The notes under the pieces: generated by a model
The model's input: the letters and a program-made list of their open reading frames with translations, nothing else
Database searches by the model: none
Told to the model about the DNA's origin: nothing
DNA from: Caldibacillus thermoamylovorans
GTDB taxonomy: Bacteria > Bacillota > Bacilli > Bacillales > Caldibacillaceae
Direction: 5' to 3'
DNA: 64,000 bases
Assembly: GCF_000751775.1 (NCBI RefSeq)
Contig: NZ_CCRF01000022.1
Coordinates: 1 to 64,000 of the forward strand
Made by a program: the position numbers and the translations under genes
Shown: positions 1 through 64,000 of the stretch, piece after piece
Layout of the letters: each line of letters opens with the position of its first letter
How positions within the stretch are numbered: position 1 is the stretch's first letter

Positions 1-4
1 AGTT

Positions 5-330
5 TTATTGTCTAGCTCCGAGCGCCAGCGACTGAGAAACTAGCTCCCCTTTAATGTGCTCCTGCGCCATAGCCTATTCGAGGAAGTGGATGTTCAGCTC
101 GTCGCAAAGCTTCATGAAGTATTTCATGGAAGATTACTCATGAAGTTCGCTCAAGTAGTAGCTTCACTACGATAAGTCAACATCGGCTCGTCACTCGCCG
201 TGTTTCCTTTTCCTCGAAAATGCATTCGCATTTTCTTCGTGCGATGCCTATTCGGGGAAGCAAATCTGTTCTCATTGCGGGGCGCTCCAGTTTGTACGTC
301 GCTAAGCGGGCGCTCTGCGCTTTTCTTATA
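5..330. repeat. GC-richer intergenic repeat-like block upstream of guaA
   Basis: The first 330 bases have no convincing reading frame and are richer in G+C than the flanking DNA. They begin with TCTAGCTCC-type sequence and end with GGGCGCTCTGCGCTTTTC, and contain self-complementary stretches such as AAAATGCATTCGCATTTT near 218-235. This start and end resemble, from memory, a dispersed intergenic repeat family of Geobacillus and related genera; that assignment is inference. A related-looking block lies at about 34105-34205. Confidence 0.45.
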
Positions 331-453
331 TGTTTATTTCCTTTTATATTGAAGCCGTAGAGGATTTGTGCAATTTCACGCTGGATGTGACGATGGATAT
401 ATTCATTGGAACGGGTATACTGATATAAACAATAGATTGAAGAGGTGGACAGA

Positions 454-2001
454 TTGGTTAATACAACAAAAGAGCGGGAAATGATTATTGTCTTGGATTT
501 TGGCAGTCAATATAATCAATTAATTACAAGGAGAATCCGAGAATTTGGCGTGTATAGTGAACTGCATCCACATACAATAACGGCTGAGGAAATAAAGAAG
601 ATGAATGTAAAAGGCATCATTTTCTCCGGTGGTCCGAATAGTGTGTATGATGAGTCGGCTTTCACTTGTGATGAAAAGATTTTTGAGCTGGGAGTCCCCG
701 TTTTAGGGATTTGTTACGGAATGCAGTTAATGGCCAAACATTTTGGCGGGAAAGTGGAAAAGGCTGAAACCCGTGAATACGGGAAAGCGGAAATTCAAGT
801 AAGTACGAATAAAGTTTTGTTTCAAAGTTTGCCCGAACAACAAGTTGTGTGGATGAGTCATGGTGATCTGGTGAAAGAAGTACCAAGTGGATTCACTGTT
901 GACGCAGAAAGTTCATCCTGCCCAATTGCTGCGATGAGTAATGAAGAAAAAAAACTTTATGGCGTTCAATTCCATCCTGAAGTTCGCCATTCGGTTTACG
1001 GTAATGATTTGCTAAAGAATTTTGTATTCGGTATTTGTGGCAGTGAAGCAAATTGGTCGATGGATCAATTTATCGAAATGGAAATCGAAAAAATTCGTGA
1101 AACCGTTGGCGATAAAAAAGTTCTTTGTGCATTAAGCGGCGGAGTTGACTCTTCCGTTGTTGCGGTTTTAATCCATAAAGCAATCGGCGACCAGTTAACA
1201 TGTATCTTTGTTGATCATGGGTTACTTCGGAAAGGAGAAGCCGAAAGTGTTATGGAAACATTCGGCGATAAATTCCATATGCATGTAATCAAAGTTGATG
1301 CCCAAAAACGCTTCCTGGATAAACTGAGAGGTGTCAGTGATCCGGAACAAAAGCGGAAAATTATCGGCAATGAATTTATTTATGTTTTTGATGACGAGGC
1401 TCATAAATTACAAGGTATTGAATTTTTAGCTCAAGGGACATTGTATACGGATATTATTGAAAGCGGAACGGCTACTGCACAAACAATTAAATCCCACCAT
1501 AATGTCGGCGGTCTTCCGGAAGATATGAATTTTAAATTAATCGAACCGTTAAACACGTTATTTAAAGATGAAGTTCGTGCCCTCGGAACTGCTCTTGGAA
1601 TTCCGGATGAAATTGTATGGCGCCAACCATTCCCGGGTCCGGGTCTGGGGATTCGGGTCTTGGGTGAAGTAACCGAAGAAAAATTGGAGATTGTCCGGGA
1701 ATCAGATTGGATTTTACGGGATGAAATTAAGAAGGCTGGCTTGGATCGCGATATATGGCAATATTTTACCGTCCTACCCAATATTCGCAGTGTCGGTGTC
1801 ATGGGGGATGCTAGAACCTATGATTACACGATTGGCATTCGTGCAGTCACATCGATTGACGGTATGACTTCAGATTGGGCGCGGATTCCGTGGGAAGTAC
1901 TGGGAAAAATTTCAACGCGAATCGTTAATGAAGTTCCTCATGTAAATCGGGTTGTCTATGACATCACAAGCAAACCACCGGCAACGATTGAGTGGGAATA
2001 A
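454..2001 (+). CDS. guaA: GMP synthase (glutamine-hydrolysing)
   Basis: Converts XMP to GMP using glutamine and ATP, the last step of guanine nucleotide synthesis in the cytosol. The N-terminal class I amidotransferase domain has the nucleophile Cys in GICYGMQ (about residue 87) and the His/Glu pair in FHPEVRHS. The ATP-pyrophosphatase domain has the P-loop SGGVDSS, and the C-terminal dimerisation domain ends KPPATIEWE as in Bacillus GuaA. The chosen start is the TTG at 454, because AGAGGTGG at 441-448 is correctly spaced for it; a GTG at 445 lies inside that ribosome site. This gives 515 aa, against about 513 in B. subtilis. No guanine aptamer or PurR box is visible upstream. It is single-gene, followed by a terminator. 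Confidence 0.97.
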
Positions 2002-2086
2002 GAGGCTAACTTGATTTGAAGAGGGAACACCTATTTATAATGGCTTTTCCTAATCTAATATGGATAAAATGATTTAAAAAAGATAG

Positions 2087-2122
2087 TTCCCTGCCAAAAA
2101 TAAAATTTGGCAGGGAATTTTT
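2087..2122 (+). terminator. Intrinsic terminator after guaA
   Basis: A 12-bp perfect stem TTCCCTGCCAAA / TTTGGCAGGGAA with a short A-rich loop is followed by a T run. Confidence 0.9.
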
Positions 2123-2280
2123 CAGCATTTATTGTGGCTTTGAAATAAATTTTATATTTTATAATAAAGATTAATCATTTGGAACAAAGTTTGATACAAT
2201 TAATTTAATGAGTGAGAGCAAGATAATCCAACAATCGAGTCGTTTTGTAGAAGAAAATCATTCAAAAGGAAGGTGTACAA

Positions 2281-2472
2281 ATGGCAAAACCAATTTGTCC
2301 AAAGTGTAAGAGCGAAGATATTAAAAAAGGTGTAATGGGCGCTTCTTTCGGACAGGTTCAGATGTTTCCTGAAAATATAAGAGGAAAGTCTTCACCTATT
2401 TCAGCAGAGTATTGCAATGAATGCGGATATATTATAGCTCTTTACGTGGAAAATCCAAAGAATGTAGGATAA
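2281..2472 (+). CDS. Small zinc-ribbon protein
   Basis: A 63-aa protein with two metal-binding knuckles, CPKCKS near the N-terminus and CNECGY near residue 47, i.e. a probable zinc ribbon. AAAGGAAGG precedes the ATG at normal spacing. It stands alone between the guaA terminator and decayed DNA. The family is not recognised; a nucleic-acid or protein-binding role is only suggested by the fold type. Confidence 0.8.
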   Translation: MAKPICPKCKSEDIKKGVMGASFGQVQMFPENIRGKSSPISAEYCNECGYIIALYVENPKNVG

Positions 2473-2691
2473 CTGTGACTTTGAAATAAAGTTAAGACGT
2501 TTGAAAAAAGTTGCGGTGTTTATAAAAAATATGGGAAATTTTACCCCTCTGGATTATACGTTGTCCAAAGGGCGTTTTTATGTTAAAAATAGGCTGTTTT
2601 CGTAAACTTTGTTGCTTTCTAAGGCGAAAAATAAACATTGTAATAAAATTATATAGATATTCAATTTATATTATTGAAAGGACCATTCCTT
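2473..2691. other. Intergenic, no gene seen
   Basis: No supported reading frame. A stretch at about 2590-2625 (GGCTGTTTTCGTAAAC followed by TTTGTTGC) resembles the end sequence of a common Bacillaceae mobile or repeat element, but no partner end was found nearby. Confidence 0.3.
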
Positions 2692-2971
2692 ATGATGGGA
2701 TATTCTTATATCCGCTATATTTTCTCAGGAATAGAACATACGGAAGTATCGGATAAGCAGTACTATATTAAAAGAAGACGAATGGTTGTTAATCGTTCTT
2801 TGTTAGCAGGCGTGACCTTTTTATTATATTTCTAATCGTTAAAGGAATTCCGAGTAATTGGGAAGAGGGATTAGACTTGATTGCATTGCCGATACTTTTC
2901 ACGATTTTTTATTTGACTACATTTCACTAAAGCGTTCTTACAAAAAGAATAAGGATCTGACAGATGACTAA
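2692..2971 (+). pseudogene. Frameshifted small membrane protein gene
   Basis: Starts with ATGATGGG after GAAAGGACC and reads 47 codons (MMGYSYIRYIFSG...) to a stop at 2833-2835. The +1 frame continues sensibly (LIVKGIPSNWEEGLDL..., then a hydrophobic segment), and a second shift near 2925 leads to SLKRSYKKNKDLTDD and a stop at 2969-2971. Two frame changes in a coherent sequence suggest a decayed gene for a protein of about 90 aa with two hydrophobic segments. The family is unknown. Confidence 0.5.
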
Positions 2972-3192
2972 CGGTAATCTATGCAGAGGAAAAATATTTG
3001 TAAAAAGCAATGGCTATCAAACGGTAGTGCGGTAGGGGTTAACAAGCCAATTTTATGTGCCAACAAACAAAGCGTACATACTTTGTTTATGCTCACTTTT
3101 TTAAAAATGTTGATGAATTCCATTTTAAAGCATGTTATCGTTATTTGTGAGGAGCTACTGGCCAGTCTCCAATATACTTTTAGGAGGAAATA

Positions 3193-3651
3193 ATGAACTA
3201 TAAGATTGAAATTTTAAATGAAAATAAAATGGTTTATATGAGAAACACTGGTGCGTATGGTAGCCGTAAAAATTTTGATATGATGAAAGATTTTAAGAGT
3301 TGGATTGCCCAAAATGATTTAACAAAAACTTTATTAGAAAACGGGATTTATGGTATTGCTCAAGATAATCCAGAAATAATACCACCTGAAAAGTGCAGAT
3401 ATGATCTAGTTTTAATTACTGATGAAGATTTCTCCCAAGACAACAAGGTTAAGACTGGATATTTTAGGGGCGGAAAATATGCAGTTTTTACGGTCAGACA
3501 TACTACAGAAGCAGTTCAGCAGTTTTGGAAGGAATTGCCCGAATATATAAGAGAAAATGATTTAAATATCTGTGAAGAACCGATAATAGAACGATATAAA
3601 GAAGAGGAAGGTGAAGACAAAATCTGTGAGTTTTTAATTCCTATTAAATAA
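3193..3651 (+). CDS. GyrI-like / effector-binding domain protein
   Basis: A 152-aa cytosolic protein resembling the stand-alone effector-binding (GyrI-like) domain found in AraC/MerR-type regulators: an opening strand (YKIEILNENKMVYMRNTG), a conserved-type YGIAQDNP segment, CRYDLVLITDED, a GGKYAVFTVRH strand and a C-terminal CEFLIPIK strand. There is no DNA-binding domain, so it would bind a small ligand or another protein rather than DNA. TAGGAGGAAATA supports the ATG. It is not in an operon with known genes. Confidence 0.8.
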   Translation: MNYKIEILNENKMVYMRNTGAYGSRKNFDMMKDFKSWIAQNDLTKTLLENGIYGIAQDNPEIIPPEKCRYDLVLITDEDFSQDNKVKTGYFRGGKYAVFTVRHTTEAVQQFWKELPEYIRENDLNICEEPIIERYKEEEGEDKICEFLIPIK

Positions 3652-3836
3652 ATTTATAGCAAAAGGAGTTGTTTGAAATAGAATATAGTAAAAACTGATA
3701 TGTTTGGTAAAGAAGAGGCAAACAAGTATGAGATGGAAATTTGAATCTCTGTTGTTTAATTTAGGCTTTAGTTGCACGGGAATAAAGATGTTTTTTTAAA
3801 AAGTGTAGTTTATGAATTGAAATGGGGTAATATTTT

Positions 3837-4196
3837 ATGTGGAAAAAAATAGAATGTCTTGCAGTTTTTACGGAGGACATTGAAAAGTCAGTGAATTTCT
3901 ATCGATCGCTAGGTCTAACCAAGGCGTGGGAAACTTATCAAGACGAAGAGAAACAATGGACTCTTGTTGGAATGAGATTTCCTGATGGTAATTCAGAGTT
4001 AGTATTAAAAAATAATCCTAATTTAAATTTTGCTGAAACCGAGATTGTTGTTGAAGATGTTATAGCATTTTATGAAACATTAAAGAATAATTCTGAAGTT
4101 CAGTGGATTCGCACTCCATTTGCTAACTCTTTAGGTGGACACGTTGCGGTAATGAAAGCCCCGGATGAAAATGTTTTTGTTTTAGTAGGTAAATAA
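3837..4196 (+). CDS. VOC-superfamily (glyoxalase/bleomycin-resistance-like) protein
   Basis: A 119-aa protein with the paired beta-alpha-beta-beta-beta pattern of the vicinal-oxygen-chelate fold: CLAVFTEDIEKSVNFYRSLG at the N-terminus and GGHVAVMKAPDENVFVLVGK at the C-terminus. Members are metal-dependent lyases, dioxygenases or resistance proteins; the substrate cannot be told from sequence. Canonical metal ligands are not all obvious. AATGGGG gives a weak ribosome site. It is followed by a strong hairpin terminator. Confidence 0.85.
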   Translation: MWKKIECLAVFTEDIEKSVNFYRSLGLTKAWETYQDEEKQWTLVGMRFPDGNSELVLKNNPNLNFAETEIVVEDVIAFYETLKNNSEVQWIRTPFANSLGGHVAVMKAPDENVFVLVGK

Positions 4197-4247
4197 ATTG
4201 AAAGATACTTCAAGTAACGGGTGCTTTACTTGAATAAGTTCCACAAT

Positions 4248-4303
4248 CAAAAGACCCTTAAAAATACGCCATTTTATACATGGTGTGTATTTTTAAGGTC
4301 TTT
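4248..4303. terminator. Bidirectional intrinsic terminator
   Basis: A long stem, AAAAGACCCTTAAAAATACG against its near-perfect complement ending AAGGTCTTTT, has A and T runs on opposite sides, so it could stop transcripts from either side. Confidence 0.8.
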
Positions 4304-4563
4304 TGATAAACATACATGAATTAAATGTTAAATAGACTGGTCCTCATTACTATCCTCTTGATTGATTTTAATTTATAAATAGAATTAAGCATTAAGTTGT
4401 TGTAATTTTTATATTTGTAGCTGATTTCTAAAATGAATTAATCATATACTAATTAACGAGTAAACTTCAGTATTCCAGAATAGAGCGCTTTAGCAGAATA
4501 ACGATTCATTTATCGGAGCATTTAGTTGAATGATGACATAACAGATATTCAAATTAATTGATA

Positions 4564-4889
4564 TTAAGTTAAAAACAGGATTTTGAGCAAAGTAATAGTA
4601 ATAATACGATGGAGTGGAAAAATTATAGGAGAGCTGGAAACCTTTATATTTACTAAGTCCCTACACGAAAGTGCTGTTTGTTGCATTTTTAGTAAAAGTT
4701 TTTTGAATAACATTTTCGGCAAACAAAAAAACACATGGGCAGATGGCTCAATCTGTTTATGTGTTTTCATAATTCTTTCTATATGTTCTGAAAAACCACA
4801 TTGATGGATATTCTTATCCAATGTGAATGGATAATCTTTTTTGATAAAGCTTCAAAAAGCAAATATTGCTGCTTAACAATATATTGCAT
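4564..4889 (-). pseudogene. Frameshifted gene of unknown function
   Basis: On the minus strand AGGAGG precedes an ATG at 4889 (MQYIVKQQYLLFEALSKK...). This frame stops after 36 codons, but a one-base shift at the run of six A (plus-strand T at 4837-4842) joins it to DYPFTLDKNIHQCGFSEHIE and on to a stop at 4564. The strong ribosome site and continuous protein-like sequence across the homopolymer suggest a real gene of about 108 aa broken by an indel, or a sequencing error in the run. The family is not recognised. Confidence 0.5.
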
Positions 4890-5249
4890 GACGATTACCT
4901 CCTAGAAGCCTTCATCTCATTAAAAAATAAAGATTAGTACATTATCTATAAATTCTGTACAAACATAGAGACGGCGTTTTAAACCATCGTTTGGAAACTA
5001 AGGTAAACTTTTAGCATGAAAAGGGTTCAAAACGTAGATGGATAGAAAACAGACGAATTACTTTTCAGAAAAATAGCTAATATTAATAGAATCTTTGGTA
5101 AGTTGCATTAAGAAATCTAATGAGATGAAGGTATAATTCTCTCTCTGTCTCTATAAATTTATTTTCTTTCTTGTTTGTATGAACGGAAACAGCAATGACA
5201 TATTCGTACCATACTGTGCTTAATAAACTAATTTGTAAAAATGAAATCA
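4890..5249. other. Intergenic with a 14-bp inverted repeat
   Basis: No gene seen. A perfect 14-bp inverted repeat (CCTTCATCTCATTA at 4909-4922 and its complement at 5118-5131) brackets about 220 bp of AT-rich DNA. It could be a tiny non-autonomous element, but no target duplication is clear. Confidence 0.3.
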
Positions 5250-6362
5250 TCATGCTTTGAGAAATTTGATAATTTCATTGAAAGCTAAATCCATTCTTCC
5301 AACTTGGCAATGTTGTTCTCCACCTGTTTCTTTTGTAAATAGCTTCGTTTGAATGTTCTTAGAATTGGTCAAACCTTTTTGAATGGTGTATAAACGCTTG
5401 TATGGTACGTATTGATCCTCTTTACCAGCTAAAAGCAAACAGTCTTGATTGATTAGTCTTAAAATTGATTTGGCATTGTGTCTCTTCAAATTGTTTATCA
5501 AATCATATGGATTATTTTCTCCAGTGAGTTGATACCCATTATTTAATTTCCACATCATATCTATATCTTTTGTTGCTATCTTGTTAATTACTTTATTAAT
5601 CAAAGATTCAGCTTTCATTCTTAATAGAATAGAAAGGCAAGTAAATTTCAAAAAGCCCAAATTCATTCTTACCGTATCCATTGGAGAATAAAAGATATCC
5701 ATGGTAATCACTTTATTTATCCTTTTTTCAAATGCAGCTGCACGTAATACTAGATAACCTCCCCATGAAAGCCCAATCGCATCAACTTCATTTAAAGAAA
5801 AATAATTCAATATTTTAGATACAGGTTTCTCGAAGTTAGGAATAAATGCAAGTCCTTGTGATGAGGTATTCCCTTGACCAGGACCATCAAATAAAAGAAT
5901 GTTGTAGTCCGTATTTTTCATATATTTAAAGAAAGAAGCGACCTCCTCCAAATATCCATCAAAGCCCCCTAGAACCAACAATGTCCTTTGAGCATTGGGA
6001 TTCTTCAAGAGTAGTGTTGGTAGATACGACCCTTCATATGGTACTTCTTTACGTTCAAAATCAAAATCATCATAACTTTTATAAAAATTACGAATAAAGC
6101 TGTCATACAGCATTTGTTTTTCTGGATCATCCTTTTTCAAATAAAACATCGCTGCTTTGTAATAGTTTGCAGCTATTTTAAATTCGTTATTTTGTTCATA
6201 TTCTTTTGCCTTATTCGACCACCAATAAAACCAAGTATGAAAATCGTTTATAAATGAACCAATTTCTTTTCTGTCTTGACGTACACATGGATTATCTAAA
6301 AAAGGAGAAGTGAAACGATCAATTTGAAAATCGAATTGTTTGTTACCAGTAAATATAGCCAT
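5250..6362 (-). CDS. Alpha/beta hydrolase (FrsA/DUF1100-like esterase)
   Basis: A 370-aa predicted serine hydrolase with an N-terminal helical cap region (to about residue 110) and a C-terminal alpha/beta fold. The nucleophile elbow is GLSWGG, the acid is probably the Asp in AGKEDQYVP, and the His lies in GGEQHCQVG. The oxyanion strand LLVLGGFDGYLEE is also seen. The start at 6362 is preferred over an upstream in-frame ATG because AAGGATG lies 8 bases before it. It faces the TetR-family gene on the opposite strand, whose product is the likely regulator. The substrate is unknown. Confidence 0.85.
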   Translation of the reverse strand: MAIFTGNKQFDFQIDRFTSPFLDNPCVRQDRKEIGSFINDFHTWFYWWSNKAKEYEQNNEFKIAANYYKAAMFYLKKDDPEKQMLYDSFIRNFYKSYDDFDFERKEVPYEGSYLPTLLLKNPNAQRTLLVLGGFDGYLEEVASFFKYMKNTDYNILLFDGPGQGNTSSQGLAFIPNFEKPVSKILNYFSLNEVDAIGLSWGGYLVLRAAAFEKRINKVITMDIFYSPMDTVRMNLGFLKFTCLSILLRMKAESLINKVINKIATKDIDMMWKLNNGYQLTGENNPYDLINNLKRHNAKSILRLINQDCLLLAGKEDQYVPYKRLYTIQKGLTNSKNIQTKLFTKETGGEQHCQVGRMDLAFNEIIKFLKA

Positions 6363-6492
6363 TATGAACACATCCTTTATCCTTATCTCAGTATTCATAA
6401 TACTTAATAGCTGTAAAATGTTAAGAGTATATTTGACAATATGTTCGAAAACCTACAAAATTATCATAAATGTACAGAAAGTTGGTGGTATT

Positions 6493-7041
6493 GTGGTTGA
6501 TATACGTGTTGTAAAGACCAAAGAAAATATTGTGAAATCTTTTTTTGAACTCTTAGAGATAGAAAGGTATCAAAATATTACAGTGGAACAAATCTGCCAA
6601 TATGCCCGATGTAGTCGATCCACTTTCTATTCACATTATGATAGTAAAGAAAATGTCCTTAAAGAGATAATCGATGGGTATATGAATCAATTTAACGCTT
6701 ATGCTAAGAAACGTTTTAAGGAAAATACAGATTTCAAAAATTTGTTAGTAAGGTTAATTAACGAATTAATTATTCCTGAAAAGAAACGTATACAAAAGCT
6801 CTTTCAGATAGAATTAGGCGGTTTTGGGTTAGCTAACAGATTTGAAAATTTTTGCAAAGAAGTATTCATAACACATTATTCAGATATACCATCAAGAAAT
6901 TTAATTAGTGAACTATATGCAGCATGTGTTGTCAAAGTATTGGAGGCTATCGTTGAAGAGAGGTTGGAAGAAAACGATTTAAGGATAATTAATGAAATGC
7001 AAAAAAAATTGTTTAATTCATCTATTTTTAAAGGATATTAA
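6493..7041 (+). CDS. TetR/AcrR-family transcriptional regulator
   Basis: A 182-aa regulator: an N-terminal TetR helix-turn-helix (KTKENIVKSFFELLEIERYQ then ITVEQICQYARCSRSTFYSHYDSKENVL) and a helical ligand-binding domain with a LISELYAACVVKVLEAIVEE segment. The GTG at 6493 is taken as start because the DNA-binding domain begins just after it and GGTGG lies upstream; the open frame extends further upstream but overlaps the divergent gene. Divergent arrangement with the hydrolase suggests it controls that gene and itself. Confidence 0.85.
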   Translation: MVDIRVVKTKENIVKSFFELLEIERYQNITVEQICQYARCSRSTFYSHYDSKENVLKEIIDGYMNQFNAYAKKRFKENTDFKNLLVRLINELIIPEKKRIQKLFQIELGGFGLANRFENFCKEVFITHYSDIPSRNLISELYAACVVKVLEAIVEERLEENDLRIINEMQKKLFNSSIFKGY

Positions 7042-7271
7042 TCTTAGACAGAAAGCCCCCATTCAAACAACAAAACTACAGCACCTCATGTTAAGACCGA
7101 CATATCAATCAAAGGAGGTGCTACCGCCCATATCTGAATCCCTCTTAATGAAGACGATACAGGTAATCTTTACGGACAAGTATCTACATTGACAGGTTGA
7201 AGTTCATCTGTCGAATTATTGTGTTGAATTACGTTTATAAAATTTTTAAAGCAAAAAGGTGTAAAAAACAT
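7042..7271. other. Intergenic; possible coding remnant
   Basis: No intact gene. One short frame (about 7130-7197) reads NEDDTGNLYGQVSTLTG before a stop, which looks protein-like and may be the tail of a lost gene; this is weak. Confidence 0.2.
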
Positions 7272-7324
7272 TTGACATCCTTTTTGTCTTATTTTATTAT
7301 AAATGTGTAAAAGATGTTTTACAC
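7272..7324 (+). promoter_or_regulatory. Promoter and palindromic operator of the XRE/membrane pair
   Basis: TTGACA (7272-7277), 17-base spacer, TATTAT (7295-7300). Immediately downstream is the 20-bp palindrome GTGTAAAAGATGTTTTACAC (7305-7324) over the expected transcription start. A similar half, GTGTAAAAAACAT, lies at 7259-7271 just before the -35 box. The layout suggests autorepression by the XRE protein encoded next. Confidence 0.8.
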
Positions 7325-7351
7325 TTCTTTAGATTTGAAGGTGGTATACGT

Positions 7352-7555
7352 ATGAAAAATAAAATCAAAGAGTATCGAGAAAGAAAAAATCTTTCTCAAG
7401 GAAAGGTGGCGGAATTATGCAATGTTAGCAGACAGACAATTAATGCAATTGAGAATGATAAGTACGATCCAAGTTTACAATTAGCATTTGATTTAGCAAA
7501 GGTTTTAGACGCTAAAGTTGATGAATTATTTTTAGGGGAAAGGAAAGATGAATAA
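7352..7555 (+). CDS. Small XRE-family repressor
   Basis: A 67-aa single-domain helix-turn-helix protein (YRERKNLSQGKVAELCNVSR, then QTINAIENDKYDPS), typical of small Cro/XRE-like regulators that pair with a membrane protein in Firmicutes. GAAGGTGG lies upstream of the ATG. Its stop overlaps the start of the next gene (TAATG), so the two are translationally coupled. The palindromic operator on its promoter implies autoregulation. Confidence 0.9.
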   Translation: MKNKIKEYRERKNLSQGKVAELCNVSRQTINAIENDKYDPSLQLAFDLAKVLDAKVDELFLGERKDE

Positions 7556-7872
7556 TGAAATTTTTTATAACATTTATAATAGTTCCTCTTGTATTTATAG
7601 TTATTGTTAGCTATTCCACAGGGAGTAAAGATTTTATTATAGGACCTAATGATGATGAACGGAAAAAGTTAATAAAGCAAAAATCTATTGTTCAAAGTTG
7701 GATGACCATATTACTCTTCTTACTAACAAATTTCTTTTATGATTTATTTAATTTGTATGATGAACGCATATCTGATTCATCCTTTGTGTTTCCAGAACTT
7801 TTTTATTTAATTATTTTAGTAGTGAGTTACTTCATTTTTCTGCTAATAAACAATAGAAAAATGAGTGCATAG
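7555..7872 (+). CDS. Small membrane protein coupled to the XRE regulator
   Basis: A 105-aa protein with three hydrophobic segments (about residues 2-20, 48-65 and 84-99) and a charged stretch (NDDERKKLIKQKS) between the first two. The start overlaps the XRE stop by one base. Two-gene XRE plus small integral membrane protein units are common in Bacillaceae; the function is not known and no enzymatic motif is visible. Confidence 0.75.
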   Translation: MKFFITFIIVPLVFIVIVSYSTGSKDFIIGPNDDERKKLIKQKSIVQSWMTILLFLLTNFFYDLFNLYDERISDSSFVFPELFYLIILVVSYFIFLLINNRKMSA

Positions 7873-8161
7873 TAATAATATCATCTAACTCCTATCTAAC
7901 TGTACGCTAAACTAAAGTATACCGATTCCTTCAATAAGTATTAATTTATTTTAAAATTGGGCGATTTTTGAAGAGAATGTAAATGCTGGATATGAAAGAA
8001 AGCAAAAATAATTAAAGATTCTTAGTTGAGTCTACTGCACAATCTTCTATACATTGTACATAGTGTGGTACTGTTGCTAACACTTAAATAACGGTAAGAA
8101 ACAACAACTATTTTTAGTATCCAGATCATGTGGAGTTAAAATTAATTCAGCAGAAGTTTTT
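7873..8161. other. Intergenic, no gene seen
   Basis: AT-rich DNA with no supported reading frame on either strand, leading to the hairpin at 8162. Confidence 0.4.
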
Positions 8162-8204
8162 AAACCGAGATTTATTGATTATCTAATAGATCTCGGTTTT
8201 TATT
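8162..8204 (+). terminator. Intrinsic terminator
   Basis: A 10-bp stem AAACCGAGAT / ATCTCGGTTT is followed by TTTATTT on the plus strand. It probably ends the transcript of the XRE/membrane pair. Confidence 0.75.
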
Positions 8205-8340
8205 TGTGGTTACAGTCGATGCTTTTAATTTTACTTGACACTAACGCAGCGTAATACCTTAGACTTTTTTCCAAATCCGTAATCGCAAGTAATTCTTCAT
8301 ATTGTTCCACTGTATCGATTACCTTATAAGTCATACACAT
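8200..8340 (-). CDS. Possible 46-aa small protein
   Basis: A minus-strand frame starts MCMTYKVIDTVEQYEELLAI and ends IKSIDCNHK. AAAGGTGAT sits 5 bases before the ATG at 8340. Composition is protein-like and acidic/helical, but no family is recognised; it may be a fragment of a larger lost gene. Confidence 0.45.
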   Translation of the reverse strand: MCMTYKVIDTVEQYEELLAITDLEKSLRYYAALVSSKIKSIDCNHK

Positions 8341-8506
8341 TTTAATCACCTTTTATACATTAGGCGGAATTATCGGAATTGCAATTTACCTTGTACTCCG
8401 CAGATTATTTAAAACCAAAATAAATAAAGTCTTAAATGTTTTAGCCTCAATTTGTACAGCTTGCTTTATAGCATTACTTGTATTATTAATTTTAGTCAAT
8501 TCTTAA
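8330..8506 (+). pseudogene. Remnant of a membrane protein C-terminus
   Basis: An open frame without any start codon reads TLGGIIGIAIYLVLRRLFK and then a hydrophobic LASICTACFIALLVLLILVN tail before TAA at 8504-8506. Two clear membrane segments with a positive loop but no start suggest a truncated gene. Confidence 0.35.
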
Positions 8507-8542
8507 TTATTTTAAATAGATTTAATTAGCCAGTAGAATTTG

Positions 8543-9039
8543 TTATTGTAATACTATTTTTGTACCTGCTATTAAATCACCTAGATGTCGTTTATCTTTT
8601 CTAAACAATCCCATAAACAATAATACTAACCCAAGGAAAGTTCCGCTACTAGCGATCATGATTGCTATCATATCAAAATCACTATATATCCCATGGATAA
8701 CACCCACATGTCCCAATTGCCACGGTAAAAACTTTATTATATTTCTTAATAAACTTGAGCTAAAACTTTGGTTTGTGTAAGTCAATTTCATCCGGATACC
8801 CTTTTCCCAATAGACCCATTTTTAAAATAATCCAAGTATGAAAATATCAGGATAATTGGTATCACAGATGTAAACGTTGCGATTAGTTGCGCTTGCATTT
8901 CAGTATATTTTGGCATCCCCTTAAAAATAAAAAGGATGATTCCCAAGTTGACAATTAATAACAGAACCAAATACACAATGATTATTAAATAGTCAATAAG
9001 TAATTCTATTAATCTATTTTTAATCGGGATATTGTTCAT
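8543..9039 (-). pseudogene. RDD-family membrane protein, split by a frameshift
   Basis: Two frames, 8788-9039 (83 aa, ending GSIGKRVSG) and 8543-8791 (82 aa, beginning MKLTYTNQSF), overlap by four bases (ATGA). Joined, they form one RDD-domain protein: helices in the first part, the family-type G-K-R-x-x-G motif at the junction, then a further helix and GDLIAGTKIVL. In intact homologues GKRxxG runs straight into this segment, so one base appears lost at 8788-8791. Translational coupling of two half-proteins is possible but less likely. It overlaps the upstream broken gene by ATGA (9036-9039). Confidence 0.65.
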
Positions 9040-9595
9040 ATAGCACCTCTGAATATTTCGATTTGTTCCATTATATCAGTTTTACATAAGCTTGTTACTT
9101 GCTTCCCATATTCGGGTCGTGTGGACCAAACGGTTTTAATGCTTAAAATGGAGACAATCGCTGCTGGAGTTAGTTGATCAGGCTTCGTGCGAATATGCCG
9201 CAAATCAGTCTGTTTTTCAGGCCCATCCACAAACCAAATATCCAGCTCCTATTTGTTACCGGTGTTGGATTCGTGAGTGATACCTAGAAAATAACCGTCA
9301 GGATAGGTTGGATCTGTATTCCAATTGCCTGTATCATTGATGAAATTCAAATCACGGACTTGAGGACAGGACACCAATTGTGAAGCTATTCCGGAAATTG
9401 TAGCGATATTTAACTTCGAACAAACAACAGTAATATCGAGGTCTCTCCAAGCCATTAAATTTAGAGCCGCACTCCCTACTTTTACAGGTGTACCGGCTTT
9501 TGTCAGCATTGCTTAAGGTGTATTTCTTCAAAAATTGTATCTGCTTCAGTTTGTAGCTGCAGTTGACGGGCAAGCAGTTCTTCCTGTTTTATCAT
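9036..9595 (-). pseudogene. Nucleotidyltransferase-like gene with frameshift and amber stop
   Basis: From the ATG at 9595 (AGGAG upstream) the frame reads MIKQEELLARQLQLQTEADT to a stop near 9505. The next frame continues LTKAGTPVKVGSAALNLMAW then RDLDITVVC, resembling a nucleotidyltransferase GSxxLx...DxD active-site segment. It meets an in-frame TAG at 9249-9251 and resumes in the same frame as ELDIWFVDGPEKQ... to 9036. One frameshift and one nonsense codon make this a pseudogene of about 185 codons. It was the first gene of a two-gene unit with the RDD protein. Confidence 0.65.
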
Positions 9596-9711
9596 TTTCA
9601 ACACTCCTCGTATTATATATTTCAAATACAAAAATTATTAACAATTAATATTTGCGATTCCTTTGACTTCTTTCATTCTATATTTTTATAAAGTTAAGTT
9701 TCGTGAAACGT

Positions 9712-9867
9712 CTAATTCATATCGCCATCTATTCTTGAGTTTGAAGGGCTAAAATCAGTCATAATACCGTTTGTTCTCCCACTTTTAATCGTTTGAGAAA
9801 TTGTAATAATCACTGCAGGACCCGGGACTAAAAATAAAAGAAACACAACGACTATAAATGAAAACAT
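9712..9867 (-). pseudogene. Truncated LysE/RhtB-family exporter (N-terminal fragment)
   Basis: A 51-codon frame starts MFSFIVVVFLLFLVPGPAVI then ITISQTIKSGRTNGIM, which matches the first helix and PGP motif of LysE/RhtB amino-acid exporters (normally about 200 aa). Similarity stops after NGIM and the frame ends in unrelated sequence. AAAGGTGGAG supports the start. Only the first quarter of the gene is left. Confidence 0.6.
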
Positions 9868-9977
9868 GTTGTCACTCCACCTTTCTTCTATAAAAAATCA
9901 TAACATTTTTATTATATTATCATATTTAAATGGGAGAACCACAGGCCTATCATGAATTTTGGTGGAACCAGTATAAC

Positions 9978-10050
9978 ACGAACAAAAATATAATTATATT
10001 AATAAATATTCGTATTTTACGTTGACAGTTTCATTGAATACTGATAATAT
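9978..10050 (+). promoter_or_regulatory. PurR box and promoter of pbuG
   Basis: ACGAAC (9978-9983) and the inverted half ATTCGT (10008-10013) are separated as in the pur operon operator of this window (24 bases between the CGAAC-type cores). They sit just upstream of TTGACA (10022-10027), a 17-base spacer and TAATAT (10045-10050). The PurR box pair is known from B. subtilis pbuG; here the downstream half is degenerate (ATTCG for GTTCG). Confidence 0.75.
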
Positions 10051-10073
10051 AAATTTGTAAAAACTAATAACAA

Positions 10074-10147
10074 ATACTCGTATAATTTCGGGAATATGGC
10101 CCGAGAGTTTCTACCGAGCTACCACAAATAGCTTGACTACGAGGTAT
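10074..10147 (+). promoter_or_regulatory. Guanine riboswitch (purine aptamer) of pbuG
   Basis: Shows the purine aptamer core: P1 ACTCGTA / TACGAGG, P2 TTCGGG / CCCGAG with the loop GAATATGG, the J2/3 TTTCTACC, and P3 CGAGCTA / TAGCTTG. The specificity base in J3/1 (TTGACTACG) is C, so guanine/hypoxanthine rather than adenine is expected. It lies 24 bases downstream of the -10 box. Confidence 0.93.
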
Positions 10148-10365
10148 GAATCATGGATTGGAGAATACGAATAAAACATTCATGTTCTAAAAGCATATCA
10201 CTGTGAATGGAAAAGATTCACATCATGTGAGCATGATTGAATCACGCACATCCGTATCGAAAAATTCTTCTAATAGTATTTTTGTCTCAACATGCTATGA
10301 AACTATTTTTTATGAAACGAACCGGTGTGGATTTATCGTATTACGATGATTTCTTACCTTTTGTC

Positions 10366-10398
10366 AAGCTCCGAGTATCGCTCGCGAGCTTTATTTAT
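10366..10398 (+). terminator. Probable riboswitch terminator before pbuG
   Basis: AAGCTCCGAG and its partner CTCGCGAGCTT form a hairpin (one bulge) followed by the T-rich TTATTTATTTGAG and TTTTT. It lies about 220 bases after the aptamer, an unusually long expression platform; the antiterminator pairing is not obvious. Confidence 0.55.
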
Positions 10399-10451
10399 TT
10401 GAGTTTTTGTGTGAATAATCAGAAAACTAACAAAAGAAAGGTAAGGGGAGT

Positions 10452-11756
10452 ATGAAAAATTATTTTGAGTTTGATAAATTGGGAACAAATTTTAGGACAG
10501 AGTTTATTGCCGGCTTAACTACCTTTTTAGCGATGGCTTATATATTGTTCGTCAATCCGCATACTCTGTCGGCAACGGGAATGGACCAAGGTGCCCTTTT
10601 TACAGCAACGGCTTTGGCTGCAGCAATCGGTTCTTTCGTTATGGGAATCGTGGCAAAATATCCGGTCGCACTAGCTCCGGGTATGGGGTTGAATGCGTTT
10701 TTTGCTTATACGGTTGTTTTAGGCTATGGAATTCCTTGGGAAACAGCGTTGTCGGGAGTTCTTGTTTCAGGTGTTGTTCTTGTTATATTAACAATGACCG
10801 GAATTCGTGAAATGATTATCAATGCCATTCCTGAAAGTTTAAAATATGCGGTTAGCGCCGGGATTGGTTTATTTATTGCTTTTGTCGGATTGATTAATGC
10901 GGGATTTGTTGTTAATAATGATGCTACATTGGTTGGGATTGGCGATTTGACATCTCCAACTGTATTGCTTGCTATTTTCGGACTTCTTATTTCTTCTATT
11001 TTATTGACAATAGGTATTAAAGCAGGTATTTTCTATGGAATGATTATTACTTCTATTGTCGGGATGATTTTCGGACTTGTTCCCCACCCGACAGGACTTA
11101 ATGATATAATCGGACCGGTGCCAAGTTTAGAACCGGCATTTGGTCAAGCCCTTTTCCATTTGCAAGATATTTTTTCTATACAAATGCTTGTAGTTATTTT
11201 AACTTTCATGTTTGTTGATTTCTTTGATACTGCAGGTACATTAATGGCTGTTGCAACACAGGCAGGAATCATGGAAAACGGGAAATTACCCCGGGCAGGA
11301 CGTGCATTGACTGCTGACTCATCCGGGACTGTTTTTGGGGCAATTTTAGGTACATCAAGTACGACCTCTTATGTTGAATCGACAGCAGGTGTGGCTGTAG
11401 GAGGAAAATCCGGATTAACAGCGGTTGTCACTGCGGTATTTTTCCTGTTAGCATTAGTATTTTCACCATTATTGGAAATTGTTACTTCTCAAGTGACTGC
11501 ACCAGCTTTGATCATTGTCGGGGTATTAATGGCATCCAATTTAAAATTTGTTGAATGGGATCAAATTGAAATTGCCATCCCTGCATTTTTTACGGTGTTA
11601 ATGATGCCATTAACATACAGTATTGCAACCGGAATTGCAGTCGGGTTTATTTTCTATCCGATAACGATGCTTGTTAAAGGTCGGGTCAAAGAAATTCACC
11701 CGATTATGTATATATTAGCGGTTATTTTCATCCTTTATTTTACTTTTTTGAGTTGA
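10452..11756 (+). CDS. pbuG: Hypoxanthine/guanine permease
   Basis: A 434-aa NCS2 (AzgA-type) transporter that imports hypoxanthine and guanine by proton symport across the cytoplasmic membrane. The N-terminal FRTEFIAGLTTFLAMAYILF and APGMGLNAFFAY segments and the FVDFFDTAGTLMAVATQAG motif are signatures of this family; around 12-14 hydrophobic helices are visible. AAAGGTAAGGGGAGT precedes the ATG. Regulation by a PurR box and a guanine aptamer fits a purine-salvage importer. Monocistronic with its own terminator. Confidence 0.96.
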   Translation: MKNYFEFDKLGTNFRTEFIAGLTTFLAMAYILFVNPHTLSATGMDQGALFTATALAAAIGSFVMGIVAKYPVALAPGMGLNAFFAYTVVLGYGIPWETALSGVLVSGVVLVILTMTGIREMIINAIPESLKYAVSAGIGLFIAFVGLINAGFVVNNDATLVGIGDLTSPTVLLAIFGLLISSILLTIGIKAGIFYGMIITSIVGMIFGLVPHPTGLNDIIGPVPSLEPAFGQALFHLQDIFSIQMLVVILTFMFVDFFDTAGTLMAVATQAGIMENGKLPRAGRALTADSSGTVFGAILGTSSTTSYVESTAGVAVGGKSGLTAVVTAVFFLLALVFSPLLEIVTSQVTAPALIIVGVLMASNLKFVEWDQIEIAIPAFFTVLMMPLTYSIATGIAVGFIFYPITMLVKGRVKEIHPIMYILAVIFILYFTFLS

Positions 11757-11771
11757 AAAGAATGATAGATT

Positions 11772-11801
11772 GGCTCGGGATATTCGCCCGGGCCTTTTTA
11801 G
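11772..11801 (+). terminator. Terminator after pbuG
   Basis: GGCTCGGG and CCCGGGCC pair around a short loop, followed by TTTTTA. Confidence 0.85.
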
Positions 11802-11940
11802 TATTCAATAATTGTGTGAGCGTAGAACATTATAATTTCCAATATATAATTTTTTGTACATTGTATGAAATTGTTGACCATCGTCTATAGGGTACGTCAT
11901 AATTAATAAATAAGATTCATTTTTAGAATGGAGTAATGCT

Positions 11941-12789
11941 ATGGCGTTGTTCATTGTCAAAAAAATATTAAACAATAATGTTTTGATTGCGGAAAATGAG
12001 GAATTTAAAGAGGTTGTCCTAATCGGGAAAGGAATTGGTTTTAATAAGAAACGAGGGGATCAACTGAGTGAAGAATTTGCTGAAAAAATCTTTGTTTTAA
12101 AAGATAAAGAGAAACAGGAGCAGTATAAAAGTTTATTACCGCAAATGGAAGCAAAAACGTTCGATGCAATCATTGATGCCTTAAACTATATAAAAAACCA
12201 AACCCACACCAGCTTGGATGAACACACACAAGTTGCCTTAACAGACCATTTAATGTTCTCTATTTACCGGACGATGAAAGGGATTTCAATCAAAAATCCG
12301 TTTTTATTTGAAACAAAATCCATTTATCCGATGGAGTTTAAAATTGCTTCGGAAGTTGTAAAAATTGTCAATGAAGCGGTGAAAATTCAATTGCCCGTGG
12401 ACGAAATCGGTTTTATCGCTCTTCATATTCACAGCGCCATCATGCATAAAAATGTACTGGAAATCAATAAAGATTCCCAACTGATTAGCCAATTGGTCAA
12501 TGTGATTGAAGAAGCTTTCCAGGCAAAAATTGATAAACATTCAATCGATTATATCCGTCTTATTAGACATTTGCGCTTTGCCATTGACAGGGTACATGTA
12601 GGAGATGAATTAGGGGAAATATCAAAATTAACCTACACATTGCAACATGAATATCCTTTTTGTTATAATCTCTCATGGAAGCTGATTAAAATTATGCAAA
12701 ATGCTTTAAAGAAACCGGTTGGAAATGCAGAGGCTGTCTATCTAACCATGCATTTGCAAAGAATTTATAGTAAAATTTTGACTAACTAA
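11941..12789 (+). CDS. glcT: Transcriptional antiterminator GlcT (BglG family)
   Basis: A 282-aa RNA-binding antiterminator for the glucose PTS. The first about 55 residues are the CAT RNA-binding domain (FIVKKILNNNVLIAENEE, IGKGIGFNKKRGD). Two PTS regulation domains follow, with conserved histidines in EHTQVALTDHLMFSIYR and IALHIHSAI (PRD1) and in LIRHLRFAIDRV and VYLTMHLQRI (PRD2). In the B. subtilis model, PtsG phosphorylates PRD1 and inactivates GlcT without glucose, while HPr acts on PRD2. It sits directly upstream of its target RAT and ptsG. The ATG follows GGAG with good spacing. Confidence 0.96.
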   Translation: MALFIVKKILNNNVLIAENEEFKEVVLIGKGIGFNKKRGDQLSEEFAEKIFVLKDKEKQEQYKSLLPQMEAKTFDAIIDALNYIKNQTHTSLDEHTQVALTDHLMFSIYRTMKGISIKNPFLFETKSIYPMEFKIASEVVKIVNEAVKIQLPVDEIGFIALHIHSAIMHKNVLEINKDSQLISQLVNVIEEAFQAKIDKHSIDYIRLIRHLRFAIDRVHVGDELGEISKLTYTLQHEYPFCYNLSWKLIKIMQNALKKPVGNAEAVYLTMHLQRIYSKILTN

Positions 12790-12812
12790 AAAGAAGAGTC
12801 CATATTTTACGT

Positions 12813-12841
12813 GTTACTGATTCGATCAGGCATGAGTAAAA
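12813..12841 (+). promoter_or_regulatory. GlcT ribonucleic antiterminator (RAT) in the ptsG leader
   Basis: GTTACTGATTCGATCAGGCA then TGAGTAAAA is almost identical, from memory, to the B. subtilis ptsG RAT. It overlaps the 5' arm of the terminator that follows, so GlcT binding would stabilise the RAT and prevent terminator folding. Confidence 0.95.
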
Positions 12842-12918
12842 AGAAGATGAGATACACAAAATACGTAAATAATGGTGCTTTGTGTAACTTATCCTTTTTC
12901 CCATGCCTTTAAATTTTC
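12828..12918 (+). terminator. Leader terminator of ptsG controlled by GlcT
   Basis: A long interrupted stem: AGGCATG pairs with CATGCC(T), AAAAAG with CTTTTT, and CACAAA with TTTGTG around a central loop. TTTAAATTTT follows. The first arm is shared with the RAT. Confidence 0.85.
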
Positions 12919-13093
12919 GTGTGTGTTCTAAGAGGAGAACAAAAAGTTTGCGGAAACGTATTCTCTAAAATTCAGAGCGTTTGCTTCAAGTACATAAAAA
13001 GTGAGCAGCAAGTTGATCGATAAATTCGAAAAAACTGTTCCCGGACTTTTTCACCATCCTCTTTTACATTTTTTATAGGAAGTGAACGCACCT

Positions 13094-15157
13094 GTGTTGA
13101 AAAAACTTTTTGGTGTTTTACAGAAAGCCGGTAAAGCACTTATGCTTCCTGTTGCACTATTGCCGGCTGCCGGGTTACTTCTGGGTATCGGTAATGCAAT
13201 TGGTCAAGAGAATATGATTGACGTTCTCCCGTTTTTACAGGCTGATTGGATTCAGCTTATCGGTAATGTAATAGAAGATGCAGGAAATATTATTTTCTCC
13301 AACCTTGCCTTATTATTTGCTGCAGGGGTTGCCATTGGTTTGGCAGGAGACGGTGTAGCGGCACTGGCAGCGATAGTTGGTTATCTGGTTATGAACCAGG
13401 TAATGGGTTCTTGGATCGGTTTAACAGCTGAGAATATCGGAACGAATCCAGGCACTGCATCTGTATTAGGGATTCCTACCTTACAAACCGGTGTATTTGG
13501 TGGTATTATTGTTGGTCTCGTTGCGGCCTATTGTTACAATAAGTACCATGATATCAACATGCCAACATTCCTCGGTTTCTTTGCCGGAAAACGTTTTGTA
13601 CCAATTGTAACAGCGGCGTTTTCATTGATTGCCGGATTAATTCTATTGGTTGTATGGCCGCCGATTCAAAGCGGCCTGAATTCCGCTTCCATATGGTTAA
13701 TTGATGAAGGTCCTTATATTGCAGTATTTATGTTTGGTTTTATTAAGAGATTACTTATACCATTTGGATTACATCATATCTATCACGCGCCATTCTGGTA
13801 TGAATTTGGCTCTTATACGACGGCTGCCGGTGATGTTGTTCGTGGAGATATGACTATCTTCTTTGCTCAGTTGCGTGATGGAGTTGAACTAACAGCCGGT
13901 CACTTCATGGCAGGGGAGTTCCCGATTATGATGTTTGGCTTACCGGCTGCAGCACTTGCCATGTACCATACGGCAAAACCGGAAAAGAAAAAAATGGTGG
14001 CAGGTTTGCTTGTTAGTGCTGCACTAACTTCATTTTTAACTGGGATTACAGAACCCATTGAATTCACATTCTTGTTTCTATCACCGGTATTATTTCTTAT
14101 CCACGCATTGTTAGATGGTTTCTCCTTCGTTATCATGACATGGTTGGATGTAAATATCGGTTATACATTCTCAGGTGGTGCCATTGACTTTTTCTTATTC
14201 GGTATATTACCTGGAAGAGAACCGTGGTGGCTCACGATTATCGTCGGCTTCGTATTTGCAGTTCTTTACTACTTTATTTTCCGCTTTTTTATCTTGAAAT
14301 GGGATTTAAAAACACCGGGTCGTGAAGAGATTGAAACTGTCGAGGAAGAAGATCGTACAGAGGAAACAAACAAAGGAGAACTTCCATTTCAAGTTATTGA
14401 GGCAATGGGTGGACAGGAAAATATCATTCACTTGGATGCGTGTATTACTCGCTTGCGTTTTCAAGTAAAGGATATGAAAAATGTTGATAAAGAAAAGTTG
14501 AAAAAATTAGGTGCGTCCGGTTTCCTCGAGGTAGGAAATAATATTCAAGCAATTTTTGGCCCTAAATCAGACACCTTAAAGAGTCAAATGCAGAATATCT
14601 TGAACGGGAAAAAACCTCATGCTGTAAAAACGGTTAAGCAACAGGGGTATATACAACAAATGGAGGAAATACACCCGGAAGTACAAGAAAATGATATGGA
14701 TACAAATGACACATTTATTGCACCAATAAAAGGTACTTTAAAACCAATCACAGAAGTACCGGATTATGTATTCTCCGCTAAATTGATGGGGGATGGTTTT
14801 GCCATCGAACCGGAAGAAGGACTTGTTGTTGCTCCGGCAGACGGTACAGTTATAAATGTATTACCGACAAAACATGCCCTTTCCTTCCAAACAATAAGCG
14901 GACGTGAAATGTTCATTCACTTTGGTATAGATACATTCAACCTAAAGGGTGAAGGTTTTGAGGTATTGGTAAATGACGGTGAACAAGTGAAAGCCGGACA
15001 ACCATTATTACGTGCGGATTTAGATTTCATTAAAGAACGAGTTCCTTCTATTATCACACCAATTGTTTTCACGAATTTAGATGTTGATGAAAAAGTTGTC
15101 ATAGAAAAAATGGGTTCTGTCCAATTAGAAGAAAAAGGAATTATATCAATTAGGTAA
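13094..15157 (+). CDS. ptsG: Glucose-specific PTS enzyme IICBA
   Basis: A 687-aa membrane transporter that takes up glucose with phosphorylation to glucose-6-phosphate. The IIC domain (about residues 1-420) has many helices and the GITEPIEFTF motif. The IIB domain has the phospho-Cys in HLDACITRLR, and the C-terminal IIA domain has the phospho-His in MFIHFGIDT. Domain order C-B-A and length match B. subtilis PtsG (699 aa). The GTG at 13094 is taken as start because AGGAAGTG lies 9 bases upstream; an in-frame GTG at 13082 lies within that site. Expression depends on GlcT through the leader. Confidence 0.95.
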   Translation: MLKKLFGVLQKAGKALMLPVALLPAAGLLLGIGNAIGQENMIDVLPFLQADWIQLIGNVIEDAGNIIFSNLALLFAAGVAIGLAGDGVAALAAIVGYLVMNQVMGSWIGLTAENIGTNPGTASVLGIPTLQTGVFGGIIVGLVAAYCYNKYHDINMPTFLGFFAGKRFVPIVTAAFSLIAGLILLVVWPPIQSGLNSASIWLIDEGPYIAVFMFGFIKRLLIPFGLHHIYHAPFWYEFGSYTTAAGDVVRGDMTIFFAQLRDGVELTAGHFMAGEFPIMMFGLPAAALAMYHTAKPEKKKMVAGLLVSAALTSFLTGITEPIEFTFLFLSPVLFLIHALLDGFSFVIMTWLDVNIGYTFSGGAIDFFLFGILPGREPWWLTIIVGFVFAVLYYFIFRFFILKWDLKTPGREEIETVEEEDRTEETNKGELPFQVIEAMGGQENIIHLDACITRLRFQVKDMKNVDKEKLKKLGASGFLEVGNNIQAIFGPKSDTLKSQMQNILNGKKPHAVKTVKQQGYIQQMEEIHPEVQENDMDTNDTFIAPIKGTLKPITEVPDYVFSAKLMGDGFAIEPEEGLVVAPADGTVINVLPTKHALSFQTISGREMFIHFGIDTFNLKGEGFEVLVNDGEQVKAGQPLLRADLDFIKERVPSIITPIVFTNLDVDEKVVIEKMGSVQLEEKGIISIR

Positions 15158-15426
15158 ACAAACGGCATCCAAGGGAAAAATGATGTTGAAAATAAACTTG
15201 TTAATTTGTTAACATAGAAAAAGATAAAGAGTAAAATAATAAGTAGTATCCAATTTTACGCGAGATTTGCATGAACAATAGTTAGGACAGGACAAGTTTT
15301 ATATTGGGCGTGCAAGTTTTAGAAAATGAACTTTTCAGGTGTTCAACATATTGAATAATCTGAACTATATTACCGTTAATACCTTTTTTATCATGGAAAA
15401 TCTAATTAAATTGAGGAGTGTTTACA

Positions 15427-15693
15427 ATGGCAGAAAAAACTTATAAAATTATTGAGGAAACTGGTATTCATGCAAGACCGGCTACATTAATCGTCCGTGA
15501 AGCAGGGAAATTTAATTCCAATATAGAACTCGAATATAACGGAAAAACAGTAAACTTAAAATCAATTATGGGAATCATGTCCCTTGGTATTGGAAAAAAT
15601 GCTGTAATAAAAATTAAAGCTAACGGTACCGATGAAAATGAAGCGATGAACGCAATCGATGAATTAATGAAAAAAGAAGGGTTGGCTGAGTAA
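15427..15693 (+). CDS. ptsH: Phosphocarrier protein HPr
   Basis: An 88-aa cytosolic PTS phosphocarrier. The active His15 is in GIHARPA and the regulatory Ser46 is in [10 protein letters not shown], so both the transport and the CcpA-corepressor (HPr-Ser-P) functions are retained. The ATG at 15427 follows GAGGAGTG. The stop overlaps the ptsI start (TAATG), the usual coupling. The 270-bp gap after ptsG has no terminator that I can see but could hold an internal ptsHI promoter. Confidence 0.98.
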
Positions 15694-17408
15694 TGAGTAC
15701 ATGGATTACAGGAATTGCCGCCTCAAGTGGTATTGCCATCGGTAAGGCATATCGTCTTGTAGAACCGGATTTATCCTTTCAAAAAACGACCGTTGAAGAC
15801 AGTGAAAAAGAAATTTCCAGATTTCGTGACAGCTTAAGAATAGCTAAATCCCAACTTGAAGCAATTCGTGATCATGCTCGGGAAGCTTTAGGTCCGGACA
15901 AGGCAGAGATTTTTGAAGCTCATTTGTTAATTTTGAATGACCCGGAAATTGTTGCACCTATTGAGGATAAAATAAAAAATGAAAAGATGAATGCCGAAGC
16001 TGCTTTACAGGAAACGACCGATATGTTTATTGGCATTTTTGAACAAATGGATAATGAATATATGCGGGAACGGGCGGCAGATATCCGTGATGTCCGTAAA
16101 AGAGTTTTAGCCGGTTTATTGAATGTAACTATTCCTAATCCAAGTATGATTTCAGAAGAAGTGATTATCGTAGCCGAAGATTTAACTCCATCTGATACCG
16201 CACAGTTAAATCGGAAGTTTGTTAAAGGGTTTACCACTGATATTGGAGGGCGGACTTCCCATTCAGCAATCATGGCCAGATCCTTAGAAATTCCTGCAGT
16301 TGTAGGAACAAAAACAGCAACAAAAGATATCCAAAATGGCGATTTCTTGATTTTGGACGGATTGTCCGGTGAAGTACATATTAACCCGACAGAAGAATTA
16401 ATTGAGGAATATAAGAAAAAACAAGCAGATTATGAAGCACAATTGGCGGAGTGGGCAAAATTGGTTAATGAGCCTTCTATCTCTAAAGATGGTGTCCAAG
16501 TAGAATTAGTTGCTAATATCGGTACGCCAAAAGATGTAGAAGGTGCGCTTCACAACGGTGCAGAAGGTGTCGGCTTATTCCGGACAGAATTTTTATATAT
16601 GGGCCGTGATGAGTTGCCAAGTGAAGAAGATCAATTTGCAGCTTATAAGGCCGTTTTAGAAGGCATGGAAGGCAGACCGGTCGTGGTTCGGACATTGGAT
16701 ATCGGCGGCGATAAAAAGTTATCCTACTTACCGCTGCCGGAAGAAATGAATCCATTTCTGGGACACCGTGCAATTCGGCTTTGCTTGGATCGGACAGATA
16801 TTTTCCGGACCCAATTACGTGCTCTCCTTCGCGCAAGTGTCTATGGGAAATTAAAAGTAATGTTCCCAATGATTGCCACATTAAATGAATTCCGGGAAGC
16901 GAAAAAGTTATTCCTGGAAGAAAAAGATAATTTAGCAAAGGAAGGCATCCCAACTGCCGATCATATCGAACTCGGAATTATGGTTGAAATTCCTTCGACC
17001 GCTGTGTTAGCTGATCAGTTTGCCAAAGAAGTAGACTTTTTCAGTATTGGGACAAATGACTTGATTCAATATACAATGGCTGCAGACCGGATGAATGAAC
17101 AAGTTTCCTATCTGTATCAACCGTACAATCCATCAATTTTACGTTTAGTTAAAATGGTAATTGATGCATCTCATAAAGAAGGAAAATGGACAGGCATGTG
17201 CGGTGAGATGGCCGGTGATGAAACAGCTGTTCCGTTATTATTAGGTCTTGGCCTTGATGAATTCTCAATGAGTGCGACCTCTATCTTGAAAGCTCGTTCC
17301 TTAATCCGCAAATTATCGAAAGCGGAAATGGAAAAATTGGCACAAGAGGCACTCCAAAAGAGCACAGTTGAAGAAGTAATCGAACTTGTAAAAAATGCTG
17401 TAAAATAA
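15693..17408 (+). CDS. ptsI: PTS enzyme I (phosphoenolpyruvate-protein phosphotransferase)
   Basis: A 571-aa enzyme that moves phosphate from PEP to HPr. The phosphorylated His190 lies in [10 protein letters not shown]; the C-terminal PEP-binding barrel has [10 protein letters not shown], the [12 protein letters not shown] arginine segment and the Cys of GMCGEMAGD. Full length. Translation is coupled to ptsH by a one-base overlap. Confidence 0.98.
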
Positions 17409-17423
17409 AATAGTTTTTCTTAA

Positions 17424-17455
17424 CCCCACAGAATTTAGTATCTGTGGGGTTTTTA
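17424..17455 (+). terminator. Terminator after ptsI
   Basis: CCCCACAGA and TCTGTGGGG pair and are followed by TTTTT. Confidence 0.93.
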
Positions 17456-17550
17456 GGCCTTCTTAAATATTTGTTCTACTTGTTTATCGAGCAATCATAT
17501 TACCATTTCGGTCTTGTGCTGCCAGATAAAAGTTTTTAATAAACTAAAAT

Positions 17551-17624
17551 ACGAACGTTTATAGGCGGTTTATTAATTAACGTTCGAATTTACCTTGACT
17601 TGTCTTTTTTCTATTTGTTAAGAT
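17551..17624 (+). promoter_or_regulatory. PurR box and promoter of purB
   Basis: ACGAAC (17551-17556) and GTTCGA (17582-17587) form an inverted pair with 25 bases between cores, next to TTGACT (17595-17600), an 18-base spacer and TAAGAT (17619-17624). The pur operon promoter at 41656-41728 has the same parts: TTGACA, 18 bases, TAAGAT, and a pair spaced 24 bases. purB therefore carries its own PurR-type promoter but no purine aptamer. Confidence 0.85.
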
Positions 17625-17688
17625 GAAACTAGATCATGATGGAAAAATAAGAAAAAAATCAAGTTTGAAATAAAGTGGAGGGTAAAAT

Positions 17689-18981
17689 ATGATCGACCGG
17701 TACACAAGACCAGAAATGGGTGCGATTTGGACAGAGGAAAACAAGTTTCATGCCTGGCTTGAAGTAGAGATTTTAGCATGTGAGGCATGGGCGGAATTAG
17801 GAGAAATTCCGAAAGAGGATGTTCAAAAAATCCGTGAAAAAGCGACATTCTCTGTTAATCGGATTAAAGAAATTGAAGAAGAAACACGACATGATGTGGT
17901 TGCTTTTACAAGAACTGTTTCAGAAAGTCTTGGTGAGGAAAAGAAATGGGTGCACTACGGCCTTACGTCAACAGATGTCGTTGATACGGCACTATCTTAT
18001 TTATTAAAACAAGCCAATACCATTTTGATAAAAGATATCGAAAACTTCATAGCGATTTTGAAACATAAGGCACAGGAACATAAGTATACTGTGATGATGG
18101 GACGGACCCACGGTGTTCACGCGGAACCGACCACTTTCGGACTGAAGTTGGCACTTTGGTATGAAGAAATGAAACGGAACCTTGAACGTTTCAAACAAGC
18201 CGCCCAAGGTGTCGAATTCGGGAAAATTTCCGGTGCAGTTGGTACATATGCAAATATTGATCCGTTTGTAGAAAAATATGTATGTGAAAAACTTGGCCTT
18301 ACTCCTGCGCCAATTTCAACACAAACCTTACAGCGGGACCGCCATGCTTATTATTTGGCTACCCTTGCTCTTATTGCTACATCCATTGAAAAATTTGCCA
18401 CAGAAATCCGAGGCTTACAAAAAAGTGAAGTAAGAGAGGTTGAGGAATTTTTTGCGAAAGGTCAAAAAGGTTCTTCCGCTATGCCGCATAAACGGAATCC
18501 AATCGGCTCGGAAAATATGACCGGAATGGCGAGGGTGATTCGCGGATATATGCTTACGGCTTACGAAAATGTATCCCTTTGGCATGAACGGGATATTTCT
18601 CATTCATCGGCTGAACGGATTATCTTGCCGGATGCGACGATCGCTTTAAATTATATGTTGAATCGTTTCTCCAATATTGTGAAAAACTTGACGGTTTTCC
18701 CGGAAAATATGAAACGAAACATGGACCGGACATTAGGGTTAATCTACTCGCAACGGGTGCTTCTCTCATTGATTGAAAAAGGTTGGGTCCGCGAAACCGC
18801 TTATGACACGGTTCAACCGCTGGCTATGAAAGCATGGGAACAACAAGTTCCTTTTCGCTCCTTAGTTGAAAGTAACGAAAAAATTATGGCGACCCTTTCA
18901 AAAGAAGAGTTGGCTGACTGTTTCGATTACCATTACCATTTAAAACATGTGGACACCATATTTGAACGTCTGGGGTTATAA
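17689..18981 (+). CDS. purB: Adenylosuccinate lyase
   Basis: A 430-aa enzyme of the fumarase/aspartase superfamily that releases fumarate from SAICAR (IMP synthesis) and from adenylosuccinate (AMP synthesis). The opening [15 protein letters not shown], the [15 protein letters not shown] segment and the signature [10 protein letters not shown] are all present. GTGGAGGGT precedes the ATG. In B. subtilis purB lies between purK and purC; here it is alone, about 21 kb from purK, under its own PurR-type promoter and with its own terminator. Confidence 0.98.
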
Positions 18982-18988
18982 AATTTTT

Positions 18989-19018
18989 AAAGAGAACTCG
19001 GGTACTCGAGTTCTCTTT
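18989..19018 (+). terminator. Terminator after purB
   Basis: AAAGAGAACTCG and CGAGTTCTCTTT form a perfect 12-bp stem. The A and T sides make it usable in both directions, serving the convergent DUF2892 gene as well. Confidence 0.85.
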
Positions 19019-19042
19019 AAACTGTAAAAGATGGGATTTTTG

Positions 19043-19432
19043 CTAACTTTGGCTATTTTCCTGTTCATGATGGTGACTGCCTTGTTGGTGCTGATTATTA
19101 TTTGTTCCGTTTGATGATTGTTCTTTTTGTTTCGGGACAAACATATCCATCATTTGTTTTAAGTCCGATTTATTTTGGGACTCATTTCCGTTTTTATTTG
19201 AATCGCTATCTGAACCATTCATTTGATTCATTTGATTTTGAATAACATCTGTCATCGGGCAATATTTAACAATCCCTTCCCCAACTTTCATGGCAGCAAG
19301 AAAAGCAATCAACAAATAGGAATTTCTCCAGGGTCTTTTTACAAGTTTGGCGGTTGCCCAAGAAAGCATCGTCAACCCCACAGTGATTCGAATCAATGCA
19401 TTCATAATACCGATATTTTGCTTTACGTTCAT
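19043..19432 (-). CDS. DUF2892-like small membrane protein
   Basis: A 129-aa protein. The first about 65 residues resemble the DUF2892 (YgaP-type) inner-membrane domain: MNVKQNIGIMNALIRITVGL, a helix pair and a KYCPMTD end. The rest is a low-complexity tail rich in Asn, Gln, Ser and His (ending QGSHHHEQENSQS). GGAGGAAAATAGA precedes the ATG at 19432; a longer frame upstream lacks a ribosome site. It is convergent with purB; the function is unknown. Confidence 0.8.
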   Translation of the reverse strand: MNVKQNIGIMNALIRITVGLTMLSWATAKLVKRPWRNSYLLIAFLAAMKVGEGIVKYCPMTDVIQNQMNQMNGSDSDSNKNGNESQNKSDLKQMMDMFVPKQKEQSSNGTNNNQHQQGSHHHEQENSQS

Positions 19433-19570
19433 TCTATTTTCCTCCGTTAACAAAATGTTAATGTTTTCTTTAATGCATGAACTGATAAATCGTGATATAA
19501 TACTGTTACATTTAAATTTTTTTTGAATAGAAAAATACAAGATAAAAACAATGAATAAAAGGTGGATAAA

Positions 19571-21313
19571 ATGGTTGAATCAAAATATAGATGGAGAAAC
19601 CGGGAACTTAGAGAACATGTAGAAGTACTTGACGGGAAAAGGTCTCCCACAAAAGTTTTCTTTAATGCAACCTATTTACATGGAATACTTAAGCAATGGA
19701 TGACAGGCAATATATGGATTTATCAAGATCGAATTGTTTATGTAGGTGAACGGGAACCTGATTTTATAGATAGTAAATGCGAACAAGTTGATTGTAAACA
19801 TTATTTTCTTGTTCCGGGATATATTGAGCCGCATGTTCATCCGTTTCAATTATATAATCCCCTATCTTTTGCACAGTATGCATTAAAATTTGGAACGAGC
19901 GTTTTAATCAATGATAACTTACCGCTTATATTATTATTAAATAAAAAGAAAGCGTTTTCTTTTATAGAAGCTCTTCAAACTGTTCCGTCAACCTTATATT
20001 GGTGGGCACGGTATGACAGTCAATCAGAATTAATCGATGAAGAACGAATATTTTCCAATGCATTAGTAAAAAATTGGATCAATCATGAATTCGTTATTCA
20101 AGGCGGGGAATTAACCGGTTGGCCGAAATTATTGGCCGGAGATGATCTGACGCTTCATTGGATTCAAGAAACGAAGCGGTTAAATAAGAAAGTGGAAGGA
20201 CATTTTCCTGGTGCCTCAGAAAAAACATTAGCCAAACTGAAACTGCTTGGAGCTGATTCTGACCATGAGGCTATGACCGGGGAAGAAGTGATGAGGCGGT
20301 TGCTTCAAGGTTATATGGTGACATTAAGGTACTCATCGATTCGTCCGGATTTACCGAATCTACTCGATGATCTTAACCGAATGGGGATCCAAAATTACGA
20401 TCATTTTATGTTAACAACAGATGGTTCACCTCCGTCCTTTTATGAACAAGGTGTGATAGACTGTTTAATTAAAATCGCTATCGAAAAAGGAGTTCCACCA
20501 ATCGACGCTTATTTAATGGCAACCTATAATCCGGCAAAATATTATCAGTTTGATCACTTACACGGGTTAATTGCTACCGGTCGCACAGCAGATATTAATT
20601 TTCTTGAAAAAATAGATCAACCAACACCTGTATCGGTATTAGCAAAGGGAGTCTGGGTGAAAAGAGATAGCAAACCGGTTGAAAATGAACAAAATATTTC
20701 CCTTGATCATTTTGGTTTTCAGCCGTTACAAATTGATTGGGATTTAACCATGACAGATTTACAGTTTTCCATGCCATTTGGTATCCAACTGGAAAATTCA
20801 GTTATTACAAAACCATATTCAATATCGATTGATGTCGATCGGGACGAAATTGACGATCCGCAAGATGAATGCTTTTTTATGACTGTTGATGAGAAAGGAA
20901 CGCAAAGGATTAATACATTATTGAAAGGATTTGCGCGTATAGGTGGGTTAGCCTCTTCTTTTACTTATACGGGTGATATTCTTCTTATTGGAAAAAATAA
21001 ACAAGACATGTTAATAGCGTTTAACAGAATGAAAGAAATTGGCGGTGGAATCGTTGTTGTCGAAAAGGGAGAAATCATTTATGAATTGGATTTACCATTA
21101 TCGGGCATCTCCAGTCGACTTTCTTTTGAACGTTTAATTATAAAAGAAAAAGAGTTTAAAAAAATAATGAAGGAAAAAGGGTACCAATTTGATGATCCTA
21201 TTTATACGCTACTCTTTTTCACATCTACGCATTTACCTTATATTCGTATGACGCCAAAAGGAGTTTATGATGTCATGCAAAAAAAAGTTTTGTTTCCTTC
21301 TATATTGCGTTAA
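19571..21313 (+). CDS. yerA: Adenine deaminase-like amidohydrolase YerA
   Basis: A 580-aa amidohydrolase-superfamily protein related to adenine deaminases (adenine to hypoxanthine and ammonia). The metal-site start PGYIEPHVHPFQL, a GHFPGA segment, HEAMTGEEVMRRL and TTDGSPPSFYE are visible. ATG 19571 is chosen because AAAAGGTGG is placed for it. B. subtilis yerA also lies in a yerABC-pcrBA-ligA neighbourhood and is distinct from the main adenine deaminase AdeC. Its actual activity is not proven by sequence; a purine-linked role is suggested by context. Confidence 0.88.
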   Translation: MVESKYRWRNRELREHVEVLDGKRSPTKVFFNATYLHGILKQWMTGNIWIYQDRIVYVGEREPDFIDSKCEQVDCKHYFLVPGYIEPHVHPFQLYNPLSFAQYALKFGTSVLINDNLPLILLLNKKKAFSFIEALQTVPSTLYWWARYDSQSELIDEERIFSNALVKNWINHEFVIQGGELTGWPKLLAGDDLTLHWIQETKRLNKKVEGHFPGASEKTLAKLKLLGADSDHEAMTGEEVMRRLLQGYMVTLRYSSIRPDLPNLLDDLNRMGIQNYDHFMLTTDGSPPSFYEQGVIDCLIKIAIEKGVPPIDAYLMATYNPAKYYQFDHLHGLIATGRTADINFLEKIDQPTPVSVLAKGVWVKRDSKPVENEQNISLDHFGFQPLQIDWDLTMTDLQFSMPFGIQLENSVITKPYSISIDVDRDEIDDPQDECFFMTVDEKGTQRINTLLKGFARIGGLASSFTYTGDILLIGKNKQDMLIAFNRMKEIGGGIVVVEKGEIIYELDLPLSGISSRLSFERLIIKEKEFKKIMKEKGYQFDDPIYTLLFFTSTHLPYIRMTPKGVYDVMQKKVLFPSILR

Positions 21314-21359
21314 AATAATAAAGGGATACACTAATTACAACTTAAAGGGGTTAGACCGA

Positions 21360-22379
21360 GTGAAAAAACGAGTAAATTGGTTACTATTCATTGTCGCATT
21401 ATTTTTATTAATGAGTTGCAGCAAAAATGAAGTCCCGTCAAGTAAACAAACGGACACCAAAGATTTGGAAAAAACTGAAACGAAAGAAGAGGAAAGTAAA
21501 TATACGTACCCGCTAACGGGCTTACCAACTGATAAGAAACCTGAAAACCGTGCTGTCACGGTTATGGTCAATAATCATCCGGAAGGCCGCCCGCAATCGG
21601 GGTTAACGAAAGCGGATCTTGTTTTTGAGATACTGGCTGAGGGTGGAGTTACCCGGTTTCTCGCTGTGTTTCAAAGTGAGAAACCGGAAATGATTGGTCC
21701 GGTTAGGAGTGCGAGGCCTTATTATGTAGAGGTGGCAAAAGGGTTAGATGCACTTTATGTTCATCATGGTTGGAGTGAAAAAGCGCAAAAAATGCTGGAG
21801 AGCGGCTATGTTGATTCATTAAACGGACTTTTTTATGATGGAACTTTATTTGAGCGATCATCGAAACGGAAAGCACCGCATAATTCTTATATAACTTACG
21901 ACCATATTGAAGAAGGTGCAGAGGAAGAAAATTTTTCCATGGTTGGGGCACCGGAACCGTATGTATTTTTAAAAGAGGATGAAGAAGTGGGAGGAACGGA
22001 GCAGTCCTCGGCAAAGATCTCCTATTCTACAAAAACATTTGAAGTCCGTTATGAATATGACCCGGCATCAAGTACGTACAAACGTTTTTCTGCCGGCGTC
22101 CAAACCGTTGACAATGAAACCGGCGATCCGGTCCTTTTAAATAATATATTCATTGTTGAAACAAATCACCGGACAATTGACAGCTATGGGTTACTGGATA
22201 TTGATTTAACTTCCGGCGGCCGTGCATTTCTTTTACAAAAAGGGAAATTACAAGAGATCCAATGGGAAAATCAAGATGGGAGAATTGTCCCTTATTTGAA
22301 TGGAAAAGAAGTGCCCCTTGTGCCGGGTAAAACATGGATTAATATTGTCCCTGATTTAGATAAAATGGTTCAGTTTTAG
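21360..22379 (+). CDS. yerB: Lipoprotein YerB (DUF3048)
   Basis: A 339-aa lipoprotein: signal peptide MKKRVNWLLFIVALFLLMSC (GTG start), with lipobox LLMSC and a charged linker before the conserved domain. The body contains YPLTGLPTD, VMVNNHPEGRPQSGL and the MIGPVRSARPYYVE motif of the DUF3048 family. GTG 21360 is chosen because AAAGGGG precedes it. It is anchored outside the membrane; the biochemical role is unknown. Confidence 0.9.
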   Translation: MKKRVNWLLFIVALFLLMSCSKNEVPSSKQTDTKDLEKTETKEEESKYTYPLTGLPTDKKPENRAVTVMVNNHPEGRPQSGLTKADLVFEILAEGGVTRFLAVFQSEKPEMIGPVRSARPYYVEVAKGLDALYVHHGWSEKAQKMLESGYVDSLNGLFYDGTLFERSSKRKAPHNSYITYDHIEEGAEEENFSMVGAPEPYVFLKEDEEVGGTEQSSAKISYSTKTFEVRYEYDPASSTYKRFSAGVQTVDNETGDPVLLNNIFIVETNHRTIDSYGLLDIDLTSGGRAFLLQKGKLQEIQWENQDGRIVPYLNGKEVPLVPGKTWINIVPDLDKMVQF

Positions 22380-22552
22380 GTACTATCCCACTCTTAAAGC
22401 CTCTACCAAATTTTTATCCAACGAGGAAGGTTGGTGGGAGGCTTGCCGGAAGCGTCAGATTTGTTCTACTATCAAATTTGTGGGAAATATAGATTTCTTC
22501 CATTTTTCTATTAGCAAGGAAGAAGGTTATTTTGTAGGAGGAGGCATGATTT
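22380..22552 (+). other. Spacer with hairpin between yerB and yerC
   Basis: AAGCCTCTACCAA and TTGGTGGGAGGCTT (about 22396-22443) can fold into a stable hairpin but no T run follows, so it is not a standard terminator. Confidence 0.4.
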
Positions 22553-22888
22553 GTGCAGATAGATAAATTACGAGGAAAGGCGTTGGATCAATTATTCGAT
22601 GCGATTTTAACATTGAAAAACAAAGAGGAATGCTATCGATTTTTCGATGATTTGTGCACCATTAATGAAATCCAATCCTTATCTCAGCGGTTAGAAGTTG
22701 CAAGACTTTTACAAGAAGGCAGTAAATACCATGAAATTGAAAAAGAAACAGGTGCTTCCACTGCAACGATATCTCGCGTCAAGCGTTGTTTAAATTACGG
22801 AAACGATGCGTATAAGATGGTTCTGGATCGCTTGGCTGATAAACAAAATAATAATGAGCGGGAAGAAGAAAAAGGGACTGGTTTGTAA
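22553..22888 (+). CDS. yerC: TrpR/YerC-family DNA-binding protein
   Basis: A 111-aa all-helical protein of the TrpR-like YerC/YecD family. The helix-turn-helix is KYHEIEKETGASTATISRVK, preceded by NEIQSLSQRLEVARLLQEG. It is a presumed transcription factor; no ligand or target is known from sequence. The GTG start is 8 bases after AGGAGGAGG. A terminator follows at once. Confidence 0.92.
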   Translation: MQIDKLRGKALDQLFDAILTLKNKEECYRFFDDLCTINEIQSLSQRLEVARLLQEGSKYHEIEKETGASTATISRVKRCLNYGNDAYKMVLDRLADKQNNNEREEEKGTGL

Positions 22889-22899
22889 GTCCCTTTTTC
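22869..22899 (+). terminator. Terminator overlapping the yerC end
   Basis: AAAAAGGGACT and AGTCCCTTTTT pair around a short loop that contains the yerC stop codon. Confidence 0.88.
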
Positions 22900-23005
22900 T
22901 ATGGCACTGATTCCTTCTTGGTTTTAATAAGAAGATTTCATTATTTTTTATATAGCAAAGGAATGGTATAATGTTGGAATGGAGCGAATAATGGAGGAAA
23001 ATCAT

Positions 23006-23695
23006 ATGTACGATTTACGGACTTGGAGACATGTATTTAAACTTGATCCGAATAAAGAAATTGATGATCTGTCATTAGAGAAAATTTGCGAATCAGGTAC
23101 GGATTGTATTATGATCGGTGGCACGGACGGGGTAACGCTGGAAAATGTTCTTAACTTAATGGCGAGAGTTCGGCGTTATCCTGTACCATGTGCGTTGGAA
23201 ATTTCCAATATTGACTCGATTTCCCCCGGATTTGATTTATACTTTATTCCAACGGTGCTAAACAGCCAAGATCCGAATTGGATTATCGGACATCATCATC
23301 AGGCTATTAAAGAATACGGGCATTTCATCGATTGGAAGGAAATGGTCGTTGAAGGCTATTGTATTTTAAATGAAAATAGTAAAGTAGCGAAATTAACCGG
23401 TGCGAAAACGGATTTGAGTTTGGATGACATTGAAGCGTATGCAGTAATGGCGGAAAAAATGTTGCGCTTACCCGTGTTTTATCTGGAGTATAGCGGAACT
23501 TACGGAGATCCGGAAGTCGTTCAATGTGTAAAAGAACAGTTGGAAGAATCGGTCCTTTTCTATGGCGGTGGAATAACAACTGCTGAACTTGCCCGGGAAG
23601 TGATCACGCATGCAGATGTAATTGTGGTAGGAAATGTGATTTATGATAATTTACAGGAAGCGTTGAAAACCGTCAAAGCGGCAAAAGAATTGTAA
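23006..23695 (+). CDS. pcrB: Heptaprenylglyceryl phosphate synthase
   Basis: A 229-aa TIM-barrel prenyltransferase that joins heptaprenyl diphosphate to sn-glycerol-1-phosphate, an archaeal-type ether lipid step found in Bacillales. The start MYDLRTWRHVFKLDPNKEI, IIGGTDGVT-type strand (MIGGTDGVT), YLEYSG and FYGGGI phosphate loop all match B. subtilis PcrB. The ATG at 23006 is chosen because GGAGG lies 8 bases upstream. It leads the pcrB-pcrA-ligA-yerH cluster. Confidence 0.96.
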   Translation: MYDLRTWRHVFKLDPNKEIDDLSLEKICESGTDCIMIGGTDGVTLENVLNLMARVRRYPVPCALEISNIDSISPGFDLYFIPTVLNSQDPNWIIGHHHQAIKEYGHFIDWKEMVVEGYCILNENSKVAKLTGAKTDLSLDDIEAYAVMAEKMLRLPVFYLEYSGTYGDPEVVQCVKEQLEESVLFYGGGITTAELAREVITHADVIVVGNVIYDNLQEALKTVKAAKEL

Positions 23696-23766
23696 TACAA
23701 GTTGCATTCCAGTACGATTTCTTGTAAAATAAGAACAAATATTCGGATTTGAAAAGGGTGATTGTT

Positions 23767-25965
23767 GTGCAATATTTAAAGGATCGTCTTCTTGCAGGAT
23801 TAAATAAGGAGCAGCAACAGGCGGTCAAGACCACGGAAGGTCCGCTCCTCATTATGGCCGGGGCAGGCAGTGGAAAAACAAGAGTACTAACGCACCGAAT
23901 CGCTTATATTTTATTGGAAAAAGGAGTCAATCCTTATAATATATTAGCGATTACCTTTACGAATAAAGCGGCTCGGGAAATGAAAGAGCGGATTAACGGA
24001 ATTCTTGGCGGTGCCGCAGATGAAATTTGGATTTCCACTTTCCACTCGATGTGTGTCCGGATTTTACGAAGAGATATTGACCGGATTGGTATTAACCGGA
24101 ATTTTACCATTTTAGATACGACGGATCAGCTATCGGTCATAAAGGGAATTTTAAAAGATAAAAATATTGATTCGAAAAAATTTGACCCGCGGGGCATTTT
24201 AAGTGCCATCAGCAGTGCGAAAAACGAGTTGATTGATGCGAAACAATATGGAAAATATACAGGCAATTATTTTGAAAATATCGTAAGCGACGTCTTTGAA
24301 CAATATGAAAAACGGCTTCTCAAAAATCATTCCCTCGATTTTGATGACTTGATCATGAAAACAATTCAATTATTCAAACGGGTTCCTGAGGTTTTAGAGT
24401 ACTATCAAAGGAAATTTCAATACATTCATGTGGACGAATATCAAGATACGAATAAGGCGCAATATCAACTTGTGCACTTATTGGCAGCGAAATTTCAAAA
24501 TCTTTGTGTGGTCGGTGATTCGGATCAGTCGATATACGGATGGAGAGGTGCCGATATTGCCAATATTCTTTCGTTTGAAAAGGACTATCCGAATGCAAAA
24601 GTGATCCTACTTGAACAAAATTATCGGTCAACGAAAAATATTTTACAAGTGGCTAATCATGTTATCTCAAATAATGTGAAAAGAAAACCGAAAAATCTTT
24701 GGACAGATAATGAAAAAGGGGAAAAAATCCAATATTATCGAGCTGACACAGAACAAGGAGAAGCATTGTTTGTCACCGGTAAAATAAAAGAACTGGTTGA
24801 AACGAAACAAAGAAAGTTTAGTGATTTTGCCATTCTATATCGGACAAATGCACAATCGCGGGCAATGGAAGAAATGTTGGTGAAGGCGAATATTCCTTAT
24901 ACGATTGTTGGCGGGACAAAATTCTATGACCGGAAAGAAATTAAGGATTTACTCGCTTATTTACGTCTTGTTGCAAACTTGGATGATGATATTAGTTTTG
25001 TTCGTATCATTAACGTGCCAAAGCGCGGGATTGGAGCTACTTCCCTTGATCGCATCGCGCAATATGCCCTTCAAAACGAGATGTCTATGTTTCGTGCATT
25101 AGGAGAAGTGGAACGGATCGGCTTATCGGCAAAAGCTATGAAAGCCTGCCGTGAATTTTATCAAATGCTCTCCGGATTGAATCAGATGCAAGAATATTTG
25201 TCCGTGATGGAGTTAACCGAAGAAATCATTAAACGAACAGAATATCGGGAAATGTTACAGGCTGAAAAAACATTAGAAGCAGAAAGCCGCCTCGAAAACA
25301 TCGATGAATTTCTGTCAGTGACGAAAAATTTTGAGGAATCCAGTGAAGACCAAACACTGATTGCTTTTTTAACTGATTTAGCCTTAGTAGCTGATATCGA
25401 TCAACTGGATAAAGAAGAAAATGTAAAAGATGCTGTCGTACTAATGACACTGCACTCAGCAAAGGGACTTGAATTTCCCGTTGTTTTCCTAATCGGTTTA
25501 GAAGAAGGAGTTTTTCCACATTCACGAAGTCTCATGGAAGAAAATGATATGGAAGAAGAAAGACGTCTCATGTATGTCGGAATTACCCGGGCAGAGGAAG
25601 AATTATATATTACAAATGCCCAAATCCGAACGCTTTACGGTCATACTAATATAAATCCCGCTTCCAGATTCATTGAAGAAATTCCCGATGAATTTATCGA
25701 TAGGTTAAATGAACAGAAACGAAATGTTCATGTTCGTGATCAGCATCAGGTTCGTCCGGTATTTCGACCTGCGCAATCAACCACAGGCGGTGAAGATATT
25801 CGCTGGAGAGCGGGTGACAAGGCGATTCATAAAAAATGGGGCGTCGGTACGGTTGTTAGTGTGAAAGGCGAGGGGGATCATATGGAATTGGATATTGCCT
25901 TTCCAATACCAGTCGGCATAAAGCGTCTGTTAGCCAAATTTGCCCCTATTGAAAAACAAAAATAA
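23767..25965 (+). CDS. pcrA: ATP-dependent DNA helicase PcrA (UvrD/Rep family)
   Basis: A 732-aa superfamily 1A 3'-5' helicase for repair and rolling-circle replication. It has the Q motif LNKEQQQAV, Walker [11 protein letters not shown], Walker [10 protein letters not shown], motif [17 protein letters not shown], motif [11 protein letters not shown] and motif [15 protein letters not shown]. The C-terminal Tudor-like segment ([14 protein letters not shown]) that binds RNA polymerase is also present. GTG 23767 follows AAGGGTGAT. Confidence 0.98.
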
Positions 25966-26024
25966 TGTGATTTTTTCACAAAAAATATAAAAAAGATTTA
26001 TGGATCATTTAAAATAACAAATAA

Positions 26025-28109
<2,085 letters not shown>

Positions 28110-28135
28110 TCTTTTTTTAAAGAGGTGTCCAAAAA

Positions 28136-29278
28136 ATGAGGAAATACATGATTTTATCCTTCCTTCTCGTTTTTGTTTTATCCGGTTGTCTGCCAAATGT
28201 TGATGATCAGGATGAAGTAGTTAAAAAAAATAATAAAACAGAGGAGAAAGCGATTATCCCAAAATATCAAATATCTGAATCTTATTATCGGACGTTGACG
28301 CCATTCAAACCTTCCAGTGTACGCGGGATGGTTGTCAGCAATTTAAATAATCGTTTTGACAGCGATGAATTTGAAGAAGGATTATTACGAATATCTCAAC
28401 GGAATTTTCCTACTGACACCTATATTTTTCAAGAAGGCCAATATATTAATAAAAAGACGATCACCGGTTGGCTGAGAAGGAAAATGACAAGTGGACAATT
28501 ACAAGAAAAAGGTTTAAAGGAAAATGAAAACATCGGTCTAAATCCATTATTAGAAAATGAAGCTGACCAAGAAAAAAATCCAATTTACTTAGCTCATATT
28601 CTTGAACACGATTATTTAGTTAAGTCAGAAGGTGATACGGTAAAACTGGGCGGTGTGTCCATTGGGTTGGCATTAAACTCTGTCTATTATTACAAATTGG
28701 ATGGGGCAGAGAAAAAAGTTGAGATCCCCAATAATGTCATTGAAAGCGAAGGAAAGCGAATCGCTGAGGAATTGATTGGTCAGTTAAGAAAGATCAAAGG
28801 TTTAGAGTCTGTTCCGATTACAATCGGGTTATTTAAACAACAAGATAAAACATCCATTGTCCCCGGAAACTACTTTGCTTATGGAACGGCGGAAAGTGGA
28901 ACATCATTGGAATGGAATAAGGTAGAAGAGGAATATGTGCTTTTCCCTTCAACTGAAGCAACGGAAAAACATCGTGACGATGCCCAACAGTTTGATACGT
29001 TTAAAAATAATGTCGGTCAGTATTTTTCCAACTATAACGGGATTGTCGGCAGGGCTCTATATATTAATAATGAATTAAATAAAATATCCATTGATGTAAC
29101 CATGCAATTTTATGGAAAAACGGAAGTCATCGGTTTTTCACAATATATTGCAAGCTTAATTGTTGAGAGCTTTCCGAAATATGCAACGACGGAAGTAAAT
29201 GTCAATTCAGTAACCAATCAAGAAGCATTAATTTTAAAAGAACCGGATATGGATGAGCCGTTTGTTCATATTTATTAA
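28136..29278 (+). CDS. yerH: CamS-family lipoprotein (YerH)
   Basis: A 380-aa lipoprotein with signal peptide ILSFLLVFVLSGC (lipobox LSGC), a charged linker and a CamS domain (SSVRGMVVSNLNNRFD at about residues 62-77). In some Firmicutes the CamS signal peptide is processed to a sex pheromone; the domain's own function is unknown. AAAGAGGTG precedes the ATG, 26 bases after ligA, so it is the last gene of the cluster. Confidence 0.92.
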   Translation: MRKYMILSFLLVFVLSGCLPNVDDQDEVVKKNNKTEEKAIIPKYQISESYYRTLTPFKPSSVRGMVVSNLNNRFDSDEFEEGLLRISQRNFPTDTYIFQEGQYINKKTITGWLRRKMTSGQLQEKGLKENENIGLNPLLENEADQEKNPIYLAHILEHDYLVKSEGDTVKLGGVSIGLALNSVYYYKLDGAEKKVEIPNNVIESEGKRIAEELIGQLRKIKGLESVPITIGLFKQQDKTSIVPGNYFAYGTAESGTSLEWNKVEEEYVLFPSTEATEKHRDDAQQFDTFKNNVGQYFSNYNGIVGRALYINNELNKISIDVTMQFYGKTEVIGFSQYIASLIVESFPKYATTEVNVNSVTNQEALILKEPDMDEPFVHIY

Positions 29279-29329
29279 AATATCATTGAATACCAATATT
29301 CGATGCTGAATAGAAGGCTCGAAAATTTC

Positions 29330-29369
29330 CCCAAGAATGTTCATTTTCCTGCATTCTTGGGTTTTATTA
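29330..29369. terminator. Terminator between yerH and purD
   Basis: CCCAAGAATG and CATTCTTGGG form a 10-bp stem followed by TTTTATTAT on the plus strand. It ends the yerH transcript and may also serve the convergent pur operon. Confidence 0.8.
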
Positions 29370-29455
29370 TTTTGAGACATTGTCCGGACAGCTCTTTTTG
29401 TTTCATGAAAAAAGGGTATCAAAAAAGGTCGCCCTTCTTTATACACCCCGATCTC

Positions 29456-30733
<1,278 letters not shown>

Positions 30734-30781
30734 TCAACCTCCAAATATGGTTCAGATTCAGAATGATAAAGGAACGAAAGA

Positions 30782-32320
30782 TTAATGTTTAAAATGACGG
30801 ATACCGGTAAATACCATCGCGATTCCGTACTCATCCGCCTTTTTGATGGAGTCGGCGTCCTTCACCGATCCCCCCGGTTGAATAATCGCTGTAATCCCTG
30901 CTTGACCGGCTGCTTCTACTGTATCATCCATCGGGAAAAAGGCATCGGAAGCTAAGACGGCTCCTTGTGCTTTCTTTCCTGCCTGGTCAAGGGCAATTTT
31001 GGCAGCACCGACGCGATTCATTTGACCGGCGCCAACACCGAGCGTTGAATCTTTAGAAGTGACGACGATGGCATTCGACTTCACATGTTTAACCACTTTC
31101 CAGCCAAGTTTTAATGCTTCCCATTCTTCCTCGGTTGGTTTACGTTTTGTTGGAATTGTAATCGTAGCCTCGTCCAAGCCGGCCCGGTCATAATCTTGAA
31201 CAAGCAAACCGCCTTCAATGGATGTAAGCCTGAATTCATTTTTATTTTCTTTTGTAAAAGGTACGGTTAACAGGCGAATATTCTTTTTCGTTGTTAAGAT
31301 GTTTAATGCTTCTTTACTAAATGAAGGAGCAATAATGATTTCCAGGAAAATTTCATGAAGTTTCTTGGCCGTTTGTTCATCGACTTCCCGGTTTAAGGCG
31401 ACTATACCGCCAAAAATGGAAACCGGATCGGCTTCAAATGCTTTTGCATAAGCGTCAAATATCGTTTTACCAATCCCGACACCGCACGGATTCATATGTT
31501 TAACGGCAACCGCAGCCGGCTCGTTAAATTCCTCAACAATGGATAAGGCACTGGCGGCATCATTAATATTATTGTAAGAAAGTTCTTTCCCGTGTAACTG
31601 TGACGCATTGGCAATGGAAAAACTGGATCCAAGTGGTTTTTTATAAAAAGCTGCATGTTGATGAGGATTTTCCCCATATCGTAACGATTGTTGTAGTTCG
31701 TATGTAACTGTTAATTTTTCAGGGAACACTTCCCCGGTTAAATTGGTCATATATTCGGCAATCAAGGCATCGTAACCGGCTGTATGACGGAATACTTTTG
31801 CCGCAAGTCTTCTGCGTGTTGATATTTGTGTTTCACCGTTCTTTTTTAATTCATCAAGGACAACAGTGTAATCGGTCGGATCAACAACAACCGTTACATG
31901 TTGATGGTTTTTTGCCGCTGACCGTAACATCGATGGACCGCCAATATCAATATTTTCAATTGCTTCTTCAACCGAAACATTTGGTTTGGAAATGGTCTCT
32001 TTAAATGGATATAAGTTTACGCAAACAAGGTGGATTGGTGAAATCCCATGTTCTTCAATTTGGTTAACATGTTCCGCTTCGTCCAATTTGGCCAGCAATC
32101 CGCCATGAATCGCCGGGTGTAAAGTTTTTACACGACCGTCAAGAATTTCCGGAAAGCCGGTGATGTCACTAATTCCGATTACAGGAATACCGGCTTCTAT
32201 TAAAGCGTTGCTCGTTCCCCCGGTTGAAATGATTTCAAAGCCGAGTTCAACAAGTTCTTTTGCAAAATCGACGATACCAGTTTTGTCGGATACAGAGATG
32301 AGTGCACGTTTTTTTGACAT
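30782..32320 (-). CDS. purH: Bifunctional AICAR transformylase / IMP cyclohydrolase
   Basis: A 512-aa enzyme for the last two IMP steps. The N-terminal cyclohydrolase part has [15 protein letters not shown] and [10 protein letters not shown]; the C-terminal transformylase has [12 protein letters not shown] and [10 protein letters not shown] (catalytic Lys-His). GGAGG precedes the ATG, one base from purN's stop. Confidence 0.98.
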
Positions 32321-32321
32321 A

Positions 32322-32927
32322 TTATTTAGCCTCCAATTGTGTTCTTGTAGAAAAGGATGATGAAAAGTTTAACAGTTTTTGTAAAGTAGCCGGGTATAAT
32401 TGATGTTCAACGGCCTGAATCTTAACTTGTAATGACTCCCTTGTTTCATCAACGGAAATGGGAACCGCTTGTTGGACGATTATTTTTCCGGTATCCATTC
32501 CTTCATCGACATAATGGATTGTTACACCGGTTTGTTTTACACCTGCTTGTAAACTTTGTCCGATCGCATCCAGTCCGGGAAAAGCCGGCAACAGGGAAGG
32601 ATGTATATTAACGATTTTTCCTTCGTAATGCTTTAAGATTGTTGGACCAATGAGTCGCATGTAACCGGCCAATGCAATAAATTCAATGTTCATTTCGACG
32701 AGTTTTGCTAGAATGATTGTTTCATATGCAGCTTTATGTTGATATTGTTTCGGATTAAATAAAAATACGGGAATATGTTCCGCTTCTGCTCTTTCAATTA
32801 CATAAGCACCCGGCCGGTCACAAACGAGAAGCGCAATATTTGCCTGAAGCGTTCCTACTTTAACGGCATCAACCAATGCTTGGAAATTACTGCCGTTACC
32901 GGATGCAAAGATGGCAATATTTTTCAT
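32322..32927 (-). CDS. purN: GAR transformylase PurN
   Basis: A 201-aa 10-formyl-THF-dependent enzyme that formylates GAR. It has the [14 protein letters not shown] phosphate loop, AGYMRLIG and the catalytic [12 protein letters not shown] with Asn-His; the catalytic Asp is in [10 protein letters not shown]. The ATG overlaps the purM stop (ATGA). Confidence 0.97.
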
Positions 32928-33967
32928 TGTCCGCCCTCATTTCTCAAAATTTGGATACCGGGCTTGTCAGTTACCGTTCCAATTAGAAATGGTTTTTCAC
33001 CTAGGATTTTGAAATGGCTTAATAGTGCATCCGCTTCTTCAGGATGTACGGCAATGACCATGCCAATTCCCATGTTAAAGACATTATACATTTCAGCCCG
33101 GTCCAGTTTACCGATTGATTCCATGAGTGTAAATATTGGCGGGATTTCCCAGCTGCCTTCACGGATAATGCAACCGCAGCCGTCCGGGAGCATCCTCGGT
33201 ATATTTTCAATAAAGCCACCACCGGTTATATGGGCCATTCCTTTCATATGGAATTTTTTTAATGCGGCTAAAATTGGTTTGACATAAATTCTTGTCGGTT
33301 TCAGTAATTCTTCGCCAAGTGTCGATTGTAATTCAGGGAACCAATCATTTAAGCTGAATTTCTTTTCTTCCAAAAACAATTTGCGAACGAGGGAATAGCC
33401 GTTGCTGTGAATACCGTTTGCTGCCAGACCGATAAGGACGTCGCCGCTTTTAATGGTGGAATCGGTGATAAGATTTGCTTTTTCAACGGCACCGACGGCA
33501 AAACCGGCAATATCATATTCACTTTCATCGTACAAACCGGGCATTTCAGCAGTTTCTCCGCCAATTAACGCACAGCCGGCAGCCACACAACCATCGGCCA
33601 CTCCTTTTACAATGGCTTCAATTCGTTCAGGTATTGCTTTCCCACAGGCGATATAGTCTAGAAAGTAAAGCGGTTCGGCCCCTTGAACAACAATATCATT
33701 GACACACATCGCCACGGCATCAATTCCGATTGTATCGTGTTTATCAAGAAGAAACGCCAACTTCAATTTTGTTCCGACCCCGTCCGTTCCTGAAACTAAA
33801 ATTGGTTCCTTCATGTTCAGGACGGACAGATCGAACATGGCTCCAAAACTGCCGATTGACCCGAGTAATCCCGAGCGGTTTGTCCTTGATACATGTTTTT
33901 TTATTCGCTTTAACGATTCATAGCCGGCTTCAATATCCACTCCGGCCGCTTTATAGGCTTTTACCAT
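32924..33967 (-). CDS. purM: AIR synthase (FGAM cyclo-ligase)
   Basis: A 347-aa ATP-dependent cyclase forming the imidazole ring of AIR. Family segments [54 protein letters not shown] and [15 protein letters not shown] are present. It is translationally coupled to purN. Unusually, it follows purF only after about 407 bases. Confidence 0.97.
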
Positions 33968-34374
33968 GAATGAAACCCCCGTTATTTTTTAGCTAATGGG
34001 AAAGTATAAATTTTTTCAATTTCTACTTTCCTAACGCATAAGTGCATAAGGAATGCTTTACTGGAATACATCGCAGCCGAAAAAATGTTATATTTTTTCG
34101 GTGACTAGAGATAGAGAAGCCTCGGTAGCATTACCTCGCAAGCGAAAACGTATTTTCGCTGACTACGGCTCTGCTCTCGCCTAAAGGCTCGGACGCCCGA
34201 GTTTTCTTTACCGGTTTATCATAAACCGAATCATCTAATTGTTGAAAGTGAGCGTACGAATTTGTTCATTTCCTTTACAAAATTTCCTGCAGGGTTGAGT
34301 TTGCAGACTTGCCGGAAATCTATGTGTTACTAGATAAATCAGGACTCATTGTAAGGATACATTCTAAATTTTCA
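33968..34374 (-). other. Long spacer with hairpins inside the pur operon (purF-purM)
   Basis: Other gene junctions here overlap or are close, but purF and purM are 407 bases apart. The spacer has no supported reading frame. It holds several perfect hairpins: CCGAAAAAA / TTTTTTCGG, AGCGAAAA / TTTTCGCT and CGGTTTAT / ATAAACCG, and a G+C-rich block around 34105-34205 that resembles the repeat at 5-330 in style (CTCGCC..GGCTCGGACGCCCGAG). It looks like an inserted intergenic repeat. Confidence 0.55.
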
Positions 34375-35793
34375 TTAAAAATCAAATCCTCTTGTTGTTC
34401 CAACGGCAAATGTCTCGCGTTCTGTCGGGTATTTACCGGTAAAGCAGGCAAGACAGCTCCCTTTCATGCCACCGCTTTGCTCTCTTCCCAGTGCTTTCAA
34501 CATGCCTTCCACACTTAGAAAAGTTAAAGAATCCGCACCGATGATTTGCCTGATTTCTTCCACCGATTTATCGCCGGCAATCAATTCTTCCCGAGAGGAG
34601 GTATCAATCCCATAGAAACAAGGATGCTTGATTGGTGGGGAGCTGATGACGACATGAACTTCCCGGGCGCCGGCTTCTTTGAGCATCCGCACAATCCGTC
34701 GACTGGTCGTCCCGCGAACGATTGAATCATCAACCATAATGACCCGTTTTCCTTCGACAACCCCACGGACCGGGGATAATTTCATTTTTACTCCTTGTTC
34801 GCGGAGTTGCTGGGTCGGTTGGATAAATGTTCGCCCAACATAGCGATTTTTGATGAGACCTAATTCATACGGAATGCCGGATTCTTCCGCATACCCGATG
34901 GCGGCAGAAATGCTTGAATCAGGAACACCGGTGACGACATCCGCATCAATGGGCGCTTCAAGTGCCAATTGCTTTCCTAAGTTTTTTCTTGCAGTATGGA
35001 CATTCATTCCTTGCAAATCACTGTCCGGTCGGGAAAAATAAACATATTCCATCGTACATAAGGACATTTGCGTCTGCGTCGTAAATATTTCAGAACGGAT
35101 TCCATCATGATTAATAATCAGCATTTCACCCGGTTGGACATCCCGGATATAGTCAGCGCCAACAATATCAAAAGCACAAGTTTCCGAAGCTACAACATAG
35201 GAATCCCCCAGTCTTCCGATTGATAAAGGTCTTAAACCATAAGGATCAAGAGCGACAATTAATTCTGTTTCGGTCATAAGTAAGTAGGCATACGCACCTT
35301 GCAGCATGTTCAAGGCAGCTTTCATTTGATCGATGAATTGCGTTCGTTTGCTTCTTTTAATTAAATGGGCAAGTACTTCTGTATCGGAAGTCGTTTGAAA
35401 AATACTGCCTTCCGCTTCCAATAAAGATCTTAGCACTGTTGCGTTGGTCAAATTCCCGTTATGGGCCAGAGCAAGGCTGCCGGTTTGTGATTTGAACAGG
35501 AGCGGCTGGACATTTTCCGGTCCACTGCCGCCTGCTGTTGCATATCGAACATGTCCAATGGCACCTGTTCCCTGCAAATCATCCATATCATTTTTAGAAA
35601 AAACTTCAGTAACTAAGCCCTCACCCTTTTTTATATGAATTTGTTTTCCGTCGGTAACAGCGATTCCTGTCCCTTCTTGACCGCGGTGCTGGAGACTTTG
35701 CAAGCCGTAATAGGTGATATGAGCGGCATTATGATGTCCCCAAACCCCAAAAACTCCACATTCTTCATTTAATCCCCTTAGTTCAGCAAGCAT
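34375..35793 (-). CDS. purF: Amidophosphoribosyltransferase
   Basis: A 472-aa first committed enzyme of purine synthesis (PRPP plus glutamine to phosphoribosylamine). [16 protein letters not shown] shows the propeptide whose removal exposes Cys12 as the catalytic N-terminus. The phosphoribosyl site [18 protein letters not shown] is present. The start at 35793 follows AAAGGGGCG and overlaps purL by 16 bases. Inhibition by AMP/GMP is expected for the family. Confidence 0.98.
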
Positions 35794-37994
35794 GGGATCG
35801 CCCCTTTCCATGCTTTTTTGATTTTTTCTGCCTCTACTTTGACGACCGTTTCATTATTAACGGAAATTTGTAAAATAGGTTCGGCTGTAACTCTGCCGAT
35901 AAGTTTGGCAGATACGAAACGTTCGAATTGCTCCCGGTTTTCTTCTTTTACCGATAAAATAAACCGTGATTGCGATTCACTGAATAATTGAGTGACGGCT
36001 TCACCTTGGAGTTCAACATCAGCTCCAATTCCGTCTGCCCCAACGATACATTCACTAAGCGCCACTGCAACTCCGCCTTCACTGACATCATGGCAAGAGG
36101 CAACAAGTCCGGCACGTATCGCTGTAAGTATTTGCTCTTGGTATAAAGCCTCCACATCTAAGTCAAGTAACGGGGATTTTCCAAATATTTCTCTATAGAT
36201 AAGTTTTTGCAATTCACTACCACCAAATTCCGGTTTTGTTTCTCCAAGGAGATAGATTAAATCTCCCGGCTGTTTAAATTGTTGGGTAGTAATATGATCG
36301 AGATCTTGAATTAATCCCACCATACCAATAACCGGTGTCGGATAAATCGCAGTGTCGTTCGTCTCATTGTAAAGAGATACGTTCCCGCTAATCACCGGTG
36401 TTTTTAAAACACGACAAGCTTCACTGATTCCGTCGGCAGCCTTTTCTAATTGCCAAAAAATTTCCGGATTTTCCGGACTGCCGAAATTTAAACAATCGGT
36501 AATGGCGAGCGGTTCGCCACCGGAGCAAACGATATTTCTTGCTGCTTCACTGACAGCAATTTTTCCGCCGGTTTCCGGGTCTAAATAAATGTACCGGGAA
36601 TTACAATCTGTCGTCATGGCCAATGCTTTTCTTGTGCCGCGAATACGAACAACGGCAGCATCGGAACCGGGAGCTACAACGGTATTTGTCCGTACCATGT
36701 AATCGTATTGGTTATAAACCCATTCTTTGCTGGCAATGGTTGGTTGTTGTAATAACTGTAACAATGTTTCCTCGATATTTTCTACTTTCGGAATTCGGTT
36801 TTCCATTTTTTGAAACGTCCGATAATAAGCCGGTTCTATTGATGGTTTGTAGTAAACCGGTGCATCTTCACTTAAGGCATCGGCGGGTACTTCGGCAACA
36901 ACTTCTCCGTGATGAAGAAGGCGTAACATTTTATCATCTGTGACTCGTCCGATGGCCACAGCTTCCAACCCATATCTTTTAAAAATATCGATAATTTCTT
37001 GCTCTCTTCCATTTTTTACGACAAGGAGCATACGTTCTTGGGATTCAGAGAGCATCATTTCGTATGGTGTCATTCCGGTTTCACGTTGAGGAACCAGGTC
37101 TAAATTCATCTCGATTCCGGATCCGGCTTTACTGGCCATTTCCGCGCTCGAACTGGTAAGACCGGCTGCACCCATGTCTTGAATACCAACGAGTGCATCG
37201 GATTTAATCACTTCTAAACAAGCTTCAAGTAACAATTTTTCCATGAACGGATCACCGACTTGTACGGCCGGGCGTTTTTCTTCGGATGCTTCCGTTAACT
37301 CTTCTGAAGCAAAAGTGGCCCCGTGGATACCGTCACGACCGGTTTTGGCACCGACATACATGACCGTGTTTCCGACACCATGTGCTTGCCCTTTTTTTAT
37401 ATCTTCATGATTGAGTATGCCGACGCACATCGCATTAACAAGCGGATTCCCCTCATAGCAAGCATCAAATTGGATTTCCCCGCCAACTGTTGGAATCCCA
37501 ATACAATTTCCATAGCCGGCAATTCCGGCAACCACTTCTTCAAATAAATATTTTCCGCGTGCATTCTTCAATTCGCCAAAACGTAAGGAGTTGAGGATGG
37601 CAATTGGACGGGCGCCCATCGAGAAAACATCACGGATAATCCCGCCGACACCGGTGGCCGCTCCTTGATACGGTTCGATGGCCGATGGATGATTATGGCT
37701 TTCAATTTTAAAAACAACGGCCTGATTATCGCCAATATCGACAACCCCTGCGCCTTCCCCGGGTCCTTGTAAAACGTGCGGACCGGTAACAGGGAATTTC
37801 TTTAAGATCGGTTTCGAGTTTTTATAACTGCAATGTTCCGACCACATAACAGAAAAGAGTCCAACCTCGGTGTAGTTTGGCAACCGTCCGAGAATCTTTT
37901 CAATCCGGGAGAATTCTTCATCGGTCAAGCCCATTTGACTGTAAACTTTTTCTGCCTTTATTTGTTCCGGACTCGGTTCAAGCTTTAATTGCAT
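35778..37994 (-). CDS. purL: FGAM synthase, large subunit
   Basis: A 738-aa subunit that, with PurQ and PurS, converts FGAR to FGAM. Features include [35 protein letters not shown] (ATP/Mg site), CVGILNHED and [14 protein letters not shown]. The start at 37994 follows GGAGGG; upstream in-frame codons overlap purQ further. Confidence 0.98.
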
Positions 37995-38664
37995 GGGATT
38001 CCCTCCATTGATTAACAATTGATTGGAAAAGCTTCAATCCGTCATGACTACCTAAAAGATTCGCCACCGCCCGTTCTGGATGGGGCATCATACCAAGAAC
38101 ATTTCCTTGCTTATTCATAATCCCGGCAATGTTTTCGATACTGCCGTTTGGATTTTCGTTGTGATAGGTAAAAACAATCTGGTTATTGGCTTTTAGTTTT
38201 GCTAATGTTGTTTCGTCACAGTAATAATTTCCTTCCCCGTGAGCGATTGGAATTTCGATTATTTCTCCGGGAGCATATTGATTCGTGAACATGGTGTTCG
38301 AATTTTTTACTTCAAGGAGAACGGGCCGACAAATGAATTTCAGGCTATCGTTGCGTCGCATGGCTCCCGGAAGAAGACCGGCTTCAAGCAAAATTTGGAA
38401 CCCATTGCAGACACCTAAGACCGGTTTTCCAAGTTCAGCAGCTTTGACGACTTCATTCATTACGGGACTGAAGCGGGCGATGGCACCGGTCCGCAAATAA
38501 TCGCCGAATGAAAAGCCACCCGGGAGGAGAATGGCATCAAAGCGGTCTAAATTTGTTTCATCATGCCAGACATATTCCGCTTCTTCACCGAGTTCATCAA
38601 TAACCGCATGGTACATATCAACGTCACAATTAGAGCCGGGGAATACAATCACGGCAAATTTCAT
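37978..38664 (-). CDS. purQ: FGAM synthase, glutaminase subunit
   Basis: A 228-aa class I glutaminase that supplies ammonia to PurL. It has FPGSNCD at the N-terminus, [12 protein letters not shown], the nucleophile Cys in GVCNGFQIL and the catalytic His/Glu in PHPERAV. The ATG at 38664 overlaps purS by four bases; GAGGAG lies upstream. Confidence 0.97.
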
Positions 38665-38915
38665 TGGGGCACACACTCCTCAATTTCATATCGATAATCT
38701 TCAATAACAGGATTGGCAAGCAATTTTGAACAAATTTCTTCAATCATTGCGTCTAATTGATCTGCCGTTTCCCCAATCGTTAGTTCCATATATTTTCCGA
38801 TCCGAACATCATTGACATCGTCGTAACCCATCATACGGAGCGATTTTTTGACAGCAGTCCCTTGAGGGTCGAGTACACTTTCCTTCAACGTAACATAGAC
38901 CTTTACCTTATACAT
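38661..38915 (-). CDS. purS: FGAM synthase subunit PurS
   Basis: An 84-aa bridging subunit needed for the PurLQS complex. The fold-typical [19 protein letters not shown] and [20 protein letters not shown] are present. The ATG at 38915 follows GGGAGG and overlaps the purC end by 8 bases; the open frame continues upstream into purC but without a suitable start site. Confidence 0.96.
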
Positions 38916-39627
38916 GTTGTTTTCCTCCCAGTCTTTGTAAAATCGTTTCATAGGCGTCAATTAAATTGCCGAGGTCTTGACGAAATAGATCTTTATCTAA
39001 CTTTTCATTTGTATCGATATCCCAAAGCCGGCATGTATCCGGGGAAATTTCGTCGGCAAGCAAAATATTGCCGTCCGCATCTACGCCAAATTCCAATTTA
39101 AAATCGACCAGCTTTAAACGGCATTCTTTAAAAAACTCGGTTAATATGTCATTGATTTTCAAGGCTGAGGTTTTTAAAGTTTCGATAACATCTGTGCTTG
39201 CAATTTCCAACACTTCAATTTGGTCATCGGTAATCGGCGGGTCACCGAGTTCATCATTTTTTAGGCAGAACTCGACAATCGGGCGTTTCAACCTTTTCCC
39301 TTCATCGACTCCGAAACGTTTTGAAAAACTCCCGGCCGCATAGTTTCTGACGATGACTTCAAGTGGGATGATTTTTACCCGTTTGACTAATTGTTCGTGG
39401 TCGGAAACTTTTTTTATAAAATGATTGGCAATTCCTTTTGCTGTTAACAGGAAAAAAAGCAAACTGGTAATCTCGTTATTTAAACGACCCTTTCCGGTGA
39501 TTTCGGCTTTTTTTACACCGTTAAAAGCGGTGGCAGAATCTTTATACTCAACCCAAACAATATTTTCGTCATCGGTGGCATAAATTCGTTTAGCTTTTCC
39601 TTCATATAAGGCCTGTTTTTTGATCAT
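38908..39627 (-). CDS. purC: SAICAR synthase
   Basis: A 239-aa enzyme adding aspartate to CAIR. Typical parts are YEGKAKRIYATDDEN, VEYKDSATAFNG, VRNYAAGSFSKRFG and LVDFKLEFG. GGGGG precedes the ATG at 39627. In B. subtilis purB sits immediately upstream of purC; here a 174-base spacer takes its place. Confidence 0.97.
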   Translation of the reverse strand: MIKKQALYEGKAKRIYATDDENIVWVEYKDSATAFNGVKKAEITGKGRLNNEITSLLFFLLTAKGIANHFIKKVSDHEQLVKRVKIIPLEVIVRNYAAGSFSKRFGVDEGKRLKRPIVEFCLKNDELGDPPITDDQIEVLEIASTDVIETLKTSALKINDILTEFFKECRLKLVDFKLEFGVDADGNILLADEISPDTCRLWDIDTNEKLDKDLFRQDLGNLIDAYETILQRLGGKQHV

Positions 39628-39801
39628 TTTATTTCCCCCGTATTTATTTTCTTCCGGCAGCTATGTTCTTGAAGTAGGTGATACAAATGGTGGATGCACC
39701 GAGAAGTTTAGCTGTTACAAGTGAATGGATTTACCAAGTAATGTTTTCCTCCAGTTCTTGTCAGAAATGACTTTTTCCCGGTCCCGGGTCCCCGTTAGGA
39801 T
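39628..39801 (-). other. purB-loss scar between purK and purC
   Basis: This 174-base non-coding spacer lies exactly where purB sits in B. subtilis. It contains a second, diverged copy of the purK 3' end: the plus strand at 39725-39760 matches 39799-39834 at about 30 of 36 positions, including the codons for QELEEN and a stop. Otherwise I find no purB-like reading frame. Confidence 0.7.
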
Positions 39802-40929
39802 TCACCAAATATTGTTTTCTTCCAGTTCTTGTAAGGCTTCATCTGTATCGTTACATAGACGGGTGAGATGCCCCATTTTTCGTCCCGGTTTTGCTTCGTT
39901 TTTTCCGTATAAATGAATCTTCCAATGTTTAAAATGATGAAGATTTTCCAGCAATGGGTCGAGATGTTCGCCTAAAATATTCACCATGACAGCCGGTTTC
40001 AAAAGTGCCGTTGAACCGAGCGGCAAATTACAAATGGCCCGAATATGTTGCTCGAATTGGGATGTCATGCAGGCTTCAATCGAATAATGACCGGAGTTGT
40101 GGGGTCTTGGTGCGAGTTCGTTTATATAGATCTCTCCATCTTCCGTAACAAACATTTCTACCGCCAATGTGCCGATTAAATGAAGAAAATCAGCAATTTT
40201 TTTGGCAGCCACCATCGCTCTTTCTTCCGTTTCTTTATCAATTCGTGCCGGAACGATGGTTTGATGTAAAATATTGTTGCAATGAATATTTTCAGCGACA
40301 GGAAAGACCGCCGTTTCCCCATCCGGATTTTTTGTAACAATGACCGAAATTTCTTTTGTAAACGAAATCCATTTTTCTAACACACAAGGTCCGGTCGAAA
40401 GTAAGGAAGCTGCAAAAATCCGGTCATGTTCCGTTTTTATGACCAACTGCCCTTTGCCGTCATATCCGCCTGTAGCCGTTTTTAAAACTGCAGGGTATCC
40501 TAGATTTTCCAGTCCGTGTTCGAGTTCCGTTTGATTGAGAATGACCTCGTATGGGACAACAGGGACCCCCGCCTTCTGAATGGTCGCTTTTTCATAAATT
40601 CGGTTTTGGGTTACCCGTAAAATTTCCGTTCCTTGGGGGACATATGCATGTTTTGTTAACCAACTCAGTGCATTCGCGTCAATATTTTCAAATTCATAGG
40701 TGATGACGTCACTTTTTTCAGCCAGTATTTTAACGGCCGCTAAATCATTGTAAGCTGCCACAATTTGTTCATCAGCTACTTGGCCGCATGGACTATTTGG
40801 CGTCGGATCAAGGACGATGACGCGAAAACCTATTGATTTTGCCGCTAATGTCATCATTTGTCCGAGTTGACCTCCGCCGATCACACCAATTGTTTGTCCG
40901 GGTAAAATCGTTTTAAACAAGCTGATCAC
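39802..40929 (-). CDS. purK: N5-carboxyaminoimidazole ribonucleotide synthase
   Basis: A 375-aa ATP-grasp enzyme that carboxylates AIR to N5-[48 protein letters not shown] and [18 protein letters not shown] are typical. The start is either GTG 40929 or TTG 40920; both lack a strong ribosome site and overlap or abut purE, so coupling is likely. Confidence 0.96.
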
Positions 40930-41401
40930 TACTTTCTAGGACACTGTTTTTTGCTTCTTCCCGCAAATGATGAAGTTTTGCGGCGATTTCGTTGTCAAAG
41001 GCAGATAAAATTTGTGCCGCAAGCAGTCCGGCGTTCTTTGCACCGGCAACACCGATTGCGACCGTTGCGACAGGGACTCCGGCAGGCATTTGGACAATTG
41101 ATAATAGCGAATCCAATCCATTTAATGCCTTTGATTGAACAGGTACGCCAATAACGGGAAGTGTCGTTTTGGCGGCAACCATACCGGGTAGATGGGCAGC
41201 TCCACCGGCTCCGGCAATAATCACTTTCAAGCCTTCATCTCTTGCCGTTTCTGCAAAAGAGAACATGAGGTCCGGTGTTCTGTGAGCCGAGACCACTTTT
41301 TTTATATAAGGAATTTCCAATTGTTCAAGTACATCACATGTATGTTTCATTGTTTCCCAGTCCGATGTGCTTCCCATAATGACTCCGACAAGTGGCTTCA
41401 C
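40913..41401 (-). CDS. purE: N5-CAIR mutase
   Basis: A 162-aa enzyme converting N5-CAIR to [17 protein letters not shown] and [11 protein letters not shown] with the catalytic His, and [15 protein letters not shown] are clear. The GTG at 41401 follows GAGGGG; an upstream ATG at 41455 would start inside the riboswitch terminator and is rejected. It is the first gene of the operon. Confidence 0.97.
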
Positions 41402-41435
41402 AAGTGTTCCCCTCGATTCTTTAAATAGATAAATA

Positions 41436-41492
41436 GAAAAACCCGGTATTGACAACCTCCCTCACTAAGAGAAAGCAGTCAATACCGGGTCA
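41436..41492 (-). terminator. Riboswitch-controlled terminator before purE
   Basis: ACCCGGTATTGAC and GTCAATACCGGGT form a perfect 13-bp stem followed by TTTTTCTATTT (minus strand). The loop contains CTTTCTCTTA, complementary to the 3' strand of aptamer P1 (GAGAGAAAG), which gives a visible antiterminator. Confidence 0.95.
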
Positions 41493-41551
41493 GGAAAGAG
41501 GACATACGGCAAAAATATGCACAACATGTCCGGGATAATCCGTTTTGAACT

Positions 41552-41632
41552 ACTTTCTCTCATAGTCCAATGATTTACGGTCATTGGGTAGAGACTTATG
41601 GGCCATATTCCCATCATTATATGAGAGAAAAC
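41552..41632 (-). promoter_or_regulatory. Guanine riboswitch of the pur operon
   Basis: On the minus strand: P1 TTTCTCTCATA / TATGAGAGAAA, P2 GATGGG / CCCAT with GAATATGG, J2/3 TCTCTACC, and P3 CCAATGA / TCATTGG. The J3/1 specificity base (TGGACTATG) is C, so guanine/hypoxanthine is the expected ligand. Ligand binding locks P1 and frees the downstream terminator. Confidence 0.96.
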
Positions 41633-41655
41633 ATATTTATTTTGAATTCAAGTAT

Positions 41656-41728
41656 ATCTTAACAATTACAGAAGGACTTTGTCAACGGAATTATCGAACA
41701 TTAAAAATTAATTTGGCATAAATGTTCG
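41656..41728 (-). promoter_or_regulatory. PurR box and promoter of the pur operon
   Basis: Minus strand: inverted CGAAC / GTTCG cores (plus 41695-41699 and 41724-41728, 24 bases between), then TTGACA (plus 41680-41685), 18-base spacer and TAAGAT (plus 41656-41661). This is the PurR operator arrangement known from the B. subtilis pur operon. Confidence 0.9.
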
Positions 41729-41911
41729 GTTTTTGTGATTAAAAATGATCTTTTCTTTCTGTTTATAAAAAGAAGGAAACGAACCTATGCTGTTTGTGGC
41801 ACTTTCTTAAGATAAAGGTGAACAAGTTAATTTGTATTCATAGACCAGAAGGAAGTTTTGCCGGCTATTTTGGTGGAACTTTATTATTTTGCAAAAAGGA
41901 CAACTGATTTT

Positions 41912-42007
41912 TTGACAAATATGATATACTAATTATAAAATATAGTATCACATTTATATGATGAATCAAAAAAATGATGGAAAATAATAAAAAACATGTG
42001 ATATAAT
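41912..42007 (+). promoter_or_regulatory. Promoter of yqfL-ppdK with CcpN-like boxes
   Basis: TTGACA (41912-41917), 16-base spacer, TATAAA (41934-41939). Within the spacer TATGATATACT (41920-41930) matches the CcpN operator consensus TRTGHYATAYW, as I recall it, at all 11 positions. A second site, TGTGATATAAT (41997-42007), matches 10 of 11. Two boxes per promoter is the pattern known at B. subtilis gapB and pckA. Confidence 0.65.
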
Positions 42008-42069
42008 GTGACCTGTAGTTAAATAAAGTTAGCTTGTTCACTAGACTTTTAATAAAGGGGGAGAAAGTT

Positions 42070-42885
42070 ATTACCCGACAAAAAGTAGTTCATGTTGTAT
42101 CAGATTCAGTCGGCGAAACAGCGGAGTTAGTCGTAAAAGCTGTTGCCAGTCAATTTAACGGAGGTCATGTGGAAATTAATCGGCATTCGTTTATTGAATC
42201 TACTCAAGACATTGATGAAGCAATAAATTCAGTTGATGAATTGAATTCACTGATTGCTTACACTCTTGTTATCCCTGAGCTAAAGGAATATTTAGATCGC
42301 CGTTCGGCTGAAAAAGGTATTTTTTCTGTTGACTTGCTTAGCCCGCTCCTTCATGTATTTGAGGACTTTTTTAAACAGGAAGCAAAACATCAGCCAAAAT
42401 TAATTAGACGAATGGATGAAGCGTATTTTAAAAAAATTGAGGCCATCGAGTTTTCGGTCAAATATGATGACGGGAAAGACCCTCGTGGTTTAAAATGGGC
42501 TGATTTGGTTTTAATTGGTGTTTCCCGTACATCGAAAACACCGCTTGCCATGTATCTGGCCCACCACGGATATCGGGTGGCCAATGTTCCGATCGTTCCG
42601 GAAGTCGCGCCGCCAAAAGAAATTTTTGAAATTCCGAGAAGCAAATGTGTCGGTTTAACAATTAGCCCGGAAAAGTTAAATGAAGTCCGTAAAGAACGAT
42701 TGAAATCCATGGGGTTAAATGCAGAGTCAAACTATGCAAGTATGGAACGAATTTTTGAAGAATTGGATTATGCCGACAGGATCATGAAACGGATTGGCTG
42801 CCCAATTATTGATGTTTCGAATAAAGCAATTGAAGAGACAGCCAATTTAATCATACATACTTTGAAAAGAGGAAGGGGACTGTAG
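42070..42885 (+). CDS. yqfL: PPDK regulatory protein (bifunctional kinase/phosphorylase, DUF299)
   Basis: A 272-aa regulator that inactivates PPDK by ADP-dependent Thr phosphorylation and reactivates it by Pi-dependent removal. VVSDSVGETAELVVKA, the P-loop-like GVSRTSKTPLAMYLA and VPIVPEVAPP are signatures. The best start is an ATT at 42070: AGGGGGAG (42056-42063) is placed for it, and B. subtilis YqfL (MNNRIIYVVSDS) aligns there. No ATG/GTG exists nearby; the only conventional alternative is a TTG at 42034 with no ribosome site. It is one base before ppdK. Confidence 0.92.
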   Translation: MTRQKVVHVVSDSVGETAELVVKAVASQFNGGHVEINRHSFIESTQDIDEAINSVDELNSLIAYTLVIPELKEYLDRRSAEKGIFSVDLLSPLLHVFEDFFKQEAKHQPKLIRRMDEAYFKKIEAIEFSVKYDDGKDPRGLKWADLVLIGVSRTSKTPLAMYLAHHGYRVANVPIVPEVAPPKEIFEIPRSKCVGLTISPEKLNEVRKERLKSMGLNAESNYASMERIFEELDYADRIMKRIGCPIIDVSNKAIEETANLIIHTLKRGRGL

Positions 42886-42886
42886 A

Positions 42887-45550
42887 ATGGAGAAATATGT
42901 CTACTTGTTCAATGAAGGAAACAGTGATATGCGCAACATCCTTGGAGGAAAAGGTGCTAACTTGGCTGAAATGACCAATATCGGTTTACCGGTTCCATTC
43001 GGTTTTACCATTTCAACACAAGCTTGCAATGATTATTATAAAGCGGGTAAAAAAATATCGGATACGGTTGAACAACAGATTTTAGTTGCACTCGAACAAC
43101 TTGAAGAAAAAACCGGGAAAAAATTAGGAGACGTGACGAACCCGCTGCTTGTTTCCGTCCGATCCGGTTCCGTCTTCTCCATGCCGGGGATGATGGATAC
43201 GGTGTTGAATCTCGGCATGAATGATGAAACGGTTAAAGCGGTGGCAAGACTGACAAATAATGAACGATTTGCGTACGATTCATACCGTCGCTTTATTCAA
43301 ATGTTTAGTAATGTGGTGTTAGGAATTGACCTTTTTTATTTTGAACAATTTTTAGAAGAAACAAGGGAGAAAAAAGGGTATAAGGTTGATCCGGAATTAA
43401 CGGCGGAAGATTGGCAAGAAGTAATTGCCGGCTACAAAGCGATTGTGAAAAGGCAGAAAAAGATTGAATTCCCGCAAAATCCGCAAGAACAATTGTTTTT
43501 AGCAATCCGTGCCGTATTCGATTCTTGGAACAATCAACGAGCCATTGTTTACCGTCGTATTCATAAAATCCCGGACAGTTTGGGAACAGCTGTAAATGTA
43601 CAAAGCATGGTTTTCGGAAATATGGGAAATGACTCCGGTACCGGGGTGGCCTTTACCCGTAATCCATCTACCGGTGAGCATCAACTATACGGTGAATATT
43701 TAATGAATGCTCAAGGGGAAGATGTTGTGGCCGGCATCAGGACGCCTGAAGCGATTCATGTTTTAGAAAAAGAGATGCCGGATGTATATAAAAAACTGTT
43801 GGCAACTTGCCAATTATTAGAAAAACATTATCAAGATATGCAAGATATTGAGTTTACTATAGAACGCGGTGAATTATTTATTTTACAAACAAGAAACGGA
43901 AAACGGACGGCACAAGCGGCTGTTCAAATTGGCGTTGATATGGTTCGGGAAGGGATTATTGATAAGGAAACGGCAATTTTACGGGTTGATCCCGAACAGC
44001 TAAATCAGTTACTGCATCGACGAATTGATCAAACGGCTAAGCGAGTACCACTGACAAAAGGACTTCCGGCGTCACCGGGTGCAGCAACGGGAGCGGTTGT
44101 CTTTGATGCAGATGAGGCGGAACAACTTGGGAAAGAAGGGAAAAAGGTGATTCTCGTTCGTCCGGAAACAACGCCGGATGATATTCACGGAATTGTCGCA
44201 GCCGAGGCTGTTGTCACGAGTCGCGGCGGGATGACGAGTCATGCTGCTGTTGTGGCGAGAGGAATGGGGAAAGCTTGTATTTGCGGCTGTGAATCTTTGA
44301 AAATAGATTTGAAGAATAAGCTGTTTACGGTTGGCGATACCGTTGTTAAATACGGAGATATAATTACGATTGACGGTTCGACCGGGGAAATTATGCTTGG
44401 CGGAGTAGCAATGATTGAACCGCAATTGTCTGAAGAATTTAAGTTGTTACTTTCCTGGGCGGATCAAGTTCGAGAAATTGGTGTCCGTGCCAATGCCGAT
44501 AACCCGGTAGATGCCCGGAAAGCTTTCGAATTCGGAGCCGGCGGGATAGGGTTATGCCGTACCGAGCATATGTTTATGGACCCGAAACGCATCCCGATAG
44601 TGCAAAGTATGATTTTGGCTGAAAACTATGAGGATCGTACGGTTTTCCTTGATCAGTTGCTTATCATGCAACAAGGCGATTTTGAAGGAATCTTTGAAGC
44701 GATGGAAGGTCATCCGGTTACCATTCGCCTGTTGGACCCGCCAATGCATGAATTTTTACCGGATAAAGAGGAGTTATTGGTTGAAGTGACCAAATTGCAA
44801 TTAACTGCACCGGATTCACCGGAGTTAGCCGAGAAAGAGCGGCTGTTGAAAAAGGTGAATCAATTGTCTGAATTTAATCCGATGCTTGGTCACCGCGGTT
44901 GTCGTTTGGGCATTATTTACCCGGAAATATATGAAATGCAAGTTCGGGCTATTATTAATGCAGCAGTGAAAGTAACGGAAAAAGGAATACCGGTCAAACC
45001 GGAAATCATGATTCCACTTGTTGGTCATGTCAATGAATTAAAGCGGATGCGCCAACTTGTTGAGGAGACGGCAGAACAAGTGATGAGTGCTACAGGTGTT
45101 TATTTTGATTATTTAGTTGGAACGATGATTGAAGTGCCGCGAGCCGCATTAACTGCCGATCGAATTGCCGAGCAAGCGGATTTCTTCTCTTTTGGGACGA
45201 ACGATTTGACGCAAACAACATTCGGTTTTAGCCGCGATGATGCAGAAGGAAAATTTTTACAAACATATATTGAACAAAAAGTACTGCCGGAAAATCCGTT
45301 TGCCATATTGGATCGGGAAGGTGTCGGCAAGCTGATTGAAATGGGGGTCACGCTCGGTCGAAAAACGAAGAGTAACTTGAAAACCGGAATATGTGGCGAA
45401 CATGGCGGTGAAAAGAGCTCGATTGAATTTTGCTATTTAGCCGGTCTCGATTATGTCAGTTGCTCACCATACCGCGTTCCGTTAGCTCGTCTTGCCGCGG
45501 CACAAGCGACGATTCAACATCGAGGGAGCATTGTGGAAGCAGTTAGATAA
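42887..45550 (+). CDS. ppdK: Pyruvate, phosphate dikinase
   Basis: An 887-aa enzyme interconverting pyruvate, ATP and Pi with PEP, AMP and PPi. The N-terminal ATP-binding region has GGKGANLAEM and VRSGSVFSMPGMMDTVLN. The swivelling domain has GGMTSHAAVVARGM with phospho-His452 and the regulatory Thr450. The C-terminal PEP domain has GLCRTEHMF and the catalytic Cys of GICGEHGG. GGAAGGGG precedes the ATG within the yqfL end, so the two are coupled. It would supply PEP for gluconeogenesis or for the PTS. Confidence 0.98.
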   Translation: MEKYVYLFNEGNSDMRNILGGKGANLAEMTNIGLPVPFGFTISTQACNDYYKAGKKISDTVEQQILVALEQLEEKTGKKLGDVTNPLLVSVRSGSVFSMPGMMDTVLNLGMNDETVKAVARLTNNERFAYDSYRRFIQMFSNVVLGIDLFYFEQFLEETREKKGYKVDPELTAEDWQEVIAGYKAIVKRQKKIEFPQNPQEQLFLAIRAVFDSWNNQRAIVYRRIHKIPDSLGTAVNVQSMVFGNMGNDSGTGVAFTRNPSTGEHQLYGEYLMNAQGEDVVAGIRTPEAIHVLEKEMPDVYKKLLATCQLLEKHYQDMQDIEFTIERGELFILQTRNGKRTAQAAVQIGVDMVREGIIDKETAILRVDPEQLNQLLHRRIDQTAKRVPLTKGLPASPGAATGAVVFDADEAEQLGKEGKKVILVRPETTPDDIHGIVAAEAVVTSRGGMTSHAAVVARGMGKACICGCESLKIDLKNKLFTVGDTVVKYGDIITIDGSTGEIMLGGVAMIEPQLSEEFKLLLSWADQVREIGVRANADNPVDARKAFEFGAGGIGLCRTEHMFMDPKRIPIVQSMILAENYEDRTVFLDQLLIMQQGDFEGIFEAMEGHPVTIRLLDPPMHEFLPDKEELLVEVTKLQLTAPDSPELAEKERLLKKVNQLSEFNPMLGHRGCRLGIIYPEIYEMQVRAIINAAVKVTEKGIPVKPEIMIPLVGHVNELKRMRQLVEETAEQVMSATGVYFDYLVGTMIEVPRAALTADRIAEQADFFSFGTNDLTQTTFGFSRDDAEGKFLQTYIEQKVLPENPFAILDREGVGKLIEMGVTLGRKTKSNLKTGICGEHGGEKSSIEFCYLAGLDYVSCSPYRVPLARLAAAQATIQHRGSIVEAVR

Positions 45551-45569
45551 TATACGAAGGAATGAAGTT

Positions 45570-45599
45570 GGAAGCCTTGTAGCAGGGGCTTCCTTTTTT
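45570..45599 (+). terminator. Terminator after ppdK
   Basis: GGAAGCC and GGCTTCC pair and are followed by six T. The adjacent mobile element inserted directly into or next to this T run. Confidence 0.88.
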
Positions 45600-45918
45600 A
45601 AAAGGCTATGTCACAACATATGGTTTGCAACTATCTTGTATGGAACAACCTTGTAAACTATGCCAAGCCAAGGAAAGTGATATAGAGAAAAGGAACATCT
45701 TTTTGACTTTCGTGTTGGCCAAATTGAAAACAGATAAATGTAGAGATTTATCAAACAGACCAGCAGTTCCACTGGTCGCATAAGAATTATACAAATCATA
45801 ATTTGTCTTTTTGTTGGATAAATAGAAGATATATAGAACAATTTTACGAGCTTTAGTTCTTCCTCACTAATATACCCAACAGCTTACCACGACTATAAAT
45901 CTTGAATGTTAATATGCG

Positions 45919-45951
45919 TTGCTTGTAGCAACGGGCAGTTCCTCATACAAT
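45919..45951 (+). promoter_or_regulatory. Possible promoter/operator of the element's XRE gene
   Basis: The palindrome GTTGCTTGTAGCAAC (45919-45933) overlaps a TTGTAG -35-like box (45923-45928), which is 17 bases from TACAAT (45946-45951). Autoregulation by the encoded protein is plausible. Confidence 0.45.
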
Positions 45952-45986
45952 AGTGGTAACGACTGAAAGAAAGGAGGTTATCCCTA

Positions 45987-46496
45987 ATGTTAAGCGAAAA
46001 CATTAAAGCAATCAGAAAATCAAAAGGACTTTCGCAAGAAGAACTTGCTATCAAGCTGAATGTGGTGCGACAAACAATCTCTAAATGGGAGCGAGGATTG
46101 TCAGTTCCCGATTCTGATATGTTAATCTCCATATCGGAAGTGCTTGAAACACCGGTAAGCACTTTGCTTGGGGAAACTGTTATTGAGTCGAAAGTTGATG
46201 ACTTAAAAGCGATTTCCGAAAAACTGGAGATTATAAACTTACAACTTGCACAAAGGAAAACCACGAGAAGAAAAATACTTCATTGGCTACTTATCTCATT
46301 GTGTACGGTCATAGTAACAATTTCTGCGGTCTTAATAGTATTAAATAGTCCTTACTTAGGTTGGAATTATAATGACCCTGAAACCACCGTTATCGGAGTA
46401 ATTTTTCACGCATTTGAATGGCTGTTTGTCAGATTAGCACCGATTATCCTTATAGGGGCAATCGTTGGAATTTTCTTGACACGGAAGAAAGTATAA
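45987..46496 (+). CDS. XRE-family regulator with C-terminal membrane anchor
   Basis: A 169-aa protein: XRE helix-turn-helix (residues about 5-60; SQEELAIKLNVVRQTISKWE, then LSVPDSDMLISISEVLE), a short coiled linker (ISEKLEIINLQLAQRKTTRRK), and two membrane helices (about 92-112 and 140-164). It is probably a membrane-tethered DNA-binding protein. AAAGGAGGT precedes the ATG. It is the only gene of the 1-kb element; its target and signal are unknown. Confidence 0.88.
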   Translation: MLSENIKAIRKSKGLSQEELAIKLNVVRQTISKWERGLSVPDSDMLISISEVLETPVSTLLGETVIESKVDDLKAISEKLEIINLQLAQRKTTRRKILHWLLISLCTVIVTISAVLIVLNSPYLGWNYNDPETTVIGVIFHAFEWLFVRLAPIILIGAIVGIFLTRKKV

Positions 46497-46761
46497 AACT
46501 TCTCTATTTTTGGGTACAGTTCAGACTTCAAAATCCCAGATTGTAGGAGAGTTTTAATGCTCTCATACAAAAAAATCTCATTTATCAACTATTTGTTGTG
46601 ACATAGCCTTTTAAAAAATAATTGGTATTGAGGGATTTTGGGAATAGAGGGCACATCAACCATTATCTTAATAATAATAAAAACCTCAGAACATGTAAAT
46701 TTCTGCACAATTTATTATATAATAACTGGTAGAGGCGAAAAAAATAATAAGGGTGAACTTC

Positions 46762-47214
46762 ATGCAGAATGGACCAAACTTAGAAGATTACTTAAACCAA
46801 GGAATATATGGGAAAAAGGAAATAAACCCCGAGGAGAAAAAGAAATTTCTTGGTACGTTCCGGGAGCGAATTGTTGTTGCCTTAACTGTAAGCCAAGTGT
46901 ATAAATCAACCATATACAAAGAAGTTGAACAAGAAATGAAAAAGAACGCAAAAGCAAAGCTATTACTGAACGGTTCAGTCGACTACGAATATTTAAGTAA
47001 GTATGTGAAAATTGCAAATAAGTACAATATTCCTTTTACCATCGTTGAAAATAAGGAACATGATACCGACATAGGTCTTGTCCTTGCCCACGATTATGCG
47101 GTAGATAAAGAGAATATCTTTGTTTCGGATGAGTCTGAATCTGTAACGATTAAAGACAATTTGGACACAACTGAGAATGGCGTAAAGGGATTTTTCAAAA
47201 AATTATTTTCCTAA
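46762..47214 (+). CDS. yueI: YueI-family protein (DUF1694)
   Basis: A 150-aa cytosolic protein: LEDYLNQGIYGKKEINPEEK, FLGTFRERIVVALTVSQV, then a segment resembling an RNA-binding L7Ae/L30e fold (AKLLLNGSVDYEYLSKYVKI and NIPFTIVENKEHDTDIGLVL). The family function is unknown. The ATG at 46762 follows AAGGGTG. It is separated from ppdK only by the mobile element. Confidence 0.88.
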   Translation: MQNGPNLEDYLNQGIYGKKEINPEEKKKFLGTFRERIVVALTVSQVYKSTIYKEVEQEMKKNAKAKLLLNGSVDYEYLSKYVKIANKYNIPFTIVENKEHDTDIGLVLAHDYAVDKENIFVSDESESVTIKDNLDTTENGVKGFFKKLFS

Positions 47215-47269
47215 CTTGTCATATTGAAGATTCTTCAAGCACTTATTTGTGCGTAAGGCACAGTAGTTT

Positions 47270-47628
47270 GTCCCATAGACCGTGAATCCGGGAATTCTAT
47301 GGGACATTTTATTTTACTTTTCAACTAAATTTGTCCCATACAGCTGTTCTATGAGACATTTCTGTTTCAAATTCCGTCGTTTTTGTCCCATAGACCGTGA
47401 ATCCGGTACATCTATGGGACATTTCAGCTTATTTTTCAACTAATTTTGTCCCATAGAGCTGTTCTATGAGACATTTCTGTTTCAAATTCCGTCGTTTTTG
47501 TCCCATAGACCGTGAATCCGGGAATTCTATGGGACATTTTATTTTACTTTTCAACTAAATTTGTCCCATAGAGCTGTTCTATGAGACACTTCTGTTTCAA
47601 ATTCCGTCGTTTTTGTCTCATAGACCCT
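47270..47628. repeat. Three tandem 115-bp repeats, each with two hairpins
   Basis: Units at 47270-47384, 47385-47499 and 47500-47614, then a partial unit to about 47628. Each carries hairpin A (TGTCCCATAGA ... TCTATGGGACA, about 18-base loop) and hairpin B (TGTCCCATAGA, short loop, TCTATGAGACA with one mismatch), separated by AT-rich spacers ending CGTCGTTTTT. Units differ at only a few positions. No reading frame runs through. Confidence 0.95.
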
Positions 47629-47827
47629 CATGTAGCGCTAGGCTCACCACAGAGTTTTTTATTGTAGACCGCAATTCCGCCACATATAAAAAGAATTTTT
47701 CCCTTCTATTTCGGAAATCTTGTAAAACATGGTAAAATAGTAGATAGTTTTGCAAAATGCATTGCGAAATACGATTGCATTTGCTTCTATTGGATCATTT
47801 TTTTCTGAAAAATGTGGAGGTGAAATC

Positions 47828-48118
47828 ATGTCCAGAATTTCAAAAGAACAAGTAAAGCATGTGGCTGATTTAGCCAGATTGTCATTCAGTGAGGAAGAAA
47901 TCGAAAAGTTCACGACTCAATTGGACGCCATTATCGGTTTTGCCGAACAGTTGAACGAACTTGACACAACCAATGTAGAACCAACATCCCACGTTCTTGA
48001 TATTAAAAATGTATTGCGTGAAGATGTGGCTGTTCCCGGTTTACCAAGGGAAGAAGTTTTAAAAAATGCACCAGACCATAAAGATGGACTTTTCCGTGTA
48101 CCATCTATTCTTGAGTAA
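47828..48118 (+). CDS. gatC: Asp/Glu-tRNA amidotransferase subunit C
   Basis: A 96-aa subunit that stabilises GatAB, which converts Glu-tRNA(Gln) (and Asp-tRNA(Asn)) to the amidated form. [20 protein letters not shown] and [19 protein letters not shown] are family hallmarks. The ATG at 47828 follows TGGAGGTG. First of gatCAB. Confidence 0.97.
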
Positions 48119-48130
48119 GGAGGGATATCC

Positions 48131-49588
48131 ATGTCACTATTTGACCATAAAATGAGAGATTTACATGAGCTTTTACAAAAAAAGGAAGTTTCCGTTTCGG
48201 ACTTAGTTGATGAGTCATTTAAACGAATTTCGGAAGTGGAAGGTAAAGTCCAAGCCTTTTTAACCTTAGATGAAGAAAATGCTCGGAATAAAGCAAAACA
48301 GTTAGATGAAAAACTTGCTGGCGGCGATTCAACCGGTATTTTATTTGGTATGCCGATCGGAATTAAGGACAATATCGTGACAAAAGGTGTTCGTACCACT
48401 TGTGCGAGCAAAATTCTCGAAAACTTTGACCCGATTTACGATGCAACGGTTATGCAAAAATTACATAATGCCGAAACAGTCATGATTGGAAAATTGAATA
48501 TGGATGAATTTGCCATGGGTGGATCGACCGAAACTTCCCACTATCAAAGAACATACAATCCTTGGAATTTAGACTATGTTCCGGGTGGGTCTTCCGGTGG
48601 TTCGGCTGCTGCGGTTGCTGCCGGAGAAGTTCCATTCACATTAGGTTCTGACACCGGTGGATCGATTCGTCAGCCGGCTGCTTATTGTGGTGTCGTTGGA
48701 TTAAAACCTACATACGGTCGCGTTTCCCGATTTGGATTGGTTGCTTTTGCGTCTTCCCTAGATCAAATCGGACCAATCACGAGGAATGTTGAAGATAATG
48801 CGTATTTACTTCAAGCGATTTCCGGTGTTGATCCATATGACTCAACTTCCGCCAATCTTCCGGTTCCAAACTATGTAGAACAACTGACCGGAGATGTAAA
48901 GGGATTACGGATTGCCGTCCCTAAAGAATATTTGGGGGAAGGTGTCCAAGCATCCGTACGTAACGCCATTTTAGAAGCACTGAAAGTTTTAGAAAAATTA
49001 GGTGCGACATGGGAAGAAGTGTCCCTTCCGCATTCGAAATATGGTGTAGCAACCTATTATTTACTTGCTTCTTCTGAGGCGTCATCCAACTTGGCTCGTT
49101 TTGACGGGATTCGTTACGGTTACCGGGCACAAGGAGCTGAAAACTTAATTGATTTATACAAAAAGACCCGTTCTGAAGGATTTGGTGATGAAGTTAAACG
49201 ACGGATTATGCTTGGAACGTTTGCCCTAAGTTCCGGTTATTATGATGCCTATTATAAAAAAGCGCAACAAGTACGGACATTAATCAAGCAAGATTTTGAT
49301 AAAGTGTTTGAAAAATATGATGTGATTCTTGGACCGACAGCACCAACACCGGCATTTAAAATTGGCGCCCAAATTGATGACCCGTTAACGATGTATGCGA
49401 ATGATCTTTTAACGATACCTGTTAATTTGGCAGGCGTACCGGGGATTTCCGTTCCATGCGGTTTTGACAACGGACTTCCAATTGGTTTACAAATTATCGG
49501 TAAACATTTTGATGAAGCGACTGTTTATCGTGTTGCACATGCATTTGAACAAGCTACTGACTATCATAAACAAAAACCACAACTGTAA
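48131..49588 (+). CDS. gatA: Glutamyl-tRNA(Gln) amidotransferase subunit A
   Basis: A 485-aa amidase-signature glutaminase. The Ser-cisSer-Lys triad is visible as Lys79 (GIKDN), the Ser in [15 protein letters not shown] and the nucleophile Ser in [13 protein letters not shown]. It releases ammonia for GatB. AAGGAGGGAT precedes the ATG 12 bases after gatC. Confidence 0.98.
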
Positions 49589-49600
49589 GGGGTGAAAAGG

Positions 49601-51031
49601 ATGAATTTCGAAGCTGTTATCGGTTTAGAAGTGCATGTTGAGTTAAAAACCCAATCGAAAGTTTTCTCGCCTGCACCGGCCCATTTTGGCGCAGAACCAA
49701 ATACAAATACGAATGTGATTGACTTAGGTTATCCCGGCGTACTGCCTGTATTAAATAAAGAAGCGGTTAACTATGCAATGAAAGCAGCAATGGCTCTTAA
49801 TTGCCAGATCGCAACCGAAACAAAATTTGACCGAAAAAACTATTTTTATCCGGACAATCCGAAAGCCTACCAAATTTCCCAATATGACAAACCAATCGGC
49901 GAACATGGCTGGATTGAAATTGAAGTCGACGGGAAAAAGAAAAAAATTGGAATTACTCGTCTTCATTTAGAGGAAGATGCAGGAAAATTATTCCACGGAA
50001 ACGATGGTTATTCATTAGTCGATTTTAACCGTCAAGGAACGCCGCTCATTGAAATTGTGTCTGAGCCGGATATCCGTACACCGGAAGAAGCGTATGCTTA
50101 TTTGGAAAAATTGAAATCGATTATCCAATACACCGGCGTTTCTGATGTCCGTATGGAAGAAGGTTCCTTACGTTGTGACGCCAATGTTTCCATCCGCCCA
50201 ATCGGACAAGAGGAGTTTGGCACGAAAACCGAATTGAAAAACTTAAACTCGTTTAACTTTGTTCGAAAAGGTCTTGAATACGAAATTAAGCGGCAAGAAA
50301 AAGTTCTTTTATCCGGCGGGGTCGTCCGTCAAGAAACGCGCCGTTACGATGAGGCAACCGGTGAAACGATTTTGATGCGGGTAAAAGAAGGTTCTGAAGA
50401 TTATCGTTACTTCCCGGAACCGGATCTTGTTGATTTATATATTGATGAGGAATGGAAAGAACGCGTTCGGCGGGAGATTCCGGAACTTCCGGATGCACGA
50501 AAAAAACGTTATGTGGAGGAACTTGGTCTTCCTGCATATGACGCAATGGTCTTGACATTAACGAAAGAAATGTCGGATTTCTTTGAAGCAACAGTTGCAG
50601 CCGGGGCAGGCGCAAAACAAGCCTCCAACTGGCTCATGGGTGAAGTTAGTGCTTATTTGAACGCTGAACAAAAAGAACTTCACGATATTGCTTTAACACC
50701 GGAAAGTTTAGCTGGTATGATCAAATTGATTGAAAAAGGCACTTTATCATCTAAATTAGCGAAAAAAGTATTTAAAGAGCTCGTCGAAAAAGGCGGCGAT
50801 CCGGAAAAAATCGTGAAAGAAAAAGGACTCGTCCAAATTTCTGATGAAGCAACATTGTTGAAATTCGTCACCGAGGCTTTGGATGCCAATCCGCAATCTA
50901 TTGAGGACTATAAAAACGGGAAAGACCGGGCAATCGGCTTCCTTGTTGGTCAAATCATGAAGGTAACAAAAGGACAAGCCAACCCGCAGCTATTGAACAA
51001 GATTTTACTAGAAGAAATTAAAAAACGATAA
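49601..51031 (+). CDS. gatB: Aspartyl/glutamyl-tRNA amidotransferase subunit B
   Basis: A 476-aa kinase/amidotransferase subunit. [48 protein letters not shown] and the C-terminal YqeY-like tail ([15 protein letters not shown]) are present. The ATG at 49601 follows AAGGGGTGAAAAGG; an in-frame ATG at 49592 lies within that site. The length equals B. subtilis GatB. Confidence 0.98.
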
Positions 51032-51042
51032 TATGAGATGAG

Positions 51043-51073
51043 GGAACCGTTTCGTTAGGCGGTTCCTTTTTTT
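51043..51073 (+). terminator. Terminator after gatCAB
   Basis: GGAACCG and CGGTTCC pair and are followed by seven or more T. Confidence 0.9.
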
Positions 51074-51103
51074 CAGAAAAAAGTACAGGTAAAAATTCAA
51101 GCT

Positions 51104-51171
51104 CTTGAGGGCGAATTTAGCGGTGGTAGCCGGAAAAGTGTCCCTGAGCCCAAGTTCTCGCGACCAAATTC
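51104..51171. repeat. Possible dispersed intergenic repeat
   Basis: A G+C-richer block running from GCGAATTTAGCGG to CTCGCGACCAAATTC stands out in an AT-rich gap, with inverted ends (GAATTT / AAATTC). It lacks a reading frame. Whether copies exist elsewhere cannot be judged from this window. The rest of 51074-51330 shows nothing else. Confidence 0.3.
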
Positions 51172-51336
51172 AGTCCGAAAAGAATAATAGTGTTTTTGTT
51201 CATTCAGTCACAAGCCAAAAAACTATATTAAAATAAAATATATTTGCTCATAAAATCACAAATCAAAAGAATGTAAATTCCATCTCAAAAACTTTATAAT
51301 TATAAGTACATTCAATATTTACGGTGAGGTGGTTAT

Positions 51337-51891
51337 GTGGCAACACTTATCCAGTGGTATGAAAAAGGAATGACTTATCGACAGTATATTGATCAAATGA
51401 CTGTCAATAAAGAAGAAATGCTTTCCATATACGAACGGTTTCAACTAAGTCCAGGGAACGTCGAAACTTTAAAAAATTTAAAAGGAAAGAACTTAAGAGC
51501 AATTGTAATAACCGAGGATTGGTGCGGTGATGCCATGCTTAACAACCCAATATTCATGAAGATTGCTGAAACCGCTGGAGTGGAAGTTCGGTTTCTTCTC
51601 CGTGATCAAAATCTTGAGCTGATGGATCAATATTTAACGAATGGGACGTCCAGATCAATTCCTATATACATATTTATTGATGAAAAAGGAGAGGAATATG
51701 CCGTATGGGGACCAAGGGCACCGGAAGTTCAGGAATATGTTGAACGTGAGCGTGCCAAATTACCAAACAAAGAAGCACCGGAATTCTCTGAAAAACAAAA
51801 GGAAATGTATAAAGCCATGAAAAAACATTTCTTGGAAGATGAACAAGTATGGAAACTAGTTGCCACGAGCATAATAGGGAAAATAAAGTGA
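51337..51891 (+). CDS. Thioredoxin-like family protein
   Basis: A 184-aa cytosolic protein with a thioredoxin-like core: VITEDWCGDAMLNNPIFMKI, VRFLLRDQNLELMDQYL, and a cis-Pro region SRSIPIYIFIDEKGE. The usual CxxC is reduced to a single Cys (WCGD), so it may act monothiol or as a non-redox member. The GTG start follows GGTGAGGTGG. Monocistronic. Confidence 0.85.
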   Translation: MATLIQWYEKGMTYRQYIDQMTVNKEEMLSIYERFQLSPGNVETLKNLKGKNLRAIVITEDWCGDAMLNNPIFMKIAETAGVEVRFLLRDQNLELMDQYLTNGTSRSIPIYIFIDEKGEEYAVWGPRAPEVQEYVERERAKLPNKEAPEFSEKQKEMYKAMKKHFLEDEQVWKLVATSIIGKIK

Positions 51892-52109
51892 AACTTCCAT
51901 CGGCGGGTTCTCTTCCCACTGATGGTTAGTTGAACTAATCGGACGCTTGGGGGCAGTTCGTACCACAATTATCCTTTGTAAAACTTGAAAATCTTGAGGT
52001 GTAAGGTTGTAGGACTAACTGCCCGTTAAGGTGAAAAATAGTTAATAATACGGATTTTAATCCGAGCATGGTATATTAGATGATCATTCATGGAAGGGAA
52101 GGATAATAA

Positions 52110-52934
52110 ATGGACTATATCACATTAAACAATGGTTTAAAAATGCCACAGTTAGGCTTTGGTGTTTGGCAAGTATCCGACGAACAAGCAACACCTGCTG
52201 TAAAAAAAGCGTTGGAAGTTGGCTATCGTTCCATTGATACGGCAATGATTTACGGAAATGAAAAAGGGGTTGGTCGGGCCATAAAGGAAAGCAATGTTCC
52301 CCGTGAAGAACTTTTTATTACAACAAAAGTATGGAATGCAGACCACGGGTATGAAAATACATTAAAAGCATTTGATGCAAGCTTGGAACGTCTTGGCCTT
52401 GATTATATCGATTTATATCTAATCCATTGGCCGACACCAAAATATGACCAATATGTCGATACATACAAAGCAATGGAAAAAATTTATAAAGACGGGCGTG
52501 CCAAAGCAATAGGTGTTTGCAATTTTGATATCGAGCACTTAGAACGCTTGCTTAATGAATGTGAAGTTGTCCCGGTTGTTAATCAAGTGGAACGTCACCC
52601 GTATTTCCAACAGAGGGAGCTCCAAGATTTTTGTGAAAAACATCATATTATCATTGAAGCCTACAGTCCGTTAATGAATGGAAAAGATGTATTAAATGAT
52701 TCCGTTGTGAAAGAAATTGCGAAAGCCCATGGAAAAACAGCAGCTCAAGTCATTCTTCGCTGGCACTTGCAAACGGGGGTTATCACGATTCCGAAATCGG
52801 TCACACCTTCACGTATCGAGGAAAACTTTGATGTATTTGATTTTGAATTAACAGCGGAAGATATGGAAAAAATGACGGCATTGGACAGAAATTTGCGAAT
52901 CGGTGCTGTACCGAGCGAATTCAACAAGAGATAA
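52110..52934 (+). CDS. Aldo/keto reductase
   Basis: A 274-aa NADPH-dependent aldo/keto reductase of the YvgN/YtbE/DkgA type. The catalytic tetrad is Asp43, Tyr48 (SIDTAMIYGNE), Lys73 (TTKVW) and His106 (LIHWP). The cofactor-binding IPKSVTPSRIEENFDVFDF is at the C-terminus. Likely roles are reduction of methylglyoxal and other aldehydes. AAGGGAAGGA precedes the ATG. Confidence 0.95.
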   Translation: MDYITLNNGLKMPQLGFGVWQVSDEQATPAVKKALEVGYRSIDTAMIYGNEKGVGRAIKESNVPREELFITTKVWNADHGYENTLKAFDASLERLGLDYIDLYLIHWPTPKYDQYVDTYKAMEKIYKDGRAKAIGVCNFDIEHLERLLNECEVVPVVNQVERHPYFQQRELQDFCEKHHIIIEAYSPLMNGKDVLNDSVVKEIAKAHGKTAAQVILRWHLQTGVITIPKSVTPSRIEENFDVFDFELTAEDMEKMTALDRNLRIGAVPSEFNKR

Positions 52935-52988
52935 ATAAATGATTTAAAGACAGTTTGCGTGACTGTCCGATTCCAAATGATCACTTAT

Positions 52989-53020
52989 GGTCTTCATACC
53001 TGCGATGGAGACCGTTTTTT
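52989..53020 (+). terminator. Terminator after the aldo/keto reductase gene
   Basis: GGTCT and AGACC pair around a 15-base loop, followed by GTTTTTT. The stem is short. Confidence 0.6.
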
Positions 53021-53193
53021 GTTAGCCGTGAGCTTGACGCATGAAACATTAAATATTTGTTAACATGCATATTAATGGTATCTATTTTTTGGTTAGTAAC
53101 TCGACCCATAAAACACTCCAACTTTTTTCATGCTTATCGTATTTTCCCCTTTGTCATTTCTTAAGAATTTATTTTTAGAATCCGATTGTTGGG

Positions 53194-53222
53194 TTGTCTT
53201 TCATTTTCAAGGGGCGTATACT
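53194..53222 (+). promoter_or_regulatory. Probable promoter of alr
   Basis: TTGTCT (53194-53199), 17-base spacer, TATACT (53217-53222), 53 bases before the alr ATG. The rest of 53021-53190 has no gene. Confidence 0.55.
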
Positions 53223-53275
53223 GATAATATTAATATTTATACACCATTTTAAAGTGCCATACTAGGAGGATCTAA

Positions 53276-54454
53276 ATGAGTTATGGTAGTTATCGTGATG
53301 CATGGGCTGAAATATCTTTAGATGCCGTTCAACATAATGTAAAAACATTTCTTAAACATTTAAAACCTGACACGAAATTTTGTGCAGTTGTAAAAGCAGA
53401 TGGTTATGGTCATGGCGCCATTGAAGTCGCTCAAGCGGCATTAGATGCAGGTGCAGCTTACTTGGCGGTTGCATTTTTAGACGAGGCAATCGAACTGCGT
53501 AACGCCGGTATTACTGCACCAATATTAATTCTTGGGTTTACACAGAAAGAGGCAGTAAAAGAAGCGATTTTAAATGATATTACCTTAACCGTTTTTACCC
53601 GGGATGTTTTGGAGAAGATTTCTCAAGTTGCCGAAGAGTCTAAAAAACTTGCCCGTGTTCATATAAAAATCGATACTGGAATGACTCGAATCGGTGTTAA
53701 TCATAAGGTAGAAGCATTGGAACTTGTTACGTCCATCCATTCTGATTTTGTGGAGTTGGAAGGGATTTTTACTCATTTTGCCGACGCTGATTCGACAGAT
53801 CCGACTTATACTTACCAACAGTACAAAAAATTTACTGAAGTGATCAATTTATTTGAAGAAAATCAAATTCACATTCCGATCAAGCATTGTTGTAACAGTG
53901 CGGCAACCATCGCCTTTCCGGAAATGCATATGGATATGGTTCGTGTCGGTATTAGTCTTTACGGTTTGTACCCGGCAGAACACTTGAAAGAAAAACTTCC
54001 TTCATTAAAACAAGTGATGAGCTTAAAAACGAAACCGGTATTTGTAAAAACGGTAGATGCCGGTCAACCGATTAGTTACGGATGTACATTTGCACCGGAA
54101 CGTAAATCAATCATTGCCACAATTCCGATCGGTTATGCAGACGGTTTTTCCCGGTCACTTTCGAATAAAGGCCATGTGACTGTGAAAGGTGAGAGGGCGC
54201 CGATTGTTGGGCGGATTTGCATGGACCAGTCGATGATTGATGTAACGGATATTCGAGATGTTCATACGGATGACGTTGTGACGATATTTGGTGACGTGAA
54301 CGACGGCTTTATTTCTTTGGATGAAGTGGCCGAGCAGATGGGGACGATACACTATGAAACGACTTGCTTGATTGGAAAACGAATTCCAAGGGTATTTATC
54401 AAAAACGGTGTTATCCAAGGGGTTAAAAGTCTACTAAATGCAGAAAATCGATAA
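53276..54454 (+). CDS. alr: Alanine racemase
   Basis: A 392-aa PLP enzyme that makes D-alanine for peptidoglycan. The PLP lysine is Lys40 in AVVKADGYGHGA; the catalytic Tyr is in ISYGCTFAPER; VGRICMDQSMIDVT is the C-terminal domain signature. CTAGGAGGATCT precedes the ATG. Full length and monocistronic. Confidence 0.97.
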   Translation: MSYGSYRDAWAEISLDAVQHNVKTFLKHLKPDTKFCAVVKADGYGHGAIEVAQAALDAGAAYLAVAFLDEAIELRNAGITAPILILGFTQKEAVKEAILNDITLTVFTRDVLEKISQVAEESKKLARVHIKIDTGMTRIGVNHKVEALELVTSIHSDFVELEGIFTHFADADSTDPTYTYQQYKKFTEVINLFEENQIHIPIKHCCNSAATIAFPEMHMDMVRVGISLYGLYPAEHLKEKLPSLKQVMSLKTKPVFVKTVDAGQPISYGCTFAPERKSIIATIPIGYADGFSRSLSNKGHVTVKGERAPIVGRICMDQSMIDVTDIRDVHTDDVVTIFGDVNDGFISLDEVAEQMGTIHYETTCLIGKRIPRVFIKNGVIQGVKSLLNAENR

Positions 54455-54522
54455 TTTGGCTAAGTTCGATACAACGATTTGATCATTCAACATTCTTCTT
54501 AAAAAAGCATAAATCATACGCG

Positions 54523-54567
54523 AGGGGCTATCAGGAAAGTCAATTTTTCGACTTTTGGCTGCCCCTT
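54523..54567. terminator. Hairpin between alr and the broken gabD
   Basis: AGGGGC and GCCCCT plus AAAGTC / GACTTT form an interrupted stem between the two convergent genes. TTTC follows on the plus side. Confidence 0.55.
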
Positions 54568-54622
54568 TCATGTTTGAAAAGTTTGATACAATGACTAGAT
54601 TGCCACTTTTGGACAATCCTTT

Positions 54623-55828
54623 TTAGATTTTAATAGAAACATATTTCACTTCTAAAAATTCTTCAATCCCGTGGTGGCCACCTTCTCGTCCGATACCGCT
54701 TTCTTTAATTCCTCCGAATGGAGCCTGGGCAACAGAGGGAAGTCCGTCATTGATACCGACAATGCCGTATTCCAGTCGATCGGAAACGGTAATGGCTGTT
54801 TGTAAATCCCTCGTAAAAATATAGGCGGCAAGTCCATACGGTGTGTTGTTCGCACGCTCAATCACATCCTCAACGTCTTGAAAGGAAATAACCGGGGCGA
54901 CCGGACCGAATGTTTCCTCTTGCATAATTTTCATATCTTCTGTAACACCACTGATAATCGTCGGTTGCACAAAATAGCCGTCATGCAATTCAATGACTCG
55001 ACCGCCACCATATTCAATTTTACCGCCTTTCAAAAGGGCATCTTCAATATGACTTTCCACTTTTTTAAAAGCGGCCTCATCAATAAGCGGTCCGATTTGT
55101 GTTTCCGGATTTAGACCATCACCAATAACTAATTTCTTTGTCTCTGCACAGAATTTTTCTACAAACTCATCCAAAATTGACTCATGAACATAGATTCTGT
55201 TGGCACAGACACAAGTTTGCCCATTATTCCGGAATTTTGAAACCATTACCCCTTCTATTGCTTCATCCAGGTCAGCATCAGGGAAAACAATAAATGGTGC
55301 ATGCCCGCCTAACTCTAATGACACTTTTTTCACCGTATCTGCGGAGCCACGCATTAACAGCTTGCCGACTTCAGTTGAACCGGTAAAAGTCAATTTTCGA
55401 ACCCGTGAGTCTTTTAACCAAGCATCACCAATCTCTGCAGCATCCCCGGTGACAAAATTAATGACCCCTTTTGGAATCCCGGCCTTTTCCGCGGCTTCAG
55501 CAAGTTTCAAGGCCGTCAACGGTGTTTGTTCCGCAGGTTTGATAACCACCGTACATCCGGCAGCAAGTGCAGGAGCTACTTTTCGCGTAATCATCGCAGC
55601 CGGAAAATTCCATGGCGTAATCGCACAGACAACACCGACTGGCTGTTTCAAGACAAGTATCCGCTTATTGACAGCTGAAGCGGGAATCGTTTCACCGTAA
55701 ATTCGTTTTGCTTCTTCAGCATACCAAGTAACAAAACTTGCCCCATATGTAATCTCGCCCAATGCTTCTTTCATCGGTTTTCCCTGCTCAAGCGTCAATG
55801 TTTCGGCTATTTCTGTTTTATTATCCAT
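54623..55828 (-). pseudogene. gabD: Succinate-semialdehyde dehydrogenase truncated by an insertion sequence
   Basis: The 401 remaining codons encode an aldehyde dehydrogenase of the succinate-semialdehyde type: ITPWNFPAAMITRKVAPALA, FTGSTEVGKLL, catalytic Glu in LELGGHAP and catalytic Cys in NNGQTCVCANR. Full-length members are about 480 aa; about 80 N-terminal residues (part of the NAD domain) are missing. Codons before the apparent ATG (KLLIMDNKTEIAE) run straight into the IS end at 55831. The ATG is simply an internal Met with no ribosome site. No N-terminal remnant is found beyond the IS. Confidence 0.85.
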
Positions 55829-55928
55829 TATCAGTAGCTTTGCATTAAATTAATTTTTAAAAGTCAAGCCTTTTTATAAAAAATATTTCCTGATTTTGTA
55901 AAATCTTTGTCCATGGGCAATAAAAAAA

Positions 55929-55981
55929 TCTCCTTATAATTAGGTTAGGTAGTCCTTGTCCAAAACCTAATTAAAAGGAGA
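55929..55981 (+). promoter_or_regulatory. Hairpin hiding the transposase ribosome site
   Basis: TCTCCTTATAATTAGGTT pairs with AACCTAATTAAAAGGAGA (one or two mismatches), burying the AAGGAG at 55975-55980 that serves the ATG at 55990. Transcripts entering from outside would fold this way and be poorly translated, a known IS self-restraint device. Confidence 0.7.
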
Positions 55982-55989
55982 ATCAAACT

Positions 55990-57246
55990 ATGGACAAGGA
56001 TAAGGATAGCATAAAATTCACGATAAAGGAACTACTTGAGGTAATTAATGAGGAAAAGTTCTATGATTTAATCAATGTCAAGGATATTGATAAGTACGTC
56101 AAGAAATTTACGGCCTACAAATTCTTTCAATTAATGATTGTTGCCCAAATCGATCAAATGGAAAGTCTGAACCGTATTTCGCAAAAATTGAAGAATAAGG
56201 AAGAAATGCAGGAAAGCTTTCTTCTTAAAGAAATCAGCACCTCGCAAATTTCACGAAAACAGCGAATCCTAACTCCTGAGATGTTTGAAAGGATCTTTCA
56301 TTATCTCGTAAGAGTAATACTTGCTCGTACGAAAAAAAAATCGATTATACGCAATATAGGCAAGCTGTACGTCATTGACTCATCTACGATGAGTATGTGT
56401 CTTTCTCAATATCCCTGGGCGTCATTTCGCAAAACGAAGGCTGGTGTTCGACTTCATTTACGAGTAGTGGTCACGAAAAATGAGATCATACCGGATAAAG
56501 CGATTATACTGCCTGCCAAACATGCCGATCGTACACAAATGGATGAATTGGTGGAAATCGAACCCGATGCCATCTATCTTTTTGACAGAGGGTATGTCGA
56601 TTATAAGAAGTTTGACCACTACTGTTTGAAAAACCTTCGGTTTATCACCCGTTTAAAGAAAAACGCTGAAATCGAAGTGTTAAATCAACAAGCACCCGAT
56701 CCAGAAAAGCTTATTTTTAAAGATGCCGAAGTTTACCTTGGTAACCATGTCAATGGAACAAAGATGCAACACCCCCTTCGTTTAATCGAAACAAAAGACC
56801 AGGATGGAAAAACAGTAACGATCGTGACGAATTGTTTCGATCTAACAGCGAAAGAGATTGCCGATTTATATCGGTATCGCTGGAAAATTGAAATCTTCTT
56901 CAAATGGATGAAGCAGCATTTAAAGATTAAAACCTTTTACGGTAAAAGTGAAAATGCTGTATATAACCAGATTTGGATTGCACTCATCACCTACTGCCTG
57001 CAAGTGCTGATGAAACTGAAATACCATTATGAAGGCAGCCTTCTTAATGTCCAGCGATGTTTGGTTGACTGCCTCTTCAAAGGCTTGAATGTATTCATCA
57101 TATCATTATTCCGAAAACCAAAACGAACTTCAAAAGGCCGAAGGCCTTTCCACTGGGATAGAGAATTCGATTTCATTGTCCAGCAATTTGAAGTAGGCGA
57201 GGTGTCGCACTTAGACGACTTGACGTACGATCCGTTGTTCCTATAG
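55990..57246 (+). CDS. IS4-family transposase
   Basis: A 418-aa DDE transposase. The first catalytic Asp is in YVIDSSTMSM, the second in YLFDRGYVDY, and the Glu is in the Y-(2)-R-(3)-E-(6)-K motif (YRYRWKIEIFFKWMK). An N-terminal helical DNA-binding region (KFTAYKFFQLMIVAQIDQME) is present. The frame is intact, so the element may be active. AAGGAG precedes the ATG but is sequestered in a hairpin. Confidence 0.95.
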   Translation: MDKDKDSIKFTIKELLEVINEEKFYDLINVKDIDKYVKKFTAYKFFQLMIVAQIDQMESLNRISQKLKNKEEMQESFLLKEISTSQISRKQRILTPEMFERIFHYLVRVILARTKKKSIIRNIGKLYVIDSSTMSMCLSQYPWASFRKTKAGVRLHLRVVVTKNEIIPDKAIILPAKHADRTQMDELVEIEPDAIYLFDRGYVDYKKFDHYCLKNLRFITRLKKNAEIEVLNQQAPDPEKLIFKDAEVYLGNHVNGTKMQHPLRLIETKDQDGKTVTIVTNCFDLTAKEIADLYRYRWKIEIFFKWMKQHLKIKTFYGKSENAVYNQIWIALITYCLQVLMKLKYHYEGSLLNVQRCLVDCLFKGLNVFIISLFRKPKRTSKGRRPFHWDREFDFIVQQFEVGEVSHLDDLTYDPLFL

Positions 57247-57412
57247 GTCATTTAAATAGTCTGAAAATTCGTGGATAAGGACTACCTTTAGTTCCTTATC
57301 AACCATTTTAATTTTGGACGGGCAGTCATGTTCGGAATATTCGGTAAATAATTCGTCAGTCAAATTTTTGTTACTTGACAATTCGTTTAAACTTTTTATG
57401 CAATGCTACTGA

Positions 57413-57745
57413 TTTGGTTATAAAAATGCGACCAAGTCGAATGTGTTGCATAATTAAAGGTGCAGAAATACCCCCAAAGTATACATTTTCCACAAATGTC
57501 CGGATCTCGTGAAAAAATTTCCGATTTCCGGGCATTTTTTTAATCAGGATAAGCGTTTCCCTTTTCAACTCTTACAATTTTCAAAAAGAACACATTGAAT
57601 GATTTGGAAATCGCTGAAGCTCCGGAGATTCCTTGAATATTTGTTTGTAACTCGTAAACGGTTGACATCGCTCATAGATGTATTGTTCTGTCGGCTAATG
57701 TATTATGGAATAAAAAGAACAAAAATAATCATGAGGATGGTTGGC
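57413..57745. other. Intergenic after the IS
   Basis: No supported gene. A minus-strand open frame (57371-57568) enters the IS end and shows no resemblance to an aldehyde dehydrogenase N-terminus. Confidence 0.4.
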
Positions 57746-58297
57746 ATGCTAATCCAAAAAATTGATGATGAAGTGCAATTGAGAATGTTTTATGAAGATG
57801 ATGCAGAAGAATTTTTCAACTTAATTATGGAATCCAAGTCTTATTTAAAAAAATGGCTTGGTTGGGTTGATCATACTAAAACTGTTGAAGATACTACCCA
57901 ATTTATTAAATCTGGGCATACTGAACTAATAGAAAATGGAGGATATCCAACGTCATTTGCCATTATCTATAAAGGGAAGATCGCCGGTACGATTGGTTTT
58001 AATGAAATCGATAAGACAAACAAAAAAGGATTCATCGGCTATTGGTTGGGTGAAAAATTCCAAGGAAAAGGTATCATGTCTCGAGCATTTAAAAGTGTCG
58101 TTGATTATGGATTTAAAGAACTTAAGTTAAATAGGATTCAAGTGAATGTTGCCGTCGACAATCACAAGAGTCGCGCCATTCCTGAACGTTTTGGATTTAA
58201 GAAAGAAGGGATGATTAGACAAGCGGAATGGTTATACGACCATTATGTCGATCACATTATTTACGGTCTTTTAGCTAGGGAGTGGAAGTCATTTTAG
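57746..58297 (+). CDS. GNAT acetyltransferase (RimL/YdaF-like)
   Basis: A 183-aa N-acetyltransferase: IDDEVQLRMFYEDDAEEFFN at the N-terminus, the acetyl-CoA loop GYWLGEKFQGKGIMSRAFKS and the NRIQVNVAVDNHKSRAIPER then FGFKKEGMIRQAE end. The arrangement fits ribosomal-protein-type or YdaF-type acetyltransferases. ATG 57746 follows GAGGATGG; ATG 57731 is a possible alternative. Confidence 0.92.
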   Translation: MLIQKIDDEVQLRMFYEDDAEEFFNLIMESKSYLKKWLGWVDHTKTVEDTTQFIKSGHTELIENGGYPTSFAIIYKGKIAGTIGFNEIDKTNKKGFIGYWLGEKFQGKGIMSRAFKSVVDYGFKELKLNRIQVNVAVDNHKSRAIPERFGFKKEGMIRQAEWLYDHYVDHIIYGLLAREWKSF

Positions 58298-58788
58298 TAC
58301 TTCTTAATCAACAAACAGGGCTTTCAAGAAAGAGCTGAAACATGCAAGCAGTTCCAGAGGGTATCCTGAATATTTTTTGGTTACTGTAATTAAACATAAT
58401 TGATACTCATGATCAGAAGTTAACAATTCTTCCAAACAGAGGCAGAAGGTTCAAACCATGATACCTTTTAAACATGAAGAAATGTGATTCATAAAATTGA
58501 GAGATTACTTGATCTTATTTGAATGAAAAGATACTATTGGCAATTTTTTCTTTAAGCAGGGCTAGTGCACGGACAGCCTCTTTTTTTAACCAGAAGGGTA
58601 CTTATATTTCAGACTGTTAAATTCAAATTCTTCCCGGTCAACTATTTTCTAACTTTTGTTCCTTTTTATAAATTAAATTATTTATTCTAAATAAGCGAGT
58701 GAAAAGCACTTTGCCTGTAAAGTCAGCTCGAATACTTGTCTGTTAAAATATTTTCAGGAAAGTGTGCGTAATTAAAGGGGTTATAAAT
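58298..58788. other. Intergenic, no gene seen
   Basis: About 490 bases of AT-rich DNA without a supported frame, clear terminator or recognised regulatory site. Confidence 0.4.
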
Positions 58789-59439
58789 ATGATCAAAATA
58801 ATAAAAATCACAGGTATTTCAGATACGTATCCTGAAGAAATCGAAGGAACCTACGAATGGTACGCCGCAAAGGAACCAGGGCATGATTTTTGTGATTTAT
58901 ATGAAGCCGAATATATTTATGAAAAAACGGGATTCTTTAAAGGCTTGAATTATCACTTAATTCATTACCCGGATGGTGAAGTCCATTCCCCATTTCAGCT
59001 GCAAGAAAATGTTTATGTGGACAAGCCCGTCTGGAATGATGGAGTGTTAAATTTTCTAGTTGTTGATTTTCGTGCCCAACTCATTAAAATCACAGCATAC
59101 ACACCGATCATGAGAAAATTAGAAACGATTGCTGAGTTAGCTTTATCAGAAGTTGAAGATTGTTATAACCTTATGCTCGAGACGACCCCACTTACTCTCG
59201 GCAGAAGTGGTCATGACGGTTTTTACGAAATCGTTTGGCCGGAAAAAAAGAAAATTGCCATTGGCAAGAATGAGACCATATTATTTCGGGATGGCGATCG
59301 TCTCTATTTCTCCGAATGGTATGAAGATCCGGACTATCATGAAACTGTAGTCGTTCGAGATATTCATACAGGGAAAATTATAGAAAAAAGTAAAGGTTAT
59401 TTACGGAGACTGCCTAATAATGTGTATTGGAAAACTTGA
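58789..59439 (+). CDS. Conserved-looking protein of unknown function
   Basis: A 216-aa soluble protein, rich in aromatic residues and acidic (EEIEGTYEWYAAKEPGHDFC, LNYHLIHYPDGEVHSPF, GFYEIVWPEKKKIAIGKNET). No signal peptide, membrane helix or catalytic motif is recognised; alternating strand-like segments suggest a beta-rich fold, and it ends YLRRLPNNVYWKT. AAAGGGG precedes the ATG at 58789. Monocistronic. Confidence 0.7.
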   Translation: MIKIIKITGISDTYPEEIEGTYEWYAAKEPGHDFCDLYEAEYIYEKTGFFKGLNYHLIHYPDGEVHSPFQLQENVYVDKPVWNDGVLNFLVVDFRAQLIKITAYTPIMRKLETIAELALSEVEDCYNLMLETTPLTLGRSGHDGFYEIVWPEKKKIAIGKNETILFRDGDRLYFSEWYEDPDYHETVVVRDIHTGKIIEKSKGYLRRLPNNVYWKT

Positions 59440-59500
59440 TTAATAACGGATATACTATATTTAGAAAATTTACCGATTTTCAAAACATCATCTGGAGCGG

Positions 59501-60037
59501 ATGAATAGAAAGGGAAAACAAGGGGGTATTCGTCTCGTGCGAACTGCAGTTAAAGTGGGATTATCAATCGCGCTCTGTTTATATCTGTTCGTTCTCTCAA
59601 AACTACTTTTATTCAAGTACTTTACCATTCAACAGATTATGAATCATTTAACATTTAATTTTGAAAGCTATCCCTGGCTAGGTAATCACAATTTTATCCC
59701 GTTTAAGACGATTGCATATTATTTGTTCCTGGCCAATGATATCAATTTCATTATTCGCCTTGAAAATTTGCTGGGAAATATAATCGCGTTCATCCCGTTT
59801 GGCTTTTTCCTTCCACTGTTGTCCAAAAAGTTTCATAGTTTCAAAATGGTTGCACTCGCAACATTTTGTTTAAGTTTGACGTTTGAACTGATACAACTCA
59901 TTTTCCGATTTGGAAGTTTTGATGTGGATGATTTGATTTTAAATACCGTTGGCGGAATGATCGGTTACATACCCGTTAAAGTTGTAAGCAGATACGTTAG
60001 ACGTAGACGTGAAGAGCAAAAGCGTACGCTGGGTTAA
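59501..60037 (+). CDS. VanZ-family membrane protein
   Basis: A 178-aa integral membrane protein with about four helices. The VanZ-type motifs NFIPFKTIAYYL, NLLGNIIAFIPFGFFLPLL, SLTFELIQL and GSFDVDDLILNTVGGMIGY are present; VanZ itself gives low-level teicoplanin resistance, but most members have unknown roles. The ATG has only GGAG close upstream; a GTG at 59537 after AAGGGGG is an alternative start. Confidence 0.9.
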   Translation: MNRKGKQGGIRLVRTAVKVGLSIALCLYLFVLSKLLLFKYFTIQQIMNHLTFNFESYPWLGNHNFIPFKTIAYYLFLANDINFIIRLENLLGNIIAFIPFGFFLPLLSKKFHSFKMVALATFCLSLTFELIQLIFRFGSFDVDDLILNTVGGMIGYIPVKVVSRYVRRRREEQKRTLG

Positions 60038-60097
60038 TTTTGACAGTTTGTGTGAATTTTACTGCTATCGTTAGATGAATGACATAAGTTCCTTTAA

Positions 60098-60268
60098 AAG
60101 GATGAAAAGAAATGCTTATTTAAAATTTGTTTTCAAAAAATCCTTTGTAAAAGAGTGAAAGAAGTTTATCCTGAAGATTTGCTCGAAAAAGTAGTGAAAA
60201 TGCTAAATGAAAAGTCAAAATCCAAATTATTAGACATCACACAAGACAGCCCATCTATCAACATTTAG
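60098..60268 (+). pseudogene. Possible C-terminal gene fragment
   Basis: An open frame without a convincing start ends VKEVYPEDLLEKVVKMLNEK, then SKSKLLDITQDSPSINI and a stop. It looks like an amphipathic helical protein tail and is followed by a terminator, so it may be a gene remnant. Confidence 0.3.
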
Positions 60269-60288
60269 TAGGTGGGCTGTTTCCTTTT
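60246..60288 (+). terminator. Intrinsic terminator
   Basis: ACAGCCCA and TGGGCTGT pair around a 19-base loop, followed by TTCCTTTTAT. Confidence 0.7.
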
Positions 60289-60850
60289 ATTTATATGTTC
60301 TTACTTGTGGTGGCGTAAAATTCGCAATGAATTCTTCGATCTCTGTAAAAGAATCGGTAAATAACATGGCCTTTTTATCGGCTTCAGCCATAAATCCGTT
60401 TTTTACCATTCCATCATAAAATTCTCTTAATTTATCGTAGTAACCGTCTATGTTAAATAATATACATGGATTTTGATGCTGTCCAATTCGTGCCCATGAA
60501 ATCGCTTCTGAAATTTCCTCCAATGTCCCCGGACCACCTGGCAAGGCAATATAACAATCTCCTAATTCAATCATTTTATTTTTGCGTTCTGACATCGAAT
60601 TCACGATTTCCAAACGCGTTAAATTGGGATGACTGAGCTCTCGATCTACTAAAAACGTCGGAATGATGCCGATGACTTTTCCGTTGTGTAGTAACACTTC
60701 ATCCGCAAGAACGCCCATTAATCCGGCCTTTCCTCCACCGTAAACTAACGTATGCCCATTCCTGGCAATCCACCGGCCAAGGGATTTTGCGGCCACGATA
60801 AATCCGTCGTTATGTCCTAAACTTGCACCACAATATACTACAATGTTCAT
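60287..60850 (-). CDS. LOG-family protein (Rossmann fold)
   Basis: A 187-aa LOG-family nucleotide 5'-monophosphate phosphoribohydrolase (YvdD-like). It has YCGASLGHNDGF, VYGGGKAGLMGVLAD, the conserved MSERKNKM arginine/lysine loop and the PGGPGTLEE catalytic motif. It probably hydrolyses AMP or related nucleotides to base and ribose-5-phosphate. GGGTGGGAG precedes the ATG. Divergent from the MazG-like gene. Confidence 0.94.
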   Translation of the reverse strand: MNIVVYCGASLGHNDGFIVAAKSLGRWIARNGHTLVYGGGKAGLMGVLADEVLLHNGKVIGIIPTFLVDRELSHPNLTRLEIVNSMSERKNKMIELGDCYIALPGGPGTLEEISEAISWARIGQHQNPCILFNIDGYYDKLREFYDGMVKNGFMAEADKKAMLFTDSFTEIEEFIANFTPPQVRTYK

Positions 60851-60909
60851 ATTCTCCCACCCTTAATGAAATGCTATTATCATTATAGAGGATGAGGGGG
60901 TGGGTTGCA

Positions 60910-61224
60910 ATGAATATTTTTGACTATCAAAAGTGGATTACCGATTTTTATAAACAGCGTGGCTGGTACGAATTCAGTCCGTTTATCCGTGTCAATTTTC
61001 TAATGGAGGAAGTTGGTGAAGTATCAAAAGCTATTCGTACCATTGAAATTGGCCGTGATCGTCCAGATGAAGTGCCATTAACAAGGGAACAACAAATTGA
61101 AAACTTAAAAGAAGAACTTGGTGATGTGTTAGATAATGTATTCATTTTAGCTGATAAGTACAATATTAATCTGACAGAAATTATGGAAAGCCATAAAGAA
61201 AAACTGACAAATCGCTATAAGTAA
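60910..61224 (+). CDS. MazG-like nucleotide pyrophosphohydrolase
   Basis: A 104-aa MazG-fold protein: FLMEEVGEVSKAIRTIE and LKEELGDVLDNVFILADKYN supply the Mg-binding ExxE and ExxD acids. It may hydrolyse abnormal or excess NTPs. The ATG at 60910 is preferred because the GGGGGTGGG ribosome site lies just before it. It shares an upstream region with the divergent LOG gene. Confidence 0.92.
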   Translation: MNIFDYQKWITDFYKQRGWYEFSPFIRVNFLMEEVGEVSKAIRTIEIGRDRPDEVPLTREQQIENLKEELGDVLDNVFILADKYNINLTEIMESHKEKLTNRYK

Positions 61225-61275
61225 TGCGGAAGCATGCATTCATTTGCACGGAGTTTGCTAAAAAGCTGGAAAGGA

Positions 61276-61316
61276 AAAATCCTCCATGGCAAAATTGCTA
61301 CCCGGGAGGATTTTCA
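61276..61316. terminator. Bidirectional terminator
   Basis: AAAATCCTCC and GGAGGATTTT form a perfect 10-bp stem between convergent genes. Confidence 0.85.
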
Positions 61317-61357
61317 ACATTGATTTATGTGATTATATCTTCATTGTTTGTCGAAAA

Positions 61358-61903
61358 TTAATTTTTAACTGGTCTTAGCCCGCTTATATAGACTATATAA
61401 ACCAATGTCAGAGGAATTACACTCATATTTTTTAAAAAGTATATGCAAGCATTATACAGAGCATTGGAATCGGTTGATTGTATGCCTATTAATCCAGCGT
61501 TCGAACTGAAAATCCAGCTGAGTAGCATGATGAATAAATTCCCTACTCCATATAATAAGACGAGGAAGACAATGATTTGCGCCAAAAAACCGTAGGGCCA
61601 ATTTTTTTGAAATTGGATAGAGGCTGAATGTCCAAGTTTATCCCAAAAGTTTTTATCTCTAAGGTCATTTATTTTACTCTTGGTCATCATGATAATAATC
61701 AATACGAAGAGAAAACATCTTGTGATGAATACAATCCCCTCTAACCAAAATGGTGCAGAGGGATTCAACATTTGAATTGCGCGAATCACCGAAGGGATGA
61801 GAGAAACGCATAGTAGGGATATATGACTGTAAAAAAATTTAATACTCGTTAGGAGAGTTTCCATTCCAATTTTGCTATAGCGCAAGACTTCAGAACGCTT
61901 CAT
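61358..61903 (-). CDS. Membrane protein of unknown function
   Basis: A 181-aa protein with about four hydrophobic segments (around residues 24-45, 53-72, 106-133 and 157-174) and basic connecting stretches (MTKSKINDLRDKN). AGAAAGGA lies before the ATG. It ends at a terminator shared with the MazG-like gene. No family is recognised; DUF-type membrane proteins of this size are common in Bacillaceae. Confidence 0.75.
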   Translation of the reverse strand: MKRSEVLRYSKIGMETLLTSIKFFYSHISLLCVSLIPSVIRAIQMLNPSAPFWLEGIVFITRCFLFVLIIIMMTKSKINDLRDKNFWDKLGHSASIQFQKNWPYGFLAQIIVFLVLLYGVGNLFIMLLSWIFSSNAGLIGIQSTDSNALYNACIYFLKNMSVIPLTLVYIVYISGLRPVKN

Positions 61904-62021
61904 AAAATCTTGTCCTTTCTATTCAAATGTAGTAATTTCTAAAATACACGAATCGTTTTTCGGTTATATAAAATGTGATAAGGTATATTGTATTAAAAAC
62001 CAAACTGGAAGGAGATTTCGT

Positions 62022-62617
62022 ATACTGAGACGAACGATCGTTTTGATTCAACAAATGATGAAAAACTCCGAGAAGTCGTTGTAGGTGAGCTTAAGCCCCA
62101 CAATGTCCAGATCACACTTCTAGATTATGATCCGAAATGGCCCGAGTTATTCGAGCGCGAGGCAAAAAGAATTTACTCCATCCTGGGTGATAAAGTACTC
62201 CAATTAGAACATGTTGGCTCAACTTCTGTACCAGGTCTATGTGCAAAGCCAATTATTGATATGCTGCTCGTCGTGAAAGACTCTACCGATGAAAGTGCCT
62301 ATGTACCTGATTTGGAGAATTCCAGGTACGTTTTGCGTATTCGGGAGACGAATTGGTATGAACACCGGCTTTTTAAAGGTCCGGATACAGATATCAATTT
62401 ACACGTATTTAGTAGAGGTTGTCCAGAAATTGAACGGATGCTGCGATTTCGCGATTGGTTAAAGAACAATCGTGATGATCGTGATAAATATGCCAGGGTG
62501 AAACGTGATCTGGCAAAACAGCAATGGAAATACGTTCAGGACTATGCGGATGCCAAAAGTGCAATTGTACAGGAAATCATGGAGAGAGCGAACACTTTTT
62601 ATGAAAACAAAGAGTAA
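62022..62617 (+). pseudogene. GrpB-family (UPF0157) gene lacking a standard start codon
   Basis: The frame encodes a GrpB-type nucleotidyltransferase-like protein: LLDYDPKWPELFEREAKRIY, LEHVGSTSVPGLCAKPIIDM, INLHVFSRGCPEIERMLRFR and KYARVKRDLAKQQW. GGAAGGAG (62008-62015) is well placed, but the sequence after it is CGTATACTGAGACG; restoring one G (ATGACTGAG) would give the expected start at 62022. The first in-frame ATG is at 62261, inside the conserved core, and would remove the active-site GSTS motif. Length of about 197 codons is normal for the family. The gene may be inactivated or use a non-standard start. Confidence 0.8.
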
Positions 62618-62738
62618 ACGGTACTGATTTTTGTTTTAATAGTGCTGTGGGATGATTTCAACCAGGTGATCCTAAAATATTGATAAATCTAATAATACAA
62701 TTTTCTCTTCGACGAATCTATGATTAACATGAGGTGAC

Positions 62739-63431
62739 ATGATGCTATTCCTAACATTCTTTTTACTTTTCATTGTTGTGGGTTATCCAATCTGGGATTA
62801 TTTTTACATGAAAAAGATTAATAGCAATCAATTTGTTAGATGGAGATTATACAGTGAAATCATGTTTGTGCAATGGGGATTGGTCATTATATTATTGATC
62901 TTTTGGTCTTCGACTGATCGAAAAATTCATGATTTATTTATCTATACAGAACCCTTTTTAAAATTCGATACTGAAACGCTTGTTTCTGCCGCTATAGGAG
63001 TAATAGTTAGTATCCTGATTATCGCTTTAATCTTTCGCTTTTCAAAATCAGCGAAAGAAAAGGTATCCGAGGCACATCAAGATGAAAGTATTCAATTTTT
63101 AATACCTAAAACACCCGTGGAACGTTTTTTGTTTTTTTGGGTCTCCGTTACGGCAGGTGTCTGTGAGGAGATCATTTTTCGCGGATTAATGTTGTATTAT
63201 TTTAGCCATCTTCCCTTTGATCTTTCCATTTTTGCTATTGGTTTAATTTCCAGTCTGTTATTTGGTATTGTCCATTTATATCAAGGCTGGAAAGGTGTTT
63301 TACAAACCGCCTACTTGGGAGCGATTTTATTTTTCCTATATGTGGGAACAGGAACGTTATGGGTACCTATTGTCCTTCACTTCTTAATTGATGTGAAGTT
63401 TGTTTTTTTACCGAATAAGGAGTCTGTATAA
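62739..63431 (+). CDS. CPBP-family intramembrane metalloprotease
   Basis: A 230-aa membrane protein with about seven helices and the CAAX/CPBP (ABI) motifs: CEEIIFRG (EExxxR), FGIVHLYQG (FxxxH) and VLHFLIDVKF (HxxxD). Family members are Rce1-like proteases linked to bacteriocin self-immunity or protein processing. GAGGTG precedes two adjacent ATGs (62739, 62742). Confidence 0.92.
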   Translation: MMLFLTFFLLFIVVGYPIWDYFYMKKINSNQFVRWRLYSEIMFVQWGLVIILLIFWSSTDRKIHDLFIYTEPFLKFDTETLVSAAIGVIVSILIIALIFRFSKSAKEKVSEAHQDESIQFLIPKTPVERFLFFWVSVTAGVCEEIIFRGLMLYYFSHLPFDLSIFAIGLISSLLFGIVHLYQGWKGVLQTAYLGAILFFLYVGTGTLWVPIVLHFLIDVKFVFLPNKESV

Positions 63432-63886
63432 AATTAGAATGCTTGAAGCAAGATTATTTCACGTGTTTCACTAGAGATGGTGATTTTATTAACCAATCTT
63501 AACAAACAAATTGAATCACTTTCTGTATAAGTAAGTTTGTCCAGATTTTCTCCTTCGTTATGAATCTTTTTTGTTTTTTTGAAAAAACATACGTTGTAAA
63601 ATGTTGTTGGAAAATTTCAAAAGTAACTTTAAAATAACCTTAACTAGTATTGTATGGAGGTGTTGTTTAACGTTTAAAAGTTTTTGTTTTGTGACCAGAA
63701 TTTTTCTTTGTATGAACAGGACGTTTGTTTGCTTCTACTTTCAGCAATTCATCACAGATCCAACAGGACAATAATTGATAGAAAAAATAGCTGAAAAAGT
63801 ATGGGTATTAAAAGGACGCGGATGGTATATTTGTTTCATGTTGTTGATGTAATAAGAGAATTATTGTCATTTTAAGGAGAGCTTTT
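63432..63886. other. Intergenic, no gene seen
   Basis: About 455 bases of AT-rich DNA without a supported frame or a clear regulatory element. Confidence 0.4.
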
Positions 63887-64000
63887 ATGAGAAAGATCGG
63901 GTTTATTATTCACTCCATAGGCTTGGTTGCCTTAGCAATTATGTGTGGTATAGCAATGTTAATTATGCATGTGGATTCACTAAATGGTGAATATAATACG
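63887..64000 (+). CDS. Partial membrane or secreted protein, cut by the window edge
   Basis: AAGGAGAGC precedes the ATG. The 38 visible codons read MRKIGFIIHSIGLVALAIMC, then GIAMLIMHVDSLNGEYNT: a basic N-terminus and one long hydrophobic segment, i.e. a signal anchor or first membrane helix. The frame is open at the window end. The family is unknown. Confidence 0.7.
   Translation, partial: MRKIGFIIHSIGLVALAIMCGIAMLIMHVDSLNGEYNT

Follow-up and report, generated by a model that had tools for sequence, protein, structure and literature searches.

MTnSag1 and tISCpe8 are described, in the available part of the source, as elements with 25-bp inverted repeats, 8-bp duplications and A/T-rich targets, which carry one passenger gene and an IS1595 transposase (PMC5704250). 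The same text reports the MTnSag1-type mini-transposon for lincosamide resistance and states that MTnSag1 is mobilised by Tn916; its lnu(C) gene is said there to hold a transfer origin (PMC5704250). For ISApl4, another IS1595 element, 8-bp duplications are given, preferably A/T-rich (PMC12561309, accessible part). Mobile insertion cassettes are named in the excerpted text of PMC3129680 among the insertion sequence (IS) derivatives that have no transposase of their own, some of which can be activated by a cognate transposase. MIC231 is stated to go with IS231 of the IS4 family (PMC2266710, excerpt), and BcrR is listed among the transmembrane one-component regulators (PMC10269533, excerpt).

The element described here was compared with these systems. 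It agrees with MTnSag1/tISSag10 in its ends, the 8-bp duplication, the 3′ end of the transposase gene, the sequence of the right end and the presence of a single passenger gene behind the transposase and ahead of that right end. Unlike these relatives, it has lost nearly all of the transposase gene to deletion and carries a regulator of the XRE/membrane type in place of the resistance gene, and with lnu(C) the transfer origin ascribed to that gene in the accessible text is absent. With MIC231 and other mobile insertion cassettes it shares IS ends and a passenger without a working transposase; the name mobile insertion cassette implies a passenger gene. Whereas MIC231 is paired with IS231 according to the excerpt cited above, no helper IS was found in the draft genome that harbors the present element. 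The encoded protein resembles BcrR, as far as the latter's partial description allows, in uniting a DNA-binding domain with membrane helices in a single chain. BcrR belongs to the XRE type, has four membrane helices and is encoded beside its resistance genes; the protein studied here has two, and its gene is not accompanied by a conserved target. Neither the cassette nor the dispersed gene was described in the literature on IS1595 passengers, mobile cassettes and membrane regulators that could be searched, part of it as excerpts and with subscription papers mostly outside the search.

The window is the whole stretch of 64,000 nucleotides analyzed (Caldibacillus thermoamylovorans, contig NZ_CCRF01000022.1, positions 1 to 64,000). 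The element within it is very probably a mobile insertion cassette of the MTnSag1/tISSag10 group of the IS1595 family, with a history that we infer from its parts and, as its passenger, a putatively self-repressing membrane regulator that apparently changes vehicles. The kind of element is known and the cargo is new: a mini-transposon of the MTnSag1 type can carry a regulator, not just lincosamide resistance.

Structure of the 1,005-bp insertion

The insertion covers positions 45604-46608 and is bordered by the ppdK gene on one side and a DUF1694 gene on the other. The features of its IS part and its surroundings are as follows.

45570-45599, plus strand: intrinsic terminator of ppdK, stem at 45570-45593 followed by six T (terminator scan and sequence)
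45596-45603, no strand: left copy of the 8-bp target duplication TTTTAAAA (sequence; perfect 8-bp duplications in six of six sister elements)
45604-45628, plus strand: left terminal inverted repeat, 25 bp, the first 15 perfect (end search and end comparison)
45628-45783, plus strand: 3′ remnant of an ISSag10-type IS1595 transposase gene (85-87% DNA identity)
46531-46608, plus strand: right end homologous to the tISSag10 right end, 81% (alignment to L086)
46541-46570, plus strand: hairpin followed by an A run within the right end (fold; whole-stretch z of −1.18, weak)
46584-46608, minus strand: right terminal inverted repeat, 25 bp, 24 of 25 positions as in the MTnSag1-type end (end comparison)
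46609-46616, no strand: right copy of the 8-bp target duplication TTTTAAAA (sequence)

The 15-bp perfect ends, the 8-bp duplication and the length of 1,005 bp, as proposed in a first-pass annotation of the window, were borne out by the end search and the sequence. GGCTATGTCACAACA occurs exactly at 45604-45618 on the plus strand and at 46594-46608 on the minus strand, which are the tips of the element; with up to three mismatches, three matches were found in the window versus 1.17 expected by chance, the element ends being the two exact ones. Over 25 bp, including the perfect 15, the two ends agree at 20 positions. The 15-bp tip is the same as one end of an MTnSag1/tISSag10 relative, and the left 25-bp end matches the MTnSag1-type end at 19-20 of 25 positions, in line with the repeats of about 25 bp of this group.

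TTTTAAAA is present on both sides of the element, an 8-bp, A/T-rich duplication of the kind made by the tISSag10 group. Because TTTTAAAA is palindromic and consists of A and T only, it is a weak sign of duplication by itself, and the palindrome also explains why the visible inverted repeat extends into the flanks. The duplication becomes convincing because perfect 8-bp duplications flank all six lnu(C) sister elements in which both ends are present, counted without any filter on duplication; one of them (TACCCTAA) is less A/T-rich. Kinship with these elements is stronger evidence for the duplication than the sequence of TTTTAAAA itself.

The insertion had been placed in the T run of the ppdK terminator. 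It does overlap the end of this run, but six T remain and the terminator consequently looks intact. Farther downstream, after the DUF1694 gene, the raw sequence of the window shows a stretch at 47260-47400 in which TTTGTCCCATAGACCGTGA is repeated.

Relationship to IS1595-type transposons

The element had been annotated as having no transposase, which is nearly right: positions 45628-45783 are the 3′ end of an ISSag10-type transposase gene and comprise its last ~50 codons and the stop. In the alignment, this remnant is 85% identical to the L086 element and 87% identical to ISCco2 in L087, and the translation of its in-frame end (45664-45780) shares 90% identity with residues 307-345 of the transposase. 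The transposase of the relative contains a DDE_Tnp_IS1595 domain at residues 147-299 (E=2.8e-13) and an IS1595 zinc ribbon (Pfam); no Pfam family matched the in-frame remnant. Compared with the relative, approximately 950 bp are absent between the left tip and the remnant, among them the start of the gene and the part encoding the catalytic domain; a 5-bp duplication (CCAAG) lies within the remnant itself. With only the last ~50 transposase codons left, the element encodes no IS1595 transposase and is thus a derivative rather than an autonomous member of the family.

The XRE gene begins ~200 bp past the transposase stop and lies ahead of the conserved right end, the passenger position, where it occupies the place that lnu(C) has in the relatives (45987-46496). 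The hairpin of the right end, which was not called a terminator by the scan, is found at the same position in tISSag10. A blastn search of plasmid and phage records matched cargo and IS part separately: some records aligned with the cargo, different ones with the left and right sides of the element. The latter matches lie in IS1595-like ISSag10/ISCco2 elements carrying lnu(C) or other genes. Judged by these alignments, the element is derived from the MTnSag1/tISSag10 group of the IS1595 family. As it has IS ends and a passenger gene and is devoid of a functional transposase, it falls under the mobile insertion cassettes. A miniature inverted-repeat element (MITE), which is short and non-coding, is ruled out by the intact gene, which belongs to a family under purifying selection.

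What the DNA shows directly are IS ends, an 8-bp duplication, the terminal ~50 transposase codons and a passenger gene in the passenger position. Capture, deletion and insertion, in whatever order, are the events that would account for them: a tISSag10-like element would have carried or captured the gene for the XRE/membrane regulator, an internal deletion would have taken out most of the transposase, and a transposase, encoded by the element itself if the deletion came later or provided in trans if it came earlier, would have inserted the element beside the ppdK terminator. The junctions bear on the capture. After the transposase stop follows an AAATC..ATTTG stretch similar to the sequence behind the stop in L260 and to the start of the cargo block elsewhere, and at the right junction the cargo homology (up to 46560) overlaps the IS homology (from 46531). 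It is plausible that the cargo was captured by joining at such short similar stretches.

L260 itself (G822, clostridial class sample) contains a truncated ISSag10-type transposase remnant that is not framed by ends of this kind. Directly behind it lies the gene of a hydrophobic protein of 169 amino acids, and the locus is possibly a second decayed cassette with another cargo.

Distribution of the element

In the first-pass annotation, the reading as a mobile unit had been made dependent on further copies, on an empty site and on the element not being fixed in relatives. The outcome is mixed, since neither a second copy nor a clean empty site was found, yet the element is not fixed. The cassette is single-copy in its own genome, where GGCTATGTCACAACA ends with at most one mismatch occur only at the element. 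A search for the ISSag10 transposase in this genome, at E values up to 0.001, returned the element's own remnant only; with the assembly in draft state (106 contigs), a collapsed helper is possible. A full-length element with matching ends and a transposase that carries the XRE gene was likewise not found in the genomes searched. Among the loci analyzed, paired ends with up to three mismatches, taken unfiltered, were present in this element and the six lnu(C) elements; the one further pair, in L165, is poor and has no duplication.

None of the seven other genomes of the family matched the element. Among 397 other Bacilli, there was no match over the cargo, and eight genomes gave partial or short matches, two of which are lnu(C) elements. 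In a sample of 391 genomes of the clostridial class, 46 matched; those listed correspond to copies of the cargo, to pieces of the IS or to short stretches, none of them spanning both the IS part and the cargo. In both of these larger searches at most two candidates were scored per genome and some matches may be absent from the listing, so that misses are possible. Fixation among relatives is at odds with these counts (0 of 7 in the family, 0 of 397 Bacilli over the cargo). In the only other genome of the genus (G001), the element is absent and ~2.3 kb of other DNA are located between ppdK and the next gene; as the ppdK match stops before the terminator and this other DNA is present, G001 does not offer a clean empty site. 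The end of ppdK had no DNA match in the other six family genomes. Since neither a second copy nor an intact matching transposase was found in the draft genome, and a clean empty site was not found either, the movement of the window copy is read from its anatomy.

IS1595-family transposases are encoded in G001, 38% identical to that of ISSag10. Two copies of such a transposase (L280 and L281) are identical over 1,428 bp, which suggests a recently active IS1595 element in this sister species. In another genome of the same family, a 1,455-bp IS1595-type element (L283) has GGCTCTGT tips and an 8-bp duplication; for the cassette ends it is a candidate only. A tip pair of the GGCTCTGT type was not present in the other three stretches examined.

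The state of the window copy could also be that of a dead relic, i.e., a full tISSag10-like transposon with XRE cargo that arrived here and lost its transposase by deletion in place, so that the cassette as such never moved. This explanation, which like the others discussed below is compatible with its rivals and with the main reading, has close to an even chance of being right, if slightly less. It agrees with the single copy and the lack of a helper in the draft genome, and the similarly truncated remnant of L260, which lacks such ends, indicates that deletions of this type happen elsewhere. However, the perfect ends and duplications, the intact XRE frame and the short end branch of the regulator in the tree (0.019) argue that decay has been slight, and slight decay is compatible with a deletion before or after the insertion alike.

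The passenger gene and its promoter

Returning to the mobile insertion cassette as the preferred reading, its cargo is the more interesting part: a solitary regulator of the membrane type whose presumed operator is conserved and which occurs among unrelated neighbors and in at least two kinds of vehicle. The features of the cargo are listed below.

45793-46560, plus strand: cargo block, with homologs in Clostridia and other groups at up to 93% DNA identity (outermost match limits)
45917-45933, no strand: palindrome CGTTGC-TTGTA-GCAACG (CGTTGCTTGTAGCAACG), presumed operator (sequence)
45923-45951, plus strand: proposed promoter TTGTAG-17-TACAAT, whose −35 box overlaps the palindrome (read by eye)
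45972-45977, plus strand: ribosome-binding site AGGAGG (sequence)
45987-46496, plus strand: gene of the XRE-family membrane regulator, 169 amino acids (list of open reading frames; Pfam HTH_3)
46002-46160, plus strand: helix-turn-helix (HTH) domain, residues 6-58 (HTH_3, E=1.2e-14)
46281-46343, plus strand: first membrane helix, approximately residues 99-119 (hydropathy and model)
46416-46481, plus strand: second membrane helix, approximately residues 144-165, after a conserved loop (hydropathy, model and alignment)

Pfam, hydropathy and the structure model all support the earlier description of a passenger-carrying mini-element with a single gene for an XRE domain and two helices. The model (pLDDT 76, with a low pTM of 0.31) shows the HTH, a long helix at residues 67-120 and a further helix at residues 131-168. 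Among solved chains, SinR, CylR2 and the XRE regulator of ICEBs1 were matched in the HTH region (E ~1e-5); the membrane part is not covered and the likeness to these proteins is confined to the HTH. The regulator is thus predicted to consist of an HTH and two membrane helices in one chain, which is the layout of a transmembrane one-component regulator. An ungapped, stop-free reading frame of full length is present in 78 of the 80 best copies. For these 78, the median dN/dS to the window copy is 0.16, with a lower value for the HTH (0.08) than for the membrane part (0.27), ratios which indicate that the gene is under purifying selection.

The assumption that the XRE gene has a palindrome-bearing promoter region of its own is supported, with the palindrome located at 45917-45933. 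GTTGC-N5-GCAAC is exactly conserved in 63 of 77 copies and has at most one mismatch in 75 of them, the 77 being those of the best 80 with enough upstream sequence. The proposed promoter was not listed by the promoter scan (weak −35 box). Protein and operator could form a one-component membrane switch: the two helices would anchor the regulator, the HTH would bind the palindrome over its own −35 box and repress the gene, and the conserved loop between the helices may sense something at or outside the membrane. As the palindrome overlaps a −35 box that was read by eye and is absent from the scan, autorepression is what we infer from this overlap. Five operator-like sites with up to three mismatches were found in the own genome, two of which are the palindrome itself, versus four with the reversed control. 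The regulator's own promoter is the only candidate target suggested by this search. The earlier suggestion that the unit could spread a new regulatory input gains weak support from the wide dispersal of the cargo gene; against it stand an element without a visible helper and the lack of additional operator-like sites above the control.

Occurrence of the regulator gene in other bacteria

A scan of the genome collection yielded 438 matching stretches, 325 of which encode a relative of the regulator; the analyses of dispersal cover the best 80 of these 325. The 80 align over the gene and, in nearly all cases, part of the upstream sequence, with 72-93% DNA identity. They are found in Clostridia, Erysipelotrichaceae, an Anaerolinea and a Raoultibacter, thus including Chloroflexota and Actinomycetota. 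Records of the plasmid collection add Listeria (one chromosome-sized record), Carnobacterium and Enterococcus. Four Listeria records among the phage records were matched by the cargo at 88%, and the viral collection contained seven weak relatives with at most 52% identity. In the tree, which is poorly resolved and places the window copy in no starred clade, the nearest rows are clostridial and the end branch of the window copy measures 0.019.

Outside the gene, no cluster of open reading frames and no neighbor family is common to more than seven of the 80 loci. Three clusters (2, 3 and 5) that had appeared as neighbors were discarded, as they are other frames over the XRE gene itself. Some flanking DNA is shared by L013, L014 and L016. 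Of 150 neighbor proteins chosen, 80 were scanned, and the commonest family matched three of them; among the 25 of 136 families listed, neighbors are mostly ordinary host genes, and mobile-element families are represented by one TrbL and two DDE_Tnp_1. The regulator gene apparently occurs alone in many, mostly anaerobic, bacteria. It is nearly always intact and equipped with its own palindrome, and no conserved target gene adjoins it.

In most copies, the common stretch reaches only from ~85-95 bp before the start to just past the stop. Diverged copies begin at about the same upstream place, and the right ends of six copies agree up to ~70 bp after the stop. Two copies of one genome (L075 and L197 in G428), which are located on different contigs, have 819 bp in common at 90% identity and a common right end ~70 bp past the stop. 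On the basis of these alignments, the shared upstream limit is read as a functional boundary, presumably the promoter, and not as transposon ends. None of the 80 cargo loci had paired tISSag10-type ends with up to three mismatches. Of the longest exact inverted repeats flanking the 80 copies, most were no longer than those obtained with 120 re-paired flanks, which reached 13 bp; L026 (15 bp), L084 (14 bp) and L081 (31 bp) exceeded this limit. The 31-bp repeat of L081 is inverted at 2644-2674 and 3752-3782, on either side of the XRE gene. As transposon ends it was rejected, since the repeat is internally palindromic and a target duplication is absent.

Association with Tn916-type remnants

When eight Clostridioides genomes were searched with one locus (37 of at least 240 candidates scored per genome), at least four further full copies were present among the matches listed. 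These four lie in or beside remnants, two of them with pieces of Tn916-type integrases. The copy in G433 is located within an insert of ~1.36 kb (net) that is absent from the relative G434, with a near-direct repeat at the insert edges. This insert also holds a fragment that matches the Pfam family Integrase_DNA ("DNA binding domain of tn916 integrase", E=6.7e-8) as well as solved Int chains. The copy in G429 is adjoined by a fragment that matches the same solved Int chains (6emy and others, E=1e-10); no Pfam family was matched by it. The two copies in G431 have 1,004 bp in common, and one of them has a Rep_trans domain (PF02486) nearby, which we take to be a Tn916-type gene. The integrase fragment of G433 had no match in the 80 best cargo loci, so that the link to Tn916 holds for Clostridioides only. 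In the comparison of L278 and L279, which come from two Clostridioides genomes, two further gaps of ~160 and ~204 bp (L278 ~10299-10459 and 10867-11071) were noted beside the XRE insert.

The regulator apparently changes vehicles, as it is found in the IS1595 cassette and, in Clostridioides, beside Tn916-type remnants; its gene would move between vehicles that include the cassette and Tn916-type conjugative elements. A Tn916 with an XRE membrane regulator was not found in the literature searched, from which subscription papers were mostly missing. A different history would make the regulator an accessory or control gene of Tn916-type elements that was stranded by their decay, one stranded copy having been taken up by the cassette. 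All four further full Clostridioides copies listed (G433, G429 and two in G431) lie near such pieces, in G433 together with an integrase fragment in the ~1.36-kb insert that the relative does not have, and the mobilisation of MTnSag1 by Tn916 (PMC5704250, accessible part) fits as well. Nevertheless, the G433 fragment is unmatched in the 80 best loci and mobile-element neighbors are few (one TrbL and two DDE_Tnp_1 in 80 proteins, among the 25 of 136 families listed), and we regard this history as a tentative one that is probably not correct. That the cargo is not specially mobile at all, but a useful gene transferred by general recombination and captured once by chance, would suit the mostly ordinary host genes among the neighbor families listed and the flanking inverted repeats, which apart from three stay within the range of the re-paired flanks, but is rather unlikely in view of up to 93% DNA identity across families, the rows in Chloroflexota and Actinomycetota and the pair of copies that G428 has on separate contigs (819 bp at 90%).

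Within the preferred reading, i.e., a mobile insertion cassette with a vehicle-changing passenger, a more far-reaching proposal can be made, which we consider speculative and unlikely to apply as a whole. The XRE/membrane gene and its ~82-bp promoter-operator would be a self-contained module that hops between vehicles and has itself as its only constant target; it would have been spread across several phyla by IS1595 cassettes, Tn916-type conjugative elements or any other element at hand. Selection on this solitary membrane sensor would have maintained it, perhaps because the regulator controls the entry or activity of mobile elements or rewires host genes in trans. If the gene is such a mobile sensor module, the regulator would spread for its own sake or for an effect in trans that is yet unseen, and the conserved loop would make its signal testable.

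In the copy of Oscillibacter valericigenes (L015), an insert of ~645 bp (2340-2985) is located just before the ribosome-binding site and parts the promoter from the gene. By eye, this insert looks like a transposase fragment.
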